Source: Epilithonimonas zeae (lineage in GTDB: Bacteria; Bacteroidota; Bacteroidia; Flavobacteriales; Weeksellaceae). From it: 64,000 bases of DNA. The notes beneath the pieces are model-generated. The model was not told where the DNA came from. It made no database searches and saw only the letters and a program-made list of their open reading frames with translations. A program made the position numbers and the translations under genes. This document shows positions 1 to 64,000 of this stretch, in pieces. How positions within the stretch are numbered: position 1 is the first letter of the stretch; each line of letters begins with the position of its first letter. The stretch covers positions 1,240,001-1,304,000 of the forward strand of contig NZ_FSRK01000001.1 of the NCBI RefSeq assembly GCF_900141765.1, in the 5' to 3' direction.

Positions 1-1
1 A

Positions 2-229
2 GGGTTTGGAGCAGGATTCAACGTTTTGGGAATGGGTAACAATATGTATTCTAAAGCGTTTGGTTATGCTGAGAATGGAAATGCGTATCCAGGTTGGGTA
101 GAGTCTGCTAATGATGGTTTATTCTTCGGATTCCAGACCAACAAGACAGAATTGTTGCCATTTGCAGCTGCGTCTGCAGGACACCCAATGATAGATAACC
201 CAAATCTGACCCAATTACCTGGTTATTAA
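2..229 (+). CDS. SusD/RagB-like outer-membrane lipoprotein, C-terminal end (5' partial)
   Basis: The open frame runs in from the left edge and gives 75 visible residues ending NPNLTQLPGY. Ends of this type (NPxLxQNPGY) are typical of SusD/RagB glycan-binding lipoproteins, which sit on the outer membrane with a SusC transporter and deliver oligosaccharides to it. The signal peptide, the TPR-like region and the SusC partner lie outside the window. It ends about 165 bp before the rhamnose genes and shares their strand, so it probably belongs to the polysaccharide utilisation locus that continues to 20 kb. The call rests on the C-terminal motif and the neighbourhood only. The ATG at 26 is internal, not the start. 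Confidence 0.7.
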   Translation, partial: GFGAGFNVLGMGNNMYSKAFGYAENGNAYPGWVESANDGLFFGFQTNKTELLPFAAASAGHPMIDNPNLTQLPGY

Positions 230-393
230 TCTTTTAAAAATTAGTAAGGTTGGATTTAATATCAATAATCTTTGGATTAATGTTGAATGTTATTTTAAAT
301 TAACTTTAAATATAATATTCATCAGTATAGTACGGGATGCCGTTGACAATTCAACCTTCTAATTTTGAAGAAAAATTTAGAAATATAATTATA

Positions 394-2496
394 ATGAATA
401 ATGTAAAAACATTCAAATACGTAGACTATTTGTGGGATGATGAAAAAGCAGCATCTTTCGGAGATGACCAGGTTGCTTTATTTTTATACCGTTCAAACAT
501 CTTGGGAGCAGACTTAAGAATCACCAATTATGGAGGCGGAAACACAAGCTGTAAAACCATAGAGAAAGACCCTTTAACAAATGAAGATGTTGAGGTAATG
601 TGGGTAAAAGGTTCAGGTGGTGACATCGGAACGCTGACGAGAAAAGGTATTGCTGGTTTGTACACAGAAAGATTGAGAAATCTTAAAAATGTATATGAAG
701 GTTTGGCAGACGAAGACAGAATGGTTGGGCTTTTCAATCACTGTATTTACGATTTGGACAGCAAAGCACCTTCTATTGATACGCCGCTTCACGGACTTCT
801 TCCATTCAAACATATCGATCACCTTCACCCGGATGCTTTAATTGCGGTTGCTGCGGCAAAAGACAGTCAGGCTGTAACTAAAGAAATCTGGGGTGATACA
901 ATGGGTTGGGTGCCTTGGCAAAAACCAGGTTTTGACTTAGGTTTACAGTTAGAAAAATGTTTAAACGATAATCCTGGAATCAGAGGAATCGTTTTGGGAA
1001 GCCACGGCCTGTTCACTTGGGGAGACACTTCTTACGAATCTTATATCAACAGTTTGGAAGTTATCGAAATGGCTTCTGAATATATCGCTAAAAAAATCGA
1101 AGAAAAAGGTCAGGTTTTTGGCGGACAAAAAGTAGAATCTTTATCAGCTGATGAACGTAAAACTAAGGCAGCTCAGATTATGCCTTTACTAAGAGGTTTA
1201 GCTTCTTCCGAAAACAGAATGGTGGGTCATTTCACAGACGGCGATGTGGTGTTGGAATACATCAATAGTAACGACTTGGAAAGATTGGCTCCGCTTGGAA
1301 CCTCTTGTCCGGATCACTTTTTAAGAACTAAGATTCAACCTTTAGTTTTAACTTTAGATAAAAATGAAGATTTAACAGATTCTAAAGCGATTTTAGAAAA
1401 ATTAAATCCACTTTTCGAGCAATACAGACAGGAATATAAAGACTATTACGAAACTTGTAAGCATCCAAACAGCCCTGCGATGCGTGATCCGAATCCTGTC
1501 ATCATTATTTATCCGGGAGTAGGAATGTTCAGTTTCTCGAAAGATAAGCAGACAACACGTGTTGCAAGCGAGTTTTATGTGAACGCAATCAACGTAATGA
1601 GAGGTGCAGAAGCCATTTCTGAATACACTTCATTACCAAGACAGGAAGCTTTCGACATCGAATATTGGTTATTGGAAGAAGCAAAACTTCAGAGAATGCC
1701 GAAAGAAAAGCCATTGTCAAGAAAGGTGGCAATCGTAACCGGAGCCGGAGGCGGAATCGGACAGGCAATTGCAGATAAAATGGTTGCAGAAGGTGCTGTT
1801 GTAGTTTACACAGATTTAAATACAGAAGCGGTAGAAGCTGCAACTTCAAAATATAACAAAGACCAGGCGGTTGCTGTTCAGTGTGATGTAACGAATGAAG
1901 AAGCGATTGCCAATGCTTTCAAAGAAACCGTTTTGGCTTTTGGTGGAGTAGATATTATCGTTCATTCAGCTGGTTTGGCGATTTCTAAATCATTGGAAGA
2001 TACGACGACAAAAGACTGGGAATTACTTGAAAATGTTTTGGTTAAAGGTCAGTTTATGATGGCTAAATCAGGAACTGAAATTTTCAAAAAGCAGAACTTA
2101 GGTGGCGACATCGTAAATATTGCAAGTAAAAATGGTTTGGTTGCTGGCCCAAATAACGTAGCTTACGGAACGGCAAAAGCAGCGCAACAGCATATGACGA
2201 GATTATTGGCGGCAGAATTGGCAGCAGATAAAATCCGCGTGAATGTTGTAAATCCTGACGGCGTAATCGTTGGAAGCAAAATCTGGGAAGGTTCTTGGGC
2301 AGAAGGTCGTGCAAAAGCAAACGGAATCACCGTTGAAGAATTGCCCGCATTCTACGCAAAAAGAAATCTTCTGAACGAAATTATTCTTCCGGAAGATATC
2401 GCCAACGGAGTGTTTGCGTGTGTTGCAATTTTAGATAAAAGTACAGGAAATATCATCAATGTAGACGGCGGAATGGCAAATGCGTTCCCAAGATAA
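394..2496 (+). CDS. Bifunctional rhamnulose-1-phosphate aldolase / L-lactaldehyde dehydrogenase (RhaEW/YuxG type)
   Basis: About 700 residues in two domains. Residues 1 to about 430 are a class II (AraD-like) aldolase domain with histidine-rich segments such as DTPLHGLLPFKHIDHLHPD. Residues from about 440 are a short-chain dehydrogenase with a GAGGGIG nucleotide loop near 450 and a YxxxK pair at Tyr591/Lys595. The family cleaves rhamnulose 1-phosphate to dihydroxyacetone phosphate and L-lactaldehyde and oxidises the aldehyde to L-lactate. I chose the ATG at 394 because the protein from MNNVKTFKYVDYLWDD onward looks like family N-termini. The upstream ATG at 337 would add 19 residues with no family resemblance. 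It heads the rhamnose set with an isomerase, a kinase and a lactate dehydrogenase. Confidence 0.88.
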   Translation: MNNVKTFKYVDYLWDDEKAASFGDDQVALFLYRSNILGADLRITNYGGGNTSCKTIEKDPLTNEDVEVMWVKGSGGDIGTLTRKGIAGLYTERLRNLKNVYEGLADEDRMVGLFNHCIYDLDSKAPSIDTPLHGLLPFKHIDHLHPDALIAVAAAKDSQAVTKEIWGDTMGWVPWQKPGFDLGLQLEKCLNDNPGIRGIVLGSHGLFTWGDTSYESYINSLEVIEMASEYIAKKIEEKGQVFGGQKVESLSADERKTKAAQIMPLLRGLASSENRMVGHFTDGDVVLEYINSNDLERLAPLGTSCPDHFLRTKIQPLVLTLDKNEDLTDSKAILEKLNPLFEQYRQEYKDYYETCKHPNSPAMRDPNPVIIIYPGVGMFSFSKDKQTTRVASEFYVNAINVMRGAEAISEYTSLPRQEAFDIEYWLLEEAKLQRMPKEKPLSRKVAIVTGAGGGIGQAIADKMVAEGAVVVYTDLNTEAVEAATSKYNKDQAVAVQCDVTNEEAIANAFKETVLAFGGVDIIVHSAGLAISKSLEDTTTKDWELLENVLVKGQFMMAKSGTEIFKKQNLGGDIVNIASKNGLVAGPNNVAYGTAKAAQQHMTRLLAAELAADKIRVNVVNPDGVIVGSKIWEGSWAEGRAKANGITVEELPAFYAKRNLLNEIILPEDIANGVFACVAILDKSTGNIINVDGGMANAFPR

Positions 2497-2520
2497 TTAT
2501 TTTATAAATATTTTTTATTT

Positions 2521-2603
2521 GGGCAGCTTTATCCGCCCTCCGTTCCCGCTTTTTTGTCTCCGCTTCGCTGCGACAAAAAGAGCTCCACTCAGGTCGGGCT
2601 GCG
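2521..2603 (+). repeat. Interspersed palindromic repeat, family A, copy 1
   Basis: It starts GGGCAGCTTTATCCGCCC and ends GTCGGGCTGCGA. The centre is a hairpin, TTTTTGTC against GACAAAAA. The same ends recur at 18676, 26328, 42510 and 51773. It lies just after the aldolase/dehydrogenase gene, so the transcript hairpin could act as a weak terminator or an mRNA end. Confidence 0.8.
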
Positions 2604-2670
2604 AGCGATTCGAAAGCAATTGAAGGAAAGAAAATAAAATATTTAGTACTAATTTAGACAATAAATTTAG

Positions 2671-2699
2671 CCTTGTCAAGATTCAAAACCTTGACAAGG
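2671..2699 (+). other. Perfect 10-bp hairpin upstream of rhaI
   Basis: CCTTGTCAAG, a 9-nt spacer and CTTGACAAGG form a perfect inverted repeat 19 bp before the rhaI start. It has no T-run, so it may be an operator, an attenuator or an intergenic repeat. It is not part of the protein, although a TTG inside it opens an in-frame extension. Confidence 0.6.
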
Positions 2700-2717
2700 C
2701 TAATCAAAAATCAAAAT

Positions 2718-3998
2718 ATGATTATAGGAAAAGATATCATTGAACAAAACAATAAAAGCGAGGTTGAAAATTTCAATTCAGATTTCGCTTATTTATCAGA
2801 TAAACTGACAAAGTCAGGAGCCAACGTTTCTGAAATTGTCAACAAAATTGCTGACTTCCAAGTGGCAATTCCAAGTTGGGCTTTAGGAGCTGGAGGAACA
2901 CGTTTCGGAAGATTTTCTTACGGCGGAGAACCTTCTTCTTTAGAACAAAAATTAGATGATGTAGGATTAATTCACGCTTTAACGCATTCTGCAGGTGCAA
3001 TTTCTCTTCATATTCCTTGGGATATTCCAAGCGATGTGAAAGCGATTAAAGAAAAAGCAGCTTCTCACGGATTGATTTTCGATGCGATGAATTCAAACAC
3101 ATTTCAGGATCAGCCGAACGCAAAACAATCGTACAAATTTGGTTCGTTAAATGCGGTAAATGAAGATGCAAGAGCTTACGCAGTAGAGCATAACAAAGAA
3201 GTCATCAGAATCGGAAAAGAGCTAGATTCAAAAAGCTTAACGGTTTGGTTGGCAGACGGAGCAAGTTTTCCGGGACAGTTGAATTTCCAGACAGCTTTGT
3301 CAAAAACCGAACAGAGTTTAAAAGAAATCTACGCCGGAATGCCGGAAGACTGGAAATTATTCATCGAATATAAACCATACGAACCGAATTTCTATTCAAC
3401 AACCATCCAGGATTGGGGAACTTCGTTTATGTTAGCAAATGCTTGTGGCGACAGAGCTTATACTTTGGTAGATTTAGGTCACCATTTACCAAACTCAAAC
3501 ATCGAACAAATCGTTGCAACCTTGATGTACAAAGGAAAATTAGGAGGTTTCCATTTCAACGACAGCAAATATGGAGATGATGATTTAACGGTAGGTTCAA
3601 TCAAACCTTATGCATTATTCCTGATTTTCAACGAACTGGTGTACGGAATCGAGAACAATCCTCAAAATCCTTATCCGGCTTGGATGATCGATGCGAGTCA
3701 TAACATCAAAGATCCTTTGGAAGATTTAATTCAGTCTTTGGAAGCGATTCTAATTGCTTATGCACAGGCTCTTTTGGTCGATCAAAAAGCATTGAAAGAT
3801 GCTCAGTTGAACAATGACGTAGTTCGTGCACAGGAAATTTTGCAGAATGCGTACAGAACAGACGTGCGTCCGTTATTAAAAGCGGCAAGATTACATACAG
3901 GCGCTGCATTAGACCCAATTGCGGCGTACAGAAACCTTAAAGTAAGAGAAACATTAATATCTGAAAGAGGTCTGAATGTAAAAGCAACAGGATTATAA
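2718..3998 (+). CDS. rhaI: L-rhamnose isomerase, Pseudomonas type (RhaI)
   Basis: A 426-residue TIM-barrel sugar isomerase that would convert L-rhamnose to L-rhamnulose in the cytoplasm. The N-terminal block WALGAGGTRFGRF and the barrel segments LFIEYKPYEPNFYST, TLVDLGHHLPNSN and GFHFNDSKYGDDD carry the Glu, Asp and His residues expected at the metal site of the P. stutzeri RhaI family. The length of about 430 fits that family. The start is the ATG at 2718. A TTG start at 2673 would lie in a perfect hairpin and give an unrelated 15-residue extension. It lies between the aldolase/dehydrogenase and the kinase, which is consistent with one catabolic pathway. Confidence 0.88.
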   Translation: MIIGKDIIEQNNKSEVENFNSDFAYLSDKLTKSGANVSEIVNKIADFQVAIPSWALGAGGTRFGRFSYGGEPSSLEQKLDDVGLIHALTHSAGAISLHIPWDIPSDVKAIKEKAASHGLIFDAMNSNTFQDQPNAKQSYKFGSLNAVNEDARAYAVEHNKEVIRIGKELDSKSLTVWLADGASFPGQLNFQTALSKTEQSLKEIYAGMPEDWKLFIEYKPYEPNFYSTTIQDWGTSFMLANACGDRAYTLVDLGHHLPNSNIEQIVATLMYKGKLGGFHFNDSKYGDDDLTVGSIKPYALFLIFNELVYGIENNPQNPYPAWMIDASHNIKDPLEDLIQSLEAILIAYAQALLVDQKALKDAQLNNDVVRAQEILQNAYRTDVRPLLKAARLHTGAALDPIAAYRNLKVRETLISERGLNVKATGL

Positions 3999-4076
3999 AA
4001 TCCTATTAGTATTGATAGAAATAACTTTCATCTTATAATTTGAAAGTTTGAAAAATAAACCACTTATTTTTATTTT

Positions 4077-4146
4077 AATTAAGGGTGTTTAGGATATTAA
4101 GTTTCACTAGTAATGATTTTTCTTAATTTCTAAACACTCCTTAATT
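4077..4146. other. Long imperfect inverted repeat between rhaI and the kinase gene
   Basis: AATTAAGGGTGTTTAG at 4077 pairs with CTAAACACTCCTTAATT at 4130, giving about 16 bp with one bulge. The loop is about 37 nt. The 222-bp gap contains no gene. The structure could separate or stabilise parts of the rhamnose transcript. Confidence 0.5.
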
Positions 4147-4220
4147 GTTTTAATTTGAAAGCATAAGATTCGGAATTCCATTTTTATACTTTCATACAAT
4201 TATTAAATTCATTTTCAGGA

Positions 4221-5606
4221 ATGTCCAAAAAGAAAGTAACCATCGTATTTGATATTGGAAAGACCAATAAAAAATTCTTTTTATTTGATAAGAATTATCA
4301 AGAAGTTGTTAGAGAATATACAGAATTGCCTCTGACAACAGATGAGGATGGTTATCCCACAGAAGATCTTCCAGCTTTGCAAAATTGGATCAAAGAAAAT
4401 TTTCATAACATCCTTGAAAATGATGAATATGAAGTAAAAGCTATTAATTTTTCCACGTACGGAGCAAGTTTTGTACATCTGGATCAAAAAGGAAATGTTC
4501 TCACTCCTTTATACAATTACACCAAACCAATGGATCAGGAGATTCTTGATCTTTTCTATGAAAAGCACGGTGACAAGCTAAAAATTTCCCGTGAAACAGC
4601 CTCTCCACAAGCAGGAATGCTGAACTCCGGTCTGCAATTGTTTTGGTTAAAATACAAGCATCCTGAAGTTTTCAGAAAAATCCGTTACAGTTTGCATTTG
4701 CCACAATATTTATCGTATTTGTTTACCGGAATTTGTGTGTCGGAATTTACTTCGATAGGCTGCCACACCAATTTGTGGGATTACGATAAAAATGATTATC
4801 ACGACTGGGTTTATGAAGAAGAAATTGATGTTTTGTTACCACCAATTGTTCCGACTTCTGCGAGTATCAATACGTCTTATAGAAATAAAAAAATTAAAAT
4901 CGGTGTTGGGATTCACGACAGTTCTTCGGCACTTTTACCTTATATTTTAAGCAAAAAAGAACCATTTTTATTGCTTTCAACAGGAACTTGGAGTATTTCT
5001 CTCAATCCTTTTAATGATGAAAGTCTGACTGATGAAGATATCGAAAATAATTGTCTGAATTATATGCGAATCGATGGAAAGCGTGTGAAAGCTTCACGTT
5101 TTTTTATGGGCAATGAATATAGGATTCAGGTTGAAAAGTTGTGTGCTTACTACGGAAAAGAATATGGTGCGCACAGAGAAGTTCAGTTTGATCAGGATTT
5201 ATATTTGCATTTAATGAAGCACAAAGCGGTTTATTTCCGTTTTGAAGGGATAATTCTGAAAAGAAAGATGATTACCGAAACCGACCTGAATTCGTTTTCA
5301 ACATTTGAAGAAGCCTATCATCAACTGATGATTGAATTGATGGATTTGCAGATTCACACAATAACGAATGCTATTGGAAATTCAGAAATCAAAAATATCT
5401 ATATCGATGGCGGATTCACGGATAACGATGTCTTTATGAAGCTGATGTCACATCATTTCCAGCATTATAACGTGATGTCCACGCATTCTCCGCTTGGATC
5501 AGCTTTAGGCGCTTCGATGGTCATCTCGAACAAAAAAATTGATGAGACATTTCTACAGCAACATTATCAGATGAAAGTACTTCAACCGTTAATTTTTAAT
5601 TTATAA
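4221..5606 (+). CDS. FGGY-family carbohydrate kinase, probable rhamnulokinase
   Basis: 461 residues. The N-terminus VFDIGKTNKKFFLFD is a phosphate-binding loop of the FGGY/ASKHA kinase fold. LLSTGTWSISL near residue 255 and IYIDGGFTDNDVFMKLMSH near 400 match the ATP-binding half. The likely reaction is phosphorylation of L-rhamnulose to rhamnulose 1-phosphate, the substrate of the upstream fused aldolase. The family also contains fuculokinases and xylulokinases, so the substrate is inferred from the neighbouring rhaI and aldolase. The next gene starts three bases after the stop codon, so the two are probably co-translated. Confidence 0.82.
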   Translation: MSKKKVTIVFDIGKTNKKFFLFDKNYQEVVREYTELPLTTDEDGYPTEDLPALQNWIKENFHNILENDEYEVKAINFSTYGASFVHLDQKGNVLTPLYNYTKPMDQEILDLFYEKHGDKLKISRETASPQAGMLNSGLQLFWLKYKHPEVFRKIRYSLHLPQYLSYLFTGICVSEFTSIGCHTNLWDYDKNDYHDWVYEEEIDVLLPPIVPTSASINTSYRNKKIKIGVGIHDSSSALLPYILSKKEPFLLLSTGTWSISLNPFNDESLTDEDIENNCLNYMRIDGKRVKASRFFMGNEYRIQVEKLCAYYGKEYGAHREVQFDQDLYLHLMKHKAVYFRFEGIILKRKMITETDLNSFSTFEEAYHQLMIELMDLQIHTITNAIGNSEIKNIYIDGGFTDNDVFMKLMSHHFQHYNVMSTHSPLGSALGASMVISNKKIDETFLQQHYQMKVLQPLIFNL

Positions 5607-5609
5607 ACT

Positions 5610-6761
5610 ATGTCATTTCCATTTGATACAAGATACGCGTCTTTAGAATTGTTGATTGAAAGAGCCAAAAAAAGAATGCCACGTTTCGCTTTCGAATATC
5701 TGGATGGCGGTTGTAATGAGAATATTAACCGAGATAGAAATACGACAGAATTAAGAGAGGTTTTGCTTCGTCCGCGCTATTTGGATAACAATTTTGCTGA
5801 AGCCAATATGGAAACGGAATTATTTGGCGTAAGATATTCTGCACCATTCGGAATTTCGCCCGTTGGTTTGCAGGGATTGATGTGGCCAAATGCTCCGGAA
5901 ATTTTAGCAAAAGCCGCTTTCAAACATAATATTCCATTCATTCTAAGTACAGTCACGACAAGCAGTATCGAAAGAATTGCAGAATTAACCGAAGGAAAAG
6001 CTTGGTATCAATTATACCATCCAAGAGAAGAATGGCTGAGAGATGATATTTTCAACCGTTGCGAAGCTTCTGGTTATGACGTTCTTTGTGTACTGTCGGA
6101 TGTTCCCACGTTTGGTTACAGAGCCAAGGAAATCAGAAATGGATTGGCAATGCCACCTCAATTGAATTTCAGAAATGTCTCTCAGGCTTTGGCAAAACCG
6201 CAATGGTGTCTTGAAATGCTTAAAAATGGTGTTCCGAGTTTCGCCACGATGGAAAAATATATGGACAAAAATATGAATGTGAAACAGCTGGGACAGTTCA
6301 TGAATTCTACGTTTTCCGGAAGACTTAATTCAGACAGAATCAAAGCAATCCGTGATAAATGGAAGGGAAAACTGGTTATCAAAGGCGTTGCTTCCGATGA
6401 AGATGCGGCTGAAGCTGTTCGTCTCGGTTTTGATGGAATGATTATTTCCAATCACGGTGGAAGACAATTGGATGCTGGAGAATCTACAATTACTGTGGTG
6501 AAAGAAATAAGTGAAAAATATAAAGATCAAATCAAAGTGATGATGGACAGCGGTGTTAGAACTGGTCCAGATGTTGCCCGAGCTTTAAGCTGTGGTGCCG
6601 AATTTACCTTTATGGGCAGAACTTTTATGTACGCAGTTGGTGCTTTAGGCGAAAAAGGTGGTGACCATATTATCGAAATGCTTAAAATGCAGTTCAGACA
6701 GGTGATGGAGCAAGTTTGTTGTGAAAAGCCAGAAGATTTACAAAATTTCAGAGTAAAATAG
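5610..6761 (+). CDS. FMN-dependent alpha-hydroxy-acid dehydrogenase, L-lactate dehydrogenase-like (LldD type)
   Basis: 383 residues covering the whole FMN-dependent alpha-hydroxy-acid oxidising TIM barrel. Visible landmarks are FEYLDGGCNEN at the N-terminus, SPVGLQGLMWPNAPEI, and SNHGGRQLD with the catalytic His at 282. The end of the barrel, MMDSGVRTGPDVARAL, holds the phosphate-binding Arg. The family oxidises L-lactate to pyruvate. Lactate is the product expected from the fused aldolase/dehydrogenase at 394, so this enzyme would complete rhamnose conversion to central metabolites. It is separated from the kinase by three bases and followed by a strong terminator. Confidence 0.85.
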   Translation: MSFPFDTRYASLELLIERAKKRMPRFAFEYLDGGCNENINRDRNTTELREVLLRPRYLDNNFAEANMETELFGVRYSAPFGISPVGLQGLMWPNAPEILAKAAFKHNIPFILSTVTTSSIERIAELTEGKAWYQLYHPREEWLRDDIFNRCEASGYDVLCVLSDVPTFGYRAKEIRNGLAMPPQLNFRNVSQALAKPQWCLEMLKNGVPSFATMEKYMDKNMNVKQLGQFMNSTFSGRLNSDRIKAIRDKWKGKLVIKGVASDEDAAEAVRLGFDGMIISNHGGRQLDAGESTITVVKEISEKYKDQIKVMMDSGVRTGPDVARALSCGAEFTFMGRTFMYAVGALGEKGGDHIIEMLKMQFRQVMEQVCCEKPEDLQNFRVK

Positions 6762-6787
6762 TTGTTTGTTTAAGTTTATTCTACTCA

Positions 6788-6816
6788 GACGGGCTTTTAT
6801 CAAGTCCGTTTTTTTT
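6788..6816 (+). terminator. Rho-independent terminator after the rhamnose operon
   Basis: ACGGGCTT pairs with AAGTCCGT across a short loop and is followed by eight T residues. It ends the rhamnose transcript, 27 bp after the lactate dehydrogenase stop. Confidence 0.85.
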
Positions 6817-6879
6817 GTCTGAATTCAAGAAAATTCTATAATAGAATTGAAGTTGAGCTACGTAGGATCAGAAACAAAA

Positions 6880-7926
6880 TCACAGAGATTCCCTTTCAAT
6901 AAATTTGAAAACATTATTCACCTGTTCTTTTTTATTTTTCAAAACCATATAAGCTGCAGATTCTGCCATTGCCTTGAAATCTGTAGTAATCACAGTGATT
7001 CCAAGCAATTCTTTTAAAGGTGTTTCGTTATATGAAATAATGCCGATGTCTTCCCCCAATTTCAGATTTTTCTGTCTGATTTGCTTCACTAAATTTACCA
7101 AATCCCTCTCCTGAATAGTGATAAATATATCTTTGTCCTGGAGTTCCATATCAGGATAGATTTCGTCCAGAATCTCATAGTCCAGTTTGAAATCTCTGCA
7201 GAATTTCTCAAAACCGTGAACAATACGGAAAGGGTAGGGATGAACCGATTTGGCAGGATAAACCAAAATCAGTTTCTCATATTTTTTGATTTTTTCCAGG
7301 CCTTCTTCCAAAGCTTCATAAATATCGTGCTCAAAATCCTGAAAAATACTGCCGTATTCTCCCGAGATGTTAGGTTTGGTATTATCGAGCATCAGAAGTT
7401 TGTTTTTCGGAATTTTCTCTATAATATCAATAACTTCCTGCGTAGAACTCGTGTGATTGTAATGTTCGTCTCGGAAATGAGGCATTATCACGTAATAATC
7501 AAATCCGCCAAGATTTTTCTTTAATGAATTGATGAAAAGCGTTTCGTCGCAGTGATAGATGTACATTTCAACATTTCCTTTCGTTCCGATAGCGTCCACA
7601 AAATAATTGTAAATCATCATTTTGTAGGTGCTCGGTTTATTAATCAAAAAGAAAATATTGATGACATCACTTTTATTAATCCTCGAAATATAATAGCCTT
7701 TTCCCTTGACAGACTCAATAATTTGCCTTTTTCTAAGTTCCTTATAAGCCTTTTCTACGGTATCTCTTGATAAAAAGCAAGATTCGCTGAGTTCGTTGAT
7801 AGAAGGGATTTTTTCACCGATTTTGATATCTCCGGCGTCAATTCCATTAAGTATAGAGTCCACAATCTGTTTATATTTTGGCACTCTGGAATTTTCATTG
7901 ATTTGAATTTCTAATATTTCAGACAT
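6880..7926 (-). CDS. GntR-family transcriptional regulator with periplasmic-binding-protein-like sensor domain
   Basis: 348 residues. Residues 10-75 are a GntR winged helix (VPKYKQIVDSIL, IGEKIPSINELSE, LSRDTVEKAYKELRKRQII, KGKGYYI). The remaining 270 residues resemble a LacI-type sugar-binding fold rather than the FadR, HutC or aminotransferase domains usual in GntR proteins. It faces the rhamnose operon convergently and stands before the pectin lyase genes, so a role in sensing rhamnose or a pathway intermediate is likely but inferred. I start at MSEILE (7926). An ATG four codons upstream is possible. Confidence 0.8.
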   Translation of the reverse strand: MSEILEIQINENSRVPKYKQIVDSILNGIDAGDIKIGEKIPSINELSESCFLSRDTVEKAYKELRKRQIIESVKGKGYYISRINKSDVINIFFLINKPSTYKMMIYNYFVDAIGTKGNVEMYIYHCDETLFINSLKKNLGGFDYYVIMPHFRDEHYNHTSSTQEVIDIIEKIPKNKLLMLDNTKPNISGEYGSIFQDFEHDIYEALEEGLEKIKKYEKLILVYPAKSVHPYPFRIVHGFEKFCRDFKLDYEILDEIYPDMELQDKDIFITIQERDLVNLVKQIRQKNLKLGEDIGIISYNETPLKELLGITVITTDFKAMAESAAYMVLKNKKEQVNNVFKFIERESL

Positions 7927-8047
7927 CGGATTAAGCAATGATAATGTTTTATGTTTATAAATTAAAATTGAGTTATTAGTGTTTCAAAATCTAAGACAAG
8001 TTACAAATTTTATATCAATTGTTTAAATTTCTATTTTAATTAAATGA

Positions 8048-9439
8048 TTAACGCACCAAGTCATTGACATAAACTTCGATATTGAGATAATTGCTTTGCC
8101 TTTTATTGAATTTCAATGCATCAGATGAATCATTAGGATTAAGTCCCATTTTCAGTTCAGCAACATCGGGAATGCCATCAGAATCCGAATCTTTAAGCGC
8201 AACAGTTTTCGGGAAATTCCCAACACCATTATTGGCTAGTGGTAAATCGTTTTCGGTAAAGACATAAATTCCCTTTTTTCCCAGAGATTTGACTTCCGAA
8301 ATAATCAGCTCATCCACATCATCCCGCTTTGGAAAGCTGGCGCCTGCATTTTTGATGACATATTCAAACGCTTGCGTGGCAGATAAATCTGTTTTGGAAT
8401 CGGGATACAGAAATGGTGAATCCATAAAAACCACAGGCGTCTCACCAGGAAAACCAATGGAATTATGTGGAATCAATTGACCATCCAAAATGCCATTTTT
8501 GTTATTGTCAAAATAATTCCCGGATTCATAAAGATGAAAAGTGTTTGTTCCTCTGCTGAACGGCGTTGTCCTATTTTCTGTATTCAATGGACCTCCGATA
8601 AAATAATTGTTGATGATATTGACTTCAGATTTCTGTACGGAACCTCCCATTATATAACCATCGCCGGAAACAGTATGACCATTTTTGTTGCCAAGATTTC
8701 CAAAATTGTAAATTATATTGTTGACAAACTCATTCTTACCCTTCACTTTTGGATTACGGGTTTTGTTGCTGGCATAAAGCGATTTGATGATACTGATGCT
8801 GCCATTCGTCTGAATCAGTCCACCTGCTGAATGGTTATAGAGATGCAATCCCTGCGCAATAATCGAATTCTGAAGGGTGATGCTGTCTGGTTCAATGCCA
8901 CGTTTGTCCCAGTTGATGGAAAAAACCTCGTCCATTGACCAGAAAATTGAAAGATGGTCCAGTATTATATTTTTACCGTTCGATATTCCGGAAGCGTCGG
9001 TATTATTGGATGGTTTATTCTTATTCCCGAGACGTATTTTCAAATATCTGGCAATGGTATCATCAGCGCCACTGAAAGACACTTTTTCACCATAAAGAAA
9101 AATACCTTTTCCCGGCGCGGTCTGTCCCGCAATTGTAATGTTTTTAGAAACCGTAACCGGACTTTTCAACTCGACAATTCCACCAACTGAGAAAACTACA
9201 AATCTCCCCGGCTGGCTCACAGCGTCGCGAAAAGAACCTTTGCCAGCATCATTCAGATTGCTAACAATATAAACTTCTGGTTTTGTTACCGTTCTCGCAC
9301 CTTTTGCAAATTTTCCAAAACCTTCCGCTCCGGGAAAAGCAATTGTTTTTGTCAAGGATTTTGAAGTTTGACCGATAAGCTGAGACTCGCAAGACATAAT
9401 AAAAATGGTGCTTAGAGCGACGATGATATTTTTTTTCAT
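8048..9439 (-). CDS. Secreted pectate lyase-like lipoprotein (PL1-like beta-helix)
   Basis: 463 residues. A signal peptide ends in a lipobox-like IFIMSC with Cys17, suggesting a surface lipoprotein. The mature protein starts FPGAEGFGKFAKGAR, the usual opening of Bacteroidota PL1-like lyases. It continues with parallel beta-helix repeats (FVVFSVGGIVELKSPVTV, NITIAGQTAPGKG, NIILDHLSIFWSMDE). The C-terminus DSDSDGIPDVAELKMGLNP is a calcium-binding thrombospondin-3 or dockerin-like turn. The expected activity is beta-elimination of polygalacturonan. It is the last gene of the - strand carbohydrate-enzyme series and is separated from the previous one by a terminator. Confidence 0.82.
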   Translation of the reverse strand: MKKNIIVALSTIFIMSCESQLIGQTSKSLTKTIAFPGAEGFGKFAKGARTVTKPEVYIVSNLNDAGKGSFRDAVSQPGRFVVFSVGGIVELKSPVTVSKNITIAGQTAPGKGIFLYGEKVSFSGADDTIARYLKIRLGNKNKPSNNTDASGISNGKNIILDHLSIFWSMDEVFSINWDKRGIEPDSITLQNSIIAQGLHLYNHSAGGLIQTNGSISIIKSLYASNKTRNPKVKGKNEFVNNIIYNFGNLGNKNGHTVSGDGYIMGGSVQKSEVNIINNYFIGGPLNTENRTTPFSRGTNTFHLYESGNYFDNNKNGILDGQLIPHNSIGFPGETPVVFMDSPFLYPDSKTDLSATQAFEYVIKNAGASFPKRDDVDELIISEVKSLGKKGIYVFTENDLPLANNGVGNFPKTVALKDSDSDGIPDVAELKMGLNPNDSSDALKFNKRQSNYLNIEVYVNDLVR

Positions 9440-9515
9440 AAGTAATAATGAACCAACAATTTATCATCTTCGCATCAGTAAATCGTCCTGCACTATGCTG
9501 TTTAATTTTTAACAT

Positions 9516-9542
9516 AAAAAAGCCTGCCATTTCTGACAGACC
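9516..9542 (-). terminator. Terminator between the six-hairpin protein and the pectate lyase
   Basis: On the - strand GTCTGTCA, a GAAA loop and TGGCAGGC are followed by six T residues. The stem has two G-T wobble pairs. It would end or attenuate the transcript coming from 11.7 kb. Confidence 0.75.
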
Positions 9543-9570
9543 CTAACTAAAATATGAATCTTTAAATTTT

Positions 9571-11706
9571 TTAAGGCATCTTTTTAAAACCTTCCGCTTT
9601 TATTTTCCAGCTTCCGTCTTTCGGGAAACCTGGAAATTCTCCTGTCGAAGCATCCCAACCTTCCAGCATCATCGCAACGGTCGTCAAAACACCGCCGTTT
9701 CCTGGAAGATAAATTCTAAGACGTTTGTCCTGGAAATTATGTCCGTTTTTCAGATAGGTGTTGGTCTGAATATCCATAAAAAGAGCATCCAAAGCTTTAT
9801 TCGGAAGTCCTAATCTTGCGGCATTCATTGCCGTCATCGGGAAATCCCAACCCCAGGTATGTTCCCAATTCCATCTTTCCCAAACGATATCCAACGTGTT
9901 TTTCATTATTTTCTTATCCAATTTAGGAGACTCAGGAACCATTCCCAATGCACCTAAAACTGCAGGGTGGTCGGTCATCCATTTTGGAAATGTGAAAGAA
10001 TCTTTTGCCGATTCAGTTGACAGATAAACGCCTTCCTGAACCGGAAGCGGTGCTAATTTCGTAATCACCTCATCCCATTTTTTATCTCTAGGCTGTCCCA
10101 GTCTTTCTTTCCATTGCTGAGCAACTTTCAGCGCCCAATCCCAATATGCCACTTCATAAGTCGGGTTATAAGTATCTTTCGCAGGGAAAACTTCCTGAGC
10201 CGGAATGACACCTTTACCTAAATTATAACGGTTTTTTTCTTTGTCATAAGTAGCAAAATCTGCCATAAAATCAGCGGTTGCAAAAATCAAATCTTTATAT
10301 TTTTCCAAAACTTTTTTGTCCTTGCTGTTTCGGTACAAAAGTTCGGTCATATAGATGATGTGCGGCTGCTCCCAAATCAAAAATGCAGCGACAGAAGACG
10401 GACTTTCATTCCCTTCATTATCCGACATTTTAATCCAGCGAACGCCTTTATAACCTTGTCTCTCAGCTAATTTTTTTGCTTTGTCAAACGACCTGAAATA
10501 ATAATCCAGTTGCTTCTCCAAAATTTCCGGTCTTCCCCAAAGTGCAAAGTGAACGCCGTGCCACCAGTGCATTTCTGTATGCGGTTTTCCGTACCAACTG
10601 TTGAACGTCAAACCTGTTTCCTGAGGCGGATTGCTTCCACCGCACTGAACTTTGGTTAAATATTCTGACAAGACAACTCTTCTTTCAAGCTCATTGGCTC
10701 TTTGGTCTGTACTTCCTTCAAAATCCACGGCAGCACCGCTTTCCCAGAAGTTTTTCCAACCAGAAGTACTTTCTTTTTCAGCATCAGCGAATAAATTTCT
10801 GTCGGATTTCGGACTTTTAGCTGAAAACTCAACACTTAATTCCACGGTTTTATTTTTGGACGAAGGCTCGTAAACGAAATAATGTTTTCCTGCCTCACGA
10901 AGTTTTCCTTCCGTAAAATTGAATTGAGTATAATAATCCGTACTTTGTAATTTGTGCTGAATCAAACCTTGCGTCGACTGTGAAGAAACAATTTTCGTGG
11001 TATGTTCGTTTTCTCTTCCATAAAATGCAGCATCATCCAAAAACTGTCCCGATGGATGTGGATATTTGGCAAAAACTTTAAGCTTTCCTTTAGCAACCAA
11101 ATCAGATTCAATTTTTACCCCGATTTTATCTGAGTTTTGAAAAGAAGCCGTCCAGACTTTTACCGGAGTTCCTTCCAAAGAAAACTCGCTCGTTATAATT
11201 CCTGTCCACAAATCAATTTTCTGGTTGATGTTTTGGATATCTGAAATTTGTGCTTTCTGACAATTCTTTTTAATCAGTTCAATCCCCACATTTCCTAATT
11301 GCAAGCGATGTTGATTTACACGGAAATATTCAACTGCACCTTTGTTGCGTTCAGGTTCTTTCAACTGAACACTGTACAAAGCTTTGCGTCCGTCATTATT
11401 GAAATCATACGCTTTCAAAGTCTCCTCAAACTTATAATCTTTGGTATTTGGAAAACTGTTCCAGCCCCATTCAGACTGCGTTCCGAGAGAAACTCCGTTT
11501 TTGTAATATTCAGGGAACGACTGCATTCCGGTAATGTCAACCGTGTAGGCAAATTTTCCGTTTCCAACTGTTAAAGTGGAAAGGGTGTCTGCTTTTGTAT
11601 TGACAATATTATGTCGCTGAACGACCTTTTTCCGGTCGATTTTCTGGGCATTCATTGAAGAAAATCCCATCAGGAAAATCCCTAGATATATTGTAATTTT
11701 TTTCAT
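9571..11706 (-). CDS. Secreted protein of six-hairpin glycosidase type, unassigned family
   Basis: 711 residues with a signal peptide (MKKITIYLGIFLMGFSSMNAQ). The N-terminal third resembles the beta-sandwich that precedes (alpha/alpha)6 barrels (TLTVGNGKFAYTVDITG). The rest has many Trp residues and helical hairpins: HTEMHWWHGVHFALWGRPE, AAFLIWEQPHIIYMTELLY and WERWNWEHTWGWDFPMTAMN. This architecture fits GH65/GH95-like clans, but I cannot assign a CAZy family. It sits between a DUF4450-like protein and a pectate lyase and probably removes a rhamnogalacturonan side chain or terminal sugar. The start at 11706 places the signal peptide first; nine extra residues from 11733 are unlikely. Confidence 0.65.
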   Translation of the reverse strand: MKKITIYLGIFLMGFSSMNAQKIDRKKVVQRHNIVNTKADTLSTLTVGNGKFAYTVDITGMQSFPEYYKNGVSLGTQSEWGWNSFPNTKDYKFEETLKAYDFNNDGRKALYSVQLKEPERNKGAVEYFRVNQHRLQLGNVGIELIKKNCQKAQISDIQNINQKIDLWTGIITSEFSLEGTPVKVWTASFQNSDKIGVKIESDLVAKGKLKVFAKYPHPSGQFLDDAAFYGRENEHTTKIVSSQSTQGLIQHKLQSTDYYTQFNFTEGKLREAGKHYFVYEPSSKNKTVELSVEFSAKSPKSDRNLFADAEKESTSGWKNFWESGAAVDFEGSTDQRANELERRVVLSEYLTKVQCGGSNPPQETGLTFNSWYGKPHTEMHWWHGVHFALWGRPEILEKQLDYYFRSFDKAKKLAERQGYKGVRWIKMSDNEGNESPSSVAAFLIWEQPHIIYMTELLYRNSKDKKVLEKYKDLIFATADFMADFATYDKEKNRYNLGKGVIPAQEVFPAKDTYNPTYEVAYWDWALKVAQQWKERLGQPRDKKWDEVITKLAPLPVQEGVYLSTESAKDSFTFPKWMTDHPAVLGALGMVPESPKLDKKIMKNTLDIVWERWNWEHTWGWDFPMTAMNAARLGLPNKALDALFMDIQTNTYLKNGHNFQDKRLRIYLPGNGGVLTTVAMMLEGWDASTGEFPGFPKDGSWKIKAEGFKKMP

Positions 11707-11735
11707 TTTTATTTTATTTATTTTTTTAGCCACGA

Positions 11736-11810
11736 GGCTTCGACAGGCTCAGCCTGACAATTCTAATACTAACTGCGTTTTTGCGCTGTCAGACTGAGCT
11801 TGTCGAAGTC
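11736..11810. repeat. Long imperfect palindromic repeat (CTTCGACAAGCTCAGTCTGACA type)
   Basis: The left arm at 11736-11759 (GGCTTCGACAGGCTCAGCC...) pairs with the right arm at 11787-11810 at about 20 of 24 positions. It fills most of the space between the DUF4450-like gene and the next protein. The motif resembles short dispersed repeats of flavobacterial genomes. It could give a large stem in the transcript. Confidence 0.7.
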
Positions 11811-11874
11811 TTGCATTTTATTTATATCACATTTTTAAGCATACTTACAATTCGTGCATTCGTGGCATCAAATC

Positions 11875-14800
11875 CTATCTCAAAACCGTCGCACTCATCA
11901 TTCCAATCACCACATCGTTGCTCACAGCAGTTAATTTTATCGATTTTAATTCTTTACTCGCATCAATCGGCAAATCCAGAATCGTTGCAGAACCACCATC
12001 CACCTGACGGTCTGTAAATCCTTTGATGCTTGAATATTTGCTCAAAGTTCCGCCTTTGTATAATTCTCCGGTCTTCAATTTTACACGGTACGGAATTTTA
12101 TCATCCGGAATTTCAAACGCAAAATTGTCATCAAACAAATCCTGCTCAATCGGCCACCAGTTCGTTGGATTTTTAAGTTCCAGTTCTGTTGTCGAACCGT
12201 CCACATATTGAACCGTAATTTTTCCATTCACAATCTGTGACTGCATCGGATTGGTAGAACCAGCCATCAGAAAATAGATTTTCTTTCCTTTTCCTGAAAT
12301 TGGAATTTCAAGAGAATCAGAATAATTGTCCCACTGACTTACAAAAGCAATATTTTTATCTGTTTTATCAATTAAAAAAGGAATGTCGAGGAATTCAACT
12401 TTGTCGTTTTTTCTTTTATTCATCAATCCGCTGTCATCGATTTGAGCCGTGATTAACGGATAACACCAATTTCCGATTCCCTGCCACGGAAGCTGTAGAG
12501 TCGGAATTTCCAGTCTTGGAGAAAGGTATTTCTGATTGAAAATTTCGGTAACTTTTTCATTGTATTTTGATGCTAATGAAATGTTGTTAAATTGACCTTG
12601 ATTTTCAATTTCCCAATCTGTGATTTCAATATTTTGTCTAATTCCATTATAATCAAGCACGATTAAATTGGTTCCTCTACTTAAATAATTTAAAGGAATT
12701 TCTATCAATGTACTTTGATTTTTTTGAATGTTAAAAGTTTTATTTAAACCATTAACAGTTAGTTTTCCATTAATATTATTGGAAGATTTTGACTGAATCT
12801 GAAGTTTGTTATTTACCCATTTTGTTTCCAAAGGAAAACGAATGTCGATATTCACAGGTTGCCACCAGGTTGTGCCATTTTGCTCAACTTGTACGAAAAA
12901 AGTTCCTTTTCTTTCTTCGTTAATTAATTGAAATTCGTTGTTATTAACCACCCCGTCTTCGTCCTTCGGTCGAATCCACCTCTTCAGGGGAGGGGAATTC
13001 TTAATTAGTCCTTGAGGATCATAGATCTTTTTTATTTTCTTTTTTGAATCAAAATTCAACTGAAGATTTTCAGAAATATAAGAAGTGAAATCAGTTTGTT
13101 CGTTTTTAATTTCTTCTCCGGAATAATTGATTTCAATCTTAAAATCTTTTCCTTTCGGTGTTTCAAACTGAACGAAGGGTTGCAGAATGGAATTCGGTTT
13201 AATCTTCCAATCTACTTTTTTACCATTCACTTTCACCGATTTGATATTGGAATAATTTACAGGAATCTGCATTTCCAACGCCACCGGATTTTGATATTTT
13301 GATTTAAATAAATACTCCGTATTTTTTGAAGTTCTGGTAAACTGATATTCCCAATCCGGAAGTTTCAATTCGGCAGAATTCCAGTCTTTTGGGAAACCAG
13401 GCTTAATGCTGATTTTATTTTCCAGTAAATTCGGATAAACTCCGAAAAGTCCTTCCGTTAAAGTTCTTGAAGCCACACCAATTGGGTCAGCAAAATCACG
13501 GTACAATTCTCCACGAAAAGCATCGTAATGAGAAAGCTGTTCAAAATTTCCAGGACTGATTCCATAATACATACTTTCGGCCAGATTTCCTTTCCAAAGT
13601 TGGTAGGCATCTTCAGTTCTTCCGGCTTGCCAATACGCTAAAGCCGTCTGTAAATTTTCCGCCAAAGCGACATTGTTTATCGACCAATCGTACGGTTGCC
13701 AGTTGGTTGTTGCTAACGTGAAATAGTTCTTCTTATCCGCACCTTTTACCGTAATCGGAATTTTCGGAGTGTAATTATTAATGTATTGTAAGTTCTGATA
13801 ATCCTCAAATTCATTCAAAATAAACGCATCCGAAACGTGATAAATAGACCAAACTCCTGGTTTGTCGTGAACAATTTGATTGCCCAAAGCATCTTTATAT
13901 TCAGCAAAATAACCTTTATCTTTGATCCAAAGTTGGTTTTTCATTGCTTTTAAAATCGCATCTGCTTCCTGTTCGTAAGGTTGAGGATTTTCGCCAATTA
14001 TTTTTGCCAGTTTCGCCATCTCACGGTTGGCTCTGTAATTATACGCCGACGTGTGTGTCACTTTTCCACCTGAATATTGCAGCGCATCACTCGCCCAAAT
14101 CGCTGCATACGCATCATACAAATCACCACGCTTGAAATTTCTTTTTTCCCAATTGATATGGCGAACCATCGTTGGCCACATTTTTTTGAGGAATTCTTTG
14201 TCTCCGGTATAATTAAAATGCGAAAACATTTGGTCAAAAAATACTAGATTCATATCGTAATGGTGCGGTTTTGTATTGTCATTCGGGTTTCTGGAAATAT
14301 ATCCGCTGGAAAAAACGGAAGTTCCCATTTTCTCTTCGTGTCGGGCAAGATGACGCATCGTATCCATTTCAACCGGTGCAAAATCTGGTTTTAAAACCTG
14401 CGAATTGGCGTAACTTTCAAAATGTTCCTTTGCTCGGTCGTGCCAGCTCAACGCATCTGCTGTATAAGCGCCACGCCAGGCATTCAACCGCATTCTCCAC
14501 GCCACTGCGCCGTGAAGGAAGGTCGGACTTTCCCAAATTCCGTCTGCAGCAACCGCTAAATTGGCTCCGAAATTATTCAAATCTGCATCAGGAGTTTTTA
14601 GCTGAATTCTGTTCGTTAATGTCAAACGTGATTTTTCCGCTTCATTAAATATATTTTTCAACTCTTCATCCGAAAAGTTTTTGTCTGATTTTCCTTTGAC
14701 AACCTGAATGTAAACCGGTTGTTTTTGAGAAGAATACGAAGCGTAGACAATTGGAGATTTGTCCGTTTTATTTTGAGTAAACTCAGACAGTTTTTCTAAA

Positions 14801-15486
14801 GTCGTTGCATCGGTTTGCTGTAAAGAATTGACATTTGAAAAACTTCCGCTAACAATCTGAGTTTCTTTTTTCTTATTTAAATAATTAAGCTGAAAATGAT
14901 TTTTATTCAACTGAAACTGATTGTTCAGACAATATTCAGGCAACAGATAAAATCCGGATTCCGGGTCAGCGCCGATATCGCCATTTCTGCTGAAAGTCGT
15001 TCCACTCGAACCGCCGTAAATTGCGTAGATTTTTGTTGAAGAATCTACATTGATGGTTTCCATTTTCAAAACCAAACCTTCTTCTTTAGCTTGTGCCAAA
15101 ACGGTCAGTTTTAAAGTTCCGGTTCCCAAAATCGGATCTTTGATTTCGTATAGCATCGTTCCCGGTCGGTAACGTGTTTCAATTTTATCAGCCTTAATTA
15201 ATTGTTTAATTGAATTTCCCTTTTGAATAACAAATTGAAGATTTCCGCCCATTCCCGGAAGATATAATGCAAATTCCGGTAAATCTCCCGCTTCAACTCT
15301 CGATGCACGATTATCTCCGTACAAAGCACGATTGAATCTGTACGTTCCGTTGACCAATAAAAAATCGCCTTTGTCTTCTTTGTAATGCAGTTCACGTTCG
15401 TTATTCTGCCAGTGTTTCGACTGGGAAAACGAAAGTGAAAATGCCGACAAAACAAGAAGTCCGGCGAAAATGGTTTTTCTTCGCAT
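11875..15486 (-). CDS. Large secreted DUF4450-like six-hairpin glycosidase
   Basis: 1203 residues with a signal peptide (MRRKTIFAGLLVLSAFSLSFSQ). The opening block with GTYRFNRALYG and GDLPEFALYLPGMGGNL is what I recall of DUF4450 proteins of Bacteroidota pectin loci. The middle (about 310-660) is an alpha-helical toroid (DGIWESPTFLHGAVAWRMRL, HHYDMNLVFFDQMFSHFNYTG, NNVALAENLQTALAYW), as in six-hairpin glycosidases. The C-terminus is beta-rich. Residues near 830-848 (SPPLKRWIRPKDEDGVVN) are encoded by a dispersed DNA repeat (see 12946). GH28 lies one base upstream, so they form one operon. The substrate is unknown but is probably a rhamnogalacturonan fragment. Confidence 0.72.
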   Translation of the reverse strand: MRRKTIFAGLLVLSAFSLSFSQSKHWQNNERELHYKEDKGDFLLVNGTYRFNRALYGDNRASRVEAGDLPEFALYLPGMGGNLQFVIQKGNSIKQLIKADKIETRYRPGTMLYEIKDPILGTGTLKLTVLAQAKEEGLVLKMETINVDSSTKIYAIYGGSSGTTFSRNGDIGADPESGFYLLPEYCLNNQFQLNKNHFQLNYLNKKKETQIVSGSFSNVNSLQQTDATTLEKLSEFTQNKTDKSPIVYASYSSQKQPVYIQVVKGKSDKNFSDEELKNIFNEAEKSRLTLTNRIQLKTPDADLNNFGANLAVAADGIWESPTFLHGAVAWRMRLNAWRGAYTADALSWHDRAKEHFESYANSQVLKPDFAPVEMDTMRHLARHEEKMGTSVFSSGYISRNPNDNTKPHHYDMNLVFFDQMFSHFNYTGDKEFLKKMWPTMVRHINWEKRNFKRGDLYDAYAAIWASDALQYSGGKVTHTSAYNYRANREMAKLAKIIGENPQPYEQEADAILKAMKNQLWIKDKGYFAEYKDALGNQIVHDKPGVWSIYHVSDAFILNEFEDYQNLQYINNYTPKIPITVKGADKKNYFTLATTNWQPYDWSINNVALAENLQTALAYWQAGRTEDAYQLWKGNLAESMYYGISPGNFEQLSHYDAFRGELYRDFADPIGVASRTLTEGLFGVYPNLLENKISIKPGFPKDWNSAELKLPDWEYQFTRTSKNTEYLFKSKYQNPVALEMQIPVNYSNIKSVKVNGKKVDWKIKPNSILQPFVQFETPKGKDFKIEINYSGEEIKNEQTDFTSYISENLQLNFDSKKKIKKIYDPQGLIKNSPPLKRWIRPKDEDGVVNNNEFQLINEERKGTFFVQVEQNGTTWWQPVNIDIRFPLETKWVNNKLQIQSKSSNNINGKLTVNGLNKTFNIQKNQSTLIEIPLNYLSRGTNLIVLDYNGIRQNIEITDWEIENQGQFNNISLASKYNEKVTEIFNQKYLSPRLEIPTLQLPWQGIGNWCYPLITAQIDDSGLMNKRKNDKVEFLDIPFLIDKTDKNIAFVSQWDNYSDSLEIPISGKGKKIYFLMAGSTNPMQSQIVNGKITVQYVDGSTTELELKNPTNWWPIEQDLFDDNFAFEIPDDKIPYRVKLKTGELYKGGTLSKYSSIKGFTDRQVDGGSATILDLPIDASKELKSIKLTAVSNDVVIGMMSATVLR
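12946..13000 (-). repeat. Repeat element inserted in frame in the DUF4450-like gene
   Basis: The coding strand reads AATTCCCCTCCCCTGAAGAG, then GTGGATTCGACCGAAGG, then an end near GACGGGGTGG. The CCCCTCC...GGGGTGG edges and purine/pyrimidine-biased GC-rich sequence stand out from the AT-rich gene. This sequence type is otherwise typical of intergenic dispersed repeats in Bacteroidota. It stays open and adds about 18 residues to the protein. Confidence 0.65.
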
Positions 15487-15487
15487 T

Positions 15488-16891
15488 TTATGGTTTTAAC
15501 TCAGTTAATGGTTGTCCGTTAACGGTTACATTTTTTAAAGTCACATTTTTCATATAGTCAACCTTATAAGGAATCTGCACGCCAACCATTTTAGCATTAA
15601 TCATTGTGAAGTCTGTTACAGGCGAAGATTCATAGGCATCAGAAAATACAGCATATTTCCCACCTTTGTCAACAGTTAAATTTTCAACCCAGATATTTCT
15701 GATGGTCGGAATGTGATTTCCAGGCTTTTCATAATGCATATTGAAACGCACTGCCGCTTCTTTGTAAGCGCCAACTTTTGTGTTGTAGAAAAATACATTT
15801 TCGATAATTCCGCCTCGGCTTGAGCTTGTTTTAATTCTTAAAGCACGGTCAAGATTCTTACTGTCCATCACATTTTCAATGGCGTAAATGTTTTTTGCGC
15901 CACCTGCAATTTCACTTCCAATCACAACACCGCCGTGACCGTCTTTCATTTCGCAGTTTTCGATAATGTGGTTTTCAGCAGGTCTTCCGATATCTCTTCC
16001 GTCCTCGTCTCTTCCGGATTTGATGGCAATACAGTCATCTCCTGTGTCGAAGTAAGAATCTTTAATCCATACATTTTTACAGGCTTCAGGGTCGAAACCG
16101 TCGTTGTTGGGTCCGTGACTGATGACTTTTACTCTTTCAATCAAAACATTTTCACACAAAACAGGATTCAGATTCCACATCGGAGAATTTTTCACCAAAA
16201 CATCCGCCATATAAAAGTTTTTTGACTTGTAAGGTTGAACGAAATTCGGTCTTAAATACCATCCGTTTCCAAAAATTCTTTCTCTCGCAGGCGTTCTGTT
16301 AGCCATATATTCGTGAAGTTTCGCTCTCGCCGGGTTTTGCCTTCCCGGACGGGATGCGTTGTAGCCATATTTTGTAGCACCACACCAGAACCACCAGTTG
16401 TCTAAATCTGAATTTCCATCCAAAGTTCCTTTTCCTGTGATAGCGATATTTTCTTCTTCGTAAGCGTAAATTAATGATGAATAATTCATACATTCCATTC
16501 CTTCCCAACGCGTGAAAACGATAGGGTAGTCGTTGCTATCCTGACTGAAAAGAATCGTTGAACTATCAGTTAAATGAAGGTTGACATTGGATTCCAAATA
16601 AATTGCACCAGTTAAAAAGACTCCGTTTGGAACCACGACTCTTCCTCCGCCTTCTGCACTGCATTTTTCAATCGCTTTTCTGAAAGCTTCCGTATTTTTT
16701 GTTTTTCCGTCCCCAACTGCACCGAAATCTGTAATTAAATAATCTGCTTTTCTGAATTTTGGAGCTTTGATTTGTTTCTTTAAAGCTTTGATTTCTTTTA
16801 AAGGCTGTTTTGCGGAAGTCCACGGTTTGTATTGCGCCGATACTGAAACTGACAAAACTAAAGCGAACAAAAATGGAATATATTTTTTCAT
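15488..16891 (-). CDS. Glycoside hydrolase family 28 polygalacturonase/rhamnogalacturonase-like
   Basis: 467 residues with a signal peptide (MKKYIPFLFALVLSVSVSAQ), so probably periplasmic. The beta-helix carries all four GH28 signatures: NNDGFD at 262-267, DD at 285-286, HGG at 319-321 and RIK at 352-354. The N-terminus ITDFGAVGDGKTKNTEAF is the usual opening of bacterial GH28 enzymes. The family hydrolyses alpha-1,4 galacturonan or galacturonosyl-rhamnose bonds. The substrate is not clear from sequence, but the neighbouring GH105 and CE12 genes favour rhamnogalacturonan or oligogalacturonides. The following gene begins one base after its stop codon. Confidence 0.9.
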   Translation of the reverse strand: MKKYIPFLFALVLSVSVSAQYKPWTSAKQPLKEIKALKKQIKAPKFRKADYLITDFGAVGDGKTKNTEAFRKAIEKCSAEGGGRVVVPNGVFLTGAIYLESNVNLHLTDSSTILFSQDSNDYPIVFTRWEGMECMNYSSLIYAYEEENIAITGKGTLDGNSDLDNWWFWCGATKYGYNASRPGRQNPARAKLHEYMANRTPARERIFGNGWYLRPNFVQPYKSKNFYMADVLVKNSPMWNLNPVLCENVLIERVKVISHGPNNDGFDPEACKNVWIKDSYFDTGDDCIAIKSGRDEDGRDIGRPAENHIIENCEMKDGHGGVVIGSEIAGGAKNIYAIENVMDSKNLDRALRIKTSSSRGGIIENVFFYNTKVGAYKEAAVRFNMHYEKPGNHIPTIRNIWVENLTVDKGGKYAVFSDAYESSPVTDFTMINAKMVGVQIPYKVDYMKNVTLKNVTVNGQPLTELKP

Positions 16892-16982
16892 AAAGATTTA
16901 GATTCAAATTTTATAACAATTTCTTGTATTGCAAACTAATATTAATGCGAAGAAAAATTATCCTGCACTGTCGGTTACAAGA

Positions 16983-17888
16983 TTATTTGTTTTGAAATAA
17001 AGTCTTAAGCCAATCAGAACAGAGTTTTTTCCAATTGTCTGTGAGTTCATTTTTATTGGTAATTCCGATTTTGTGTTCGCCTTCGAGAAAGATGAATAAT
17101 GCGCCTTTTACTTTGTTTTTTGTCATGGCCTGATAATAAAGAAGACTGCTCATCACGGGGACAGTTTTATCATTTTGTGCGTGAAAAAGAATTGTTGGTG
17201 GCGTCTTTTCAGTCACGCGGTTTTGCATAGAGTATTCGCTGATTTTCTCCAGGGAAGCATTTTCGCCAAGCAAACTGTTTCGGCTTCCTAAGTGTGCAAA
17301 TTCCCCTAAATCTATAACAGGAGAAACTAAAATCGCAAAATTCGGAATTGTAGGAATGGTTTCCCAATCGCCTTTCAATTCTGTATAATCTGTGGAAATA
17401 TTACTGACAGATGCGGCCAAATGGCCACCCGCAGAAGTTCCTATAACTCCTATCTGATCCGGCGAAATACCATACTCCGAAGCGTTCTTTCTGATATGTT
17501 TGATAGCGGCCTGTACATCCTGTAACGGAGCGATTTCTCTTTGTTTAAGATCCAGAGAAGTTGGTAATCGGTAATTCAAAACAAAAGCTGTAATTCCCAA
17601 TGTATTGAACCATTTTGCAATTTGAAAACCATTCAAATCATAAGTCAATTTGTAATATCCACCACCAGGAATGATGATGACAGACATCTGTTTTCTGTCT
17701 TCTTTGGGAGGGAAAAATGCAAAAAGTTCGGTTTCTTTGATTTGTGTAATTCTGCTGTCTTTCTCTTCAGTTTTTAACTTTAAACCTTTGGAATTCGGCA
17801 TTTGACCTTTTGGCCACAAGGTTATTTTTTCCTGAGCAGAAGTCAGATTTATAATTAATATCAATAAAATGAATGCGGCTTTTTTCAT
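16983..17888 (-). CDS. Secreted alpha/beta hydrolase, acetyl-esterase-like
   Basis: 301 residues with a signal peptide (MKKAAFILLILIINLTSAQ). The oxyanion region VIIPGGGYYKL, the nucleophile elbow GTSAGGH, the acid segment HAQNDKTVPV and the late His in GEHKIG give a complete Ser-Asp-His set. The pattern fits BD-FAE/xylan-esterase-like carbohydrate esterases. In this locus it may remove acetyl or methyl groups from pectin, complementing the CE12 enzyme upstream. It is read with its neighbours on the - strand. The ATG at 17894 is an alternative start two codons upstream. Confidence 0.8.
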   Translation of the reverse strand: MKKAAFILLILIINLTSAQEKITLWPKGQMPNSKGLKLKTEEKDSRITQIKETELFAFFPPKEDRKQMSVIIIPGGGYYKLTYDLNGFQIAKWFNTLGITAFVLNYRLPTSLDLKQREIAPLQDVQAAIKHIRKNASEYGISPDQIGVIGTSAGGHLAASVSNISTDYTELKGDWETIPTIPNFAILVSPVIDLGEFAHLGSRNSLLGENASLEKISEYSMQNRVTEKTPPTILFHAQNDKTVPVMSSLLYYQAMTKNKVKGALFIFLEGEHKIGITNKNELTDNWKKLCSDWLKTLFQNK

Positions 17889-17912
17889 TGTCATTAAACT
17901 AAAATGGTAAAA

Positions 17913-18647
17913 TTATTTGATGTATTTTTCCAATCCTGTTTTAAGGTTTTTCAGAGATTTTGTTGCCAGTTTTGCAACCGTTTCAGCTCCTAATTTTGAT
18001 AAATGGGTGTCGTCATTTTTTCCTTTTGGATAATATTCGATTTCGCCTTCTTTGAAGTGAAGATGTAAGAGTTTTGATTTTTCTGGACCTGCAGAAATTT
18101 CCATTTGCTCCGTTAATAATTGCATATCAACGAAAGGAACTTTCATAGCATCAGCAACCAATCTTACTACCAACGGATATTCTTTATGCGTATCGACTGA
18201 AACTCCATTTTCATTGAAATTTCTTCTTGTGATGGAACTCATCAGAATTGGAGTTGCGCCTTTTGCTCTGGTTTCATTTACATATCTTTCGAGATTGGCT
18301 CTGTATTGCGTATAAGGATTGGTAAATTTTGTAGAATCTTTGATTTTCTGATCATTATGACCAAACTGAATCACCACAAAATCACCTTTTTTCAATTGTT
18401 TTTCCACTTTGTCCCAACGTCCTTCTGTGCGGAAACTTTTGGAACTTCGTCCGTTCATCGCGTGGTTTTGGATTTCGATTCCTGATGTGAAAAACTGTGG
18501 CAAAACCTGTCCCCAGCCGTGTTCGGGATTTTTTTTAGGATTGTCTTTGTTGGACATTGTAGAATCTCCTATTAAAAATAAGGTTGGTTTCTGAGCCCAT
18601 ATCATTAATGAAAGAAACAGAAATATGATGGAAAGTTTTTTATTCAT
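17913..18647 (-). CDS. Rhamnogalacturonan acetylesterase, SGNH hydrolase (CE12-like)
   Basis: 244 residues with a signal peptide (MNKKLSIIFLFLSLMIWAQ). SGNH blocks are in order: GDST with Ser29, a Gly in the NGRSSKSF segment, GHND near 96-99, and DDTH near 212-215 with the catalytic Asp and His. The order and the sequence around SFRTEGRWDKV match rhamnogalacturonan acetylesterases (YxiM/RhgT). The enzyme would deacetylate galacturonic acid residues of rhamnogalacturonan I and so open it to the GH105, GH28 and lyase enzymes encoded nearby. Confidence 0.87.
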   Translation of the reverse strand: MNKKLSIIFLFLSLMIWAQKPTLFLIGDSTMSNKDNPKKNPEHGWGQVLPQFFTSGIEIQNHAMNGRSSKSFRTEGRWDKVEKQLKKGDFVVIQFGHNDQKIKDSTKFTNPYTQYRANLERYVNETRAKGATPILMSSITRRNFNENGVSVDTHKEYPLVVRLVADAMKVPFVDMQLLTEQMEISAGPEKSKLLHLHFKEGEIEYYPKGKNDDTHLSKLGAETVAKLATKSLKNLKTGLEKYIK

Positions 18648-18675
18648 TTTTGAATTGTTTTAACATTGAATCATT

Positions 18676-18757
18676 CGCGGCCCGGCTTGAGCGGAAATCC
18701 TTTTTACGCAACGTAGTGGATTGAAAAGATTGGGAGCGGAAGACGGAAAAGCTGCCC
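18676..18757 (-). repeat. Interspersed palindromic repeat, family A, copy 2
   Basis: On the - strand it begins GGGCAGCTTTTCCGTCTTCC and ends near CAAGCCGGGCCGCGAATG. It sits between the GH105 and CE12 genes in the sense orientation of that operon. Confidence 0.8.
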
Positions 18758-18777
18758 TAAATTAAATAATTATAGTT

Positions 18778-20031
18778 TTATTTCTCAAATTCTAAGCTTG
18801 CCAAAATGAAAGGTCCGGTTCCTTTCCCGTCATTGGAACGGATTTTTTCATTGACGTAATATTCGTAAGAACCGTCTCTGTAAGGTTTTCCGCCTAAGCC
18901 CGCAACAGCACAACATTTATTAAGATTGACAACGCCATTTTCATCAACTGTGATTAGGTTTTTGATAATTCCGTTATAACCTTTTTTTGCAGCAGCCTTG
19001 TAAGATTGTGATAAATAGCCTTCGTTGACAGATTTGATAATCGTATAAACAAACATCGCAGAAGCGCTTGCTTCCTCATAGTTACCATTTTCCAAAGGTT
19101 TGTCCAAAACCTGATACCAAAGTCCGGATTTTTTATTCTGAACTTTGATTACGGCATCAGCGTAAGATTTGATATAGGAAATGATTCTCGTTCTTCCGGG
19201 ATGATCTTTGGGTAAAAAGTCCAGAACGTCAACCATTGCCATTCCGTACCAACCCATCGCTCTACCCCAAAAATTAGGAGAAAGCCCCGTTTCTTTATTG
19301 GCCCAAGCTTGTTCTTTGCTCTCGTCCCAAGCGTGATAAAGCAACCCTGTTTTTTTGTCTAAAAGATTTTTCTGAACCGAATCAAATTGAAAAACTATGT
19401 CATCATATGCTTTTTGTGCATCTGTTCCTTTTGTAAAATCTTTTGTATAATGTGTATAAAAGGGCATTCCCATATAAAGCCCGTCCAACCAAACCTGATA
19501 TGGATAGATTTTTTTGTGCCAGAAAGAGCCTTCTTTGGTTCTTGGTTGTCCGTCGATTTGTGAACGTAAGGTTTGAAGTGCTCGCAGGTATTTTTCTTTT
19601 TTTTCTTTTTCGTAAAGATAAAGCAATACGTTTCCGCTATTCAACATATCAATATTATACTTTTCCAGCTCGTATGTTTGAATGGTTCCGTCTTCATTGA
19701 TCAACTTTTCGCCGAAACCACTGATATAATCATAGTATTCCTTCTTTCCGGTTTTTGCATACAGTTTTTCTGCGCCATCTAATACAATGGCAGATGGATA
19801 AGTCCATTTTGGGCTTTTACTAAAATCAAGCATCCAAGCTTCAGGGAAACGATGCATCTCGGAAAGCAGCATTCTCTCTGACCAATTCAGATTTGTGGGA
19901 ACAATTTTTCCTGATTGAGGTTTTGAAGTTTCTGTTTTAGTTGTCACTTTTGATTGTGCAGAAACCAAGAATAACCCCGAACTTAAAACTGTGAAAGTGA
20001 GAATTTTTATTTTACGACTTATAATATTCAT
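18778..20031 (-). CDS. Unsaturated rhamnogalacturonyl hydrolase, glycoside hydrolase family 105
   Basis: 417 residues with a signal peptide. The (alpha/alpha)6 fold of GH105 shows in MHRFPEAWMLDFSKSPKWTY, YNIDMLNSGNVLLYLY, YPYQVWLDGLYMGMPFYTHY and FWGRAMGWYGMAMVDVLDFL. The Asp residues in the second and third segments fit the catalytic and substrate positions. The family removes the unsaturated galacturonic acid left by pectate or rhamnogalacturonan lyases, so it works downstream of the PL1-like lyase at 8 kb. It is the first gene of the - strand enzyme series and is divergent from the kdp regulator. Confidence 0.9.
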   Translation of the reverse strand: MNIISRKIKILTFTVLSSGLFLVSAQSKVTTKTETSKPQSGKIVPTNLNWSERMLLSEMHRFPEAWMLDFSKSPKWTYPSAIVLDGAEKLYAKTGKKEYYDYISGFGEKLINEDGTIQTYELEKYNIDMLNSGNVLLYLYEKEKKEKYLRALQTLRSQIDGQPRTKEGSFWHKKIYPYQVWLDGLYMGMPFYTHYTKDFTKGTDAQKAYDDIVFQFDSVQKNLLDKKTGLLYHAWDESKEQAWANKETGLSPNFWGRAMGWYGMAMVDVLDFLPKDHPGRTRIISYIKSYADAVIKVQNKKSGLWYQVLDKPLENGNYEEASASAMFVYTIIKSVNEGYLSQSYKAAAKKGYNGIIKNLITVDENGVVNLNKCCAVAGLGGKPYRDGSYEYYVNEKIRSNDGKGTGPFILASLEFEK

Positions 20032-20190
20032 TAGTTTAAATTTTGAAATTGATTTATCGCAATTTAAAATAAATGGGTGTGGTGATTGTCCTGTGGTGTC
20101 TGGAATAGAAATACCAATTTTATAATTGCTTCCAATTATATTTTTCTATATAAATTCAAATATTATTTAATTATTTCTAAAGACAATATT

Positions 20191-20198
20191 TAAATTTG
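20191..20198 (+). promoter_or_regulatory. Candidate -7 box for the sigma-54 regulator
   Basis: TAAATTTG matches the Bacteroidota -7 consensus TAnnTTTG, 17 bp before the TTG start. No clear TTG -33 element is seen. The 184-bp divergent region holds no gene. Confidence 0.45.
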
Positions 20199-20215
20199 CA
20201 ACATAATCTCAGCAA

Positions 20216-21562
20216 TTGAACAAAATCCTCATCATAGACGACGAAGAAAAAATCAGAACTTTACTTTCCCGAATTATCAGTCTGGAAGGCTTCGAAGTTT
20301 TCCAGGCCTCTGATTTGAAAAATGCAAAAAAACGACTCGAAGTTTCGGATATTGATGTTGTTATAAGCGATGTCAAACTTCCCGAAGGAAGTGGTGTTGA
20401 GTTTTCTAAAATTATTAAAGAGAAATATCCTTCAGTAGAAACTATTCTTTTGACGGCTTATGGCAATATTCCGGATGGCGTTCAGGCTATTAAAAATGGT
20501 GCTTTCGATTATATTACAAAAGGTGATGACAACAACAAAATCATTCCTTTGGTCTATAAAGCTTTGGAGAAAGTTACCCTTAACAAAAGAGTTTTACAAC
20601 TAGAGAAACAACTCGACAACAAGCAATCTTTTGATAATGTCATTGGAAAATCAAAACTGATTCAGTTCGCTATCGATTCAGCTAAAAAAGTGGCTGTCAC
20701 AGATGCCACAGTTCTTCTTAACGGAGAAACCGGAACTGGAAAAGAGGTTTTTGCGCAGGCTATTCATAATGCAAGCAATCGGAATAAGCAAAATTTTGTA
20801 GCCATCAACTGCTCGGCTTTCAGCAAAGAATTGTTGGAGAACGAATTGTTTGGTCACAAAGCGGGCGCTTTTACGGGCGCTATGAAAGATTCAAAAGGGA
20901 TTTTTGAAGAAGCCAACAATGGAACGGTTTTCCTGGACGAAATAGGGGAGATGCCTTTAGATTTGCAGGCCAAATTGCTCCGTGTTCTGGAATCTGGCGA
21001 GTTTTTGAAAGTTGGAGACAGCAAACCGACGAAAGTTAATGTAAGAATAATTGCTGCAACGAACCGAGATTTGCAAACCGAAATCGACAAAGAAAACTTC
21101 CGCGAAGATTTGTTTTATAGAATCAATATTTTTAACATCGTTCTACCGTCGTTGCGCGATAGAACTTCCGATATTCCAGAATTAGCCAATTATTTTCTGA
21201 TGAAATTCTCTCAAAAAATCGGAAAAAAAATCATTTCGATTTCTGATGATTATCTTGGTGTCCTAAAAAAACATTCGTGGAAAGGTAACATCCGCGAACT
21301 ACGAAATATCATTGAAAGAAGTGTTATTTTAGAAGACGGTAACACCTTATCAATCGATAGTTTACCTTTCGATTTACAACAGTCACAAATTTCCGAAACT
21401 GCAAACAAAACCTTGTCCGCATTCTCGATGGCAAGCGCCGAAAAAATTCACATTCAAAAAACTTTGAATTATACCAAAGGTAACAAAGCCGAAGCTGCAC
21501 GTTTGCTGGAAATTGGAATTGCAACGCTTTATCGCAAAATAGAAGAATACAAAATATCATAA
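20216..21562 (+). CDS. Sigma-54-dependent response regulator (NtrC family), probable kdp regulator
   Basis: 448 residues. Residues 1-115 form a receiver domain with phosphoacceptor Asp52 (SDVKLPEGSG). A sigma-54 AAA+ domain follows with Walker A GETGTGKE at 170-177, the sigma-54 contact loop GAFTGA at 217-222 and a Walker B ending FLDEIGEMP. A Fis-type helix-turn-helix ends the protein (NKAEAARLLEIGIATLYRKIEEY). The start codon is TTG at 20216, since no ATG fits the conserved NKILIIDDEE opening. It precedes kdp genes and a split KdpD system, so it probably replaces the OmpR-type KdpE. A strong terminator follows. Confidence 0.88.
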   Translation: MNKILIIDDEEKIRTLLSRIISLEGFEVFQASDLKNAKKRLEVSDIDVVISDVKLPEGSGVEFSKIIKEKYPSVETILLTAYGNIPDGVQAIKNGAFDYITKGDDNNKIIPLVYKALEKVTLNKRVLQLEKQLDNKQSFDNVIGKSKLIQFAIDSAKKVAVTDATVLLNGETGTGKEVFAQAIHNASNRNKQNFVAINCSAFSKELLENELFGHKAGAFTGAMKDSKGIFEEANNGTVFLDEIGEMPLDLQAKLLRVLESGEFLKVGDSKPTKVNVRIIAATNRDLQTEIDKENFREDLFYRINIFNIVLPSLRDRTSDIPELANYFLMKFSQKIGKKIISISDDYLGVLKKHSWKGNIRELRNIIERSVILEDGNTLSIDSLPFDLQQSQISETANKTLSAFSMASAEKIHIQKTLNYTKGNKAEAARLLEIGIATLYRKIEEYKIS

Positions 21563-21580
21563 ATTAATTATCATATTGAG

Positions 21581-21610
21581 AAAAAGCCTATCATTTTGAT
21601 AGGCTTTTTT
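21581..21610 (+). terminator. Strong hairpin terminator after the sigma-54 regulator
   Basis: AAAAAGCCTATCA and TGATAGGCTTTTT form a perfect 13-bp stem around a 3-nt loop, with further T residues. It isolates the regulator from the kdp genes, which then need their own promoter. Confidence 0.92.
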
Positions 21611-21690
21611 GTTGCTTAAATTTCAAAAATAATTTTTAATCAATTGATTTACATTGAATTGAATAATTAAATTTTCAAAGGGAACATATC

Positions 21691-21707
21691 TTGGCATTAG
21701 TGATTTA
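21691..21707 (+). promoter_or_regulatory. Possible sigma-54 promoter of the kdp operon
   Basis: TTGGCATTAGTGATTTA matches the -24 half (TTGGCA) of the sigma-54 consensus, but the -12 half has TT in place of GC. It lies 14 bp before the first ORF of the operon, after a strong terminator and downstream of a sigma-54 activator gene. The call is weak because of the poor -12 half. Confidence 0.3.
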
Positions 21708-21720
21708 AAATAATAATAAA

Positions 21721-22080
21721 ATGAATCACACAGAAGCCATTCAGGAAATCATCAAAGTCGCACCTGAGTCTGAAGAAGAGTTCAAAGAAATCTATAAGAC
21801 CAAAAATTCTTTTATGGTCATCAATGTTTTCACAAAACAAATCCAAAAACTGATAAAAAAGAAAGACAAAATCGTCCTTATCAATTGTCTCAACAAAATG
21901 AACGAAATCTACAGAAAAGGCGACCAAACCCTGAAAAATGCGGTAGAATCTATCTTCATTTACTCCTTGGATAGTATGATTTTTTCTTGCGACAGCGTTT
22001 ACAAAAATCTCATTTTCGAGAAAATTCCTGTGGGATTGCAGAAGGCTTATTTCCGCCAGGTTTACAAATCCGGATTATAA
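21721..22080 (+). CDS. Small protein of unknown function heading the kdp operon
   Basis: 119 residues, with no signal peptide or membrane segment. The sequence is helical and acidic at the N-terminus (APESEEEFKEIYK) and basic in the middle (KQIQKLIKKKDK), with a hydrophobic C-terminal half. I do not recognise a family. It follows a terminator, is read with the small membrane ORFs that precede kdpA, and ends 11 bp before the next of them, so it is probably part of the kdp operon. A cytoplasmic accessory or regulatory role is possible but not shown. Confidence 0.6.
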   Translation: MNHTEAIQEIIKVAPESEEEFKEIYKTKNSFMVINVFTKQIQKLIKKKDKIVLINCLNKMNEIYRKGDQTLKNAVESIFIYSLDSMIFSCDSVYKNLIFEKIPVGLQKAYFRQVYKSGL

Positions 22081-22091
22081 ATTTCAAACCA

Positions 22092-22226
22092 ATGAAAACT
22101 AAAAACAGAGGAGATTGGGAACTTTGGAAAGCTTCTAACTCCAGACACCAATTTCAGATTCTAATCGTCAATATTGCTGTGATTCTCAGTGTTTTTGTAG
22201 TTGCAGCAATCATTCAATTTTCATAA
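22092..22226 (+). CDS. 44-residue single-span membrane protein in the kdp operon
   Basis: ATG at 22092 gives MKTKNRGDWELWKASNSRHQ, then a clear hydrophobic span ILIVNIAVILSVFVVAAIIQF. The positive N-terminus would stay in the cytoplasm. It lies 11 bp after the 119-residue gene and 10 bp before the next micro-ORF, so translation is plausible. No family recognised. Confidence 0.5.
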   Translation: MKTKNRGDWELWKASNSRHQFQILIVNIAVILSVFVVAAIIQFS

Positions 22227-22236
22227 AAATTCAACA

Positions 22237-22317
22237 ATGACAACAATTACAATCATCTTAGGACTAGCTCTTTTTGCCGTTTTTTTTCTAACCGTAAAAT
22301 ACTTCGAAAAAATATGA
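22237..22317 (+). CDS. 26-residue hydrophobic peptide, KdpF-like
   Basis: MTTITIILGLALFAVFFLTV followed by KYFEKI and stop. It overlaps kdpF by four bases (ATGA). Length and layout resemble KdpF: one span, then a short basic/aromatic tail. It lacks the PEKF end seen in the next ORF. It may be a diverged KdpF paralogue or a separate transporter subunit. Confidence 0.5.
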   Translation: MTTITIILGLALFAVFFLTVKYFEKI

Positions 22318-22391
22318 CCGTTCTATTCATCATCGCCCTCGCCGTCTTCGCATATATGTGTTACGTACTTGTAAAACCGGAGAAATTTTAA
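22314..22391 (+). CDS. kdpF: Potassium-transporting ATPase subunit KdpF
   Basis: A 25-residue peptide, MTVLFIIALAVFAYMCYVLV then KPEKF. A single transmembrane span ending with the Y-x2-LVKPEKF tail is the usual KdpF form. KdpF is a small lipid-like stabiliser of the KdpABC complex in the inner membrane. It overlaps the preceding micro-ORF at ATGA and precedes kdpA by 90 bp, the expected place in kdpFABC operons. Confidence 0.8.
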   Translation: MTVLFIIALAVFAYMCYVLVKPEKF

Positions 22392-22392
22392 A

Positions 22393-22457
22393 AAGTGAAA
22401 AGTTGACGGTAAATAGTTAGAAGTTCTGTCAATCTTTTTACCTCTCACTTTTCACTT
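22393..22457 (+). repeat. Inverted repeat between kdpF and kdpA
   Basis: AAGTGAAAAGT at 22393 and ACTTTTCACTT at 22447 form a perfect 11-bp stem with a 43-nt loop that contains GTTGACGGTAAA and TGTCAATCTTTTTACC. It occupies most of the 90-bp gap before kdpA. It could adjust the relative translation of kdpF and kdpA. Confidence 0.55.
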
Positions 22458-22481
22458 CTCACTCACTTCAAATTTAAAAAA

Positions 22482-24179
22482 ATGAACTCAGAAATTTTAG
22501 GAATTATATTAATGTTTTTTCTCGCCGTTTCTCTCGCGATACCGCTGGGAAGATACATTGGTAGACTGTTCAGCAACGAAAAAACCTGGCTGGATAAAAT
22601 TTTAAACCCAATAGACAATCTTTTCTATAAACTTTCAGGCATCAATTCTGACAAAGAAATGAATTGGAAACAACATCTTTTGGCATTGTTGACCATCAAT
22701 CTAGTTTGGTTTCTGGTAGCAATGTTAGTACTTACCAATATGAGTTGGCTTCCAATGAATCCGGACAACAATCCATCGATGAGTGGCGATTTGGCCTTCA
22801 ACACCGCTGTCAGTTTTGTCTGTAATACTAATCTTCAGCATTACTCAGGTGAAACCGGAATGTCATATTTGGGGCAATTGACTTTGATGCTTTGGCAATT
22901 CATCAGTGCAGGTTGCGGAATGGCTGCAGCAGCTGTTGTTTTCACTGCAATGAAAGAAAGAACTACTGATAAATTGGGTAATTTTTACTTCTTTTTTGTG
23001 AGAAGTTGCACCAGAATCTTATTTCCAATTGCCGTCATAGTAGCTTCTCTATTAGCATTTGATGGAACACCAATGACTTTCGAAGGCAAAGACGTAATCA
23101 CCAATCTTCAGGGTGACAAAATAGAAGTAAGTCGCGGTCCTGTGGCCGCATTTGTTGCCATCAAACATTTAGGTACAAATGGCGGCGGATTTTTTGGACC
23201 GAACTCGGCGCATCCATTAGAAAATCCGAATTATTTTACTAATATCGTCGAAATCGTTACACAGATGCTGATTCCATTAGCAATGATTTTTGCAATGGGT
23301 TATATGCTTAAAAGAAGAAAACTGGCGTGGACCATTTTCGGTGTGATGACCATTGGATTTTTATTGCTGATGTTTCCAACAGTCATCTCAGAAACTGGCG
23401 GAAATCCAGCGATTTCTGAAATGGGAATTTCTCAGACGATGGGAAATATGGAAGGTAAAGAAATCAGATTCGGTTCTGCAGCTTCGGCTTATTGGAGCAT
23501 CGCAACCACCGTTATTTCAACGGGAAGTATCAACTCTATGCACGATAGTTTTATGCCAATCAGTGGGATGAATCAATTGCTCGGTATGATGGTCAACTGT
23601 TTCTACGGCGGAGTCGGAGTCGGATTTCTGAATTTCTACATTTTTATTATTCTCGCCGTTTTCATCAGTGGATTGATGGTCGGTAGAACGCCAGAATTCC
23701 TTGGCAAAAAAATCGAAGCCAAAGAAATGAAAATCGCAATGATGATTGCGCTGCTTCACCCATTTTTGATTCTAGCAGGAACAGCTATTGCAAGTTATAC
23801 TTATGCCAACAACCCTGAAGCTTACACCAGTTGGCTCAACAATCCCGGTTTCCACGGTTTCAGCGAAATGCTTTATGAATTCACTTCTTCAAGTGCCAAC
23901 AACGGAAGCGGTTTCGAAGGCCTGGGCGACAACACGCCATTCTGGAATATCGCCTGTGGTATTGTGATGTTGATGGCAAGATATCTCCCAATCATAGGTC
24001 CGGTCGCTATTGCAGGAAGTTTAGCTGCTAAGAAATATATTCCGGAAAGTGCAGGAACTTTGAAAACCGATACTTCAACATTTGGATTAATGGTTTTTGC
24101 CGTCATTGCTTTAGTTGCCGCATTGTCCTTCTTTCCGGCATTGGCGTTGGGGCCGATTGCAGAATATTTTTCAATTTAA
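22482..24179 (+). CDS. kdpA: Potassium-transporting ATPase subunit KdpA
   Basis: 565 residues, close to the usual 557-580. About ten membrane spans surround four pore segments. The first pore segment is visible as SFVCNTNLQHYSGE and the second as GTNGGGFFGPNSAHPLENP, both typical of the KdpA selectivity filter; others lie near residues 350 and 470. KdpA is the channel-like potassium-translocating subunit in the inner membrane and works with KdpB, KdpC and KdpF. It follows kdpF and precedes kdpB by 100 bp. Confidence 0.95.
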   Translation: MNSEILGIILMFFLAVSLAIPLGRYIGRLFSNEKTWLDKILNPIDNLFYKLSGINSDKEMNWKQHLLALLTINLVWFLVAMLVLTNMSWLPMNPDNNPSMSGDLAFNTAVSFVCNTNLQHYSGETGMSYLGQLTLMLWQFISAGCGMAAAAVVFTAMKERTTDKLGNFYFFFVRSCTRILFPIAVIVASLLAFDGTPMTFEGKDVITNLQGDKIEVSRGPVAAFVAIKHLGTNGGGFFGPNSAHPLENPNYFTNIVEIVTQMLIPLAMIFAMGYMLKRRKLAWTIFGVMTIGFLLLMFPTVISETGGNPAISEMGISQTMGNMEGKEIRFGSAASAYWSIATTVISTGSINSMHDSFMPISGMNQLLGMMVNCFYGGVGVGFLNFYIFIILAVFISGLMVGRTPEFLGKKIEAKEMKIAMMIALLHPFLILAGTAIASYTYANNPEAYTSWLNNPGFHGFSEMLYEFTSSSANNGSGFEGLGDNTPFWNIACGIVMLMARYLPIIGPVAIAGSLAAKKYIPESAGTLKTDTSTFGLMVFAVIALVAALSFFPALALGPIAEYFSI

Positions 24180-24279
24180 TTTTTATCAATAATGAAATCA
24201 TCACTAATAAAGGTTTTAAATAAAACGAATTACTAGGCGATTGCATATGACATTTAAAAAAAATAATAAATTTTCCATA

Positions 24280-26319
24280 ATGAAAGGAGATAATAACAAT
24301 TTGTTTCAGAAAGAACTCGTGAATGAGGCTTTGAAACAATCATTTATAAAACTAAATCCAGCTAAAATGTTCCGAAATCCGGTCATGTTTATGGTTTGGG
24401 TGGGAACGCTGGTAATGGCTGGCGTGTGCGTCTGGATTGCAACAGGCGAACAAAATCAAGGAAGTTTGATTTACAATATTATCGTAACAGCAGTTCTGTT
24501 TATCACTTTGCTTTTTGCCAATTTTGCCGAAGCCATCGCCGAGGCGAGAGGAAAAGCACAAGCCGATTCACTTAGAAAAACAAGGGAAGAAACGCCCGCA
24601 AAATGGATAAAACCAGTTGGAGAGATATTCAATGATGAAATCACAATCGTGCCTTCTTCTGAACTTAAAAAAGGCGATGTATTTCTTTGTGAACCTGGCG
24701 ATATTATTCCATCCGATGGAGAAATTATCGAAGGTCTTGCTACGATTGATGAAAGTGCCATCACAGGAGAAAGCGCACCGGTAATACGAGAATCTGGTGG
24801 TGACAAAAGCAGTGTAACCGGCGGAACAAAAGTTCTTTCGGACAGGATAAAAGTAAAAGTAACCACCGAACCTGGCGAAAGTTTTCTGGATAAAATGATT
24901 GCTTTGGTAGAAGGTGCTTCCAGACAAAAAACCCCTAACGAAATTGCTTTGACTATTTTGTTGGCTGGATTTACCTTAGTTTTCATCATCGTGACTGTGA
25001 CCTTGAAACCATTCGGAGATTACGCCCATACACCAATTACGATTGCCGCTTTCATCTCATTATTTGTTTGTTTAATTCCAACTACGATTGGCGGACTATT
25101 GTCAGCCATCGGAATAGCCGGAATGGACAGAGCTTTGCGTGCAAACGTCATCACCAAAAGTGGAAAAGCGGTAGAAACGGCTGGTGACGTAGATGTACTT
25201 TTATTGGACAAAACAGGAACAATCACCATCGGAAACAGAAAAGCAACTCACTTTCATTTGGCTAACGGAATTGATGAAACACACTTTACAAAAGCTGTTG
25301 TTTTAAGCTCAATGTCAGACGAAACGCCAGAAGGAAAATCCATCATAGAATTGGCTGGAGTCAATCCTTCAAGTTATGAAATCAACAATTCGGAATTCAT
25401 CAAGTTTACCGCAGAAAGCAGAAGTTCAGGTATCAATTATGACCAAATCAGAATCCGAAAAGGTGCTTCTGACGCTATCCGAAATTTGGTAGAGAAAGCA
25501 GGCAATCAATTTCCGAAAGAAATAGAAGAAGCTGTAAAAAATATTTCGAGCAACGGTGGAACGCCTTTGGTGGTTTCGGAAAACGAAAAAGTTTTAGGCG
25601 TTGTAGAGCTTCAGGATATTATCAAACCGGGCATTCAGGAACGTTTTGAACGCTTGAGAAAAATGGGAATCAAAACCGTAATGGTAACCGGAGATAATCC
25701 TTTGACAGCAAAATACATCGCCGAAAAAGCAGGTGTGGACGATTTCATTGCAGAAGCCAAACCGGAAGACAAAATGAATTACATCAAAAAAGAACAGTCC
25801 GAAGGGCGTTTGGTCGCAATGATGGGCGACGGAACCAACGATGCGCCAGCACTTGCACAAGCCGATGTCGGTGTAGCAATGAACAGCGGAACTCAGGCAG
25901 CGAAAGAAGCCGGCAATATGGTGGATTTGGACAACGACCCAACCAAACTGATTGAAATTGTTGAAATTGGAAAACAACTTTTGATGACCAGAGGAACTTT
26001 GACGACGTTCAGTATTGCCAACGATGTTGCGAAATATTTTGCCATTGTTCCAGCCTTATTTATCGCTTCCATTCCTGCGCTCCAAGGTCTCAATATTATG
26101 AATCTGCATTCTCCGGAAACAGCCATTCTATCCGCAGTTATTTTCAATGCGATTATCATTCCGATGCTGATTCCGCTGGCTTTGAAAGGTGTTGCTTACA
26201 AACCAATTGGCGCCAGTGCACTGCTCAGAAGAAACCTTTTGATTTACGGTCTGGGAGGCGTTTTGATACCTTTTATCGGGATAAAAATCATTGACCTTCT
26301 GGTGTCGCTGTTTTTTTAG
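24280..26319 (+). CDS. kdpB: Potassium-transporting ATPase ATP-binding subunit KdpB (P-type ATPase)
   Basis: 679 residues. P-type ATPase marks are complete: TGES at 162-165, phosphorylated Asp310 in [17 protein letters not shown], and [21 protein letters not shown]. KdpB couples ATP hydrolysis to potassium uptake by KdpA. The start at 24280 ([18 protein letters not shown]) fits family N-termini. Upstream TTG and ATG codons at 24241 and 24247 would add Lys/Asn-rich residues with no family resemblance. An interspersed repeat follows directly after the stop codon and separates kdpB from kdpC. Confidence 0.95.
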
Positions 26320-26327
26320 AATGATTT

Positions 26328-26415
26328 GGGCAGCTTTTCCGTCCTCCGTTCCCGCTAATTTTTGCCAAGCTTTTCCAGCCACAAAAAAATGAGCTCCACT
26401 CAGGCCGGGCTGCAG
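26328..26415 (+). repeat. Interspersed palindromic repeat, family A, copy 3, between kdpB and kdpC
   Basis: It begins GGGCAGCTTTTCCGTCCTCC and ends CCGGGCTGCAG. It starts eight bases after the kdpB stop, inside the operon, in the sense orientation. A transcript hairpin here could stabilise the upstream message or lower kdpC expression. Confidence 0.85.
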
Positions 26416-26469
26416 ATTCAACATAAAAAGACTTCCCAACAATCAATAGAACATTTAAAATAATTAATA

Positions 26470-27030
26470 ATGAAACAAAATATATTACCAGCCATCAGAC
26501 TCACAGCAGTTTGCCTTGTATTTTTCGCTGGCTTTTACACCTTAATCATTTTTGGAATCGCTCAGTTTTCTCCCAACAACGGGAAAGGCGAAATCCTGAC
26601 TTTTAACAATAAAAAATATTATGCTAATGTCGGTGAAGCATTTACGAAAGACCAATATTTCTGGTCGCGTCCATCGGCTGTAGATTACAATGCAGCGGGT
26701 GCAGGAGGAAGCAATAAAGGTCCGAACAATCCCGATTATCTGAAAACTGTTCAGGAAAGAATCGACAATTTTATGAAACATAATCCGGACGTCAAAAAAT
26801 CCAAAATCCCTTCTGATTTGGTCACAGCAAGCGGAAGCGGATTGGACCCGAATATTTCTGTTCAAGGCGCCAATGTTCAAGTCAAACGAATTGCGAAAAT
26901 CAGAAATCTTGATGAAAATCAAATTGGGAAATTAATCACATCCAATATAGAAAAACCTTTTTTGGGAATCTTCGGAACTGAAAAAATCAATGTTCTGAAA
27001 CTCAATATCGCTTTAGACGGTTTGAAATAA
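26470..27030 (+). CDS. kdpC: Potassium-transporting ATPase subunit KdpC
   Basis: 186 residues, the usual size. One N-terminal membrane span (LTAVCLVFFAGFYTLIIFGIA) is followed by a periplasmic domain with family marks: YFWSRPSAVDYNAAGAGGSNKGP, LVTASGSGLDPNISVQGA and RIAKIRNL. KdpC anchors in the inner membrane and helps assemble and stabilise the KdpFABC complex. The 150 bp between kdpB and kdpC, filled mainly by a repeat, is larger than in typical kdp operons. An outer membrane protein gene follows 17 bp downstream. Confidence 0.94.
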   Translation: MKQNILPAIRLTAVCLVFFAGFYTLIIFGIAQFSPNNGKGEILTFNNKKYYANVGEAFTKDQYFWSRPSAVDYNAAGAGGSNKGPNNPDYLKTVQERIDNFMKHNPDVKKSKIPSDLVTASGSGLDPNISVQGANVQVKRIAKIRNLDENQIGKLITSNIEKPFLGIFGTEKINVLKLNIALDGLK

Positions 27031-27047
27031 CATTAAAAAATAAAAGT

Positions 27048-28127
27048 ATGAAAACAACTATAAAACTGGCATTTTCGATGCTCGGATTATCCACTATGCT
27101 TTTTGCACAGGAAGAAAGTAAACCACTGAGAATCTCTGGTTATGCAGAAATATATTATCAGTTTGATGCTAATAATCCTAAAAATAATTCACGTCCATCG
27201 TTTATTTACAGCCATAATAGAAATAACGAAGTTAATCTGAATCTAGGCTTCATCAAGGCCAATTATGAAACCGAAAAAGTCCGAGCCAATCTCTCACTGG
27301 CAACGGGAACTTATATGAATGCCAATTATTCTGCAGAATCCGGCGTTCTGAAAAACATCTATGAAGCGAATGTTGGCGTAAAAGTTTCAAAATCAAAAAA
27401 TCTTTGGATTGATGCAGGGATTTTACCATCACATATCGGATTCGAAAGTGCGGTCAGCAAAGATTGCTGGGCTTTGACGAGAAGTCTACAGGCAGAAAAT
27501 TCGCCTTACTTTGAAACCGGCGCAAAGATTTCCTACACCAGCAATTCAGGAAAATGGTTTTTGAGCGGTTTGGTACTGAATGGCTGGCAAAGAATCCAGA
27601 GAGTTGACGGCAATTCTACTGTGGCGTTTGGTCATCAATTAACTTATAAACCGACCGAAAAAATCACGTTGAACAGCAGTTCATTCATAGGGAATGATAA
27701 ACCGGACAGCCTCAGACAGATGCGCTATTTCCATAATTTGTATGGGATTTTTCAATTGACAGACAAATTGGCGTTGACAACAGGTTTTGATATCGGAGCA
27801 GAGCAAAAAGCGAAAGGAAGTGAACAATATAATATTTGGTATTCGCCCGCGATTATTGCGAAATATAGTCCGACTGAAAAGTTGAGTTTTGCTGTGAGAG
27901 GAGAGTATTACAATGATAAAAAGGGCGTCATCATCACGACAGGAACAGATAATGGTTTTCAAACCTTTGGATATTCTGTGAACGCCGATTACTGGATTCT
28001 TCCAAATTTGGTTTGGCGAACAGAAGTCAAGAATTTGAATAGCAAAGACCAGATTTTCCTGACCAGAGATGAGACCTTTAAGAATAATAATTTTTCGGCA
28101 GTGACATCGCTGGCCGTTAGTTTTTAA
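27048..28127 (+). CDS. Outer-membrane beta-barrel porin, OmpL/BBP2-like, linked to kdp
   Basis: 359 residues with a signal peptide (MKTTIKLAFSMLGLSTMLFAQ). The mature protein starts RISGYAEIYYQFDANNPKNN and continues as alternating beta strands with aromatic girdles, ending in Phe (VTSLAVSF). NNEVNLNLGFIKANYE and WIDAGILPSHIGFESA match BBP2/OmpL-like porins. It is 17 bp after kdpC and before the kdpD-like gene, so it is probably co-transcribed. A role in letting potassium or counter-ions through the outer membrane is an inference from position. Confidence 0.82.
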   Translation: MKTTIKLAFSMLGLSTMLFAQEESKPLRISGYAEIYYQFDANNPKNNSRPSFIYSHNRNNEVNLNLGFIKANYETEKVRANLSLATGTYMNANYSAESGVLKNIYEANVGVKVSKSKNLWIDAGILPSHIGFESAVSKDCWALTRSLQAENSPYFETGAKISYTSNSGKWFLSGLVLNGWQRIQRVDGNSTVAFGHQLTYKPTEKITLNSSSFIGNDKPDSLRQMRYFHNLYGIFQLTDKLALTTGFDIGAEQKAKGSEQYNIWYSPAIIAKYSPTEKLSFAVRGEYYNDKKGVIITTGTDNGFQTFGYSVNADYWILPNLVWRTEVKNLNSKDQIFLTRDETFKNNNFSAVTSLAVSF

Positions 28128-28145
28128 CAATTTCCATATTATCGT

Positions 28146-28170
28146 CCCTTACCGAAAATCTTGGTAAGGG
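28146..28170 (+). terminator. Hairpin after the porin gene
   Basis: CCCTTACC and GGTAAGGG form a perfect 8-bp stem with a 9-nt loop. Only a short AT-rich tail follows, so it may terminate weakly or separate the kdp structural genes from the sensor genes. Confidence 0.55.
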
Positions 28171-28200
28171 ATTTATTAACTTTGATAAAGATAATCTCTT

Positions 28201-29322
28201 ATGGACGAGAAAAAATCTGCGCAGGACTTCCTCGATCTAATCAAAAAATCAAGAAGGGGAAAATTCAAAATCTACATCGGAATGAGTGCTGGTGTGGGTA
28301 AAACTTACCGAATGCTTCAGGAAGCGCACACACTTTTGTCAAACGGTATTGATGTTAAAATCGGATATATCGAAACTCATAATCGAAAAGAAACGCACGC
28401 TTTGCTGGATGGACTTCCCGTGATTCCGAGACGAACTTTGTTCTACAAAGGAAAAGAATTGGACGAGTTGGATGTTCAGGCGGTGATTAATCTTCGGCCG
28501 GAAGTCGTGATTGTGGATGAGTTGGCGCACACCAATATCGAAGGTAGTAAAAATGAAAAACGCTGGCAGGATGTGATGGAAATTCTGGAATCTGGCATCA
28601 ATGTCATTAGCGCTGTCAATATTCAGCATATCGAAAGTGTTAATGAAGACGTGAAAAATATTACTGATATTGAAGTCAAAGAAAGAATTCCTGACAGTGT
28701 TTTGGCTCAGGCTGATGAAGTTGTGAACATTGATTTGACAGCAGAAGAATTGATTGACCGATTGAAAGCAGGGAAAATCTATGACCAAGCTAAAATCAAT
28801 TCGGCACTTAATAATTTTTTCAAAAGTGAAAATATCCTTCAACTGCGTGAATTGGCTTTGAAAGAAGTGGCTTCCCAAGTTCAGCGGAAGGTGGAAACCG
28901 AAATCTCATCCATCAAAAATATCAGGAAAGAAAAATTTTTGGCTTGCATTAGTTCCAACGAAAAAACAGCGAAAAATGTCATTAGGAAAGCGGCGAGATT
29001 AGCCAATTATTATAACAGCCAATGGTGTTTGCTTTATGTTCAGATTCCTAGAGAAAGTGCAGATAAAATAGCGTTGGACAAGCAAAGGCATTTGATTAAT
29101 AATTTTAAATTAGCAACGGAATTAGGAGCGGAAATTATAAAGGTTGAAGGTACAAATATCGCTCACACTATAATGGAACAATGCGAAGAACGGAAGATCA
29201 CAACAGTGTGTATCGGAAAACCGCATCTTAATCTTTGGAAAATAATTGTTGCTACTGATACTTTCAATTCTTTACTTAACAGATTGTCAAAAGAAAATAT
29301 AGATTTAGTCATTCTTTCATAA
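28201..29322 (+). CDS. KdpD N-terminal sensor protein without kinase (KdpD + USP domains)
   Basis: 373 residues. Residues 20-230 are the KdpD sensor domain, with Walker A GMSAGVGKT (27-35), Walker B VVIVDELAHTN near 100 and VNIQHIESVNEDV. The C-terminal 130 residues are a universal-stress-protein-like domain (FLACISSNEKTAKNVIRKAA). The membrane and kinase parts of a classical 900-residue KdpD are absent; they are supplied by the next gene, which overlaps the stop codon by one base. The protein is probably cytoplasmic and passes potassium or turgor signals to the membrane kinase. Confidence 0.9.
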   Translation: MDEKKSAQDFLDLIKKSRRGKFKIYIGMSAGVGKTYRMLQEAHTLLSNGIDVKIGYIETHNRKETHALLDGLPVIPRRTLFYKGKELDELDVQAVINLRPEVVIVDELAHTNIEGSKNEKRWQDVMEILESGINVISAVNIQHIESVNEDVKNITDIEVKERIPDSVLAQADEVVNIDLTAEELIDRLKAGKIYDQAKINSALNNFFKSENILQLRELALKEVASQVQRKVETEISSIKNIRKEKFLACISSNEKTAKNVIRKAARLANYYNSQWCLLYVQIPRESADKIALDKQRHLINNFKLATELGAEIIKVEGTNIAHTIMEQCEERKITTVCIGKPHLNLWKIIVATDTFNSLLNRLSKENIDLVILS

Positions 29323-31049
29323 TGAAAATTAAAACAAAATTAAACATCGGTGTTGGTCTTCTTTTTATGATGATTTTGGTGCTGTCTGTCCTGAGTGGCT
29401 GGTACATCAATCAACTGAAAAAAGACACAAGTAATATTCTGAAAGCCAATTATAATACTCTGGAGTATTCCCGTAATATGCTTCTGGCTCTGGAAGAAAT
29501 CAACACGGATCCACTCGCTTTCAATGTGTTTGAAAAACATTTGAAAAATCAACAAAAAAATGTGACTGAACCGGGAGAGAAAGAAGCTACAGATAATGTT
29601 GCGATTCATTTTCAGGCTTTAAAAAAAGATTCAAGAAATACGACTCTTCAATCATCAATAAGAAAAGATATTGCTGAATTGATGCAACTCAATATGAGTG
29701 CTATCGAACATAAAAGCAGTATTGCAGATTCTACGGCGAAAAATGCAATAATGGTGATATCTGTGACTGGAATGTTATGTTTCATCATTGCCTTCATTTT
29801 GTTGGTAAATCTGCCTTCCAACATTGCAAATCCAATCAAGACACTCACTGAAAGTATTAGGCAAATAGCAAATCAAAATTATAAAGAACGCGTTCATTTT
29901 GAAAGCAGAAGCGAGTTTGGAGAATTGGCAAAATCCTTCAATACAATGGCTGAAAAGCTTCAGGAATACTCTGAAAGTAAACTGGATAAAATCATCAGAG
30001 GAAAAAAACGCATCGAGACTCTAATTGATAATATGCACGATCCGGTGATTGGCATCGATGAAAATAAAAAAGTGCTTTTCGTGAATGATGAAGCTTTGAA
30101 AATCACAGGCCTAAGACAGGAAAATTTTGTCGGGAAACTGATTCAGGATGTGGCGGTGAACAATGATTTAGTACGAGATTTGATTAAGGATATGATTCAT
30201 CCGGCAAATAACAATTCTGACAAAGAACCGATGAAAATCTATGCGGACGGAAAAGAAAGTTATTTTGAAAAAGAAATCATCGACATTAATGTGATTCCGA
30301 CTGGCGAGAAGGAAAGTCATTTCATTGGTCAGGTGATTATGCTTCGAAATATTACACCATTCAAAGAATTGGATTTGGCTAAAACCAATTTTTTAGGAAC
30401 GGTTTCGCACGAATTCAAAACCCCAATTTCTTCCATCCAAATGGGGCTTCAACTATTAGAAAATGAAAGAATCGGAAACCTGAATGTTGAACAGAAAAAT
30501 CTGGTGAACGGAATCAAAGAAGACTCCAACCGACTATTAAAAATCACTGGCGAGTTGCTTAATATTACGCAGGTAGAAAGTGGATCTATAAAAATCGATT
30601 CAAAATTTACCAATATTCACGATATCATTGATTATGCTGTAAATGCTAATAAATCTGCTGCCGAGCAAAAGCAGATTAATATCAAAATTAAAGTAGAAGA
30701 TGGCTTGACTAATATTTTTGCTGATGAAGAAAAAACGTCTTGGGTTCTCAATAATCTTTTGTCAAATGCCATCCGTTATTCTTATGAAAACTCAGAAGTT
30801 GAGATAGATGTTAGGAATGAAAATGACAAGGTCAAATTTTCTGTTCGGGATTATGGTCGTGGAATAGAAGAACAATACCTGGATAAAATTTTCGATCGAT
30901 ATTTCAGAATTCCAGGTACAAAAAAAGAAGGAACTGGATTGGGATTAAGTATCAGTAAGCAGTTTATTGAGGCTCAAGGAGGACAAATTTCGGTTGAAAG
31001 TGAGCTGGGTGTGGGGAGTTTGTTTTCGTTTTTTCTAAAGAATATATGA
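29322..31049 (+). CDS. Membrane sensor histidine kinase (HAMP-PAS-HisKA-HATPase), partner of the split KdpD
   Basis: 575 residues. Membrane spans at about 7-29 and 143-163 flank a periplasmic domain. A HAMP linker (about 165-215), a PAS domain (230-345), HisKA with phosphoacceptor His363 (GTVSHEFKTP) and a HATPase_c domain follow (NLLSNAIRYS, GRGI, GTGLGLSIS). The start overlaps the KdpD/USP stop, which implies coupled translation. It should phosphorylate the sigma-54 regulator at 20216, since no other regulator gene is in the locus. A GAF domain and the four-span region of KdpD are missing. Confidence 0.88.
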   Translation: MKIKTKLNIGVGLLFMMILVLSVLSGWYINQLKKDTSNILKANYNTLEYSRNMLLALEEINTDPLAFNVFEKHLKNQQKNVTEPGEKEATDNVAIHFQALKKDSRNTTLQSSIRKDIAELMQLNMSAIEHKSSIADSTAKNAIMVISVTGMLCFIIAFILLVNLPSNIANPIKTLTESIRQIANQNYKERVHFESRSEFGELAKSFNTMAEKLQEYSESKLDKIIRGKKRIETLIDNMHDPVIGIDENKKVLFVNDEALKITGLRQENFVGKLIQDVAVNNDLVRDLIKDMIHPANNNSDKEPMKIYADGKESYFEKEIIDINVIPTGEKESHFIGQVIMLRNITPFKELDLAKTNFLGTVSHEFKTPISSIQMGLQLLENERIGNLNVEQKNLVNGIKEDSNRLLKITGELLNITQVESGSIKIDSKFTNIHDIIDYAVNANKSAAEQKQINIKIKVEDGLTNIFADEEKTSWVLNNLLSNAIRYSYENSEVEIDVRNENDKVKFSVRDYGRGIEEQYLDKIFDRYFRIPGTKKEGTGLGLSISKQFIEAQGGQISVESELGVGSLFSFFLKNI

Positions 31050-31053
31050 AAAA

Positions 31054-31080
31054 ACCACTGAATTAATTCAATGGTCTTTT
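31054..31080 (+). terminator. Probable terminator after the kdp sensor kinase
   Basis: ACCACTGAATT and AATTCAATGGT pair at ten of eleven positions and are followed by CTTTT. The remaining 187 bp up to the next gene are AT-rich with no other feature seen. Confidence 0.5.
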
Positions 31081-31267
31081 GTATTGGTATTTTAAGAATA
31101 TCGAAACATTTGTAAGAAGATTTATATAAAAATATTCCTGCTATGTGAACTTAATAGAATTTTATCAAAACAATTTATTATAAGAATGTTTTTAAAGGTT
31201 TAAATAGTATTCAATAAATTTCAACTAAGCATTAAATCGTCGATTTTGCTTGCTGTTTGTGTATTTT

Positions 31268-32314
31268 CTAATTCACATTAATATCATCATACAAGCTATC
31301 AACTACTTTTTCTAAAATCTCCCCCATTTCATTAAAGCTCGTATTTGTCAATATGGATATCCCTATATTTTGTTTAGGATAAATCACAAACCAATTCTGC
31401 ATTCCGTAGATACCGCCGTGATGCCGGTAAATTAAATTGTTATCATTTTCTATGATGTACCAATGATAACCTTCCCAAAAATCAGAACCTTCTTTATGTA
31501 ATTTTTTATGAGATTCGTTTACAATAGGATTTGACTGGTCAAGTTGCAGTTTCATATATTTAACCAAATCTGGAGCCGTAGAATGCAATCCCGAAATTCC
31601 GCCCCATAAAGTTCTATTGAAATTAGGCATTAACTCATTTTTATCGTTGTAGCCTTTTACCAATCTTGTTTTGTCATTTGCATTGAGTATAAACTTGGTC
31701 TGGCTCATTTTATTGGGTTTCAAAACAAATTCAATGACCAATTCCTCAAAAGGTTTTTTATACACTTTTTCAAGAATATATGCGGTTAACTCTGGAGCTG
31801 TGTTGGAATAAGAATAGACTTCTCCGGGCTTCGTTTCAATTTTGATGAGTTTCAACCCTTCAAAAAATGCCTTTTTATTTTCACTTTTTAGAGGCATATT
31901 AGGAAATCCACTTGTATGTGTGATGAGATGTTTGATTGTTATGGGTTCACCTTTAAATTGTAAATTAGGATAAGACTCATCAATGTAGATTCTAATATCA
32001 TCATCTAAATTTATTTTTTTATCAAGGACAGCTTTTGCAGCTACATAACCTGTAAAAGTTTTAGTGACTGAAGCCAATTCATACAATGTAGAATCATTTG
32101 GTTTGTTGCCTTTTCCAATCGTTAATTCTCCAAAATGTTTGATGGTAGATTTTCCATCTTTAAGCACGGCAACAGAAACAGAATGAAATCTTTTGTCCTC
32201 CAATAATTGAAGCGCATTTTTTGTAATTGCATTTTCAATATTCTGTTGATTGATTTGCTGAGTACTTTTACAACCAATTAATGTAAAAAATAAAATAATG
32301 GCTAAATACTTCAT
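31268..32314 (-). CDS. Serine hydrolase lipoprotein, class C beta-lactamase/penicillin-binding fold
   Basis: 348 residues. The signal peptide ends with a lipobox (FFTLIGCKS), so it is probably a lipoprotein. The active-site motif SVTK (SxxK) lies near residue 80 and the second motif YSN near 165; YRHHGGIYG near the C-terminus stands for the third KTG-like element. The family includes beta-lactamases, D-alanyl-D-alanine peptidases and esterases, and sequence alone does not choose among them. It is about 30 bp downstream of an alpha/beta hydrolase gene on the same strand, so they may be co-transcribed. Confidence 0.82.
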   Translation of the reverse strand: MKYLAIILFFTLIGCKSTQQINQQNIENAITKNALQLLEDKRFHSVSVAVLKDGKSTIKHFGELTIGKGNKPNDSTLYELASVTKTFTGYVAAKAVLDKKINLDDDIRIYIDESYPNLQFKGEPITIKHLITHTSGFPNMPLKSENKKAFFEGLKLIKIETKPGEVYSYSNTAPELTAYILEKVYKKPFEELVIEFVLKPNKMSQTKFILNANDKTRLVKGYNDKNELMPNFNRTLWGGISGLHSTAPDLVKYMKLQLDQSNPIVNESHKKLHKEGSDFWEGYHWYIIENDNNLIYRHHGGIYGMQNWFVIYPKQNIGISILTNTSFNEMGEILEKVVDSLYDDINVN

Positions 32315-32343
32315 TGTAATAATTTAAAACTTAATGGAATATA

Positions 32344-33279
32344 TTAATCTAATGTCTTAATGATTGTATTTTGAAACTTTTCAGATTCATCTTTATGAAT
32401 TTGATGTCCCGAGTTTTCAAATAAAAATAAATCTTTCTTAGGCGCTTTCACTTGCTGATAATATTCTTCTGTAATGGAAGTTAATGTTTGAATATCATTT
32501 TTACCGACAAAGAAATAAATTCGACAATCGACTTTCTTTAAAGTTTTTGGTAAATCAATTTTCATAACTTCATTCCAGGCAGGTGACCAGGTTTTTGACC
32601 ACTGAAGAAAGCCTTTTTTGAAATCATCATTTGTTACATATTGTTTTCCATCTTTGTAAAAAAGCCACTTTCTTAAGTAAAACATAGATTCATCATTGGT
32701 AAAAGGAAAATGTACTTGTGACAATTCTTCCATAGCAGCAAGGTTGTCTTCAAAATGAATTTTTAACGTTTTAAGCAATTCTTTCTCACTTGCTAGCTGG
32801 CTGATTACCGGATTGACAGCAAAATAAGCGTGTAATAATTCGGGATGATTTTTAACAATATAAAAACCTAAAGCATTTCCCCAAGAACTGCCTAACAGAT
32901 AAAGCTTTTTCTGATTGAGTTTTTTGAGCAGGAAATTAATAACTTCATAAGTATCCTTTCCCATAAGTTCTACTGAAGGTTGAATGGGTGAAGGATTTAA
33001 TTCCAATGTTTTTCCCGCATCTCTTTGGTCCCATTGAACAATCGTAAATTTATTCTTTAAAATATTGGTGAAAGAATCTGCATTTTTCATCATTGAACTT
33101 CCTGGACCGCCTGATAAAAATAGAAGAATAGGCTTGTTAACATCGTCTGTTTTAATTTCTATGGCTTGTTTTATTCCGCCAATTTCTACAGTTAAGAGGG
33201 TGTCCATTTTTACGGCTTGTAATTGTGATAAACAAAATACAGACATTAGTAAAAAAGCAAAAAGACTTATTTTTTTCAT
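32344..33279 (-). CDS. Secreted alpha/beta hydrolase, proline iminopeptidase-like
   Basis: 311 residues with a signal peptide (MKKISLFAFLLMSVFCLSQ). FLSGGPGSSM is the oxyanion HGGPG-like motif of prolyl aminopeptidases, VQWDQRDAGKT follows, the nucleophile elbow is GSSWGN, the acid lies in FVGKNDIQT, and the base in NSGHQIHKD. The family removes N-terminal proline or hydrolyses small esters or amides. Export from the cytoplasm is unusual for a typical Pip peptidase. It is transcribed with the following serine hydrolase. A strong hairpin lies upstream, after the AraC gene. Confidence 0.78.
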   Translation of the reverse strand: MKKISLFAFLLMSVFCLSQLQAVKMDTLLTVEIGGIKQAIEIKTDDVNKPILLFLSGGPGSSMMKNADSFTNILKNKFTIVQWDQRDAGKTLELNPSPIQPSVELMGKDTYEVINFLLKKLNQKKLYLLGSSWGNALGFYIVKNHPELLHAYFAVNPVISQLASEKELLKTLKIHFEDNLAAMEELSQVHFPFTNDESMFYLRKWLFYKDGKQYVTNDDFKKGFLQWSKTWSPAWNEVMKIDLPKTLKKVDCRIYFFVGKNDIQTLTSITEEYYQQVKAPKKDLFLFENSGHQIHKDESEKFQNTIIKTLD

Positions 33280-33363
33280 TATTTCTAAGTTTTAATTTGA
33301 CTTTAAATATGTTGGTACAAATATGCTGTAGAGAATTTTGAAAAAAGTCCGTGTAAAAAAAGT

Positions 33364-33394
33364 CGGACTCATTTTAAACAATAAAATGAGTCCG
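33364..33394 (-). terminator. Perfect hairpin terminator after the AraC-type regulator
   Basis: CGGACTCATTTTA and TAAAATGAGTCCG form a perfect 13-bp stem with a 5-nt loop. On the - strand it follows the regulator gene and is followed by a T-rich tract, so it probably terminates that transcript. Confidence 0.85.
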
Positions 33395-33438
33395 ATTATC
33401 TACAACTTGGAGTTCGAGTATTTACAATTATCTAATTA

Positions 33439-34563
33439 TCAATTGTTTCTGAATTCTGTTGGTGTTTGATTCGTGTATTTTTTGAAAGAGGTATGGAAAG
33501 AAGATTTTGAATTGAAACCAACTTCATATAAGATTTCTAAAATTGTTAACTCTTTTTTTGTGGGGTCTTTTAGAATGGTCATTGCTTTTTTAATGCGATA
33601 TTCATTCACAAAATCAAAAAAGTGCTGATTGATGTGATGATTAATTAAAACAGACAACTCACGAACAGGAATTTCCACCTGATTTGCCAACTCCTGAATC
33701 GTTAAAGAAGGCTCTAAGAACGGTTCTTTTTCAATCATAAATTTTTTAAGCTGTTCAATCTGAAAATTTTTTGTTTCGTTGGTTTTATTTTCAGTTTCCA
33801 GAGTTTCAACAAAATTTTCTGTCGGTTGTAAGGTAGAATCGATTCTGCGGAAAAGTTCAGGATGATTTAATGCTTTTAGTATAAACCAACAGGCGGTGAG
33901 TAAAAACACCGTTCCCGCAACAATATTTAACCAAATAAACAGGTCTCTATCCTGCGAGTATCTTACGAGGTTTTTTATAATAATACATAAGTGGATGAAT
34001 AGAAAGATTATTGTAAGTTGAGACAACCATTTGTACAATAAAGTATTTGGATTGGTATAATTTTCAAGGTAAATCTTCTTGTATTTTTTTAGGATAAGAA
34101 ATACACCAACAATATAAAAGAAATACTGCAGTTCTGCGATTGCCTGATAAAAAAACATTTCAGGGGAATGCCACATATCTTTAAAGAACGACTCTTTAGC
34201 AACACCTTCTGCCAGAAAAAGTCGTGGAACTAAAATTAAATTGGCCACAATAAACGGAATAAGATGCAGTAAATGTTTTCTTTTTAAGGCAAAATCTGAA
34301 TAACAAACAGCATTAACGTACAGATAGAAAAGAGGCATTACCAATAAGTAAGCAGATATTTTGAAACCCTTCAGATTGTAACTATCTGTAAAAAGGTGCA
34401 TGAAAAGTCCGCTAATATCAATGGCATTAATGATAAGAAACGCTGCAAACAATCTATTTTCCAGTTTTCTTTCTGTTTTTACCGTTAATAAAAATACGGC
34501 AAGCAGCAGCGATATAACAACGGCAATCGCAGCAATAACTTCCAGAAAATTGAGTTTGTCCAT
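33439..34563 (-). CDS. Membrane-anchored AraC-family transcriptional regulator
   Basis: 374 residues. The first 240 form seven or so membrane helices (IAAIAVVISLLLAVFLL, LLVMPLFYLYVNAVCY, LTIIFLFIHLCIIIKNLV, LNIVAGTVFLLTACWFIL). A linker leads to a C-terminal AraC DNA-binding domain with two helix-turn-helix units (LTIQELANQVEIPVRELSVLI and LTILEILYEVGFNSKSSFHTSF). It ends FKKYTNQTPTEFRNN, as usual for the family. The ligand is unknown. It may control the hydrolase genes downstream or the divergent SRPBCC gene. Confidence 0.85.
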   Translation of the reverse strand: MDKLNFLEVIAAIAVVISLLLAVFLLTVKTERKLENRLFAAFLIINAIDISGLFMHLFTDSYNLKGFKISAYLLVMPLFYLYVNAVCYSDFALKRKHLLHLIPFIVANLILVPRLFLAEGVAKESFFKDMWHSPEMFFYQAIAELQYFFYIVGVFLILKKYKKIYLENYTNPNTLLYKWLSQLTIIFLFIHLCIIIKNLVRYSQDRDLFIWLNIVAGTVFLLTACWFILKALNHPELFRRIDSTLQPTENFVETLETENKTNETKNFQIEQLKKFMIEKEPFLEPSLTIQELANQVEIPVRELSVLINHHINQHFFDFVNEYRIKKAMTILKDPTKKELTILEILYEVGFNSKSSFHTSFKKYTNQTPTEFRNN

Positions 34564-34575
34564 TTGATCTTTTTA

Positions 34576-34583
34576 CAAAAATA
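34576..34583 (-). promoter_or_regulatory. Candidate -7 box for the AraC-type regulator
   Basis: On the - strand TATTTTTG matches TAnnTTTG and lies 12 bp before the ATG. The 239 bp divergent region contains no gene. Confidence 0.4.
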
Positions 34584-34802
34584 GGGTATAAGTGGTAAAG
34601 AAAAAGGATTGTATTTTATTATTTTTTGTCTCGATAGTTTATGAAAAAAAATAAAATAGTCTTCTAGGATTCAAAAAAGAAATTGAGTGTTAGACTTGAT
34701 ATATAAGGACTATACCAGATCATTTAATTATATCAAAAATCATCTTACAAAAATCTATGAAATTGGTACACAACTTGAAATCATCAATTATTAAATATAA
34801 CT

Positions 34803-35300
34803 ATGATCTACGAATTGTACCGCGAGCAACAACTCTATTGCAGTCTTGATGAAGCCTGGGATTTTTTTACGTCGCCCAATAATTTACCGATTATTGCACC
34901 ACAGGAAATGGATTTTACTGTTCTTACAGAAGTTAGTAATGGTATTATTTATAACGGAATGCAGATTGATTACAGGTTGAAGCCGCTATTTGGAATTCCA
35001 ATCCGTTGGAAGTCAGAAGTCCGATCGTTGGAGAATAAAAAGTGTTTTGTTGATTACCAATTGGAAGGACCTTACAAGATGTGGCTTCATTACCACGAAT
35101 TTAAGAAGAATGAAGAAGGTGTAATGATGAAAGACCTTTTAAAATATGAAATGAAGTATGGTTTCTTAGGGAAAATTGTCAATCATTTGATTGTTAGGGA
35201 CAAACTAGAGTATATTTTTAATAACAGACGAACTGTTATAGAAGGATTATTTAATCAAAAATTCTCAGTTAATCAGGGTCTAGCGATTGTCAATTTGTAG
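34803..35300 (+). CDS. SRPBCC-family protein
   Basis: 165 residues, no signal peptide. The opening YREQQLYCSLDEAWDFFTSP, the strand FTVLTEVSNGIIYNGMQIDYRLKPLFGIPIRWKSEV, and MMKDLLKYEMKYGFLGKIV fit a small SRPBCC/START-like ligand-binding fold, in a group often labelled cell division inhibitor. It is transcribed away from the AraC gene and points toward the SDR/DUF2867 gene. Proteins of these two families are often neighbours in light-response clusters, which fits the LOV kinase downstream. The ligand is unknown. Confidence 0.75.
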   Translation: MIYELYREQQLYCSLDEAWDFFTSPNNLPIIAPQEMDFTVLTEVSNGIIYNGMQIDYRLKPLFGIPIRWKSEVRSLENKKCFVDYQLEGPYKMWLHYHEFKKNEEGVMMKDLLKYEMKYGFLGKIVNHLIVRDKLEYIFNNRRTVIEGLFNQKFSVNQGLAIVNL

Positions 35301-35506
35301 AGTCTCGAAAAATCAGACAATCATTGGGATTTATGCCTGGAAAATTTTGAAAGGCAAATCATCAGAATAATGGAATGTAATATAAGCCAGAATAAGTAAG
35401 TTAATAGTAATGTCAAATGAAGTCAAGAAGTGATAATGGTTGCAGGCTTAAGATCGCAATCGTAACATAAATAGGGCAGAGCATCATCATTAAGAATACA
35501 AACAAC

Positions 35507-36934
35507 TTATTTTTCATCAGCTAATCTTTTAATCATCCCTTTAAAGATATAACCATGAAACGGTAGAACAGCATACCAATAAAGTCGTCCCCAAAGTCCA
35601 AGCGGTCTAAAAGTTGCTTCCTGTATCAATATATCATTTACGATTTTAAATTCCAGCCATGCTTCACCAGGCACCTTCATCTCAGCAAACAGAAGTAATT
35701 TCTTCTCTTCTCTGCTTGCGTATAAAACCCTCCAAAAATCCAGAGAATCACCAGCTCCCAAATTACTACTATTCTTTCTCCCTCTCTTAAGTCCTACACC
35801 GCCAAAAAGTTTATCAATACTTCCGCGAAGACTCCATAGAAAATTGGCGTGGTACCAACCGTTCTTCCCTCCAATGCCAAATATTTTGTCCAGTGTCTTT
35901 TTCTCATTTTTAATTCTTACAGATTGCCGATCTTTGAAAACGCCCATTTTAGGTATCTCCAAAAAGTTCCAGACATCTTTGGAATAACGGTAATTGCCAA
36001 AAGAATCATACCAAGTTGACAGAACATCATTCTGTTCTATTTTATCAAAACTCAATCTTAGACTTTCCCGGTAAGTGAGGAGCTGCAAACCTAGTTCTTC
36101 TGCCAGACTGTTCTTTTCTGCAACTACATTAATCTTCATACTATCAACAAGATTTTTAGCTAATACATAAGATGTCGAAGTTATGAAGTAAAGCCAATAA
36201 GACGATAATCTTGGACTTAGCACTGGAACTGAAATAATGGTTCTTTTAAGACCGCGCTCATCTGCATAAATCTTTAGCATTTGTTTGTAAGATAGGACAT
36301 CTGGTCCGGCAATGTCAAAATGCTTATTGTAAGTTGATTTTTTGCCCATCACACCTGTTAAAAACTCGATGACATTTCGGATGGCGATTGGCTGACACAA
36401 TGTTTTGAGCCATTTGGGAGCAACCATCACGGGAAGTTTCTCAACTAGATCTCTGATAATCTCAAATGAGGCAGATCCGGAGCCGATAATAATTCCAGCC
36501 CTTAGAACTGTAAGTGCATACACATCAGACTTCAATTCCTCTTCTACATCTTTGCGTGACTGCAGATGTTTTGATAAATCTTTTTCATTAACAATACCTG
36601 TGAGATAAATGACTTGTTTGCAATTGGTTTTTTCAACAGACTTTGCAAAATTTCTGGCACTGATTTTTTCAGCTTTACTAAAATCTGCATTGGATGACAT
36701 GGAATGTATCAGATAAAATGCAATGTCGATATCTTGTGGTATGTTTTCTAAAGTAGAATCGTCATTAAAATCATTTTCGACTACACTTATCTGATCTTTG
36801 AAGGTTTGATATGGCGATAAATCAAAACGTTTTTTATCTCTTACGGAGCAAATCACATGATTTCCGTTATTAAGCAGTTGTATTAATAATCTTTTTCCGA
36901 TATATCCTGTAGCGCCTGTTAAAAAAATCCTCAT
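35507..36934 (-). CDS. NAD(P)-dependent epimerase/SDR with C-terminal DUF2867 domain
   Basis: 475 residues. The N-terminal Rossmann domain opens FLTGATGYIGKRLL and continues with FYLIHSMSSNADF and YLTGIV, a variant of extended SDR enzymes. The last 150 residues (YHANFLWSLRGSIDKLFGGVG, DFWRVLYASREEKKLLLFAEM, PLGLWGRLYWYAVLPFHGYIF) are a DUF2867 domain, which is SRPBCC-like. The substrate is unknown; quinone, flavin or lipid oxidoreduction is possible. It lies 16 bp after the response regulator and LOV kinase genes on the same strand, suggesting one operon. Confidence 0.83.
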   Translation of the reverse strand: MRIFLTGATGYIGKRLLIQLLNNGNHVICSVRDKKRFDLSPYQTFKDQISVVENDFNDDSTLENIPQDIDIAFYLIHSMSSNADFSKAEKISARNFAKSVEKTNCKQVIYLTGIVNEKDLSKHLQSRKDVEEELKSDVYALTVLRAGIIIGSGSASFEIIRDLVEKLPVMVAPKWLKTLCQPIAIRNVIEFLTGVMGKKSTYNKHFDIAGPDVLSYKQMLKIYADERGLKRTIISVPVLSPRLSSYWLYFITSTSYVLAKNLVDSMKINVVAEKNSLAEELGLQLLTYRESLRLSFDKIEQNDVLSTWYDSFGNYRYSKDVWNFLEIPKMGVFKDRQSVRIKNEKKTLDKIFGIGGKNGWYHANFLWSLRGSIDKLFGGVGLKRGRKNSSNLGAGDSLDFWRVLYASREEKKLLLFAEMKVPGEAWLEFKIVNDILIQEATFRPLGLWGRLYWYAVLPFHGYIFKGMIKRLADEK

Positions 36935-36955
36935 AAATATTAATTATGCATTAGG

Positions 36956-37318
36956 TTAATTAATAACTTCCTCAACTACACTTGCCAGCTGTACCATATC
37001 AAATGGTTTTGAAAGAAAAGCATTGGCATTAGCTCTTTCAGCAATTTCAGCACCATCCATACTTGCTGAAAAAATGATAACAGGTAAGTCATTAAAATCT
37101 GAACTTGATCTTAAAGATTTTAGAATCTGCTCACCCGAGATAATCGGCATCCACAGATCCAATAATAATAGATCAGGACGGCTATTCTGCAGTTTTTCCT
37201 GCAACGTTGTACTGTCAATTACTTTGATAACGTGATAACCTTCGATCTCAAGCATCAACTCAACAACATCCAAAATTCCTTGGTCATCATCGCAGACCAT
37301 TATTACTTTATTCTTCAT
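36956..37318 (-). CDS. Single-domain response regulator (receiver only)
   Basis: 120 residues with no output domain. Acidic residues CDDDQG near 9-14, phosphoacceptor Asp54 (LLLDLWMP), Ser in FSASMDG and Lys in FLSKPFD form a complete receiver site. The start overlaps the end of the LOV kinase gene by about 11 bases, so the two are translationally linked. It should take phosphate from that kinase and pass the signal to another protein. MIMKNK starting at 37324 is an alternative start. Confidence 0.88.
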   Translation of the reverse strand: MKNKVIMVCDDDQGILDVVELMLEIEGYHVIKVIDSTTLQEKLQNSRPDLLLLDLWMPIISGEQILKSLRSSSDFNDLPVIIFSASMDGAEIAERANANAFLSKPFDMVQLASVVEEVIN

Positions 37319-38858
37319 TATCATATATTTTCATAATTGGAAGTGTGAAATTAAAAGTTGCGCCGCGGCCTTCTTCGCTTTCAACCCATAATGTACCGTC
37401 GTGTGCAGTAATAATCTGCTGGCAGATGTATAAACCAATTCCTAATCCTGCGAACTTCTGCTGAATATCCTGTGCACGATAAAAACGGTCAAATATTTTC
37501 GCTTGATCATTATGACTGATTCCAATACCATAATCTGTGACCGACACCTTTACATAATTTGAAACTTTGTCGGACTGGACATCAATCACCTTATCTTCGG
37601 GCGAATATTTGATAGCATTAGACAATAGATTGTTAATTACCTGGGTGATCTGCAAATCATCGCCAAGAATAACCGCATTGGTTTTTCCCCTAAGATTGAT
37701 CTGATGATTGGAACCTGCATAATTAAAATTGCTGACCGCATCATTTAATAATTTATCAATTTCAAAAGGTTCTTTGTGCAATTCTATATGACCAGACTGA
37801 ATTTTAGAGGTATCCAGGAGCTGGTTGATTAGCAAATTAAGACGGTCTGTCTGGTTTGCAATCTTATCTAAAATAGTGTTAAATTTCTCCGAAGAATTTT
37901 CAGGCTTTACACGCTGTAAAATTTGTATCAGGCCTTTGATGCTGGTTAATGGCGTTTTTAACTCGTGACTGGCAACCGATAAAAAATCATCCTTTCTCTG
38001 TTCAATCTCTTTTTGGTCTGTGATATCTTCAATCGCTATCAGTATTCGGTCTTTGAACTGACCTTCGAACTCAACACGATAAGCGTTGACCAGCATTACT
38101 TTTCTACCGATATATGGAAAATCATGGGAGACTTCAAAATCAATAACAGGATTGTTTGTCGGAAGAATTTTGGTCAATAATTGTTTTAAAGCTTCAATAT
38201 CCCATTGATGATTTCCTAGTTCAAATAATATCTTACCAACTGTGTTGGCTTCTGTTACTTTAAAAGATGAAAGAAAGTGTTTGTTGGCACTCAGAACACG
38301 ATAGTTAGAATCCAAAACCAATAGACTTTCGCGCACCGTCTGAATAATACTGGAAAGAAACGCTTCACTATCCTGAAGCTCTTTCGTTCTTGCCACTATT
38401 TTTTTTTCTGTGGAGGCTTTTTCTTCTATAAGCTCTATTTCAGCGTTCTTACGTTCCGAGATATCATTTTGTACACCAATGAAGTGCGTGATTTCTCCGG
38501 CATTGTTTTTTACTGGCGAAACAAATAATTCGTTCCAGAACAAGGTACCATCTTTTTTGTAATTTCTGATTTCTACTCTGCATTCGTAACCATTTTCAAT
38601 CGCTTCTTTAAGCTGTTGTCTCTGTGGTTGCGAGCGATCCTGTGCCTGTAAAAACCGGCAGTTGTGACCTATGATTTCGTTATGGCTGTAACCTGTAATA
38701 TTTTCAAAGGCCTTATTGCAATAGATAATAGGGTTGTCTAGAATAGCATTATCCGTAATAATAATTCCGGAATTAGAAGAATTAAGTGCCTGCAAGTAGA
38801 TTTCATAATCCAGGCTTTCATTTCGGTTAATATGATTTGATTGGTTCACAGTTTTCAA
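37308..38858 (-). CDS. LOV-domain (blue-light) PAS histidine kinase
   Basis: 516 residues, no membrane span. Residues 20-135 form a LOV domain with all main flavin contacts: GHNCRFLQ with reactive Cys67 and Gln71, Asn99 and Asn109 in NYKKDGTLFWN, and Gln130 in FIGVQNDIS. A coiled coil, a second PAS domain (about 160-280), HisKA with His298 (SVASHELKTP) and a HATPase_c domain follow. This is the layout of a soluble blue-light histidine kinase. It runs into a receiver-only regulator gene and then an SDR/DUF2867 gene. Confidence 0.9.
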   Translation of the reverse strand: MKTVNQSNHINRNESLDYEIYLQALNSSNSGIIITDNAILDNPIIYCNKAFENITGYSHNEIIGHNCRFLQAQDRSQPQRQQLKEAIENGYECRVEIRNYKKDGTLFWNELFVSPVKNNAGEITHFIGVQNDISERKNAEIELIEEKASTEKKIVARTKELQDSEAFLSSIIQTVRESLLVLDSNYRVLSANKHFLSSFKVTEANTVGKILFELGNHQWDIEALKQLLTKILPTNNPVIDFEVSHDFPYIGRKVMLVNAYRVEFEGQFKDRILIAIEDITDQKEIEQRKDDFLSVASHELKTPLTSIKGLIQILQRVKPENSSEKFNTILDKIANQTDRLNLLINQLLDTSKIQSGHIELHKEPFEIDKLLNDAVSNFNYAGSNHQINLRGKTNAVILGDDLQITQVINNLLSNAIKYSPEDKVIDVQSDKVSNYVKVSVTDYGIGISHNDQAKIFDRFYRAQDIQQKFAGLGIGLYICQQIITAHDGTLWVESEEGRGATFNFTLPIMKIYDNEE

Positions 38859-39244
38859 TTTTATGATGATTTATTATAAATTGAATTAAAATTTCAATAC
38901 TGAATTTTATAATTAGATTGGTCTAATCTAAAATCATGCCTAGAAATTTTTTGGACTGTTATATTGTATCAAATTAACAGAACAATATGATGGTTGTTAT
39001 CAAACAAAAGCATCTGATGTTAAAATAGCTTGTGAGATTACTAATGAAACTATGACATTATATAAAAAAAAGACTGCATTGCAGTCTTATTAAAAATTTT
39101 AAGTAAAATAATAAGTGTAGATCTAATCATAAGCACATTAACAAATAAAAATTGTTAATATTAATGATTAAACTGAGCTACAAATTGTTCTGGTGCCGTA
39201 TTAGTAACAAATCATTTACATTGTAATGAACAATTTAATCTTAA
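38859..39244. other. 386-bp intergenic region upstream of the LOV kinase
   Basis: It holds an inverted repeat TAGATT-5 nt-AATCTA at 38914-38930, 56 bp before the kinase start, a possible operator. A hairpin AAGACTGCA/TGCAGTCTT at about 39070-39089 lies next to an A-run at 39065, so on the - strand it reads as a terminator of the gene at 39245. I see no ORF or repeat family member. Confidence 0.55.
39070..39089 (-). terminator. Hairpin terminator of the 116-residue gene
   Basis: AAGACTGCA and TGCAGTCTT form a 9-bp stem and are followed on the - strand by a run of T residues. It lies 155 bp after the stop codon of the gene at 39245. Confidence 0.65.
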
Positions 39245-39595
39245 TTAAAGCTGATAATGACCAACCATTCTGCTCAGAATAAAGTTGATAAAGTCATCAT
39301 CTATTTTCTTTCGGTCGACCAGCTTGTTTCGGTACTCATAGGATGTTAAAGCTCTTGCCAATTGACCATAGGCTTGGTAATCAGATTCCTTAAGCTTTAT
39401 TCTTCCGGCGCCATCCTTAGTATTGATAATCTCGTCCTCAATTGTTCTGAGTTTAATAACAATATGATAGAATTTGGATGTAGTCTTTCCACTATATCTC
39501 TCAATAATATTGATCTTAAACGCGTTAAAATATATCGTTTTAAAGCCGAGATTTGATCCGCTTTCAGGCTTAGTGATTTCTAATGTAAATTTCAT
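39245..39595 (-). CDS. Protein of unknown function, 116 residues
   Basis: No signal peptide or membrane span. The sequence alternates beta strands (MKFTLEITKPES, FKTIYFNAFKINIIERYSG) and then helices (ESDYQAYGQLARALTSYEYR, DFINFILSRMVGHYQL). I recognise no family. It has a good promoter candidate at 39607 and a hairpin terminator downstream, so it is probably a single-gene unit. It lies between the LOV kinase and a HAD phosphatase gene. Confidence 0.6.
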   Translation of the reverse strand: MKFTLEITKPESGSNLGFKTIYFNAFKINIIERYSGKTTSKFYHIVIKLRTIEDEIINTKDGAGRIKLKESDYQAYGQLARALTSYEYRNKLVDRKKIDDDFINFILSRMVGHYQL

Positions 39596-39606
39596 AAGTG
39601 ATTTTG

Positions 39607-39614
39607 CAAATATA
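39607..39614 (-). promoter_or_regulatory. Candidate -7 box for the 116-residue gene
   Basis: TATATTTG on the - strand is a full match to TAnnTTTG, 11 bp before the ATG. Confidence 0.45.
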
Positions 39615-39890
39615 ATAATGAATATCAGAAATTCATACCATAAGGCAGAATAAAAATGAAATTTAAAATAAATTTTTAACTGTTAAATATTTTTTATCAA
39701 TGATGATTTGAATCATAAACTCGTTTAAATTGAATGACTAAAGCCTATACGCCTTTCTATTAAAATAAGATTTATCTTCACAAGGTAAATATTTTTTTAT
39801 AAAGAAAAAAATTGAATTTCAAATTTAGAAAAAGAGACTTTATTAAGAAGATGATTTATCACAAGAATTAAAATAACAATTGGTAGTTCG

Positions 39891-39898
39891 TATATTTG
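39891..39898 (+). promoter_or_regulatory. Candidate -7 box for the HAD phosphatase gene
   Basis: TATATTTG matches TAnnTTTG 25 bp before the ATG. The 328-bp divergent region at 39596-39923 has these two promoter candidates and nothing else that I can see. Confidence 0.45.
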
Positions 39899-39923
39899 AA
39901 GAAAGAATGCAGTTGTACAATTT

Positions 39924-40727
39924 ATGAATACAGATAAAAAAAACAATACGATCAAAGCTGTCTTTTTTGATATAGACGGCACTTTAGTCAGTTTAAAAAG
40001 CAAAACAATCCCAGAGTCAACACAGAAAGCTATAAAGAAACTTCGAGAGCAAGATATCAAGGTTATCGTAGCAACTGGACGTTCTATTAATGATCTTGAT
40101 CATGTTAAAGCCATTGAGTTTGACGGTTTCCTAACATTTAATGGAGGTTACTGTATGACTGTTGATGGCAAGGTTATGTCCAAACAGGCAATTCACCCGG
40201 AAGATATCCAAAATCTGATTAATTATTCGGAACAAACCAATGTGGGCTTCTCCCTTATGTATGAAGATAAAGTACAGATCAGCCATGCAGCGCCCAAAGT
40301 TTTGGAGCTTTATACAAATCTCAACCTTAAGATACCGCCACTGTATGATAAGAACAATGCTGATATAGATAATGTATTACAAGTGAATGTTTTTATTGAT
40401 CCTCAAGATGAAGAAACTTTTATGGAGAAAGTAATGCCCAATTCCTTATCATCAAGATGGACAGATTTGTTCGCCGATGTCAATCCAGGAGGAATCAGCA
40501 AACAGAAAGGTGTTAAAAAATTCTGTGAATATTTCAATATTGATATCTCTCAAACGATGGCATTTGGTGATGGAGGCAACGATATTTCTATGCTGAGATA
40601 TGTCAAAACTGGAGTTGCAATGGGCAATGCCGGTGATAATGTCAAGCAGGCAGCCGATTATGTAACTGATGATGTTGACAACGACGGTGTTGAAAAAGCT
40701 TTGAAATATTTTGGACTTTTAGACTAG
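39924..40727 (+). CDS. HAD-superfamily hydrolase, Cof type
   Basis: 267 residues, cytoplasmic. Motif I is FFDIDGTLV with the nucleophile and acid Asp, motif II is VIVATGRSI, motif III a Lys in GISKQKGVK, and motif IV GDGGNDISMLRYV. The end VAMGNAGDNVKQAADYVT is typical of Cof-type phosphatases with a C2 cap. These dephosphorylate sugar phosphates, pyridoxal phosphate or flavin mononucleotide; the substrate cannot be read from sequence. An unknown gene follows on the same strand. Confidence 0.88.
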   Translation: MNTDKKNNTIKAVFFDIDGTLVSLKSKTIPESTQKAIKKLREQDIKVIVATGRSINDLDHVKAIEFDGFLTFNGGYCMTVDGKVMSKQAIHPEDIQNLINYSEQTNVGFSLMYEDKVQISHAAPKVLELYTNLNLKIPPLYDKNNADIDNVLQVNVFIDPQDEETFMEKVMPNSLSSRWTDLFADVNPGGISKQKGVKKFCEYFNIDISQTMAFGDGGNDISMLRYVKTGVAMGNAGDNVKQAADYVTDDVDNDGVEKALKYFGLLD

Positions 40728-40811
40728 CAACCAAATAAGATCATCAAACAAAAACTATTCAAAATAATTGAATAAGTATTGATAGGCATAGAACTTGTTA
40801 AGCAAGTGGCT

Positions 40812-41201
40812 ATGAAAGCTAAAGAATTAAGAATAGGAAATCTGGTTTCCAATATGACTACAGGAAACAATGAACAAGTGGATATCAATATTATCCAAAG
40901 TATAATGAATGGCAGTACCGACTATAAACCGGTTGAGTTGAATGACGAATGGTTTAATAAGTTTGATTTTTCCAAAGAACACTTTGGTTACTATTATGAA
41001 AATATATATGAATTCTCAGTGCTGACGTCCCGAAACAATGCTTATATAGTACGCTGGGGAAACCAGGTCTTGGCTGGTGCAGAACCTATTCGCTATGTTC
41101 ACGAACTCCAGAATATATTCTTCGCATTAAAAGGTTCAGATCTTCCTACCAAAAGACCATATAAAAATATAGTAAGCCAGGCTTTATCTAGTTTTGCTTA
41201 G
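40812..41201 (+). CDS. Protein of unknown function, phage/accessory-like
   Basis: 129 residues from ATG 40812. MKAKELRIGNLV followed by a later block YKPVELNDEWFNKFDFSK and a C-terminal YVHELQNIFFALKG resembles small proteins found in Bacteroidota genomes and phages, whose function I do not know. A TTG start at 40779 would add eleven residues; the ATG fits the conserved opening better. It is 84 bp after the HAD gene on the same strand and is followed by a 350-bp gap. Confidence 0.6.
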   Translation: MKAKELRIGNLVSNMTTGNNEQVDINIIQSIMNGSTDYKPVELNDEWFNKFDFSKEHFGYYYENIYEFSVLTSRNNAYIVRWGNQVLAGAEPIRYVHELQNIFFALKGSDLPTKRPYKNIVSQALSSFA

Positions 41202-41510
41202 TTACGATTTCACCAAAGGTTTTTTAATGCTTTTTTGTAGTCAGTTTTTTTTAAATGGATACCGTTTTATAATTAGCAAAATTGATTATTAGAATAAATG
41301 GCTGTCGGATAAGAAAAAGTATCTAACATCTCTATAAAGATCTACCTGCAAAAATTAATTGTAATTACACGAACTGAAAAAATAAAGAACAGTTCCATTT
41401 AAGATTAAAATTGAGTTATTTAGGTTAACAGGATCTTATCAAAAATATTCATTAGAATACCATTATAAAAGTGTTAGTAGAAAAGTAGAAAGCTTAACTA
41501 TTAAATAAAA

Positions 41511-41534
41511 AAAGTGAATCAATCGATTCACTTT
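41511..41534 (-). terminator. Hairpin terminator of the chloroperoxidase-like hydrolase
   Basis: AAAGTGAATC and GATTCACTTT form a perfect 10-bp stem with a 4-nt loop, and A residues on the + strand give a T-run on the - strand. It lies 19 bp after the hydrolase stop. The rest of the 351-bp gap (41202-41552) is AT-rich without a feature I can support. Confidence 0.88.
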
Positions 41535-41552
41535 TGCTTTCTATACTTTAAA

Positions 41553-42374
41553 TTAACTTTCAATAAACTCCAAAAGATCTTTATTAATGGTAGCTGCTTC
41601 CGTAGTCGGCATTCCGTGAGGGAAACCAGGATACGTTTTTATCGTTCCGTTTTTCAATAATTTGATTGATTTCAAAGCCGCATTCTGGTAAGGTACAATC
41701 TGGTCATCTTCACCGTGAAGTACCAAAACCGGAATATCAACATTCTTCAAATCATCTCTGAAATCAGTCTCAGAAAATGCTTTGATGCCGTCATAGTGAG
41801 CGACAATTCCACCCATCATTCCTTGTCTCCACCAGTTTCTCTGCACACCTTCTTTCACATCTGCACCTTCTCTGTTGTAGCCGTAGAAAGGGAAAGTCAA
41901 ATCAATATAAAACTGTTGTCTGTTGTTCAAAGTCTGTTCTCTGATACCATCAAAAACTGACATCGGAACACCATCAGGATTTTCATCACTCGCCACCATA
42001 ATTGGCGGAACTGCACTGATTAAAACTGCTTTTTTAGCTCTTCCGTTAGCATATTTATTCACGTATCTGATTACTTCACCACCACCTGTTGAGTGACCGA
42101 TATGAACTACATCTTTCAAATCTAAGAATTCTACCAATTCCGCTGCGTCAGAAGCATATTGCTCAATCGTGTGGTTGTAAATATCCTGACTGGAGCGGCC
42201 GTGACCTCTTCTGTCGTGCGTCACCACTCTGTAACCTCTTTGCAAGAAGAAAATAACCTGCGCATCCCAATCGTCTGATGACAATGGCCATCCGTGGTGA
42301 AACATCAAAACTGGTCCTTCGCCTTGGTCTTTGTAAAAAATCTCTGTTCCGTCTTTTAATTTTAGTGTGCTCAT
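41553..42374 (-). CDS. Alpha/beta hydrolase, cofactor-free chloroperoxidase/arylesterase-like
   Basis: 273 residues, no signal peptide. The oxyanion strand FHHGWPLSSDDWD, VVTHDRRGHGRSSQ, the nucleophile GHSTGGGEV, the acid LHGEDDQIVP and the base PGFPHGMP match non-haem chloroperoxidases, which act as esterases or perhydrolases. It stands alone with its own terminator and an upstream element shared with the dioxygenase and pirin genes (see 42438), so it probably belongs to the electrophile or oxidative stress response of this region. Confidence 0.85.
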   Translation of the reverse strand: MSTLKLKDGTEIFYKDQGEGPVLMFHHGWPLSSDDWDAQVIFFLQRGYRVVTHDRRGHGRSSQDIYNHTIEQYASDAAELVEFLDLKDVVHIGHSTGGGEVIRYVNKYANGRAKKAVLISAVPPIMVASDENPDGVPMSVFDGIREQTLNNRQQFYIDLTFPFYGYNREGADVKEGVQRNWWRQGMMGGIVAHYDGIKAFSETDFRDDLKNVDIPVLVLHGEDDQIVPYQNAALKSIKLLKNGTIKTYPGFPHGMPTTEAATINKDLLEFIES

Positions 42375-42437
42375 AATTTAATTTTTTTAATGTTGTGATT
42401 AATTTATTTTAATATTTTGTTGTCTTAATTCTTTAGC

Positions 42438-42482
42438 AAATGTAGGATGGTTCGCATCGTTTCTCGTTAATCTAGTTTAATA
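42438..42482 (-). promoter_or_regulatory. Promoter and operator-like element of the chloroperoxidase-like gene
   Basis: On the - strand TTAAACTAGATTAA (42468-42481) is followed 23 bp later by a -7 box TACATTTG (42438-42445). The same arrangement, with TTAAACTAGTTAA and TAAATTTG, occurs at 53365 and 57804. This fits a shared regulator. Confidence 0.6.
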
Positions 42483-42509
42483 TCTTACATTTTTGATAAT
42501 TTTTATTTT

Positions 42510-42598
42510 GGGCAGCTATTTCCGCCTTCCACTCCCGCTATTTTTTTCCAAGCTAAATCCCCAGCAAAAAAATGAGCTCCGTTCAAGTCGGGCTGCAG
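42510..42598 (+). repeat. Interspersed palindromic repeat, family A, copy 4
   Basis: It begins GGGCAGCTATTTCCGCCTTC and ends GTCGGGCTGCAG. It lies nine bases after the end of the DsbA-like gene, which is on the - strand, and so is antisense to that operon. Confidence 0.82.
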
Positions 42599-42606
42599 AT
42601 TCGGTA

Positions 42607-43122
42607 TTAGTTCACGTTTTCCCTTACCAATTCCAAAAGGTCTTCTGCGCCACCATCGAATTTCTTCCCATTCACAAAAAAAGAAGGTGTTCCGTTCACG
42701 CCGCTCATAATCCCGCTTTCAAAATCTGAATCCACTTTTTCTGCCAATTCAGTACTTTCCAAATCCTTTTCAAATTGAGGAATGTTCAGTTTTAATTTTT
42801 CCGCCAGCTTCATCAGTAAGTTTTCATTCAAATCTCTTTGATTTTCATAAATCGCATCGTGCATTTCCCAGAATTTCCCCTGAAGATGGGCTGCTTCTGC
42901 TGCGATGGCTGCCGGTCTTGCATACTGATGCATTTCCGAAAGTGGAAAGTTTCTGAAAACAAATTTGATTTGACTTCCAAATTCTTTCATCAATTCTTTC
43001 AGAACCGGATAAGCAGCGCCACAATATGGACATTGATAATCGCCGTATTCTACAATAACAAGGTCGGCTTCTAAGTTGCCTTGTGCGTGGTCAGCTTGGC
43101 TGACGTTTGGTTTTAATGACAT
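42607..43122 (-). CDS. DsbA-like thioredoxin-fold protein
   Basis: 171 residues with no signal peptide, so probably cytoplasmic. The redox motif CPYC lies at 31-34 after VIVEYGDYQ, the helical insert follows (HQYARPAAIAAEAAHLQGKFWEMHDAIY) and GTPSFFVNGKKFDG gives the cis-Pro. This is the DsbA/FrnE-type fold, a thiol-disulfide oxidoreductase. It is three bases after a peroxiredoxin gene and may reduce that enzyme or oxidised proteins. It is the last gene of the bicupin operon. Confidence 0.87.
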   Translation of the reverse strand: MSLKPNVSQADHAQGNLEADLVIVEYGDYQCPYCGAAYPVLKELMKEFGSQIKFVFRNFPLSEMHQYARPAAIAAEAAHLQGKFWEMHDAIYENQRDLNENLLMKLAEKLKLNIPQFEKDLESTELAEKVDSDFESGIMSGVNGTPSFFVNGKKFDGGAEDLLELVRENVN

Positions 43123-43125
43123 AAT

Positions 43126-43587
43126 TTATTTTGTGTTAAGGGTTTCTAAAGCGTCTAAAATTCCGTCTGCGCCTGGATTGATGGCCGTTGGTGACAGATA
43201 ACTCCACTCAATGATGCCATCTTTGTTGATAACGAAAAGTGCTCTTTTACATTCGCCTTCTTCCTCGTCATAAACGCCGTATTTTTTAGCAATTTCTCCT
43301 TTAGCTTCGAAATCTGCGAGTAAAGGAAAATGTAAATTTCTGGATTCTGAAAATGCCAGATGACACCATTTGCTGTCGACAGAAATTCCAAAAATCTCTG
43401 CATCGTATTTCTTAAAAAACTTCAAAGTTTCATTGTACAAAGCCATCTGGTCGCTGCAAACCGGACTCCAGTCTGCGGGATAAAAGGCGAGGATAACATT
43501 CTTTCCTTTGAATTCTGAGAGTGTAATTTTCTGGTCTGGCGTTGCATACAAAGTGAAATCTGGGGCAACATCGTTTTTCTGTAACAT
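43126..43587 (-). CDS. Peroxiredoxin, AhpC/TSA family
   Basis: 153 residues, cytoplasmic. The peroxidatic Cys44 lies in FYPADWSPVCSDQ, the usual site motif with T/V replaced by Pro-Val. Other Cys residues are in KWCHLAF and EGECKRALF. FDLTLY-type opening APDFTLYATPDQKITLSEFKG and the end WSYLSP fit bacterioferritin comigratory or AhpE-like peroxiredoxins. It reduces hydrogen peroxide and organic peroxides. It lies directly before the DsbA-like gene and four bases after the YoaK gene. Confidence 0.88.
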   Translation of the reverse strand: MLQKNDVAPDFTLYATPDQKITLSEFKGKNVILAFYPADWSPVCSDQMALYNETLKFFKKYDAEIFGISVDSKWCHLAFSESRNLHFPLLADFEAKGEIAKKYGVYDEEEGECKRALFVINKDGIIEWSYLSPTAINPGADGILDALETLNTK

Positions 43588-43591
43588 AATA

Positions 43592-44296
43592 TTAGTTTTT
43601 AGTGTTAATTTTTGAAATCAATAATCCGTAAATCATCAGTAATAATGCAGGAATCATCAAAGTCCATTTTCCAAAATAGTCGAGTAGGAAAGGAGCGATA
43701 AACGCACCGGATAAAAAGCCTATCCACAAAAGCAAAAGATGAACGGCGTTGGATTGATATTCCTTTTTTTCTGCTATATCTTTCGTCATCGTCAGCATTG
43801 CGGTGTTCCTTGCCAGACTGTTCAGAGTTCCTGTCACGAAATCCGTATTCACCTTTTGGTTTCCTACTGAAGTCACAATCGTGTTCATCATTCCCATCGA
43901 AAATCCGACAATTGCAATGGATGACAAATTATTGATATTATAAAAATAAGCAATAATTGAATAGAAAATGAGAATTCCGGAAACTATATAAAATGTTAAT
44001 ATTTGGTTCTTAATTCTCTTCCATAATGAAAGGCAGGTTCCGGTGTAAATTCCTAATAGAAAACAACTTATGACTGTAATTGATGTGGTAATGATTCCAG
44101 ATTTACCCGTTGAAATGGCCGCTCCCAATGAAGTGGTATTTCCACTCATAAAAGAAACGTACGTTTTCCATTGAATCAATCCTGTTGCATCAATATATCC
44201 GGCAATCAAAGCTAAAAATATCGCCAATCTCTCTTGTGTTCTGATGGACTCAGATAAATTAATAATGCTTGTAGAAGAAATGATTAGCTTTTTCAT
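43592..44296 (-). CDS. YoaK family (DUF1275) membrane protein
   Basis: 234 residues with about six membrane helices. FLALIAGYIDATGLIQWKTYVSFMSGNTTSLG is the family signature, with the GYIDA and SGN elements. The function is unknown; small-molecule transport is often suggested. The ATG at 44296 gives a fitting N-terminus, while the longer frame to 44392 adds residues overlapping the upstream gene. It is translated between a secreted M17-N protein and a peroxiredoxin in the bicupin operon. Confidence 0.82.
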   Translation of the reverse strand: MKKLIISSTSIINLSESIRTQERLAIFLALIAGYIDATGLIQWKTYVSFMSGNTTSLGAAISTGKSGIITTSITVISCFLLGIYTGTCLSLWKRIKNQILTFYIVSGILIFYSIIAYFYNINNLSSIAIVGFSMGMMNTIVTSVGNQKVNTDFVTGTLNSLARNTAMLTMTKDIAEKKEYQSNAVHLLLLWIGFLSGAFIAPFLLDYFGKWTLMIPALLLMIYGLLISKINTKN

Positions 44297-44321
44297 TTTT
44301 GAAAACTTAATTGAGAATAGT

Positions 44322-45056
44322 TTATTTATTAAAAGCTGAAATTGCTTTCGTAATTCCTTCTCCTGCAGTTGTAAAAAATGCTGGTCCCGCAAGTAATGTT
44401 ATTTTCTCAATCGGCTTAAATGCAGACATCTTTTTACTTTTCAAATAAACCTGAGTTCTGTAAGCGTTAATAGCTCCAGTTATGCCGTATCCGGCAACTT
44501 CAGCAGTTGGAGAATCTATTCCAGCATCTTTCAGGTCGGTGGCAAATGCATATTTTGTAACGCCCAGTCTTAGGGCTTCTTCCATTCCGACACTGGCAAT
44601 TTGCTGCATCAGTTCGGGTGTGAATTTATTCCGATCGCCTAAACCGATAAGCAATAATTTCTTTGCACCTATGGTTCCTGAAGGAGGCGTAATCAGTAAT
44701 GTTTCCAGGGAATGTCCAGCAAATTTTCCGGATTTTCTGAGTTCTGTGATGATGCCATTCAGGCTTTTATCAAGATGAACCATTCCGTTGACGGCTTCTG
44801 GCAATGCCGGTGGCGAATTAAAAATATCACCTTCTGTATATTCAAAAACGCAGGCAATCTGTAAAGGTGTGATCTCTGTTGATGGCCCTTGTACCATTCC
44901 TTCGATGGCGATTTCGTCCACTTTTCCCCAGATTTTAGAGGTGTTTGCGGGTGTTGTCTGTACTGCAGTTTGTGCGAAATATATTTGTGGTGTTGCAGAA
45001 ATTATTGCTGCAAATAAGCCAATTTGTACTGCTTTTTTGATGTTTAAAAGTTTCAT
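44322..45056 (-). CDS. Secreted peptidase M17 N-terminal domain protein without catalytic domain
   Basis: 244 residues with a signal peptide (IGLFAAIISATPQIYFAQ). IAIEGMVQGPS, GKFAGHSLETLLITPPSGTIGAKKLLLIGLGDRNKF and EVAGYGITGAINAYRT match the N-terminal regulatory (macro-like) domain of leucyl aminopeptidase. The metal-binding catalytic domain is missing. Family members are usually cytoplasmic and about 500 residues, so a secreted half protein is unusual. It may bind a ligand such as a nucleotide-like or oligomeric sugar compound. It sits between the bicupin and YoaK genes. Confidence 0.75.
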   Translation of the reverse strand: MKLLNIKKAVQIGLFAAIISATPQIYFAQTAVQTTPANTSKIWGKVDEIAIEGMVQGPSTEITPLQIACVFEYTEGDIFNSPPALPEAVNGMVHLDKSLNGIITELRKSGKFAGHSLETLLITPPSGTIGAKKLLLIGLGDRNKFTPELMQQIASVGMEEALRLGVTKYAFATDLKDAGIDSPTAEVAGYGITGAINAYRTQVYLKSKKMSAFKPIEKITLLAGPAFFTTAGEGITKAISAFNK

Positions 45057-45082
45057 AATCTTAGGATTTATTAGATTAAATA

Positions 45083-46129
45083 TTATTTCTCAGGCTGAAT
45101 GAAAACTTTCTCAGCTGGGAATTTCTCAATTTCGCCTTCCTTCAAACCGAAATTCGTTACAACGACATCTTTCGGATTTCCGGCAAGCCATTCGCTTAAG
45201 TCAATCGATTCATATTTTCCACTGTTGAAACCAATCAGAATTCTACAAACCGTATCGCCTGTATTTTTGATGTAATGTCCGGCTCCCATTGGAACGTAAC
45301 CTACATCGCCTGCACTGAACTGCTCCGTAACACAAGTAGATTCCGCTAAAAAAACCGACATTTCCGCCTGTCCTGAAATAAAATATTGCCATTCGTCCGC
45401 ATTTGGATGCCAGTGCATTTCTCTCAAAGCTCCCGGTTGCAATTCTAAAATAGAACCGGACATTGTACTGCTGATGGGAAATTCTTTACTTGTAACCAAT
45501 CTTTGCAAACCTCCGCCCGGAACAATTCTCGGTTGTTGAGAATGCAAAGGATAACGGTGAAAACTCGTTAATTCAATATCAGATTCATTCGGACGAGCTT
45601 CAGCAACGAAAGACATTTCATCCGGAACAATTCCTGCTGCGAAGTACGCTTCTTTCTGAGGCAAAGCCGCCACTTCTTCTAAAGTTAATCCTAAATTCTG
45701 AGCGACAATTTCAGGTGGCACAGACGAAACAAAATCCGTCACGCTGAACGTGTGGTCTTCAGAAAAATTACCATTATCGAAAATCAAAATGAAATGACAT
45801 TCTTCCGTTCCTGTCGCCTGAATAGAGTGGCCATAACCTTTTGGAAAATACCAAACGTCACCCGGTTCAAAATTGTCTGTGTAACTGTGTCCATCCGGAT
45901 GAATAATCGTGGTACGAACTGTTCCCGAAATCACGTAAGCCCATTCAGCAGCATTGGCGTGCCAGTGTAATTCTCTCATACTTCCAGGTTGCAGTCTCAT
46001 AGAAACTCCTGCAATGCCGATAGAAGCAGGAAAATCTTTTACAGAAGCACCTCTTGTAGTTCCACCGTCATTCGTGCGTGGTTCTTTTTTCTCTAATTCG
46101 TATTTGAAACTTAATGATGGAGTATTCAT
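45083..46129 (-). CDS. Bicupin oxalate decarboxylase-like protein
   Basis: 348 residues in two cupin domains. The first carries HWHANAAEW and GDVWYFPKGYGHSIQ; the second HWHPNADEW and GDVGYVPMGAGHYIKN. Each gives the three His and one Glu that bind manganese in oxalate decarboxylase/oxidase bicupins. The enzyme would break oxalate into formate and carbon dioxide, but only substrate tests can confirm it. It is first gene of an operon with an M17-N protein, YoaK, peroxiredoxin and DsbA-like genes, preceded by the 68-bp element at 46176. Confidence 0.85.
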   Translation of the reverse strand: MNTPSLSFKYELEKKEPRTNDGGTTRGASVKDFPASIGIAGVSMRLQPGSMRELHWHANAAEWAYVISGTVRTTIIHPDGHSYTDNFEPGDVWYFPKGYGHSIQATGTEECHFILIFDNGNFSEDHTFSVTDFVSSVPPEIVAQNLGLTLEEVAALPQKEAYFAAGIVPDEMSFVAEARPNESDIELTSFHRYPLHSQQPRIVPGGGLQRLVTSKEFPISSTMSGSILELQPGALREMHWHPNADEWQYFISGQAEMSVFLAESTCVTEQFSAGDVGYVPMGAGHYIKNTGDTVCRILIGFNSGKYESIDLSEWLAGNPKDVVVTNFGLKEGEIEKFPAEKVFIQPEK

Positions 46130-46175
46130 AATGATAAGTTTTTGTGATTAATTAGTGTTTGTCTTTATTTCTATT

Positions 46176-46243
46176 GTAAAGCTACTTCGGAATGAGACGT
46201 TTTTGAGGTGATTTTCGGTGAATGGGCAAAATGAGTCGGTGAG
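46176..46243 (-). promoter_or_regulatory. Conserved 68-bp upstream element B, bicupin operon copy
   Basis: On the - strand CTCACCGACTCATTTTGCCC, then a CGAAAA block, then exactly 30 bp to CTTTAC. The same layout with the same spacing lies upstream of 48446 and 53221. The end TAGCTTTAC could be a degenerate -7 box. The other 200 bp of the gap hold no gene. Confidence 0.65.
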
Positions 46244-46395
46244 AATTTGAAAGGAGTAGTTGGTCTCTTAAGAGTACAGAAAATAAACGATAGATAAAAG
46301 ACTTTCGATTTGATTTAATAATAAAAAATCCTTCACAATTTGGATTGAGAAGGATTAAAATTTGGGTCAAATTATTATTAAATGTATGTATTTTT

Positions 46396-47364
46396 TTATC
46401 TCACAAGAATAATCTTTCCTGTATGAGAACCTTCTTCAAGCAATCGGTGTGCTTCCGCAGCTTCCGAGAAAGGAAATGTTTTGAAAATAAAAGGTTTGAA
46501 TTTTTTAGATTCAATTAAAGGCCAGACATTCTTTTGGATTTCCTTAGCCAATTGTTTTTTAAACGCATATTCCCTGCTTCTCAAAGTACTTCCTGTAATG
46601 GTCAAACGCTTTGTCATTACTTTCCAAATATCTAAATCGACACGACTTCCACTTACCGCATTGATGTAAACCAATCTGCCTTCAGGCTTTAAAATATTGA
46701 TGTTTTTGGCCAAATAATCACCGCCAATCATATCCAGAATGACGTCGACACCTTCATCTTGAAGTTCAGTTTCAAAATTCTGTGTTTTATAATTAATGTA
46801 AGAATCTGCGCCGAGTTCAAGACAATTTTGTCCTTTTTCATTAGAACCAACAGTGACAATTACTTTTGAACCCAAAGCGTGAGCAATCTGAATTCCCGTG
46901 ATTCCAATTCCACTGTTTCCACCGTGAAGTAAAAAGGTTTCTCCCGATTTTAATTTGCCTCTCTGAAAAACATTAGACCAAACTGTAAAAACCGTTTCCG
47001 GTAAGCTCGCCGCCTCAGCAAAACTTAAATCTCCCGGAATGGGTAAACATTGACCTTCTCTCACAGCAACATATTCTGCGTAACCGCCGCCTGCAAGAAG
47101 TGCACAAACTCTTTCTCCAACGGTGAAATCTACGACATCAGGTCCGCATTTTACAATGGTTCCGGCAACTTCCAATCCTGAAATGTCTGCAACAACACCT
47201 TCAGGAGCAGGATAATTACCTTCACGCTGGAATACATCCGGACGGTTGATTCCCGCGGCTTTCACTTCGATTAAGACTTCGTCTCCGGATATTTCGGGAG
47301 TAGGGTATTCCTGTAATTCCAATACATCAGGAGCTCCAGGTTTTGTAATAACGATTGCTTTCAT
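46396..47364 (-). CDS. NAD(P)H-quinone oxidoreductase, zinc-free MDR family (PIG3-like)
   Basis: 322 residues. The catalytic domain opens MKAIVITKPGAPDVLELQEY; AAGINRPDVFQREGNYPAPEG is the quinone oxidoreductase signature. The nucleotide fold shows in LLHGGNSGIGITGIQIAHALGSKVIVT. Catalytic zinc ligands of alcohol dehydrogenases are absent, which fits quinone reductase or PIG3-like enzymes. It would reduce quinones, and it follows the lipocalin-like gene by 28 bp as the last gene of its operon. This suits an electrophile-detoxifying role. Confidence 0.88.
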   Translation of the reverse strand: MKAIVITKPGAPDVLELQEYPTPEISGDEVLIEVKAAGINRPDVFQREGNYPAPEGVVADISGLEVAGTIVKCGPDVVDFTVGERVCALLAGGGYAEYVAVREGQCLPIPGDLSFAEAASLPETVFTVWSNVFQRGKLKSGETFLLHGGNSGIGITGIQIAHALGSKVIVTVGSNEKGQNCLELGADSYINYKTQNFETELQDEGVDVILDMIGGDYLAKNINILKPEGRLVYINAVSGSRVDLDIWKVMTKRLTITGSTLRSREYAFKKQLAKEIQKNVWPLIESKKFKPFIFKTFPFSEAAEAHRLLEEGSHTGKIILVR

Positions 47365-47392
47365 TTTTTTTAAATTTTAATATCAGATTCTT

Positions 47393-47836
47393 TCAAACTC
47401 TTTTCCAGGTAAGTTGATGAGTCACCAATAGTGAATTGCTTATGAATGGTTTCTCACTTTCAAGATGCAGAAAACCATCTTTAAAGATAACGATTCTATT
47501 CTGCATTTGCCCCGTCCAGTTGGGAAAAAGTGAGACGTACATCGTGTGGCTCACCAACTGTTTTTCATCGTCCGTTTTGAACGGTCCCGAATACGCAAGA
47601 TAGGTCGAGCCTTCCTGTGTATATTCTTCCGGCGTGGCATTGGTCCAATGTTCCTGATGAAAGTTTTCACGGTGCGTATCCATAATTTGTGCCGACATAT
47701 AACCATCTGGATTGTAAATAATCAGTCCTTTCGGATTTTCGCCCATCGGATGGGTAATTTCTCCGCCGTTGACAGGAACTTCATTAAGTTCTACCAAAGT
47801 CCAAGTTCCTACAAGTTTTTCAAAAAGTGTTTCCAT
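47393..47836 (-). CDS. Lipocalin-like domain protein
   Basis: 147 residues, no signal peptide. The opening LVGTWTLVELNE, then GLIIYNPDGYMSAQIM and TYLAYSGPFKTD, is typical of lipocalin-like (PF13924-type) proteins encoded beside oxidoreductases. It probably binds a small hydrophobic molecule. I chose the ATG at 47836, since the longer frame to 47875 runs into a hairpin. It lies between the unknown 185-residue protein and the quinone oxidoreductase and is probably co-transcribed with both. Confidence 0.8.
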   Translation of the reverse strand: METLFEKLVGTWTLVELNEVPVNGGEITHPMGENPKGLIIYNPDGYMSAQIMDTHRENFHQEHWTNATPEEYTQEGSTYLAYSGPFKTDDEKQLVSHTMYVSLFPNWTGQMQNRIVIFKDGFLHLESEKPFISNSLLVTHQLTWKRV

Positions 47837-47850
47837 AACTTTTAAAATTA

Positions 47851-47876
47851 AATGAGCGTACCGAAATACGCTCATT
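47851..47876 (-). terminator. Hairpin after the unknown 185-residue gene
   Basis: AATGAGCGTA and TACGCTCATT form a perfect 10-bp stem with a 6-nt loop, followed on the - strand by TTAATTTT. It could terminate part of the transcript before the lipocalin gene. Confidence 0.65.
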
Positions 47877-47888
47877 ATGTTTTTTGAA

Positions 47889-48446
47889 TTAGAAAGGCTG
47901 ATTGTATTTACCTGTCAATGCTTTGTTTTCGATGCTTTTTGCAAAGTTGGGCGTTTCTTCGTGGTTGTGAGCGTCGGAAGCAGCTTGTCTGGAAGCGGCT
48001 GCATCAGCAAGATTCACGTTGTGTTCTTTTAGATATTCGAACATTTCAGGTGTTGCGGTTGCGTGAATTTCGTTAGTGTACAATGTTGTGTTATCATCGA
48101 TTTTTGTGGCTTTCAGTTCCCATAAAACCTGAACTTTGGTACGACCACCTTTGGTAATTGAATCTGAAATCGACAACATTCTGCAGTAATCCGGACGGTG
48201 TTCTACCGCTACATAATGCTGAATCATCAAAGCATCTCCGATAGTTTCTACGTTCAAAGAAACCGGTTCGCCGTCAAAAGTGGTAGAAATAGCCGCTCCG
48301 ATGTGCTGCGTTGAGCATCTTTGATATTCGGCATCGGGAAGATTGAGTAGCCAATCTGCGATGTTTATTTTTTCGATTGGGGCATTGATAATCGCTGTAA
48401 CTGTAGAGTGAGACAATGCGTTTTCTGGTGTTTGAAGGATTTCCAT
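47889..48446 (-). CDS. Protein of unknown function, possibly SRPBCC-like, heading a stress operon
   Basis: 185 residues, no signal peptide. It opens with VTAIINAPIEKINIADWLLNL and continues in strands such as VSLNVETIGDALMIQHYVAVE and TKVQVLWELKATKI, which suggests an alpha/beta ligand-binding fold of the SRPBCC kind. The assignment is weak. The C-terminus (AAASRQAASDAHNHEETPNF) is disordered and rich in Ala and His. The promoter carries element B at 48489, so expression probably follows that of the bicupin operon and dps. Confidence 0.55.
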   Translation of the reverse strand: MEILQTPENALSHSTVTAIINAPIEKINIADWLLNLPDAEYQRCSTQHIGAAISTTFDGEPVSLNVETIGDALMIQHYVAVEHRPDYCRMLSISDSITKGGRTKVQVLWELKATKIDDNTTLYTNEIHATATPEMFEYLKEHNVNLADAAASRQAASDAHNHEETPNFAKSIENKALTGKYNQPF

Positions 48447-48488
48447 AATGTTTAAAGTTTAATTGTTTGTATATGTTAATTTGATGGT

Positions 48489-48556
48489 GTAAAGCTACAT
48501 TCAACAAATTTCAAAATCAATTGGTGTTCGATGAACAGGCGGAAACTGTCGTTGAG
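48489..48556 (-). promoter_or_regulatory. Conserved 68-bp upstream element B, unknown-lipocalin operon copy
   Basis: On the - strand CTCAACGACAGTTTCCGCC, then a CGAA block and 30 bp to CTTTAC, aligned without gaps with the copies at 46176 and 53256. It has more changes than they have with each other but keeps all blocks and the TAGCTTTAC end. Confidence 0.6.
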
Positions 48557-48615
48557 TAAGTGTTATGATTTATTGAATAAAGACAATGAAGTAATTAAAC
48601 TCAAAGTTTGTTTTT

Positions 48616-48664
48616 CCGTAGGAATCTCAGCAAAGTATTTAAAATAATATCTAGATTCCTGCGG
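48616..48664. repeat. Palindromic repeat, family C, copy 1
   Basis: CCGTAGGAATCT at the left and AGATTCCTGCGG at the right flank AAAGTATTTAAAATAATAT. The copy at 51679 has the same arms and a nearly identical centre. It lies in the 309-bp gap at 48447-48755 with element B and the terminator at 48701. Confidence 0.82.
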
Positions 48665-48700
48665 AATGACAAAAGTGAAAAGTACCTTTATTATAAACAA

Positions 48701-48729
48701 AAGAATCACTGTAATGCACAGTGATTCTT
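48701..48729 (-). terminator. Hairpin terminator of the monooxygenase-like gene
   Basis: AAGAATCACTGT and ACAGTGATTCTT form a perfect 12-bp stem around AATGC. It lies 27 bp after the stop codon, with A-rich + strand sequence on the far side. Confidence 0.85.
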
Positions 48730-48755
48730 AGGTATTAAATTGATGTTGATTGATA

Positions 48756-49304
48756 TTATTTAAAAAGCCATCTTCTAATCAGTTTTGTATAATTCGGCAT
48801 TACAGCAAAAACCATCAGAAAAACAATACAGCCTGAAATCAAAAGTCCGTCTGAATAATGATTCGCAGGGATTTTTAAGAGTCTTAAAAAGGGTAAAACT
48901 ACCAACGGAACCAATAATGACAGAGGATAAATGGCTGACCAGGTTACTAAAAATTGTTTCCATCGGACGGGAACTTTGGTTTGATTTTCAGTTTCAAAAA
49001 GGAAATCAAGACCTGATTTTATTTTATACTTATCATTTTTTCGGAACAATGAATTAGCTTTTTCGATGTGTTTTTTTCTGGTGTCAGATTCCATCCATTT
49101 TTTTAGATTTTCAATGGTATCAAATCTGATAATCACGGTGTAAACAAACGTTAAATCGGGAATAGGTCTTATAATTTGCCAATCGATAAAACCTTTTGAA
49201 TGCTTGGTTAAAGGAACGATTTCAGTTAACCAATTTTCATATTCCTCTTGTTTTCCATCTAGAATATGATGTGAAATAACAACAGATACCCCTTGATTTT
49301 CCAT
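48756..49304 (-). CDS. Antibiotic biosynthesis monooxygenase domain protein with membrane anchor
   Basis: 182 residues. The first 105 form an ABM-type alpha/beta barrel (VSVVISHHILDGKQEEYENWL, SKGFIDWQIIRPI, TFVYTVIIRFDTIENLKKWM). Two membrane helices follow (YPLSLLVPLVVLPFLRLL and GLLISGCIVFLMVFAVM). The ABM family includes quinone-forming and haem-degrading oxygenases, and also non-enzymatic members. The long C-terminal membrane part is of a known fused type. It lies beside the hybrid kinase gene on the same strand and ends with its own terminator. Confidence 0.8.
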   Translation of the reverse strand: MENQGVSVVISHHILDGKQEEYENWLTEIVPLTKHSKGFIDWQIIRPIPDLTFVYTVIIRFDTIENLKKWMESDTRKKHIEKANSLFRKNDKYKIKSGLDFLFETENQTKVPVRWKQFLVTWSAIYPLSLLVPLVVLPFLRLLKIPANHYSDGLLISGCIVFLMVFAVMPNYTKLIRRWLFK

Positions 49305-49326
49305 AATAAAATTGGTTTTAATTAAT

Positions 49327-51540
49327 TTAGTTACCGATGGATTTCATAAATAATTTAGCTTCAAAAAAAGATTTCAGTAAAACATCTTTTACCTCTTCCA
49401 AAGCCAGTTGCGATGCTGGATTTTCTTCGGTTGTTAATTCTAAAATATCTAATTTTTCCTCTAACAAAGGAAGCAAACCCATTATTGCCACACTTGATTT
49501 TAAATCGTGCGCTCTCAATTTCAGCAATTTAAAATCTTTATTTTCATAAGCCAGTTTCAGTTCCTGCAAATGAGTTGGGACTTTATCTAAAAACTGTTGT
49601 GTCACGGTTCTTTCAAAATCTTTGTCGCCATTGCTGATAGACTTCAAATAAGTAAGGTCGATGAACTCGTAATTAGAAACGATTTCTTCAGCTTTAGTTT
49701 CCGTTTTTTCGTTTTCTTTTAATCCGAAATTGGAAATTAATTTGAATAACTCTTCCTCTGTAATAGGTTTAGAAATGTATTCGTTCATTCCACGGCTCAT
49801 ACATCTTTCGCGTTCGCCTGCCAAAGCGTGTGCGGTCATTGCGATGATGGGCGTGTTCAGTTTCAGTTCTTCACGGATGGTTTGCGTGGCAACATAACCG
49901 TCCATTTGTGGCATTTGGATGTCCATCAGAACCAAATCACAGTCGTTATTTCTGAGAAATTCTACCGCTTCCAGACCGTTGTTTGCAGTTTCAAAATCAA
50001 TGTTCCATTGTGAAAGGAGATGTTTCATCAGACTTTGATTGATAGCGTTATCATCAACGATTAGAACCTTCAAAGGCGTGTTTGTTTTATCTTTAAAATA
50101 ATCGGTGTCAACTTTCGGAACTACATTAAGCTGTTCTTTCGCAATCGCATAAGGAATATAAAAATGGAAAGTCGTGCCTTTTCCCTGTTCGCTGATGACT
50201 TCGATATCGCCATTCTGCAACTGAATCAGACTTTTCACAATTGATAAACCAAGACCGGTTCCGCCGTAATTTCGGGTCGTAGAATCTTCACCCTGATTAA
50301 ATCTTTCAAAGACTTCAAGAAGTTTTTCTTTATCAATTCCGATTCCGGTGTCAGAAACTTTAAAGCCGACAACGACTTCATTTTCGCTCTGTTGTTTATT
50401 GTAAATTTCGATATTAATGTTTCCCTGATGCGTAAATTTAATGGCATTTCCGATGAGGTTGACAAGAATTTGCGTGAGTCTCGTGGCGTCGCCATTCAAA
50501 GTGTCAGGAATCGAAGTGTCAATTTTGCTGGAAATCGTCAATCTTTTTTCTTTGGCTCTTTCTACGAAAAATGTTTCAACCGAATTTACCAATCCATTGA
50601 TGCTGAATATGCCTTTGGTAATGCGCATCATTCCGGCTTCGATTTTTGATAAGTCTAAAATATCATTGATAATCGCCATCAGATTTTCTCCCGAACGTTG
50701 AATGGATGAGACAAATTCTTTCGAAGTTTCATCCAAAGGTCTTTTCTGCAAAAGGTTGGTAAAGCCCAAAATCCCGCTCAAAGGCGTTCTGATTTCGTGG
50801 CTCATATTAGCGAGGAAATTTTCTTTTGTTTGTGCGGCGACCGATGCTTTTTTCTCTGCAACATCCAATTCCTGAATCAATAATCGCTGACGTTTAAATT
50901 GGCGAAGAATATGATAACCAACAATGGAACCGCTCAAAATCAAAAGAATCAATAGAGAAATGTCATACAATCTCGCTTTTTGTCCCATTGCTTCCGTTTC
51001 TTTGCTGAGGTCAACCATATGAAGTTTTCTGCTTTCGTAGATTTTTGCAGTGATGGAAGTGATTTCGTTCGAGATTTTTCGAGCTCTTGGATTAGCAATG
51101 GAAGTGTTGTCATCCATATTTCCAAGGGTGTGATAACGGAGCAGCAATTTATCCTTCGTCGTTTTCTTTTCCATTGCGAGAACGCTCAATCTGTGAATCA
51201 GCTTTTCTTCAACGTCGTCTGAATTGTCTTTGGAAAGGGAATCGAGAAAGTTTTCTATCTGATTTATTTTTTGGTCGATTCCTTCGAGATGCGTCGTGTC
51301 GTTGGTCGCAATGGAAGCTCGGATTCTGCTTTCAACGCCCAAAATATCACGGTCGATTTCACGTAAATGGTTGCTGGAACGCAATTCGTTGAGAAGTCGG
51401 TTGTTATTTTGAATGAGTTCTTTGGTATTTTTAGCCGAATTGATTTGAACCGCTATCAATAGGAGAGAACCCGCAATAAATGTGAGGATGATGAAATAAC
51501 TGAACCGTCTGTTTCCCATTACTGAAGATATTTTTTTCAT
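49327..51540 (-). CDS. Hybrid sensor histidine kinase with receiver and Hpt domains
   Basis: 737 residues. Membrane spans at 14-31 and 192-212 enclose a mostly helical sensor region of about 160 residues (CHASE3-like in shape). HisKA follows with His248 (NMSHEIRTP), HATPase_c (NLIGNAIKFT, GGTGLGLSI), a receiver with Asp540 (LVLMDIQMPQMDG) and an Hpt domain with His678 (RAHDLKSS). It is a complete phosphorelay in one protein. It lies before a LytTR regulator gene on the same strand, separated by 358 bp of repeats; whether they work together is unclear. Confidence 0.92.
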   Translation of the reverse strand: MKKISSVMGNRRFSYFIILTFIAGSLLLIAVQINSAKNTKELIQNNNRLLNELRSSNHLREIDRDILGVESRIRASIATNDTTHLEGIDQKINQIENFLDSLSKDNSDDVEEKLIHRLSVLAMEKKTTKDKLLLRYHTLGNMDDNTSIANPRARKISNEITSITAKIYESRKLHMVDLSKETEAMGQKARLYDISLLILLILSGSIVGYHILRQFKRQRLLIQELDVAEKKASVAAQTKENFLANMSHEIRTPLSGILGFTNLLQKRPLDETSKEFVSSIQRSGENLMAIINDILDLSKIEAGMMRITKGIFSINGLVNSVETFFVERAKEKRLTISSKIDTSIPDTLNGDATRLTQILVNLIGNAIKFTHQGNINIEIYNKQQSENEVVVGFKVSDTGIGIDKEKLLEVFERFNQGEDSTTRNYGGTGLGLSIVKSLIQLQNGDIEVISEQGKGTTFHFYIPYAIAKEQLNVVPKVDTDYFKDKTNTPLKVLIVDDNAINQSLMKHLLSQWNIDFETANNGLEAVEFLRNNDCDLVLMDIQMPQMDGYVATQTIREELKLNTPIIAMTAHALAGERERCMSRGMNEYISKPITEEELFKLISNFGLKENEKTETKAEEIVSNYEFIDLTYLKSISNGDKDFERTVTQQFLDKVPTHLQELKLAYENKDFKLLKLRAHDLKSSVAIMGLLPLLEEKLDILELTTEENPASQLALEEVKDVLLKSFFEAKLFMKSIGN

Positions 51541-51678
51541 AAATGTTTTTCTTTGTTTTTAACGCAAAGTCCGCAAAGATTTTTTACTATTATTGAAAAT
51601 ATTTTTGCTCGCAAAGGCGTAAACTCAGCAAAGATTAAAATATTAAGTTTGTCATTGACTTCGTCGAATCTGCGATTT

Positions 51679-51728
51679 CCGTAGGAATCTCAACAAAGTA
51701 TTTAAAAGAATAATTTAGATTCCTACGG
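51679..51728. repeat. Palindromic repeat, family C, copy 2
   Basis: CCGTAGGAATCT and AGATTCCTACGG are perfect 12-bp arms around AAAGTATTTAAAAGAATAATT. It is nearly identical to the copy at 48616. The stretch before it (51541-51678) has tandem-like CGCAAAG motifs and no gene. Confidence 0.85.
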
Positions 51729-51772
51729 AATGACAAAACACTGTTTTTATGTTAATGTTTCTTTTACACTGA

Positions 51773-51881
51773 ATCTGCAGCCCGACTTGAGCGGAAATCC
51801 TTTTTTGCTTGTTCTCAAGTTCTATTTAGATTGAAATCGTCTGCAAAAAAGATTGGGAGCGGAAGGCGGATTAAGCTGCCC
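51773..51881 (-). repeat. Interspersed palindromic repeat, family A, copy 5
   Basis: On the - strand it begins GGGCAGCTTAATCCGCCTTC and ends GTCGGGCTGCAG. The centre is longer than in other copies, with CTTTTTTGC and GCAAAAAAG as a long-range stem. It follows the LytTR gene in the sense orientation, so it may mark that transcript's end. Confidence 0.85.
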
Positions 51882-51898
51882 AAATAAATATCTTAATT

Positions 51899-52594
51899 TT
51901 AAAAGACATTCATTCTTGTATTAAGCGCTTTTCGGTATGCATCTGCAACGGGAATGAATTTTCCGTTGATCATAATTCCGCCGTCCTGAAGCGTGTCTAT
52001 CTTGCCAACAGAAACAATATAAGACCTATGAACACGGATAAAATCATCTTTTGGCAAACGTTCTTCGGCCGTTTTCATCTTGCCGTGGATGGCGAACATT
52101 TTTTCTCTTGTGTAGAATTTTACATAATCGCCCATTGCTTCCGCATAAAAAATATCATCGAGCTTCAAACGCCTTGTGATATTAGAATCTCTCACGAATA
52201 GGAATTCATCTTTGGTGACTTCCACATCTTCTTTTCTGCTTTCGAGAATTGCCTGAGCTTTGCTGACTGCCTGTAAAAATCTCGCAGGCATCACGGGTTT
52301 CAGGATGTAATCTGCGATATTCAGTTCGAAAGCTTCAAGTGCGTAATCTTTATTGGATGAGGTGAAAATAATGATAATGTCTTTCCCAGAAAGGTTTTTA
52401 GTGAGTTCGATTCCGGTCATTTCCGGCATTTCGATATCCAAAAATATCAAATCTACCTGATTGTTCTGCAAATGATTGTAAGCTTCAATCGCGTTGGAAT
52501 ATTCACTGACAATTGTAAGATTGGGAATCTGCTTTGCCAAGTGTGCGAGTGTGGTTCTTGCGATATCGTTGTCATCAACAATCAGGGCTTTCAT
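51899..52594 (-). CDS. LytTR-family response regulator
   Basis: 231 residues. A receiver domain with phosphoacceptor Asp53 (LIFLDIEMPEMTG) is followed by a LytTR DNA-binding domain (DEFLFVRDSNITRRLKLDDIFYAEAMGDYVKFYT, FIRVHRSYIVSVGKI). The family usually works with a 5TM-type or YehU-type kinase. None is adjacent, and the nearest kinase is the hybrid kinase downstream, which has its own receiver. A promoter-like -7 box lies at 52619. The genes it controls are unknown. Confidence 0.9.
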   Translation of the reverse strand: MKALIVDDNDIARTTLAHLAKQIPNLTIVSEYSNAIEAYNHLQNNQVDLIFLDIEMPEMTGIELTKNLSGKDIIIIFTSSNKDYALEAFELNIADYILKPVMPARFLQAVSKAQAILESRKEDVEVTKDEFLFVRDSNITRRLKLDDIFYAEAMGDYVKFYTREKMFAIHGKMKTAEERLPKDDFIRVHRSYIVSVGKIDTLQDGGIMINGKFIPVADAYRKALNTRMNVF

Positions 52595-52618
52595 AGGGAT
52601 AGTTTATTATGGTTGACA

Positions 52619-52626
52619 CAAATATA
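52619..52626 (-). promoter_or_regulatory. Candidate -7 box for the LytTR regulator
   Basis: TATATTTG on the - strand is a full match to TAnnTTTG, 24 bp before the ATG. Confidence 0.45.
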
Positions 52627-52685
52627 ATTAAAACTACTAAGATTTTTTTGCTTAATTTTTTTGATTCTATTGCGAAAGTTTTGAA

Positions 52686-52741
52686 TGCCACGAATACACG
52701 AATAATATATTCTTTTAATGTAAATTAGTGTATTCGTGGCA
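52686..52741 (-). terminator. Perfect 14-bp stem after dps
   Basis: TGCCACGAATACAC and GTGTATTCGTGGCA are fully complementary with a 28-nt loop, six bases after the dps stop. It may be a repeat serving as a transcript end. It has no T-run directly after it. Confidence 0.6.
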
Positions 52742-52747
52742 ACGTTT

Positions 52748-53221
52748 TTATCTGAAGTAAGAACGAATCATCCAGGCCATTTCTTCGTGTGTTTCTATCA
52801 GGCTTGTGATGAAGTCGCTGGAACCGTAATCTTTGTATTTTTCGGCAAAAGGCGTCACATTTCCTCTTAGAAAATCGATGATGCTTTCGTGGTCTTTTAA
52901 TAAATCTTTCATATAACCCAAACCGTCATTGGTTCTGTCGCTGTATTCTGTGAGATGCGTCAATTCTAAATAAGCTTTCATAGTTGCAGGTGCGTAATGA
53001 CCGATTTTTCTTAGACGTTCTGCAACGCTGTCAATCAATTCGTCCAACTGTTTGTACTGTTCTTCGAAGAAAATATGGTTGGCGTGGAAGTTGTCGCCGG
53101 TGACGTTCCAGTGTGCATTTCTGGTTTTGATGTAAAGTACAGTTTCGTCAGCTAAAAGTTTTGCCAATTGTTCTGCAACAGCTTCTGTGTTTTGCTCTGT
53201 AAGTCCGATGTTTGTTTTCAT
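52748..53221 (-). CDS. dps: Dps-family DNA-binding ferritin-like protein
   Basis: 157 residues. The ferroxidase site is visible as His37 in RNAHWNVTGDNFHANHIFFEEQYKQLDELIDSVAERLR, where two His, an Asp and a Glu are at usual spacing. The rest is helical and ends TSLIETHEEMAWMIRSYFR. Dps stores iron, consumes hydrogen peroxide and protects DNA as a dodecamer. The start follows element B at 53256 and faces the divergent dioxygenase gene. Expression probably responds to the same signal as the bicupin operon. Confidence 0.92.
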   Translation of the reverse strand: MKTNIGLTEQNTEAVAEQLAKLLADETVLYIKTRNAHWNVTGDNFHANHIFFEEQYKQLDELIDSVAERLRKIGHYAPATMKAYLELTHLTEYSDRTNDGLGYMKDLLKDHESIIDFLRGNVTPFAEKYKDYGSSDFITSLIETHEEMAWMIRSYFR

Positions 53222-53255
53222 AATTTTAAGATTTAAGTTGTTCTTTTTTGATGAT

Positions 53256-53323
53256 GTAAAGTTCGGTCGGAATGTCTTGGAATTAAGAGGTTTTTCGTTA
53301 AATAGGCAAAATGAGTCGTTGAG
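53256..53323 (-). promoter_or_regulatory. Conserved 68-bp upstream element B, dps copy
   Basis: On the - strand CTCAACGACTCATTTTGCC, then TATTTAACGAAAA, then 30 bp to CTTTAC. It aligns without gaps with the copy at 46176 over the whole length. It is 34 bp before the dps start. Confidence 0.68.
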
Positions 53324-53364
53324 TGGGCTAAACTAAGTTTCATTAATATTTTAAACAAAAAATG

Positions 53365-53422
53365 AATTTATTAAACTAGTTAAATGTGCAGGATTTCTAA
53401 CCACCATAAATTTGTCATATCA
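53365..53422 (+). promoter_or_regulatory. Promoter with TTAAACTAGTTAA operator, dioxygenase cluster
   Basis: TTAAACTAGTTAA at 53371-53383 is followed 24 bp later by TAAATTTG at 53407-53414, a full -7 box. The 58-bp block is identical at 50 positions to 57804-57861. The operator would cover the -33 region. Confidence 0.72.
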
Positions 53423-53441
53423 AAATTAAACAATCAACAAA

Positions 53442-54374
53442 ATGGAAAATAGAATATTAGGACTGCACCACATTACAGCAATTGCAGACAACGCAAAAAG
53501 AAATTTAGATTTTTATACTCAGGTTTTAGGCGTAAGATTGGTAAAGAAAACCGTTAACTTTGACGATCCGGGAACTTATCATTTTTATTTCGGTAACGAG
53601 GAAGGAACTCCTGGAACAATTTTAACATTCTTTCCTTGGGAAGGAATTGGTAAGGGAACAAATGGTTCTGGCTTGGCAACACACATCGGTTATTCAGTTC
53701 CAAAAGGAAGTTTGGAATTCTGGAAAAACAGATTTCAGCAGTTTAATGTAAACTTTGAAGAAGGCGAAATTTTTGGTGAAAAACTGATTTCATTCAAAGA
53801 CCCAGACGGACTTCAGCTACAGTTCATCGAATCTTCAAGACGTGATGACAGAAAAGTATGGACAACCGATGATATTAAAGATGAAAATGCTTTGAAAGGT
53901 TTTCATAATATCACTTTGACTTTGAAAAAAGCTGATCCGACAATCAAAGTTTTAACCGATATTTTTGGATACAATTTACAAAAAGAGGAAGATGAAAGAT
54001 ATCGTTTTGCAACTGATGCCATCGAAACGGCAAACCTTGTTGACATTATTGAAAACGATAAAATTCAGGCTGGAAGAAATGCAGCAGGAACCAATCATCA
54101 CGTTGCTTTCCGAGTGAAAGATGATAAAGTTTTAATGGAATTCCGTGAAAAAGTTTTGTCTGCAGGATTGAATATCACGCCGAAAATCGACAGAGATTAT
54201 TTCTATTCATTGTATTTCCGTGAACCGGGTGGCGTTTTATTTGAAATCGCAACAGATAATCCTGGCTTCACGGTTGATGAACCTTTGAATGAATTAGGAA
54301 TCAATTTAAAACTTCCAAAACAACACGAACCTTTACGTGCAAGAATCGAAGAGGTATTACCGAAGTTATCATAA
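53442..54374 (+). CDS. Ring-cleaving dioxygenase, VOC family (MhqO-like), first copy
   Basis: 310 residues made of two vicinal-oxygen-chelate modules. The opening GLHHITAIADNAKRNLDFYT and the second module opening KGFHNITLTLKKADP carry His residues, and TNHHVAFRV plus YFYSLYFREPGGVLFEIATD supply the other metal ligands. The family contains MhqO-type glyoxalase-fold dioxygenases that break down hydroquinones. It starts a + strand cluster with a second such enzyme and an esterase, under a promoter shared with pirin and the chloroperoxidase-like gene. Confidence 0.9.
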   Translation: MENRILGLHHITAIADNAKRNLDFYTQVLGVRLVKKTVNFDDPGTYHFYFGNEEGTPGTILTFFPWEGIGKGTNGSGLATHIGYSVPKGSLEFWKNRFQQFNVNFEEGEIFGEKLISFKDPDGLQLQFIESSRRDDRKVWTTDDIKDENALKGFHNITLTLKKADPTIKVLTDIFGYNLQKEEDERYRFATDAIETANLVDIIENDKIQAGRNAAGTNHHVAFRVKDDKVLMEFREKVLSAGLNITPKIDRDYFYSLYFREPGGVLFEIATDNPGFTVDEPLNELGINLKLPKQHEPLRARIEEVLPKLS

Positions 54375-54429
54375 GTCATCACTTTTTTCTATTTAACAAC
54401 CTAATTTAGCAAAAAGAAAAAATATTACA

Positions 54430-54726
54430 ATGGAAAGAACAGAAGTAATTTTAGGAAATGTGAGAGGCGAAATTCAGCTTTTCTCAGACGATAAAAAAGC
54501 AGGGAAAATGGATATTTCGGTCATCAAAGATAAATTAACGGTTTATCATACAGAAGTTGATGAAGAATATGCCGGAAAAGGTTTTGCCAAATTATTATTA
54601 AATCAATTGGTTTCTTACGCCAGAGAAAACGATTTAAAAATTGTACCGCTGTGTCCGTATGTTCACGCACAATTCAAACGCAATCCCGAAGAATACAATG
54701 ATGTTTGGTTTAAAGAAGAAGCATAA
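54430..54726 (+). CDS. GNAT-like N-acetyltransferase (YidJ/DUF-type)
   Basis: 98 residues. A small GNAT-like fold: KMDISVIKDKLTVYHTEVDEEYAGKGFAKLLLNQLVSYAREN contains the acetyl-CoA loop (EYAGKGFAKLL), and LKIVPLCPYVHAQFKRNP is the typical C-terminal end. These short acetyltransferases act on unknown small substrates or proteins. It lies between two ring-cleaving dioxygenase genes on the same strand with short gaps of about 55 bp, so it is probably in the same transcript. Confidence 0.85.
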   Translation: MERTEVILGNVRGEIQLFSDDKKAGKMDISVIKDKLTVYHTEVDEEYAGKGFAKLLLNQLVSYARENDLKIVPLCPYVHAQFKRNPEEYNDVWFKEEA

Positions 54727-54781
54727 AATCTGAAGACCAAACACCAAACCATCAACAATCAACCAAATACCATCAACTACA

Positions 54782-55735
54782 ATGTCACTTATCACAGGAC
54801 TTCACCACGTCACCGCTATCACAGGCGATGCACAGGAAAATATAGATTTTTACACCGGAGTTTTGGGACTTCGATTAATTAAGAAAACCGTCAATTTCGA
54901 TAATTCTGAAGTATATCATTTTTATTTCGGGGACGAATTCGGAACACCTGGAACGATTATAACGACTTTTCCTTACGGAAAAGGTTTGGCAAACGGAAGA
55001 CACGGCAAAGGAATGCTTAACACAACGGCTTTTTCCATTTCGATGGCGGCTTTTGATTACTGGCTGGAACGTCTGGATAAATTTAATATTCCTTACAAAC
55101 AGTCACAGCAAAGGTTTTCAGGTGAAGTCTTTATTTATCTGGAAGATTTTGACGGACTAGGTTTGGAGTTGGTTTTCAATGAAAAAGATGACAGAAAAGG
55201 GTATGATAACGGATTGATTCCGCGGGATTTTGCCATCAAAGGTTTTCATCACGTCGAGATTTGGGTTGATGCTTATGAAAGAACTGCTGCGCTTTTGACT
55301 ACTCAAATGGACCATCAATTAATTGCTGAAAGCTCTGACAGATTCAGATTTGGAACGGAAGATAAACCCGGAAAATATGTCGATTTGCTTTGCGCTCCCA
55401 ATTCTCTTAAAGGTTTGGCAGGAAGAGGAACGGTTCATCACGTTGCTTTTGCGACTCCCGATGCGCAGTCACAATTGGAGATGATTGAAAGACTGAATCA
55501 ATTCGGTTTGCAGCATACGGAAGTTAAAGATAGAAAATATTTTACTTCCATTTATTTCAAAGAGCCGGGTGGTGTTTTGTTTGAAATCGCCACTTCAGGA
55601 TCTGGCTTTGACATTGATGAAGAATTGGCTTCTCTTGGTGAAGATTTGATGCTGCCGGAACAGTTTGAAGAAAACAGAGGACACTTAATTGATATTCTTC
55701 CAAAAATTAATTATCCTACAGAAAAATTTAGATAA
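54782..55735 (+). CDS. Ring-cleaving dioxygenase, VOC family (MhqO-like), second copy
   Basis: 317 residues, with the same two-module build as the gene at 53442: GLHHVTAITGDAQENIDFYTGVLGLR, then KGFHHVEIWVDAYER and GTVHHVAFATPDAQS, then YFTSIYFKEPGGVLFEIATSG. It keeps the His/His/Glu ligand set. It differs from the first copy enough to suggest a separate substrate range rather than a recent duplication. The carboxylesterase gene starts two bases after the stop codon, so the two are probably translated together. Confidence 0.9.
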   Translation: MSLITGLHHVTAITGDAQENIDFYTGVLGLRLIKKTVNFDNSEVYHFYFGDEFGTPGTIITTFPYGKGLANGRHGKGMLNTTAFSISMAAFDYWLERLDKFNIPYKQSQQRFSGEVFIYLEDFDGLGLELVFNEKDDRKGYDNGLIPRDFAIKGFHHVEIWVDAYERTAALLTTQMDHQLIAESSDRFRFGTEDKPGKYVDLLCAPNSLKGLAGRGTVHHVAFATPDAQSQLEMIERLNQFGLQHTEVKDRKYFTSIYFKEPGGVLFEIATSGSGFDIDEELASLGEDLMLPEQFEENRGHLIDILPKINYPTEKFR

Positions 55736-55737
55736 AA

Positions 55738-56358
55738 ATGAGTCACACTTTAGATATAAAAACAGGCGGAAAATCATTGAATGAAGCAGAAAAAGTTTTA
55801 ATAATGATTCACGGCAGAGGCGGAAGCGCTCAGGATATTCTGAGCTTATCCCAACATTTGAATGTAGAAGATTATGCTTTGCTCGCGCCACAGGCAACTA
55901 ATGGAAGTTGGTATCCGTTATCCTTCATCGCTCCGGTTGAGCAAAATGAACCTTGGTTGTCCTCAGCCATTGAAACTGTTGGAAAAACCGTAAAAACGGC
56001 TTTGGATGCAGGCATTAAAGCTGAGAATATTTACTTTTTCGGATTTTCTCAAGGTGCGTGTTTGACTTTGGAATTTTTAGCGAGAAATGCTCAAAGATTT
56101 GGTGGAGCAGTGGCCATTATCGGTGGTGTGATTGGTGAAAAAATCAATCGTGAAAATTACAAAGGTGATTTCGCACAGACTCCGATTTTCCTGGGAACAA
56201 GCAATCCGGATTTCCACGTTCCTGTTGAAAGAGTCTATGCGACAGCCAATATTTTAAAGGAAATGAATGCTGATGTTACGGAAAAAGTTTATGCCAATTT
56301 CGGACATTCAATCAATCAGGAAGAAATTAAATTGGCGAATTCAATTGTTTTTAAATAA
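55738..56358 (+). CDS. Phospholipase/carboxylesterase-family hydrolase (MhqD-like)
   Basis: 206 residues, no signal peptide. VLIMIHGRGGSAQDILSLS holds the oxyanion region, GFSQGACLTLEFLAR the nucleophile Ser, GTSNPDFHVPVERV the acid, and NFGHSINQEEI the base. The family includes MhqD and related esterases found in quinone-resistance operons with MhqO dioxygenases, matching the order seen here. It follows the second dioxygenase by two bases. It would hydrolyse an ester or thioester formed in quinone breakdown. Confidence 0.87.
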   Translation: MSHTLDIKTGGKSLNEAEKVLIMIHGRGGSAQDILSLSQHLNVEDYALLAPQATNGSWYPLSFIAPVEQNEPWLSSAIETVGKTVKTALDAGIKAENIYFFGFSQGACLTLEFLARNAQRFGGAVAIIGGVIGEKINRENYKGDFAQTPIFLGTSNPDFHVPVERVYATANILKEMNADVTEKVYANFGHSINQEEIKLANSIVFK

Positions 56359-56418
56359 TTCTTTGAACACAAAAGGTCACGAATATTTTCACAAATAAAC
56401 ACAATTTTATATTCAATA

Positions 56419-56474
56419 GAAACGGGCTTTAGCCCGTTTAATTAATTGAAATAATTCAATTGGCTTTAGCCAAA
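56419..56474 (+). repeat. Paired hairpins after the carboxylesterase gene
   Basis: AAACGGGCTTTAGCCCGTTT is a near-perfect hairpin at 56421-56440. TTGGCTTTAGCCAAA is a second, shorter one at 56460-56474. Both have GCTTTAGC centres, typical of flavobacterial intergenic repeats. They could end the dioxygenase-esterase transcript. Confidence 0.65.
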
Positions 56475-56485
56475 ACTTAAAAGCA

Positions 56486-56833
56486 ATGAAAATCACAAGA
56501 ATATTCAGCGATGAAAACGGCGAATCTCACTTCGAAGACATCGAAATTCCGTTAATCAATCAAGGTGAAATCGGATTTTTGTCAGAAGATATTAATGTTA
56601 AGAAACTTCAATTCAGAAAGGTTTCTGCTGATTATGATTACGATTTTCATCACGCTCCGCAAAAGCAATATATTGTTTTGTTGGATGGCGGTGTTGAGAT
56701 TAAAACTTCGCTTGGTGAAATCAGACAATTTCAAACCGGAGAAATTCTTTTGGTTGAAGATATTTCTGGAAAAGGTCACAAAACCAAGAACCTCAAAAAG
56801 AAAATGCGAACATCATTGTTCATCCATTTATAA
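56486..56833 (+). CDS. Small cupin-like protein
   Basis: 115 residues. The segment YDFHHAPQKQYIVLLDGGVEIKTSLGEIRQFQTGEILLVEDISGKGHKTKNL has the strand pattern and the turns of a cupin, with His residues in DFHHAP and GKGHKT as possible metal ligands. The metal and the ligand are unknown. It precedes a receiver-like protein gene and a Crp-family regulator gene on the same strand with gaps of about 10 bp, so the three are probably co-transcribed. Confidence 0.65.
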   Translation: MKITRIFSDENGESHFEDIEIPLINQGEIGFLSEDINVKKLQFRKVSADYDYDFHHAPQKQYIVLLDGGVEIKTSLGEIRQFQTGEILLVEDISGKGHKTKNLKKKMRTSLFIHL

Positions 56834-56842
56834 ATTAAAAAA

Positions 56843-57154
56843 ATGAAAACTTTAAACTTTTTAGTGATTGGGAAAAATCAGGAAATTCTTGATACCTTGA
56901 AAAGAATTATCGAAAATAATGTAGGCTGGAAGGCAGAAATCAAGAGCGATGAAACGGTCTGCTATGATTATATTAAAGAAAATCAGGTTGATATTGTTTT
57001 GTTAAGTTCTGGCTTAGAAGAAAAATTTGAAAACGATATCAAAGTTTTTTGCGAAAATCTGGACAAAAATGTGAAGGTGATTGACCATTACGGCGGCGGA
57101 AGTGGGCTTTTGAAGAACGAAGTTTACGCACTTTTCCCTAATTTGCAGCCGTAA
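56843..57154 (+). CDS. Receiver-like protein with degenerate acidic site
   Basis: 103 residues. The opening LNFLVIGKNQEILDTLKRIIENN is shaped like the first strand and helix of a receiver domain, and IVLLSSGLEEKFENDIK lies where the phosphorylated Asp would be, but has Ser there. So the acidic pocket appears absent. It may be a non-phosphorylated signalling fold rather than a working receiver. It sits between a cupin-like gene and a Crp-family regulator gene. I do not recognise a named family. Confidence 0.55.
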   Translation: MKTLNFLVIGKNQEILDTLKRIIENNVGWKAEIKSDETVCYDYIKENQVDIVLLSSGLEEKFENDIKVFCENLDKNVKVIDHYGGGSGLLKNEVYALFPNLQP

Positions 57155-57163
57155 ACTTAATTT

Positions 57164-57748
57164 ATGTTTGAAAATATCATCAAGAACGTTACGCGTTTTA
57201 TCAGCCTGAGCAGCGAAGAAGAGAAAATATTCACCGATTTATTGGTTTGTGAAACCATTCCCAAGAAAACAATTTTGTTGCGGGAAGGTGAAGTTTGCCA
57301 ATTTGAAGGCTTCATTCACAAAGGCTGTCTGAGGGCTTACTACCTTGATGATAATGGTTTTGAGGTCACGATTTTGTTTGCCATCGAAGATTGGTGGATT
57401 AGTGATATAGCGTCTTTTCAGGAACAGAAACCTTCGAATTTGTATATTGAAACGATTGAAGATTCAGAGATTTTTATGCTGAACCCGACCACCAAAGAAA
57501 AGCTGTTGCAGGAAATCCCGAAATTCGAAAGGGTTTTCAGAATGTTGGTTCAGCGAAATCTGTTTACCCTTCAAAACCGTCTGGTGAATACCATTTCCAA
57601 AAGCGCATCAGACCGATATCTGGAATTTATAAAAGTATATCCTACGATTCCACAGCGCGTTGCGCAATATTACATCGCTTCTTATCTCGGAGTTTCAAAG
57701 GAATTTGTGAGTACAATCCGAAAACGCCTTGCGAATAAAGGAAAATAA
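57164..57748 (+). CDS. Crp/Fnr-family transcriptional regulator
   Basis: 194 residues. An N-terminal cyclic-nucleotide-type effector domain (KKTILLREGEVCQFEGFIHKGCLRAYYL, IEDWWISDIASF) is followed by a helical hinge and a C-terminal HTH (RVAQYYIASYLGVSKEFVSTIRKRL). The effector is unknown. It is in the same transcript as the cupin and receiver-like genes. It follows the quinone-detoxification cluster and a strong terminator ends it, so it is a candidate regulator for the shared promoter at 53365 and 57804. Confidence 0.85.
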   Translation: MFENIIKNVTRFISLSSEEEKIFTDLLVCETIPKKTILLREGEVCQFEGFIHKGCLRAYYLDDNGFEVTILFAIEDWWISDIASFQEQKPSNLYIETIEDSEIFMLNPTTKEKLLQEIPKFERVFRMLVQRNLFTLQNRLVNTISKSASDRYLEFIKVYPTIPQRVAQYYIASYLGVSKEFVSTIRKRLANKGK

Positions 57749-57757
57749 TAAAACTAA

Positions 57758-57790
57758 AAATGTCAAATATGAAATTATTTGGCATTTTTT
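57758..57790 (+). terminator. Terminator after the Crp-family regulator
   Basis: AAATGTCAAAT and ATTTGGCATTT pair over 11 bp with one G-T pair, followed by at least nine T residues. It separates the regulator from the pirin promoter. Confidence 0.85.
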
Positions 57791-57803
57791 TTTGCTCAAA
57801 TCA

Positions 57804-57861
57804 AATTTATTAAACTAGTTAAATGCGCAGCAATTTCCATCGCCATAAATTTGTCATATCA
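57804..57861 (+). promoter_or_regulatory. Promoter with TTAAACTAGTTAA operator, pirin gene
   Basis: TTAAACTAGTTAA at 57810-57822 is followed 24 bp later by TAAATTTG at 57846-57853. Only 8 of 58 positions differ from the copy at 53365. The -7 box is just 11 bp from the ATG at 57865, so the mRNA leader would be very short. Confidence 0.7.
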
Positions 57862-57864
57862 ATA

Positions 57865-58761
57865 ATGAATAAACAACTAACAGATATGGACAGAAAAGAT
57901 TTTTTAAAGAAAGGATTACTCGGAACAGGAATGTTTGTAGCAACTGCTTCATTGGGAAATACAATGAAAAATGAGATTGACGAAATCGAGCCACTGGAAC
58001 CGATTGGATACAATCATTTACCAAACACCGATTCAAAAATTAAAGACAATTCTGTGATTCACAAAGCGGATTCCAGAGGGAAAGCCGACCACGGCTGGTT
58101 GGTCAGCAATCATACGTTTAGTTTTGCGAATTATCATAATCCGGAGAGAATGCATTTTGGTGTTCTCAGAGTTTTGAATGACGATAAAGTAGAGGCGGGA
58201 AGAGGTTTCGGAACGCATCCGCACGACAATATGGAAATCATCAGCATTCCGTTGGAAGGAGATTTGGAGCACAAAGACAGTATGGGAAATTCGGCGATTA
58301 TTAAGAGTGGAGACATTCAGGTGATGAGTGCAGGAACCGGAATTATGCACAGCGAATTCAATAAAAATAATGACAGTTTGGTGAAGTTTCTACAAATTTG
58401 GGTGTATCCAAACAAAAGAAATGTGACTCCACGATATGACCAGATTACTTTAGAAAAATCAAAAGGGCAGAATCAATTCCAGCAGATTCTTTCTCCGAAT
58501 GCGGATGACGAAGGTGTTTGGATTCATCAGGATGCGTGGTTTCACTTAGGAAACTTCGAAAATAATGTTGAAATCAACTATAAAATCAGGAAAAAAGGGA
58601 ACGGTGTATATGCTTTTATTTTAAAAGGAAGCGCAGAAATCGAAGGACAGAAAGTGGAAACGAGAGATGGTTTTGGAGTTTGGGATATTTCAGATTTGAA
58701 GATCAAATCGACTTCAGAAAATACGGAGATTTTGTTGATGGAAGTTCCGATGATGATGTAA
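57865..58761 (+). CDS. Pirin-family protein with Tat-like N-terminus
   Basis: 298 residues from ATG 57865. The opening MDRKDFLKKGLLGTGMFVATA, from residue 8, is a Tat-type leader of the Bacteroidota kind. Pirin cupin marks follow: GFGTHPHDNMEIISIPLEG with two His and HSEFNKN with the third, together with SAGTGIMHSE. Pirins bind iron and some oxidise flavonoids such as quercetin. The upstream ATG at 57823 lies inside the promoter block and is unlikely. The promoter is shared with a ring-cleaving dioxygenase and the chloroperoxidase-like gene. Confidence 0.87.
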   Translation: MNKQLTDMDRKDFLKKGLLGTGMFVATASLGNTMKNEIDEIEPLEPIGYNHLPNTDSKIKDNSVIHKADSRGKADHGWLVSNHTFSFANYHNPERMHFGVLRVLNDDKVEAGRGFGTHPHDNMEIISIPLEGDLEHKDSMGNSAIIKSGDIQVMSAGTGIMHSEFNKNNDSLVKFLQIWVYPNKRNVTPRYDQITLEKSKGQNQFQQILSPNADDEGVWIHQDAWFHLGNFENNVEINYKIRKKGNGVYAFILKGSAEIEGQKVETRDGFGVWDISDLKIKSTSENTEILLMEVPMMM

Positions 58762-58778
58762 CTATAGTTTAGATTATT

Positions 58779-59003
58779 ATGAATAATATAGTAAAAAATA
58801 CCTTAAACAAATCATTCTTAATTACAGGATTAGTTTTCTCAACTTTAACTTTTTCTCAAACGGCAATTGCAAACTCTTCAATTCCGACAACAAATGGGAC
58901 ATCAAAAATTTGGGTTCTGTGGATGGAATTTCGATCGATGGTTGGGATTCTCTTCTGTAGAAGCTCAACTATAAGTTGCCTGTGTTTTCGAATACATAGA
59001 TAA
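58779..59003 (+). pseudogene. Remnant of a secreted protein gene
   Basis: MNNIVKNTLNKSFLITGLVF continues as a good signal peptide ending FSQTAIANSS, then NGTSKI. After that the composition changes to short residues with many Cys, Phe and Arg and no family resemblance, and the frame stops at 59003. A neighbouring frame reads GSVDGISIDGWDSLL. A frameshift or deletion is likely. A short secreted peptide cannot be ruled out. The 231 bp after it hold only a promoter candidate at 59202. Confidence 0.45.
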
Positions 59004-59201
59004 CGACATCCTAAGCTGCTTCCTGGCAAGTGAGCTCCAGCATTAAAATTCCATTTCTAATCGCGTTGGTAATACTCACTGCGATTTGTCTGTAGATTGG
59101 GATTTTTAGTTTTTTTTCAATAATTACAATTCGGTCAAAAGGAATCATATGGACTACTATCTATGTTGAAACTGGATTATAAGGATAGTCCTTTTGTAAT
59201 A

Positions 59202-59209
59202 TAAATTTG
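59202..59209 (+). promoter_or_regulatory. Candidate -7 box for the GNAT remnant
   Basis: TAAATTTG matches TAnnTTTG 25 bp before the ATG of the gene at 59235. A short hairpin AAGGAtagTCCTT lies 10-20 bp before it. Confidence 0.4.
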
Positions 59210-59234
59210 CAACATTAAGCAAAATCAAATAAAA

Positions 59235-59567
59235 ATGAATTTTACAATTAAAAAAGCAAATCTCGAAAATTTGGATGCAGCTGCAGAACTCTTCAATCTT
59301 TATCGGATTTTACAGTTATACAAATTGTACCATTATGTTAAGCTAGCAAAACAGTGGCTTTTGAGTGATCTGTTTGTACATCCTGATTACAGAGGAAAAG
59401 GATTCTCAGTGGCTTTTATAGAACGTGCTAAACAATGGTGTGATGAAACAGAAGCTTGTGGATTAATGCTTGAAACCGAAAAAACAAACGATATAGGAAA
59501 TAAACTATATCCTCGTTGTGGATTTGAATATGATGGGTTACACAACTATTATTACTGGTGGAAATAA
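59235..59567 (+). pseudogene. GNAT N-acetyltransferase with internal deletion
   Basis: 110 residues in one frame. The end is a good GNAT domain: LSDLFVHPDYRGKGFSVAFIERAKQWC with the acetyl-CoA loop, ETEKTNDIGNKLYPRCGFEYDG and YYYWWK. The start (IKKANLENLDAAAELFNLYRI) is also typical. Between them only LQLYKLYHYVKLAKQW remains, where relatives carry some 40 more residues. The missing part would include strands beta 2 and beta 3. I infer an in-frame deletion and probably an inactive protein, but a shorter variant is possible. Confidence 0.6.
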
Positions 59568-59688
59568 ATTATAAGATTATTAGGACATTAGAAAGAATAT
59601 TAAGTTAGAAGATATTCTGTTGTAATTGATATTCTAAAATTAAAAATAATGAATTTATTTGATCTTTCAACTTAGGATAAATTTCGAG

Positions 59689-59886
59689 ATGCCGGATGCT
59701 AAGTTGTTAGATAAATATTATGACAGGCTGCTCTCTGCTTTTCCAATTGAATTTCCCACAATCGAACTTAAATATGATATATCACTCGCAGAGGCTAAGG
59801 ATTACGTTTTTACTTTGGCGAAATTCAAATTAATACAACAGCTTGAAAAAGATTTTATGGTTTTACAAAACAAAATGAGGGTGTAA
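59689..59886 (+). CDS. Small protein of unknown function
   Basis: 65 residues from ATG 59689 (MPDAKLLDKYYDRLLSAFPI), mostly helical with charged ends. I recognise no family. A TTG at 59659 could give ten more residues. It may be the remains of a longer gene, given the broken gene before it. It is followed by a 295-bp gap with one hairpin. Confidence 0.4.
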   Translation: MPDAKLLDKYYDRLLSAFPIEFPTIELKYDISLAEAKDYVFTLAKFKLIQQLEKDFMVLQNKMRV

Positions 59887-60011
59887 TTCTGTTCAAACTT
59901 CGGGGAGGCTTACAGTGATAGGCACAACATGCATATGGCCCAAAATAATCCATCTATAACTTTTAGTCATTAAAATTGATAGCGAATTAATTTTATCCCG
60001 TTGGTATATAA

Positions 60012-60040
60012 AATTGGTTTTCCAATAAGGAAAACCAATT
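60012..60040. terminator. Perfect 12-bp hairpin between convergent genes
   Basis: AATTGGTTTTCC and GGAAAACCAATT pair perfectly around AATAA. It lies between the small gene ending 59886 and the SnoaL-like gene on the opposite strand, where it could work in both directions. Nothing else is seen in 59887-60181. Confidence 0.65.
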
Positions 60041-60181
60041 ATAAGATCTGTCTGTTACACTATTGAATCTCGATCATCCTAGGAGGTTGTTTTTTGCTTC
60101 CTCCTTTCTGTCATACACTTTGGCAGAGTTTGAAAAACTGAAGTATATATTTCAGCTTTATTATGATTTCCTCTATAAATA

Positions 60182-60499
60182 CTAACTTGTTATTTTCAAC
60201 GACTGAATGCGTCCATTAGATAATTGAAAATAATATTTCAAAATAATTGGGCTGCCCGGAAATGATCCTGAAGTTTTAGCCGATAGAATATTTTCTTTTT
60301 CATTATAATCAATCGGTTCCATTGTGGCTTTATAATCTTTATTGGATTTGTCAATCCATTGTTCTATTTCTTTTCTTCCGTTATGGGTTTTGCCTTCATC
60401 AAAAACTACGGCTGTTTCTGCAAAACATTGTGCATAAGCAGCACTATCAAAATTATTCTGTGTTTTAACTAACTCGCTGATTACATTTGGTAAGTTCAT
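60182..60499 (-). CDS. SnoaL/NTF2-like protein
   Basis: 105 residues. The fold is visible in FDSAAYAQCFAETAVVFDEGKTHNGRKEIEQWIDKSNKDYKATMEPIDY and the closing strand FQLSNGRIQSLKI. These proteins are steroid isomerase-, polyketide cyclase- or stress-type NTF2 folds, with no catalytic residues that I can assign. It lies 23 bp after an SDR gene on the same strand and is probably co-transcribed with it. Confidence 0.82.
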   Translation of the reverse strand: MNLPNVISELVKTQNNFDSAAYAQCFAETAVVFDEGKTHNGRKEIEQWIDKSNKDYKATMEPIDYNEKENILSAKTSGSFPGSPIILKYYFQLSNGRIQSLKITS

Positions 60500-60522
60500 A
60501 TTTTCTATTTTTTTAATGATTA

Positions 60523-61314
60523 TTAAATGGTTGGTACTGTTCCGCCATCGATTACATATTCTGTTCCTGTTAAATAACTAGCTCTTGGTGAAACCAGAAA
60601 GCCTACAAATTCGGCAACTTCGGCAGGTTCAGCAGGTCTTCCGAAAGGAATTCCTCCCAATGCATCCATTACGCCCTGTTGCGCTTCTTCTACAGTACTG
60701 TTCGAATTTCTTGCAATTTCGCCCAGCCATGCTTCCGATGCTGTTGTATTGATCCATCCTGGAGAAACCGCCAATACACGAATACCTTTAGGAGTAACTT
60801 CGTTTGATAAGCTTTTGCTGTAGTTTCTCAGTGCTGCTTTTGCAGCTGCGTAAGGCAAAGTAGAATCATATAGAGGCAGTTTACCTTGGATAGAAGCGAT
60901 GTGAATAATAACACCTGCTTTTCGCTCGATCATTTGCGGTAAAAATCCCCTGTCCAGCCGAACCGGAGCCAAAAGATTAGCCTGTAGTGTTGATTCCCAA
61001 TCTTCATCATTAAGCGCGGCAAACCCGCCTGCCGGAGTAGATGATCCCCCGAGGTTGTTAACCAGAATATCCAGTCTTCCGTAGTCCGAAAGCACTTCGC
61101 TGATTACTTTTTGGGTGCCTTCTGCTGTACTCAGATCTGCTGAAATGAAATGCAGATTACTGTTTTCTTGTTCAGGGGCATTTCTTGCGGTAATAATAAC
61201 CGTTGCGCCAGCTTGTAGCAGTCTGTCTGCAATGGCTTTTCCTGCTCCTTTTGTACCTCCTGTTACCAATGCAATTTTGCCTGACAACTCATTGTTGTAA
61301 TTAAATTGTTCCAT
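60523..61314 (-). CDS. SDR-family oxidoreductase
   Basis: 263 residues. The cofactor loop is TGGTKGAGKAIA, the NNLGG motif is present, the catalytic Ser lies in HIASIQG and the YxxxK pair in YAAAKAALRNY. The end EYVIDGGTVPT is typical of classical SDRs. The substrate is unknown. It is divergent from an HxlR regulator gene, a common arrangement in which the regulator controls the SDR and responds to quinones or aldehydes. The small NTF2-like gene follows. Confidence 0.9.
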   Translation of the reverse strand: MEQFNYNNELSGKIALVTGGTKGAGKAIADRLLQAGATVIITARNAPEQENSNLHFISADLSTAEGTQKVISEVLSDYGRLDILVNNLGGSSTPAGGFAALNDEDWESTLQANLLAPVRLDRGFLPQMIERKAGVIIHIASIQGKLPLYDSTLPYAAAKAALRNYSKSLSNEVTPKGIRVLAVSPGWINTTASEAWLGEIARNSNSTVEEAQQGVMDALGGIPFGRPAEPAEVAEFVGFLVSPRASYLTGTEYVIDGGTVPTI

Positions 61315-61443
61315 TTTTTAGATTTGTTTTATAGGACAAAATTGGGGTATAAAAACAGTTCATACAAGTACGGAATTACGATTCATATAGGGATAAATTA
61401 TTCCCCTATTGCAAAAATCGGAACATACGCTTACTTTTACATT

Positions 61444-61824
61444 ATGTATGAGAGAAAAATAATTCCGAATCTGAATTGTGGTCTTGACCTGATCGGTGAA
61501 GTGCTGTACGGCAAATGGAAAATCCGTCTTCTTTGGTTTATCAATCAGGGAAATAAAAGACCAAGCGAATTGCAGCGTAAAATTCCGGATGCATCGCGAA
61601 GAGTTTTAAATATTCAGCTAAAAGAGTTGGAAGACCACGAGTTGGTCACGAAGAAAATTTACCCTGTTGTACCTCCAAAAGTAGAATATAGCTTAACTGA
61701 GTTTGGTGAAAGTTTGATTCCTGTTGTCGGTGCTTTGGGACAGTGGGGAGATCAACACGAAGAGCGATTAAGAGATTTAATTATTAAAAGATATCAGGCA
61801 TCTGGCAATAATGCGGAAGAATAA
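61444..61824 (+). CDS. HxlR-family transcriptional regulator
   Basis: 126 residues from ATG 61444. The winged helix is complete: NCGLDLIGEVLYGKWKIRLLWFINQGNKRPSELQRKIPDASRRVLNIQLKELEDHELVTKKIY with Cys12 in the first helix, a position used for redox or quinone sensing in HypR and QsrR relatives. Longer frames from 61306 give an odd Tyr/Ile-rich extension and are rejected. It is divergent from an SDR gene, which it probably represses until an electrophile or disulfide signal appears. Confidence 0.9.
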   Translation: MYERKIIPNLNCGLDLIGEVLYGKWKIRLLWFINQGNKRPSELQRKIPDASRRVLNIQLKELEDHELVTKKIYPVVPPKVEYSLTEFGESLIPVVGALGQWGDQHEERLRDLIIKRYQASGNNAEE

Positions 61825-62051
61825 AGTTATGTTTTAAGCTCAAGAAATAAATTGACATCAAAGAAATCTATTTTACAATTATATCTTAGTAAGCTTATTG
61901 ACTAAATAACTGATTATCTGTGCAACGCTTTCGGCAGCGAGAACAAAATCGTTTTTAACCCAAATTTTAATGCATCAAGTATCTGATATTATGATTGTAA
62001 AAAAATGCTAAAACTTAAGTGCAAGCTCTTTTTCGTAAGCAATAATTTACA

Positions 62052-62059
62052 TATTTTTG
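62052..62059 (+). promoter_or_regulatory. Candidate -7 box for the HTH-DUF4870-like gene
   Basis: TATTTTTG matches TAnnTTTG eight bases before ATG 62067. This suggests a leaderless or nearly leaderless transcript and favours that start over GTG 62061. Confidence 0.45.
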
Positions 62060-62066
62060 TGTGACA

Positions 62067-62618
62067 ATGACTTCAAAATTAGCAGATTACAGACGTAAGA
62101 AAGGACTGAGCCAGCAACAGCTTGCAGATTTTTCTGGCGTGAGCGCAAGAACTATACAACGCATCGAAAGCGGAAAGGTTGAAGCACATCCCGCAACATT
62201 GAAGATGCTCGCAGATGCACTTGAAATAGACACTGAAGAGTTAACAATAGATCAACAGTTACCACAAACCACGGAGATAAAAAGCCTGGATAAAATAAAA
62301 CCAGTTTTTCACATGTTGGCACTTATCGGGCTTTTTCTTCCTGTTTTCAATATTATTCTTCCAGTAATTTTTTGGTTCATTAAAAAAGATGAATCCCAGG
62401 CTTACGACCAGGAAGGTAAGTTGGTAGTTAATTTTCAGATCTCAATGTCTCTTCTTTTTATACCGGCAGTTGTACTCATGATTTTCGTGTTTTTTATTGG
62501 ATTTCCATTGGTGCTAATCATCTATTTTTATGCTTTTGTCATGTGCATCATCAATATTTTCAGAAGCATTAATAAAAGAGTAAGTTCCTATCCTTTGACC
62601 TATCGATTTTTGCGATAA
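62067..62618 (+). CDS. HTH (XRE) membrane protein with DUF4870-like domain
   Basis: 183 residues. The first 60 form an XRE-type helix-turn-helix (LADYRRKKGLSQQQLADFSGVSARTIQRIESGKVEAHPATLKMLADAL). From about 78, three membrane helices follow (FHMLALIGLFLPVFNIILPVIFWFI, ISMSLLFIPAVVLMIFVFFIGFPL, IYFYAFVMCIINIF), with the pattern of the DUF4870 family, which includes KLVVNFQISMSL. It may sense a membrane signal and bind DNA. I see no partner gene; the serine hydrolase follows on the same strand. Confidence 0.87.
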   Translation: MTSKLADYRRKKGLSQQQLADFSGVSARTIQRIESGKVEAHPATLKMLADALEIDTEELTIDQQLPQTTEIKSLDKIKPVFHMLALIGLFLPVFNIILPVIFWFIKKDESQAYDQEGKLVVNFQISMSLLFIPAVVLMIFVFFIGFPLVLIIYFYAFVMCIINIFRSINKRVSSYPLTYRFLR

Positions 62619-62698
62619 ACCCCTTGAAAGTCTTTTCCAGTAACAAATGGCGTAAACTTGTCGTGAAAGTGTCCTGAGGATTTATAGCAATTTGCCGC

Positions 62699-62706
62699 TA
62701 AATTTG
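62699..62706 (+). promoter_or_regulatory. Candidate -7 box for the second beta-lactamase-like gene
   Basis: TAAATTTG matches TAnnTTTG 17 bp before the ATG. No clear -33 element is seen. Confidence 0.4.
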
Positions 62707-62723
62707 TCACAAATATTTTCCTA

Positions 62724-63887
62724 ATGAAAAAACTTTTCACCGTATTATTCTTAATCTGGATATTACCTTTAATTGCTCAAAAAAAAATCAAGATCAGACA
62801 CCTTGATGGCAAAACGATCGATACTCAGATTCTCCAACAACGTTTATCACATTTGGTGGATAGTGCAAAGATTGCCGGTCTGCAGATTGCCATTGTCAAC
62901 CACAACAAAATAGTCTATTCATCTAGTTTCGGTTATAAGGATATTGAAAGCAAAAAGAAGCTGAATGACAGTACAATAATGTACGCAGCCTCACTCACCA
63001 AACCAGTGAGTGCATATATTTTTATCCGATTTGTAGACAAAGGTATATTCAGCCTCGATCAACCAGTTTATAAGTATCTTAAAAAACCGATAGGAGAGTA
63101 CCCGAAATGGAAAGACCTGGCAGACGATCCTGAATCTTTCAATCAGATTACACCCAGAATGCTTTTAAGTCATAGTTCCGGACTGCCGGTTCTTCGGCAC
63201 TTGTATGGTAATAAAGTCAATCTCATTGCCAAGCCCGGTGAAAAGTTCTATTATTCCAATGAAGGGATTAATCTATTGGGATTTATAATAGAGGAATATA
63301 CAGGAAAGAAACTTGAAGATATTGCAAGGGAAGAAGTTTTTGAACCACTCAGGATGAGATATACAAGCATGATCTGGGAAGATAGATTTGAAACCAATTT
63401 TTCCAATGCCTACTTCAAAGATGGCAAAAAATATGGTTCTGAAAGGCGAGAAAGCAGCAGAGCGGCCGGATCAATGTCTACTACTGCCAATGATTATGCC
63501 AATTTTATGATCAACCTGATGAAAAAGAAGGGCATAACCAGTAAAAGTTATCTTGAGATGCTTAAACCGCAAATTAAAGTCAAGAGTAAGAGGGGGTTCG
63601 GACCATTGAAAGATAGTATGACTATAGATAATGATGCTATTAACCTTGCGTGGGGGTTGGGAGTAGGAATTTTTGATTCACCTTTTGTTAGAGCCTTTTT
63701 CCATACAGGTCATGGTGAAGCCAATCAGAATTATGCTGTTGCTTTTCCGGAAAGTGGAACGGCTGTAATCATCCTAAGCAATAGTGAGAATTTTGAAAAA
63801 AATAATGCACAGATTTTAAAGCTCTGTATCGGGGATACTTATTCACCATTAAAATGGCTGGGACATCTGGATCCGAATCCGAAGTAG
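62724..63887 (+). CDS. Secreted serine hydrolase, class C beta-lactamase family
   Basis: 387 residues with a signal peptide (MKKLFTVLFLIWILPLIAQ). The SxxK motif is SLTK near residue 91, the second motif YSN at about 176 (FYYSNEGINLLGF), and the third element is HTGHGEANQNYAV near 335. The family includes esterases and D-amino acid peptidases as well as beta-lactamases. It differs from the lipoprotein at 31268, which has a lipobox and a shorter mature domain. It has its own promoter candidate and ends 10 bp before a converging gene. Confidence 0.86.
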   Translation: MKKLFTVLFLIWILPLIAQKKIKIRHLDGKTIDTQILQQRLSHLVDSAKIAGLQIAIVNHNKIVYSSSFGYKDIESKKKLNDSTIMYAASLTKPVSAYIFIRFVDKGIFSLDQPVYKYLKKPIGEYPKWKDLADDPESFNQITPRMLLSHSSGLPVLRHLYGNKVNLIAKPGEKFYYSNEGINLLGFIIEEYTGKKLEDIAREEVFEPLRMRYTSMIWEDRFETNFSNAYFKDGKKYGSERRESSRAAGSMSTTANDYANFMINLMKKKGITSKSYLEMLKPQIKVKSKRGFGPLKDSMTIDNDAINLAWGLGVGIFDSPFVRAFFHTGHGEANQNYAVAFPESGTAVIILSNSENFEKNNAQILKLCIGDTYSPLKWLGHLDPNPK

Positions 63888-63897
63888 AAGTGATTCA

Positions 63898-63999
63898 TCA
63901 TAGATTTTTATTACTATTGATCCATGTTTTGGCAGGCATTATCCACTCATCTAATGCCTTGAACAGAAAACCGTGTTCCAGACCTGTGTTGAGGGTAAT
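63898..63999 (-). CDS. C-terminal end of an alpha/beta hydrolase-like protein (5' partial)
   Basis: 33 residues are visible, ending EHGFLFKALDEWIMPAKTWI then NSNKNL and stop at 63898. The EHGF segment, followed by a helix with Trp residues, looks like the active-site His region of alpha/beta hydrolases. The rest lies outside the right edge. It converges on the serine hydrolase gene with only a 10-bp gap. The family call is a guess from few residues. Confidence 0.5.
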   Translation of the reverse strand: MTLNTGLEHGFLFKALDEWIMPAKTWINSNKNL

Positions 64000-64000
64000 T

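Follow-up and report, generated by a model that had tools for sequence, protein, structure and literature searches.

The 68-bp element that lies upstream of the dps, bicupin and quinone-reductase operons of Epilithonimonas zeae is a real, well-conserved operator-promoter module, and its sequence very probably represents the operator and core promoter of a LytTR two-component regulon comprising these three units, with the operator serving as an activator site. The proposal of the original prediction that one regulator is shared by all three units is borne out by the conservation of sequence blocks across 147 sites, as well as by the co-occurrence of the site with one particular regulator. The regulon is new; its kind (LytTR two-component) is already known.

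Three copies of the element

Within the window, i.e. the whole 64,000-nucleotide stretch of DNA that was analysed, the element is present at 46176-46243, 48489-48556 and 53256-53323, in each case on the - strand and exactly where it had been reported. An ungapped comparison matches the three copies across the whole element as far as CTTTAC, as originally described, and the 8-column gap that a MAFFT alignment places near the left end is unnecessary in that comparison. The reported spacing of exactly 30 bp between a CGAA block and CTTTAC is correct when the block is taken as CGAANA. The parts of the three copies and the genes concerned are as follows.

46215..46242, - strand: predicted operator of the bicupin operon, CTCACCGA-N13-TTCACCGA, GCC in the spacer
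46177..46184, - strand: -7-like box of the bicupin operon, TAGCTTTA; predicted start A at 46172, leader 43 nt
45083..46129, - strand: bicupin, oxalate decarboxylase family (TIGR03404, 4.2e-108)
46129 to 41553, same strand throughout: bicupin-led run with M17-N, DUF1275, peroxiredoxin, DsbA-like and alpha/beta hydrolase genes, probably a single operon
41553-42374: alpha/beta hydrolase of the bicupin-led run
48528..48555, - strand: predicted operator of the unk185-lipocalin-quinone oxidoreductase unit, CTCAACGA-N13-TTCATCGA, with GCC
48490..48497, - strand: -7-like box of the unk185 unit, TAGCTTTA; predicted start A at 48485, leader 39 nt
47889..48446, - strand: unk185, a 185-aa protein, first gene of the second unit; no Pfam or NCBIfam match at E 0.001
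47393..47875, - strand: lipocalin-like protein (Lipocalin_5)
46396..47364, - strand: quinone oxidoreductase-like enzyme of the zinc-binding-dehydrogenase family
53295..53322, - strand: predicted dps operator, CTCAACGA-N13-TTTAACGA, with GCC
53257..53264, - strand: -7-like box of dps, GAACTTTA; predicted start A at 53252, leader 31 nt
52748..53221, - strand: dps (ferritin-like), first gene of a proposed dps-regulator-kinase operon
51899..52594, - strand: LytTR response regulator (REC + LytTR), proposed to bind the operator on the basis of Pfam matches and co-occurrence
49327..51540, - strand: hybrid histidine kinase with the domains HisKA-HATPase-REC-Hpt; from domain matches and linkage, the proposed partner of the regulator

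A genome-wide search for random occurrences, proposed together with the original prediction, returned only the three known copies: the three-copy pattern matches exactly 3 places in 4,079,566 bases at up to 3 mismatches, compared with 0 for a reversed-pattern control. With a weight matrix trained on 147 sites, the window's own three included, the copies score 92, 79 and 74, the next best place in the window scores -24, and the best score in one shuffled window is -27. A chance origin of the element is rejected on both the match counts and the matrix scores, which lie far above background.

Anatomy of the site

The anatomy of the site was derived from 147 distinct sites, taken from the window and from relatives, that match the core pattern with at most 2 mismatches. 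Read in the direction of transcription, their consensus consists of TTCAMCGA, a spacer that closes with TTTTGCC and two further bases, then TTCANCGAA, 29 variable bases, TAGCTTTACA and an A. The element thus contains an 8-bp direct repeat, TTCAMCGA-N13-TTCAMCGA, with a period of 21 bp, and 21 is the best of 30 offsets across the whole core. The same period is evident in columns -2 to 0 (the first TTC), which, like columns 28 onwards and hence the -7 box, lie outside the search pattern: these columns match those at +21 in 69% of comparisons, versus at most 49% identity at 12 other offsets ranging from 15 to 27. Mean information amounts to 1.62 bits for the first repeat, 1.84 for TTTTGCC and 1.59 for the second repeat, core values that are inflated because the search pattern fixed part of the core, including GCC and CGA, and to 0.28 bits for the 29-bp stretch that separates the operator from the -7 box and 1.33 bits for the box itself. 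That the ends would be more constrained than the middle, as expected for selected contacts, had been noted from the three copies, and the same distribution is found across the 147 sites. The 21-bp direct repeat, the conserved GCC and the adjoining LytTR regulator are additional to what had been described before.

A likely degenerate -7 box had also been placed at the end of the element, and the sequence supports this: the -7-like box, TAGCTTTAC, has the form TAnnTTTA where the flavobacterial sigma-A consensus has TAnnTTTG, with TTTA at a fixed position in 144 of the 147 sites. By eye, the exceptions are L181 and L187, where it is shifted by one base, and L109, which reads TTCA. As the flavobacterial -7 box is placed at -12 to -5 according to its published description (PMC9723704), transcription is predicted to begin at the conserved A (window positions 46172, 48485 and 53252), and the half-sites lie at about -71 to -64 and -50 to -43 relative to it. 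The resemblance to the flavobacterial sigma-A promoter, as described there, comprises the -7-like box and the A at the predicted start (96% conserved in the 147 sites), while the last G of the box is an A here and no -33 box is found by eye in the element's promoter.

This geometry bears on the direction of control. The position of the element upstream of the promoter at a fixed distance, with its midpoint near -57, much like AgrA at P2/P3, the weakness of the promoter by consensus, and the description of LytTR regulators as an activator family (PMC5552118) all argue against the alternative that the same LytTR regulator represses, or acts in both directions, from this site; that alternative appears unlikely, even though the sign of regulation is unreadable from sequence and repression of bsaA by AgrA, bound downstream of the promoter, is reported (PMC4227749). 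An activator site is the preferred reading in what follows.

The regulator and its proposed kinase

The regulator and hybrid kinase genes sit directly downstream of dps. The regulator matches the Pfam families Response_reg (2.6e-22) and LytTR (4e-19), in both cases above the gathering score, and a search of solved structures gave, among the matches listed, only stretches within residues 1-131, on the receiver side; the LytTR domain occupies about residues 140-231. Its best NCBIfam model is BtsR (equivalog NF008677), membership of which is rejected with 119.9 bits versus a curated cut-off of 246. The N-terminal sensor part of the kinase is weakly CHASE3-like (E 0.0024, below the cut-off). Among named records (the best 80 of 538 relatives), the closest regulators are from Chryseobacterium and Epilithonimonas, and a hybrid kinase gene is found near the regulator at 47/47 loci, including four with regulators at 60-66% identity.

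LytTR regulators are described as binding a pair of repeats, direct or inverse, each 9-11 nt long and 11-13 nt apart, and their binding sites as sharing no common consensus (PMC4847170). With two 8-bp repeats and 13 nt between them, the site conforms to this layout, though its repeat is one base under the quoted 9-11 nt.

Co-occurrence of site and regulator

The genome samples contained one genome per species, and the family set of 246 genomes was scanned at up to 1 mismatch. The regulator is present at E <= 1e-80 (84% identity or more) in 45 of these genomes, all 45 of which have sites (127 in total), compared with 3 of the remaining 201 (G028, G081 and G193, with one site each); the reversed-pattern control gave 4 matches in the 246 genomes. 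A Fisher test of site versus regulator, in which ancestry is ignored, gives 4e-46. Two of the three exceptions, in G028 and G193, have background-like scores (-20.1 and -29.5) and are located within long ORFs of the opposite strand, and the G081 site scores 54.9, in the range of true sites (median 73.6). G081 was re-examined because it had a site, and this brought to light a regulator just beyond the 1e-80 threshold: a relative of 54% identity (E 6.3e-80, C44:56-745) on the same contig and about 2.6 kb from the site at C44:3390. An ORF whose opening part resembles a receiver domain ends 24 bp ahead of that site. Moving G081 gives a post hoc count of 46/46 versus 2/200, in which only the three site-bearing exceptions were re-examined and the other 200 genomes were scored at E <= 1e-80 only, so that regulators of about 50-60% identity without a site might be overlooked.

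Closer to E. zeae, a set of 59 genomes (its own and relatives) includes 11 whose regulator is at least 92% identical, and precisely these 11 have 2-3 sites each; the extra matches are one at 3 mismatches in G028 and one for the reversed control, in G052. A search of 23 genomes of the genus at 2 mismatches added one match each in G005, G016, G017, G012 and G014, compared with 4 for the reversed control, and none of these five recurs at 1 mismatch. Among the named loci, limited to the best 80 of 538 relatives, one site or more occurs in the fetched flanks of every one of the 43 whose regulator reaches 83% identity. The dps genes of the Sphingobacterium loci L099 and L100 have no site.

Further away, both Dyadobacter loci (regulator 65-66%) retain a site upstream of dps, as judged with a weight matrix trained on Dyadobacter sites too. 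The weight-matrix scan found no site at the Pedobacter locus L111 (regulator 64%). A second Pedobacter locus, L112 (regulator 60%), contains a perfect TTCAACGA-N13-TTCAACGA between genes; it lacks GCC, and its TAnnTTTG box stands at precisely the spacing seen at other sites; no ORF of at least 100 aa lies directly downstream. Of 32 loci with regulators at 35-43%, a match is found at 5 mismatches in L117 and at 6 in L120, L126 and L137. The element appears to travel with the regulator through related bacteria.

Some other regulator, encoded in the window or elsewhere and controlling the LytTR system as well, is distinctly unlikely to be the one that uses the element as its operator, given that sites are nearly absent from genomes that lack this particular LytTR regulator and that the 21-bp direct repeat has the layout of LytTR sites (PMC4847170). 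What the usual LytTR layout, as published, leaves unexplained is the GCC in the spacer, which is found in 116/116 sites of a looser set (5 mismatches) and is itself within the search pattern. Seven other regulators of the window are seldom found near the cassette within 10 kb on either side, a range that covers linked regulators only: Crp-like regulators at 5/47 loci, NtrC-like ones (42-47% identity) also at 5/47, HxlR at 2/47, a lone receiver at 1/47, and AraC, GntR and Xre at 0/47. As far as linkage goes, another window regulator is rejected as the binder.

Predicted target genes and unlinked sites

In 44 regulator-bearing stretches (the 43 loci and the window), 116/116 sites lie upstream of a cassette-type gene, assigned as the nearest match within 760 bp: dps (42), bicupin (37), unk185 (27), alpha/beta hydrolase (6), peroxiredoxin (3) and M17-N (1). 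Co-occurrence is partly joint inheritance, because close orthologs of dps (59 genomes), bicupin (87% or more; 40/246 genomes) and unk185 (36/246) are found only alongside the regulator, and for the same reason dps provides no independent control. A better, if still imperfect, control is provided by bicupin, since 11/201 regulator-free genomes have a 62-64% identical bicupin and 0/11 have a site.

Also relevant are 6 sites in 5 genomes that are unlinked to, or far from, the regulator and lie upstream of the same kinds of gene. Two sites in G010, 110-113 kb from the regulator, precede the unk185-lipocalin-quinone oxidoreductase and bicupin genes, and one in G267, about 511 kb away, precedes an M17-N gene. 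In three genomes the site is on another contig than the regulator, upstream of unk185-lipocalin-quinone oxidoreductase (G151), M17-N (G190) or an alpha/beta hydrolase that is the first long ORF, starting 252 bp on (G253). These unlinked sites and the 11 site-free bicupin genomes answer the joint-inheritance objection only partly. That the three copies are plain duplicates of one promoter, moved with a transferred gene cluster and sharing no regulator, is most improbable and is rejected: the gene set is mostly co-inherited and seems to move between genera, but the 29-bp middle is unconserved compared with the operator blocks (1.6-1.8 bits) and the -7 box, and the blocks are retained at unlinked sites and across five genera.

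Proposed regulon and mechanism

In the mechanism proposed for the LytTR regulon, the hybrid kinase (49327-51540) would sense a stress and, as gene order suggests, phosphorylate the LytTR regulator (51899-52594) via REC and Hpt domains. Two regulator molecules would then sit on the same face of the DNA, one at each TTCAMCGA half-site and two helical turns from the other, and aid RNA polymerase at a promoter with a degenerate -7 box alone, switching on dps as well as the operons headed by bicupin and by unk185; the regulator and kinase genes behind dps would probably also be switched on, in an autoregulatory manner. Direct binding, activation, phosphorelay and autoregulation are all predictions from sequence. 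The gene families concerned (Dps, AhpC/TSA peroxiredoxin, quinone-reductase-like enzyme) suggest an oxidative or electrophile signal.

More tentatively, and with some doubt, the system may be a stress regulon of Bacteroidota that is both mobile and self-contained. Its operator would have TTTTGCC as a third block, contacted by an extended LytTR region or a second protein, and its operator-bearing genes would reach unlinked places only in regulator-holding genomes.

For a two-component system of Chryseobacterium, Epilithonimonas, Flavobacterium, Pedobacter and Sphingobacterium, the current analysis provides a predicted operator, a target list and a promoter geometry, and the 185-aa protein, the bicupin and the M17-N protein gain hints to their roles from membership of one predicted regulon with Dps and peroxiredoxin. 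No description of the operator or regulon was found in the literature searched by title and opening of the abstract, a scope outside which most subscription journals fall.

Comparison with known systems

YpdB and BtsR of E. coli are likewise REC-LytTR regulators, according to the published domain layout (PMC5552118), and their promoters likewise are preceded by a pair of direct repeats separated by a short spacer (GGCATTTCAT for YpdB; PMC4847170), with a half-site sequence, as given there, other than TTCAMCGA. Their partner kinases are of the LytS type, whereas a HisKA hybrid kinase with Hpt is found here.

AgrA of S. aureus has a role in quorum sensing, and its half-site differs from the operator described here. 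In the account of its sites at agr P2/P3, a conserved block in the spacer is not described, unlike the GCC found here; AgrA acts there as a dimer on direct repeats upstream of poorly spaced promoters, centred at about -60 (PMC4227749), an arrangement similar to the one predicted here.

Spread and local variation of the regulator cassette

The LytTR response regulator is approximately 100% identical between G180 and G000, sampled genomes from two different genera of the family, and among the regulator-bearing loci L070-L108 (from the best 80 of 538 relatives) Flavobacterium records show identities of 89-92%, and the range is 83-87% for the Sphingobacterium records and for most of those from Pedobacter. 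Such high identities across genera suggest, at the level of sequence, that the cassette has been transferred between them. In the Sphingobacterium locus L104, the site (19779-19855) lies upstream of a second dps gene, 67% identical, and none was found at the dps adjoining the regulator. Separately, the bicupin gene of a further sampled genome, G151 (C9:84969-85997), carries one in-frame stop within the match.

At 153 bp, the gap between dps and the regulator in the window is longer than in L070 and a number of further loci, where it measures about 57 bp. The window's gap contains an inverted repeat (18 nt, 94%; 52686-52741) immediately 3' of the dps stop codon. Because of this difference in length, the repeat may represent an insertion, one that would change read-through.

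Repeats and neighboring genes

Slightly 5' of the start codon, many dps leaders in loci L070 to L114 (e.g. L070, L079 and L083) carry a short palindrome with variable but matched arms, GAGC-AATANN-GCTC or AAGC-NNNNNN-GCTT, which could be either a small hairpin or an additional operator; it was not found in the window, L072, L078, L084, L115 or L119, among others. Two intergenic repeats occur in the window: the palindromic TTCCGTAGGAATCT, at 48614-48629 and 51677-51730 (three arms versus 0.05 expected), and CAGCCCGACTTGAGCGGAAATCC, whose two copies (18678-18700 and 51778-51800) look like a dispersed element.

The window also holds the following run of genes:

53442-56358, divergent, glyoxalase-acetyltransferase-glyoxalase-hydrolase run

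In the weight-matrix scan, the top-scoring places in the window included no site belonging to this run. The run is similar to quinone/electrophile gene sets.
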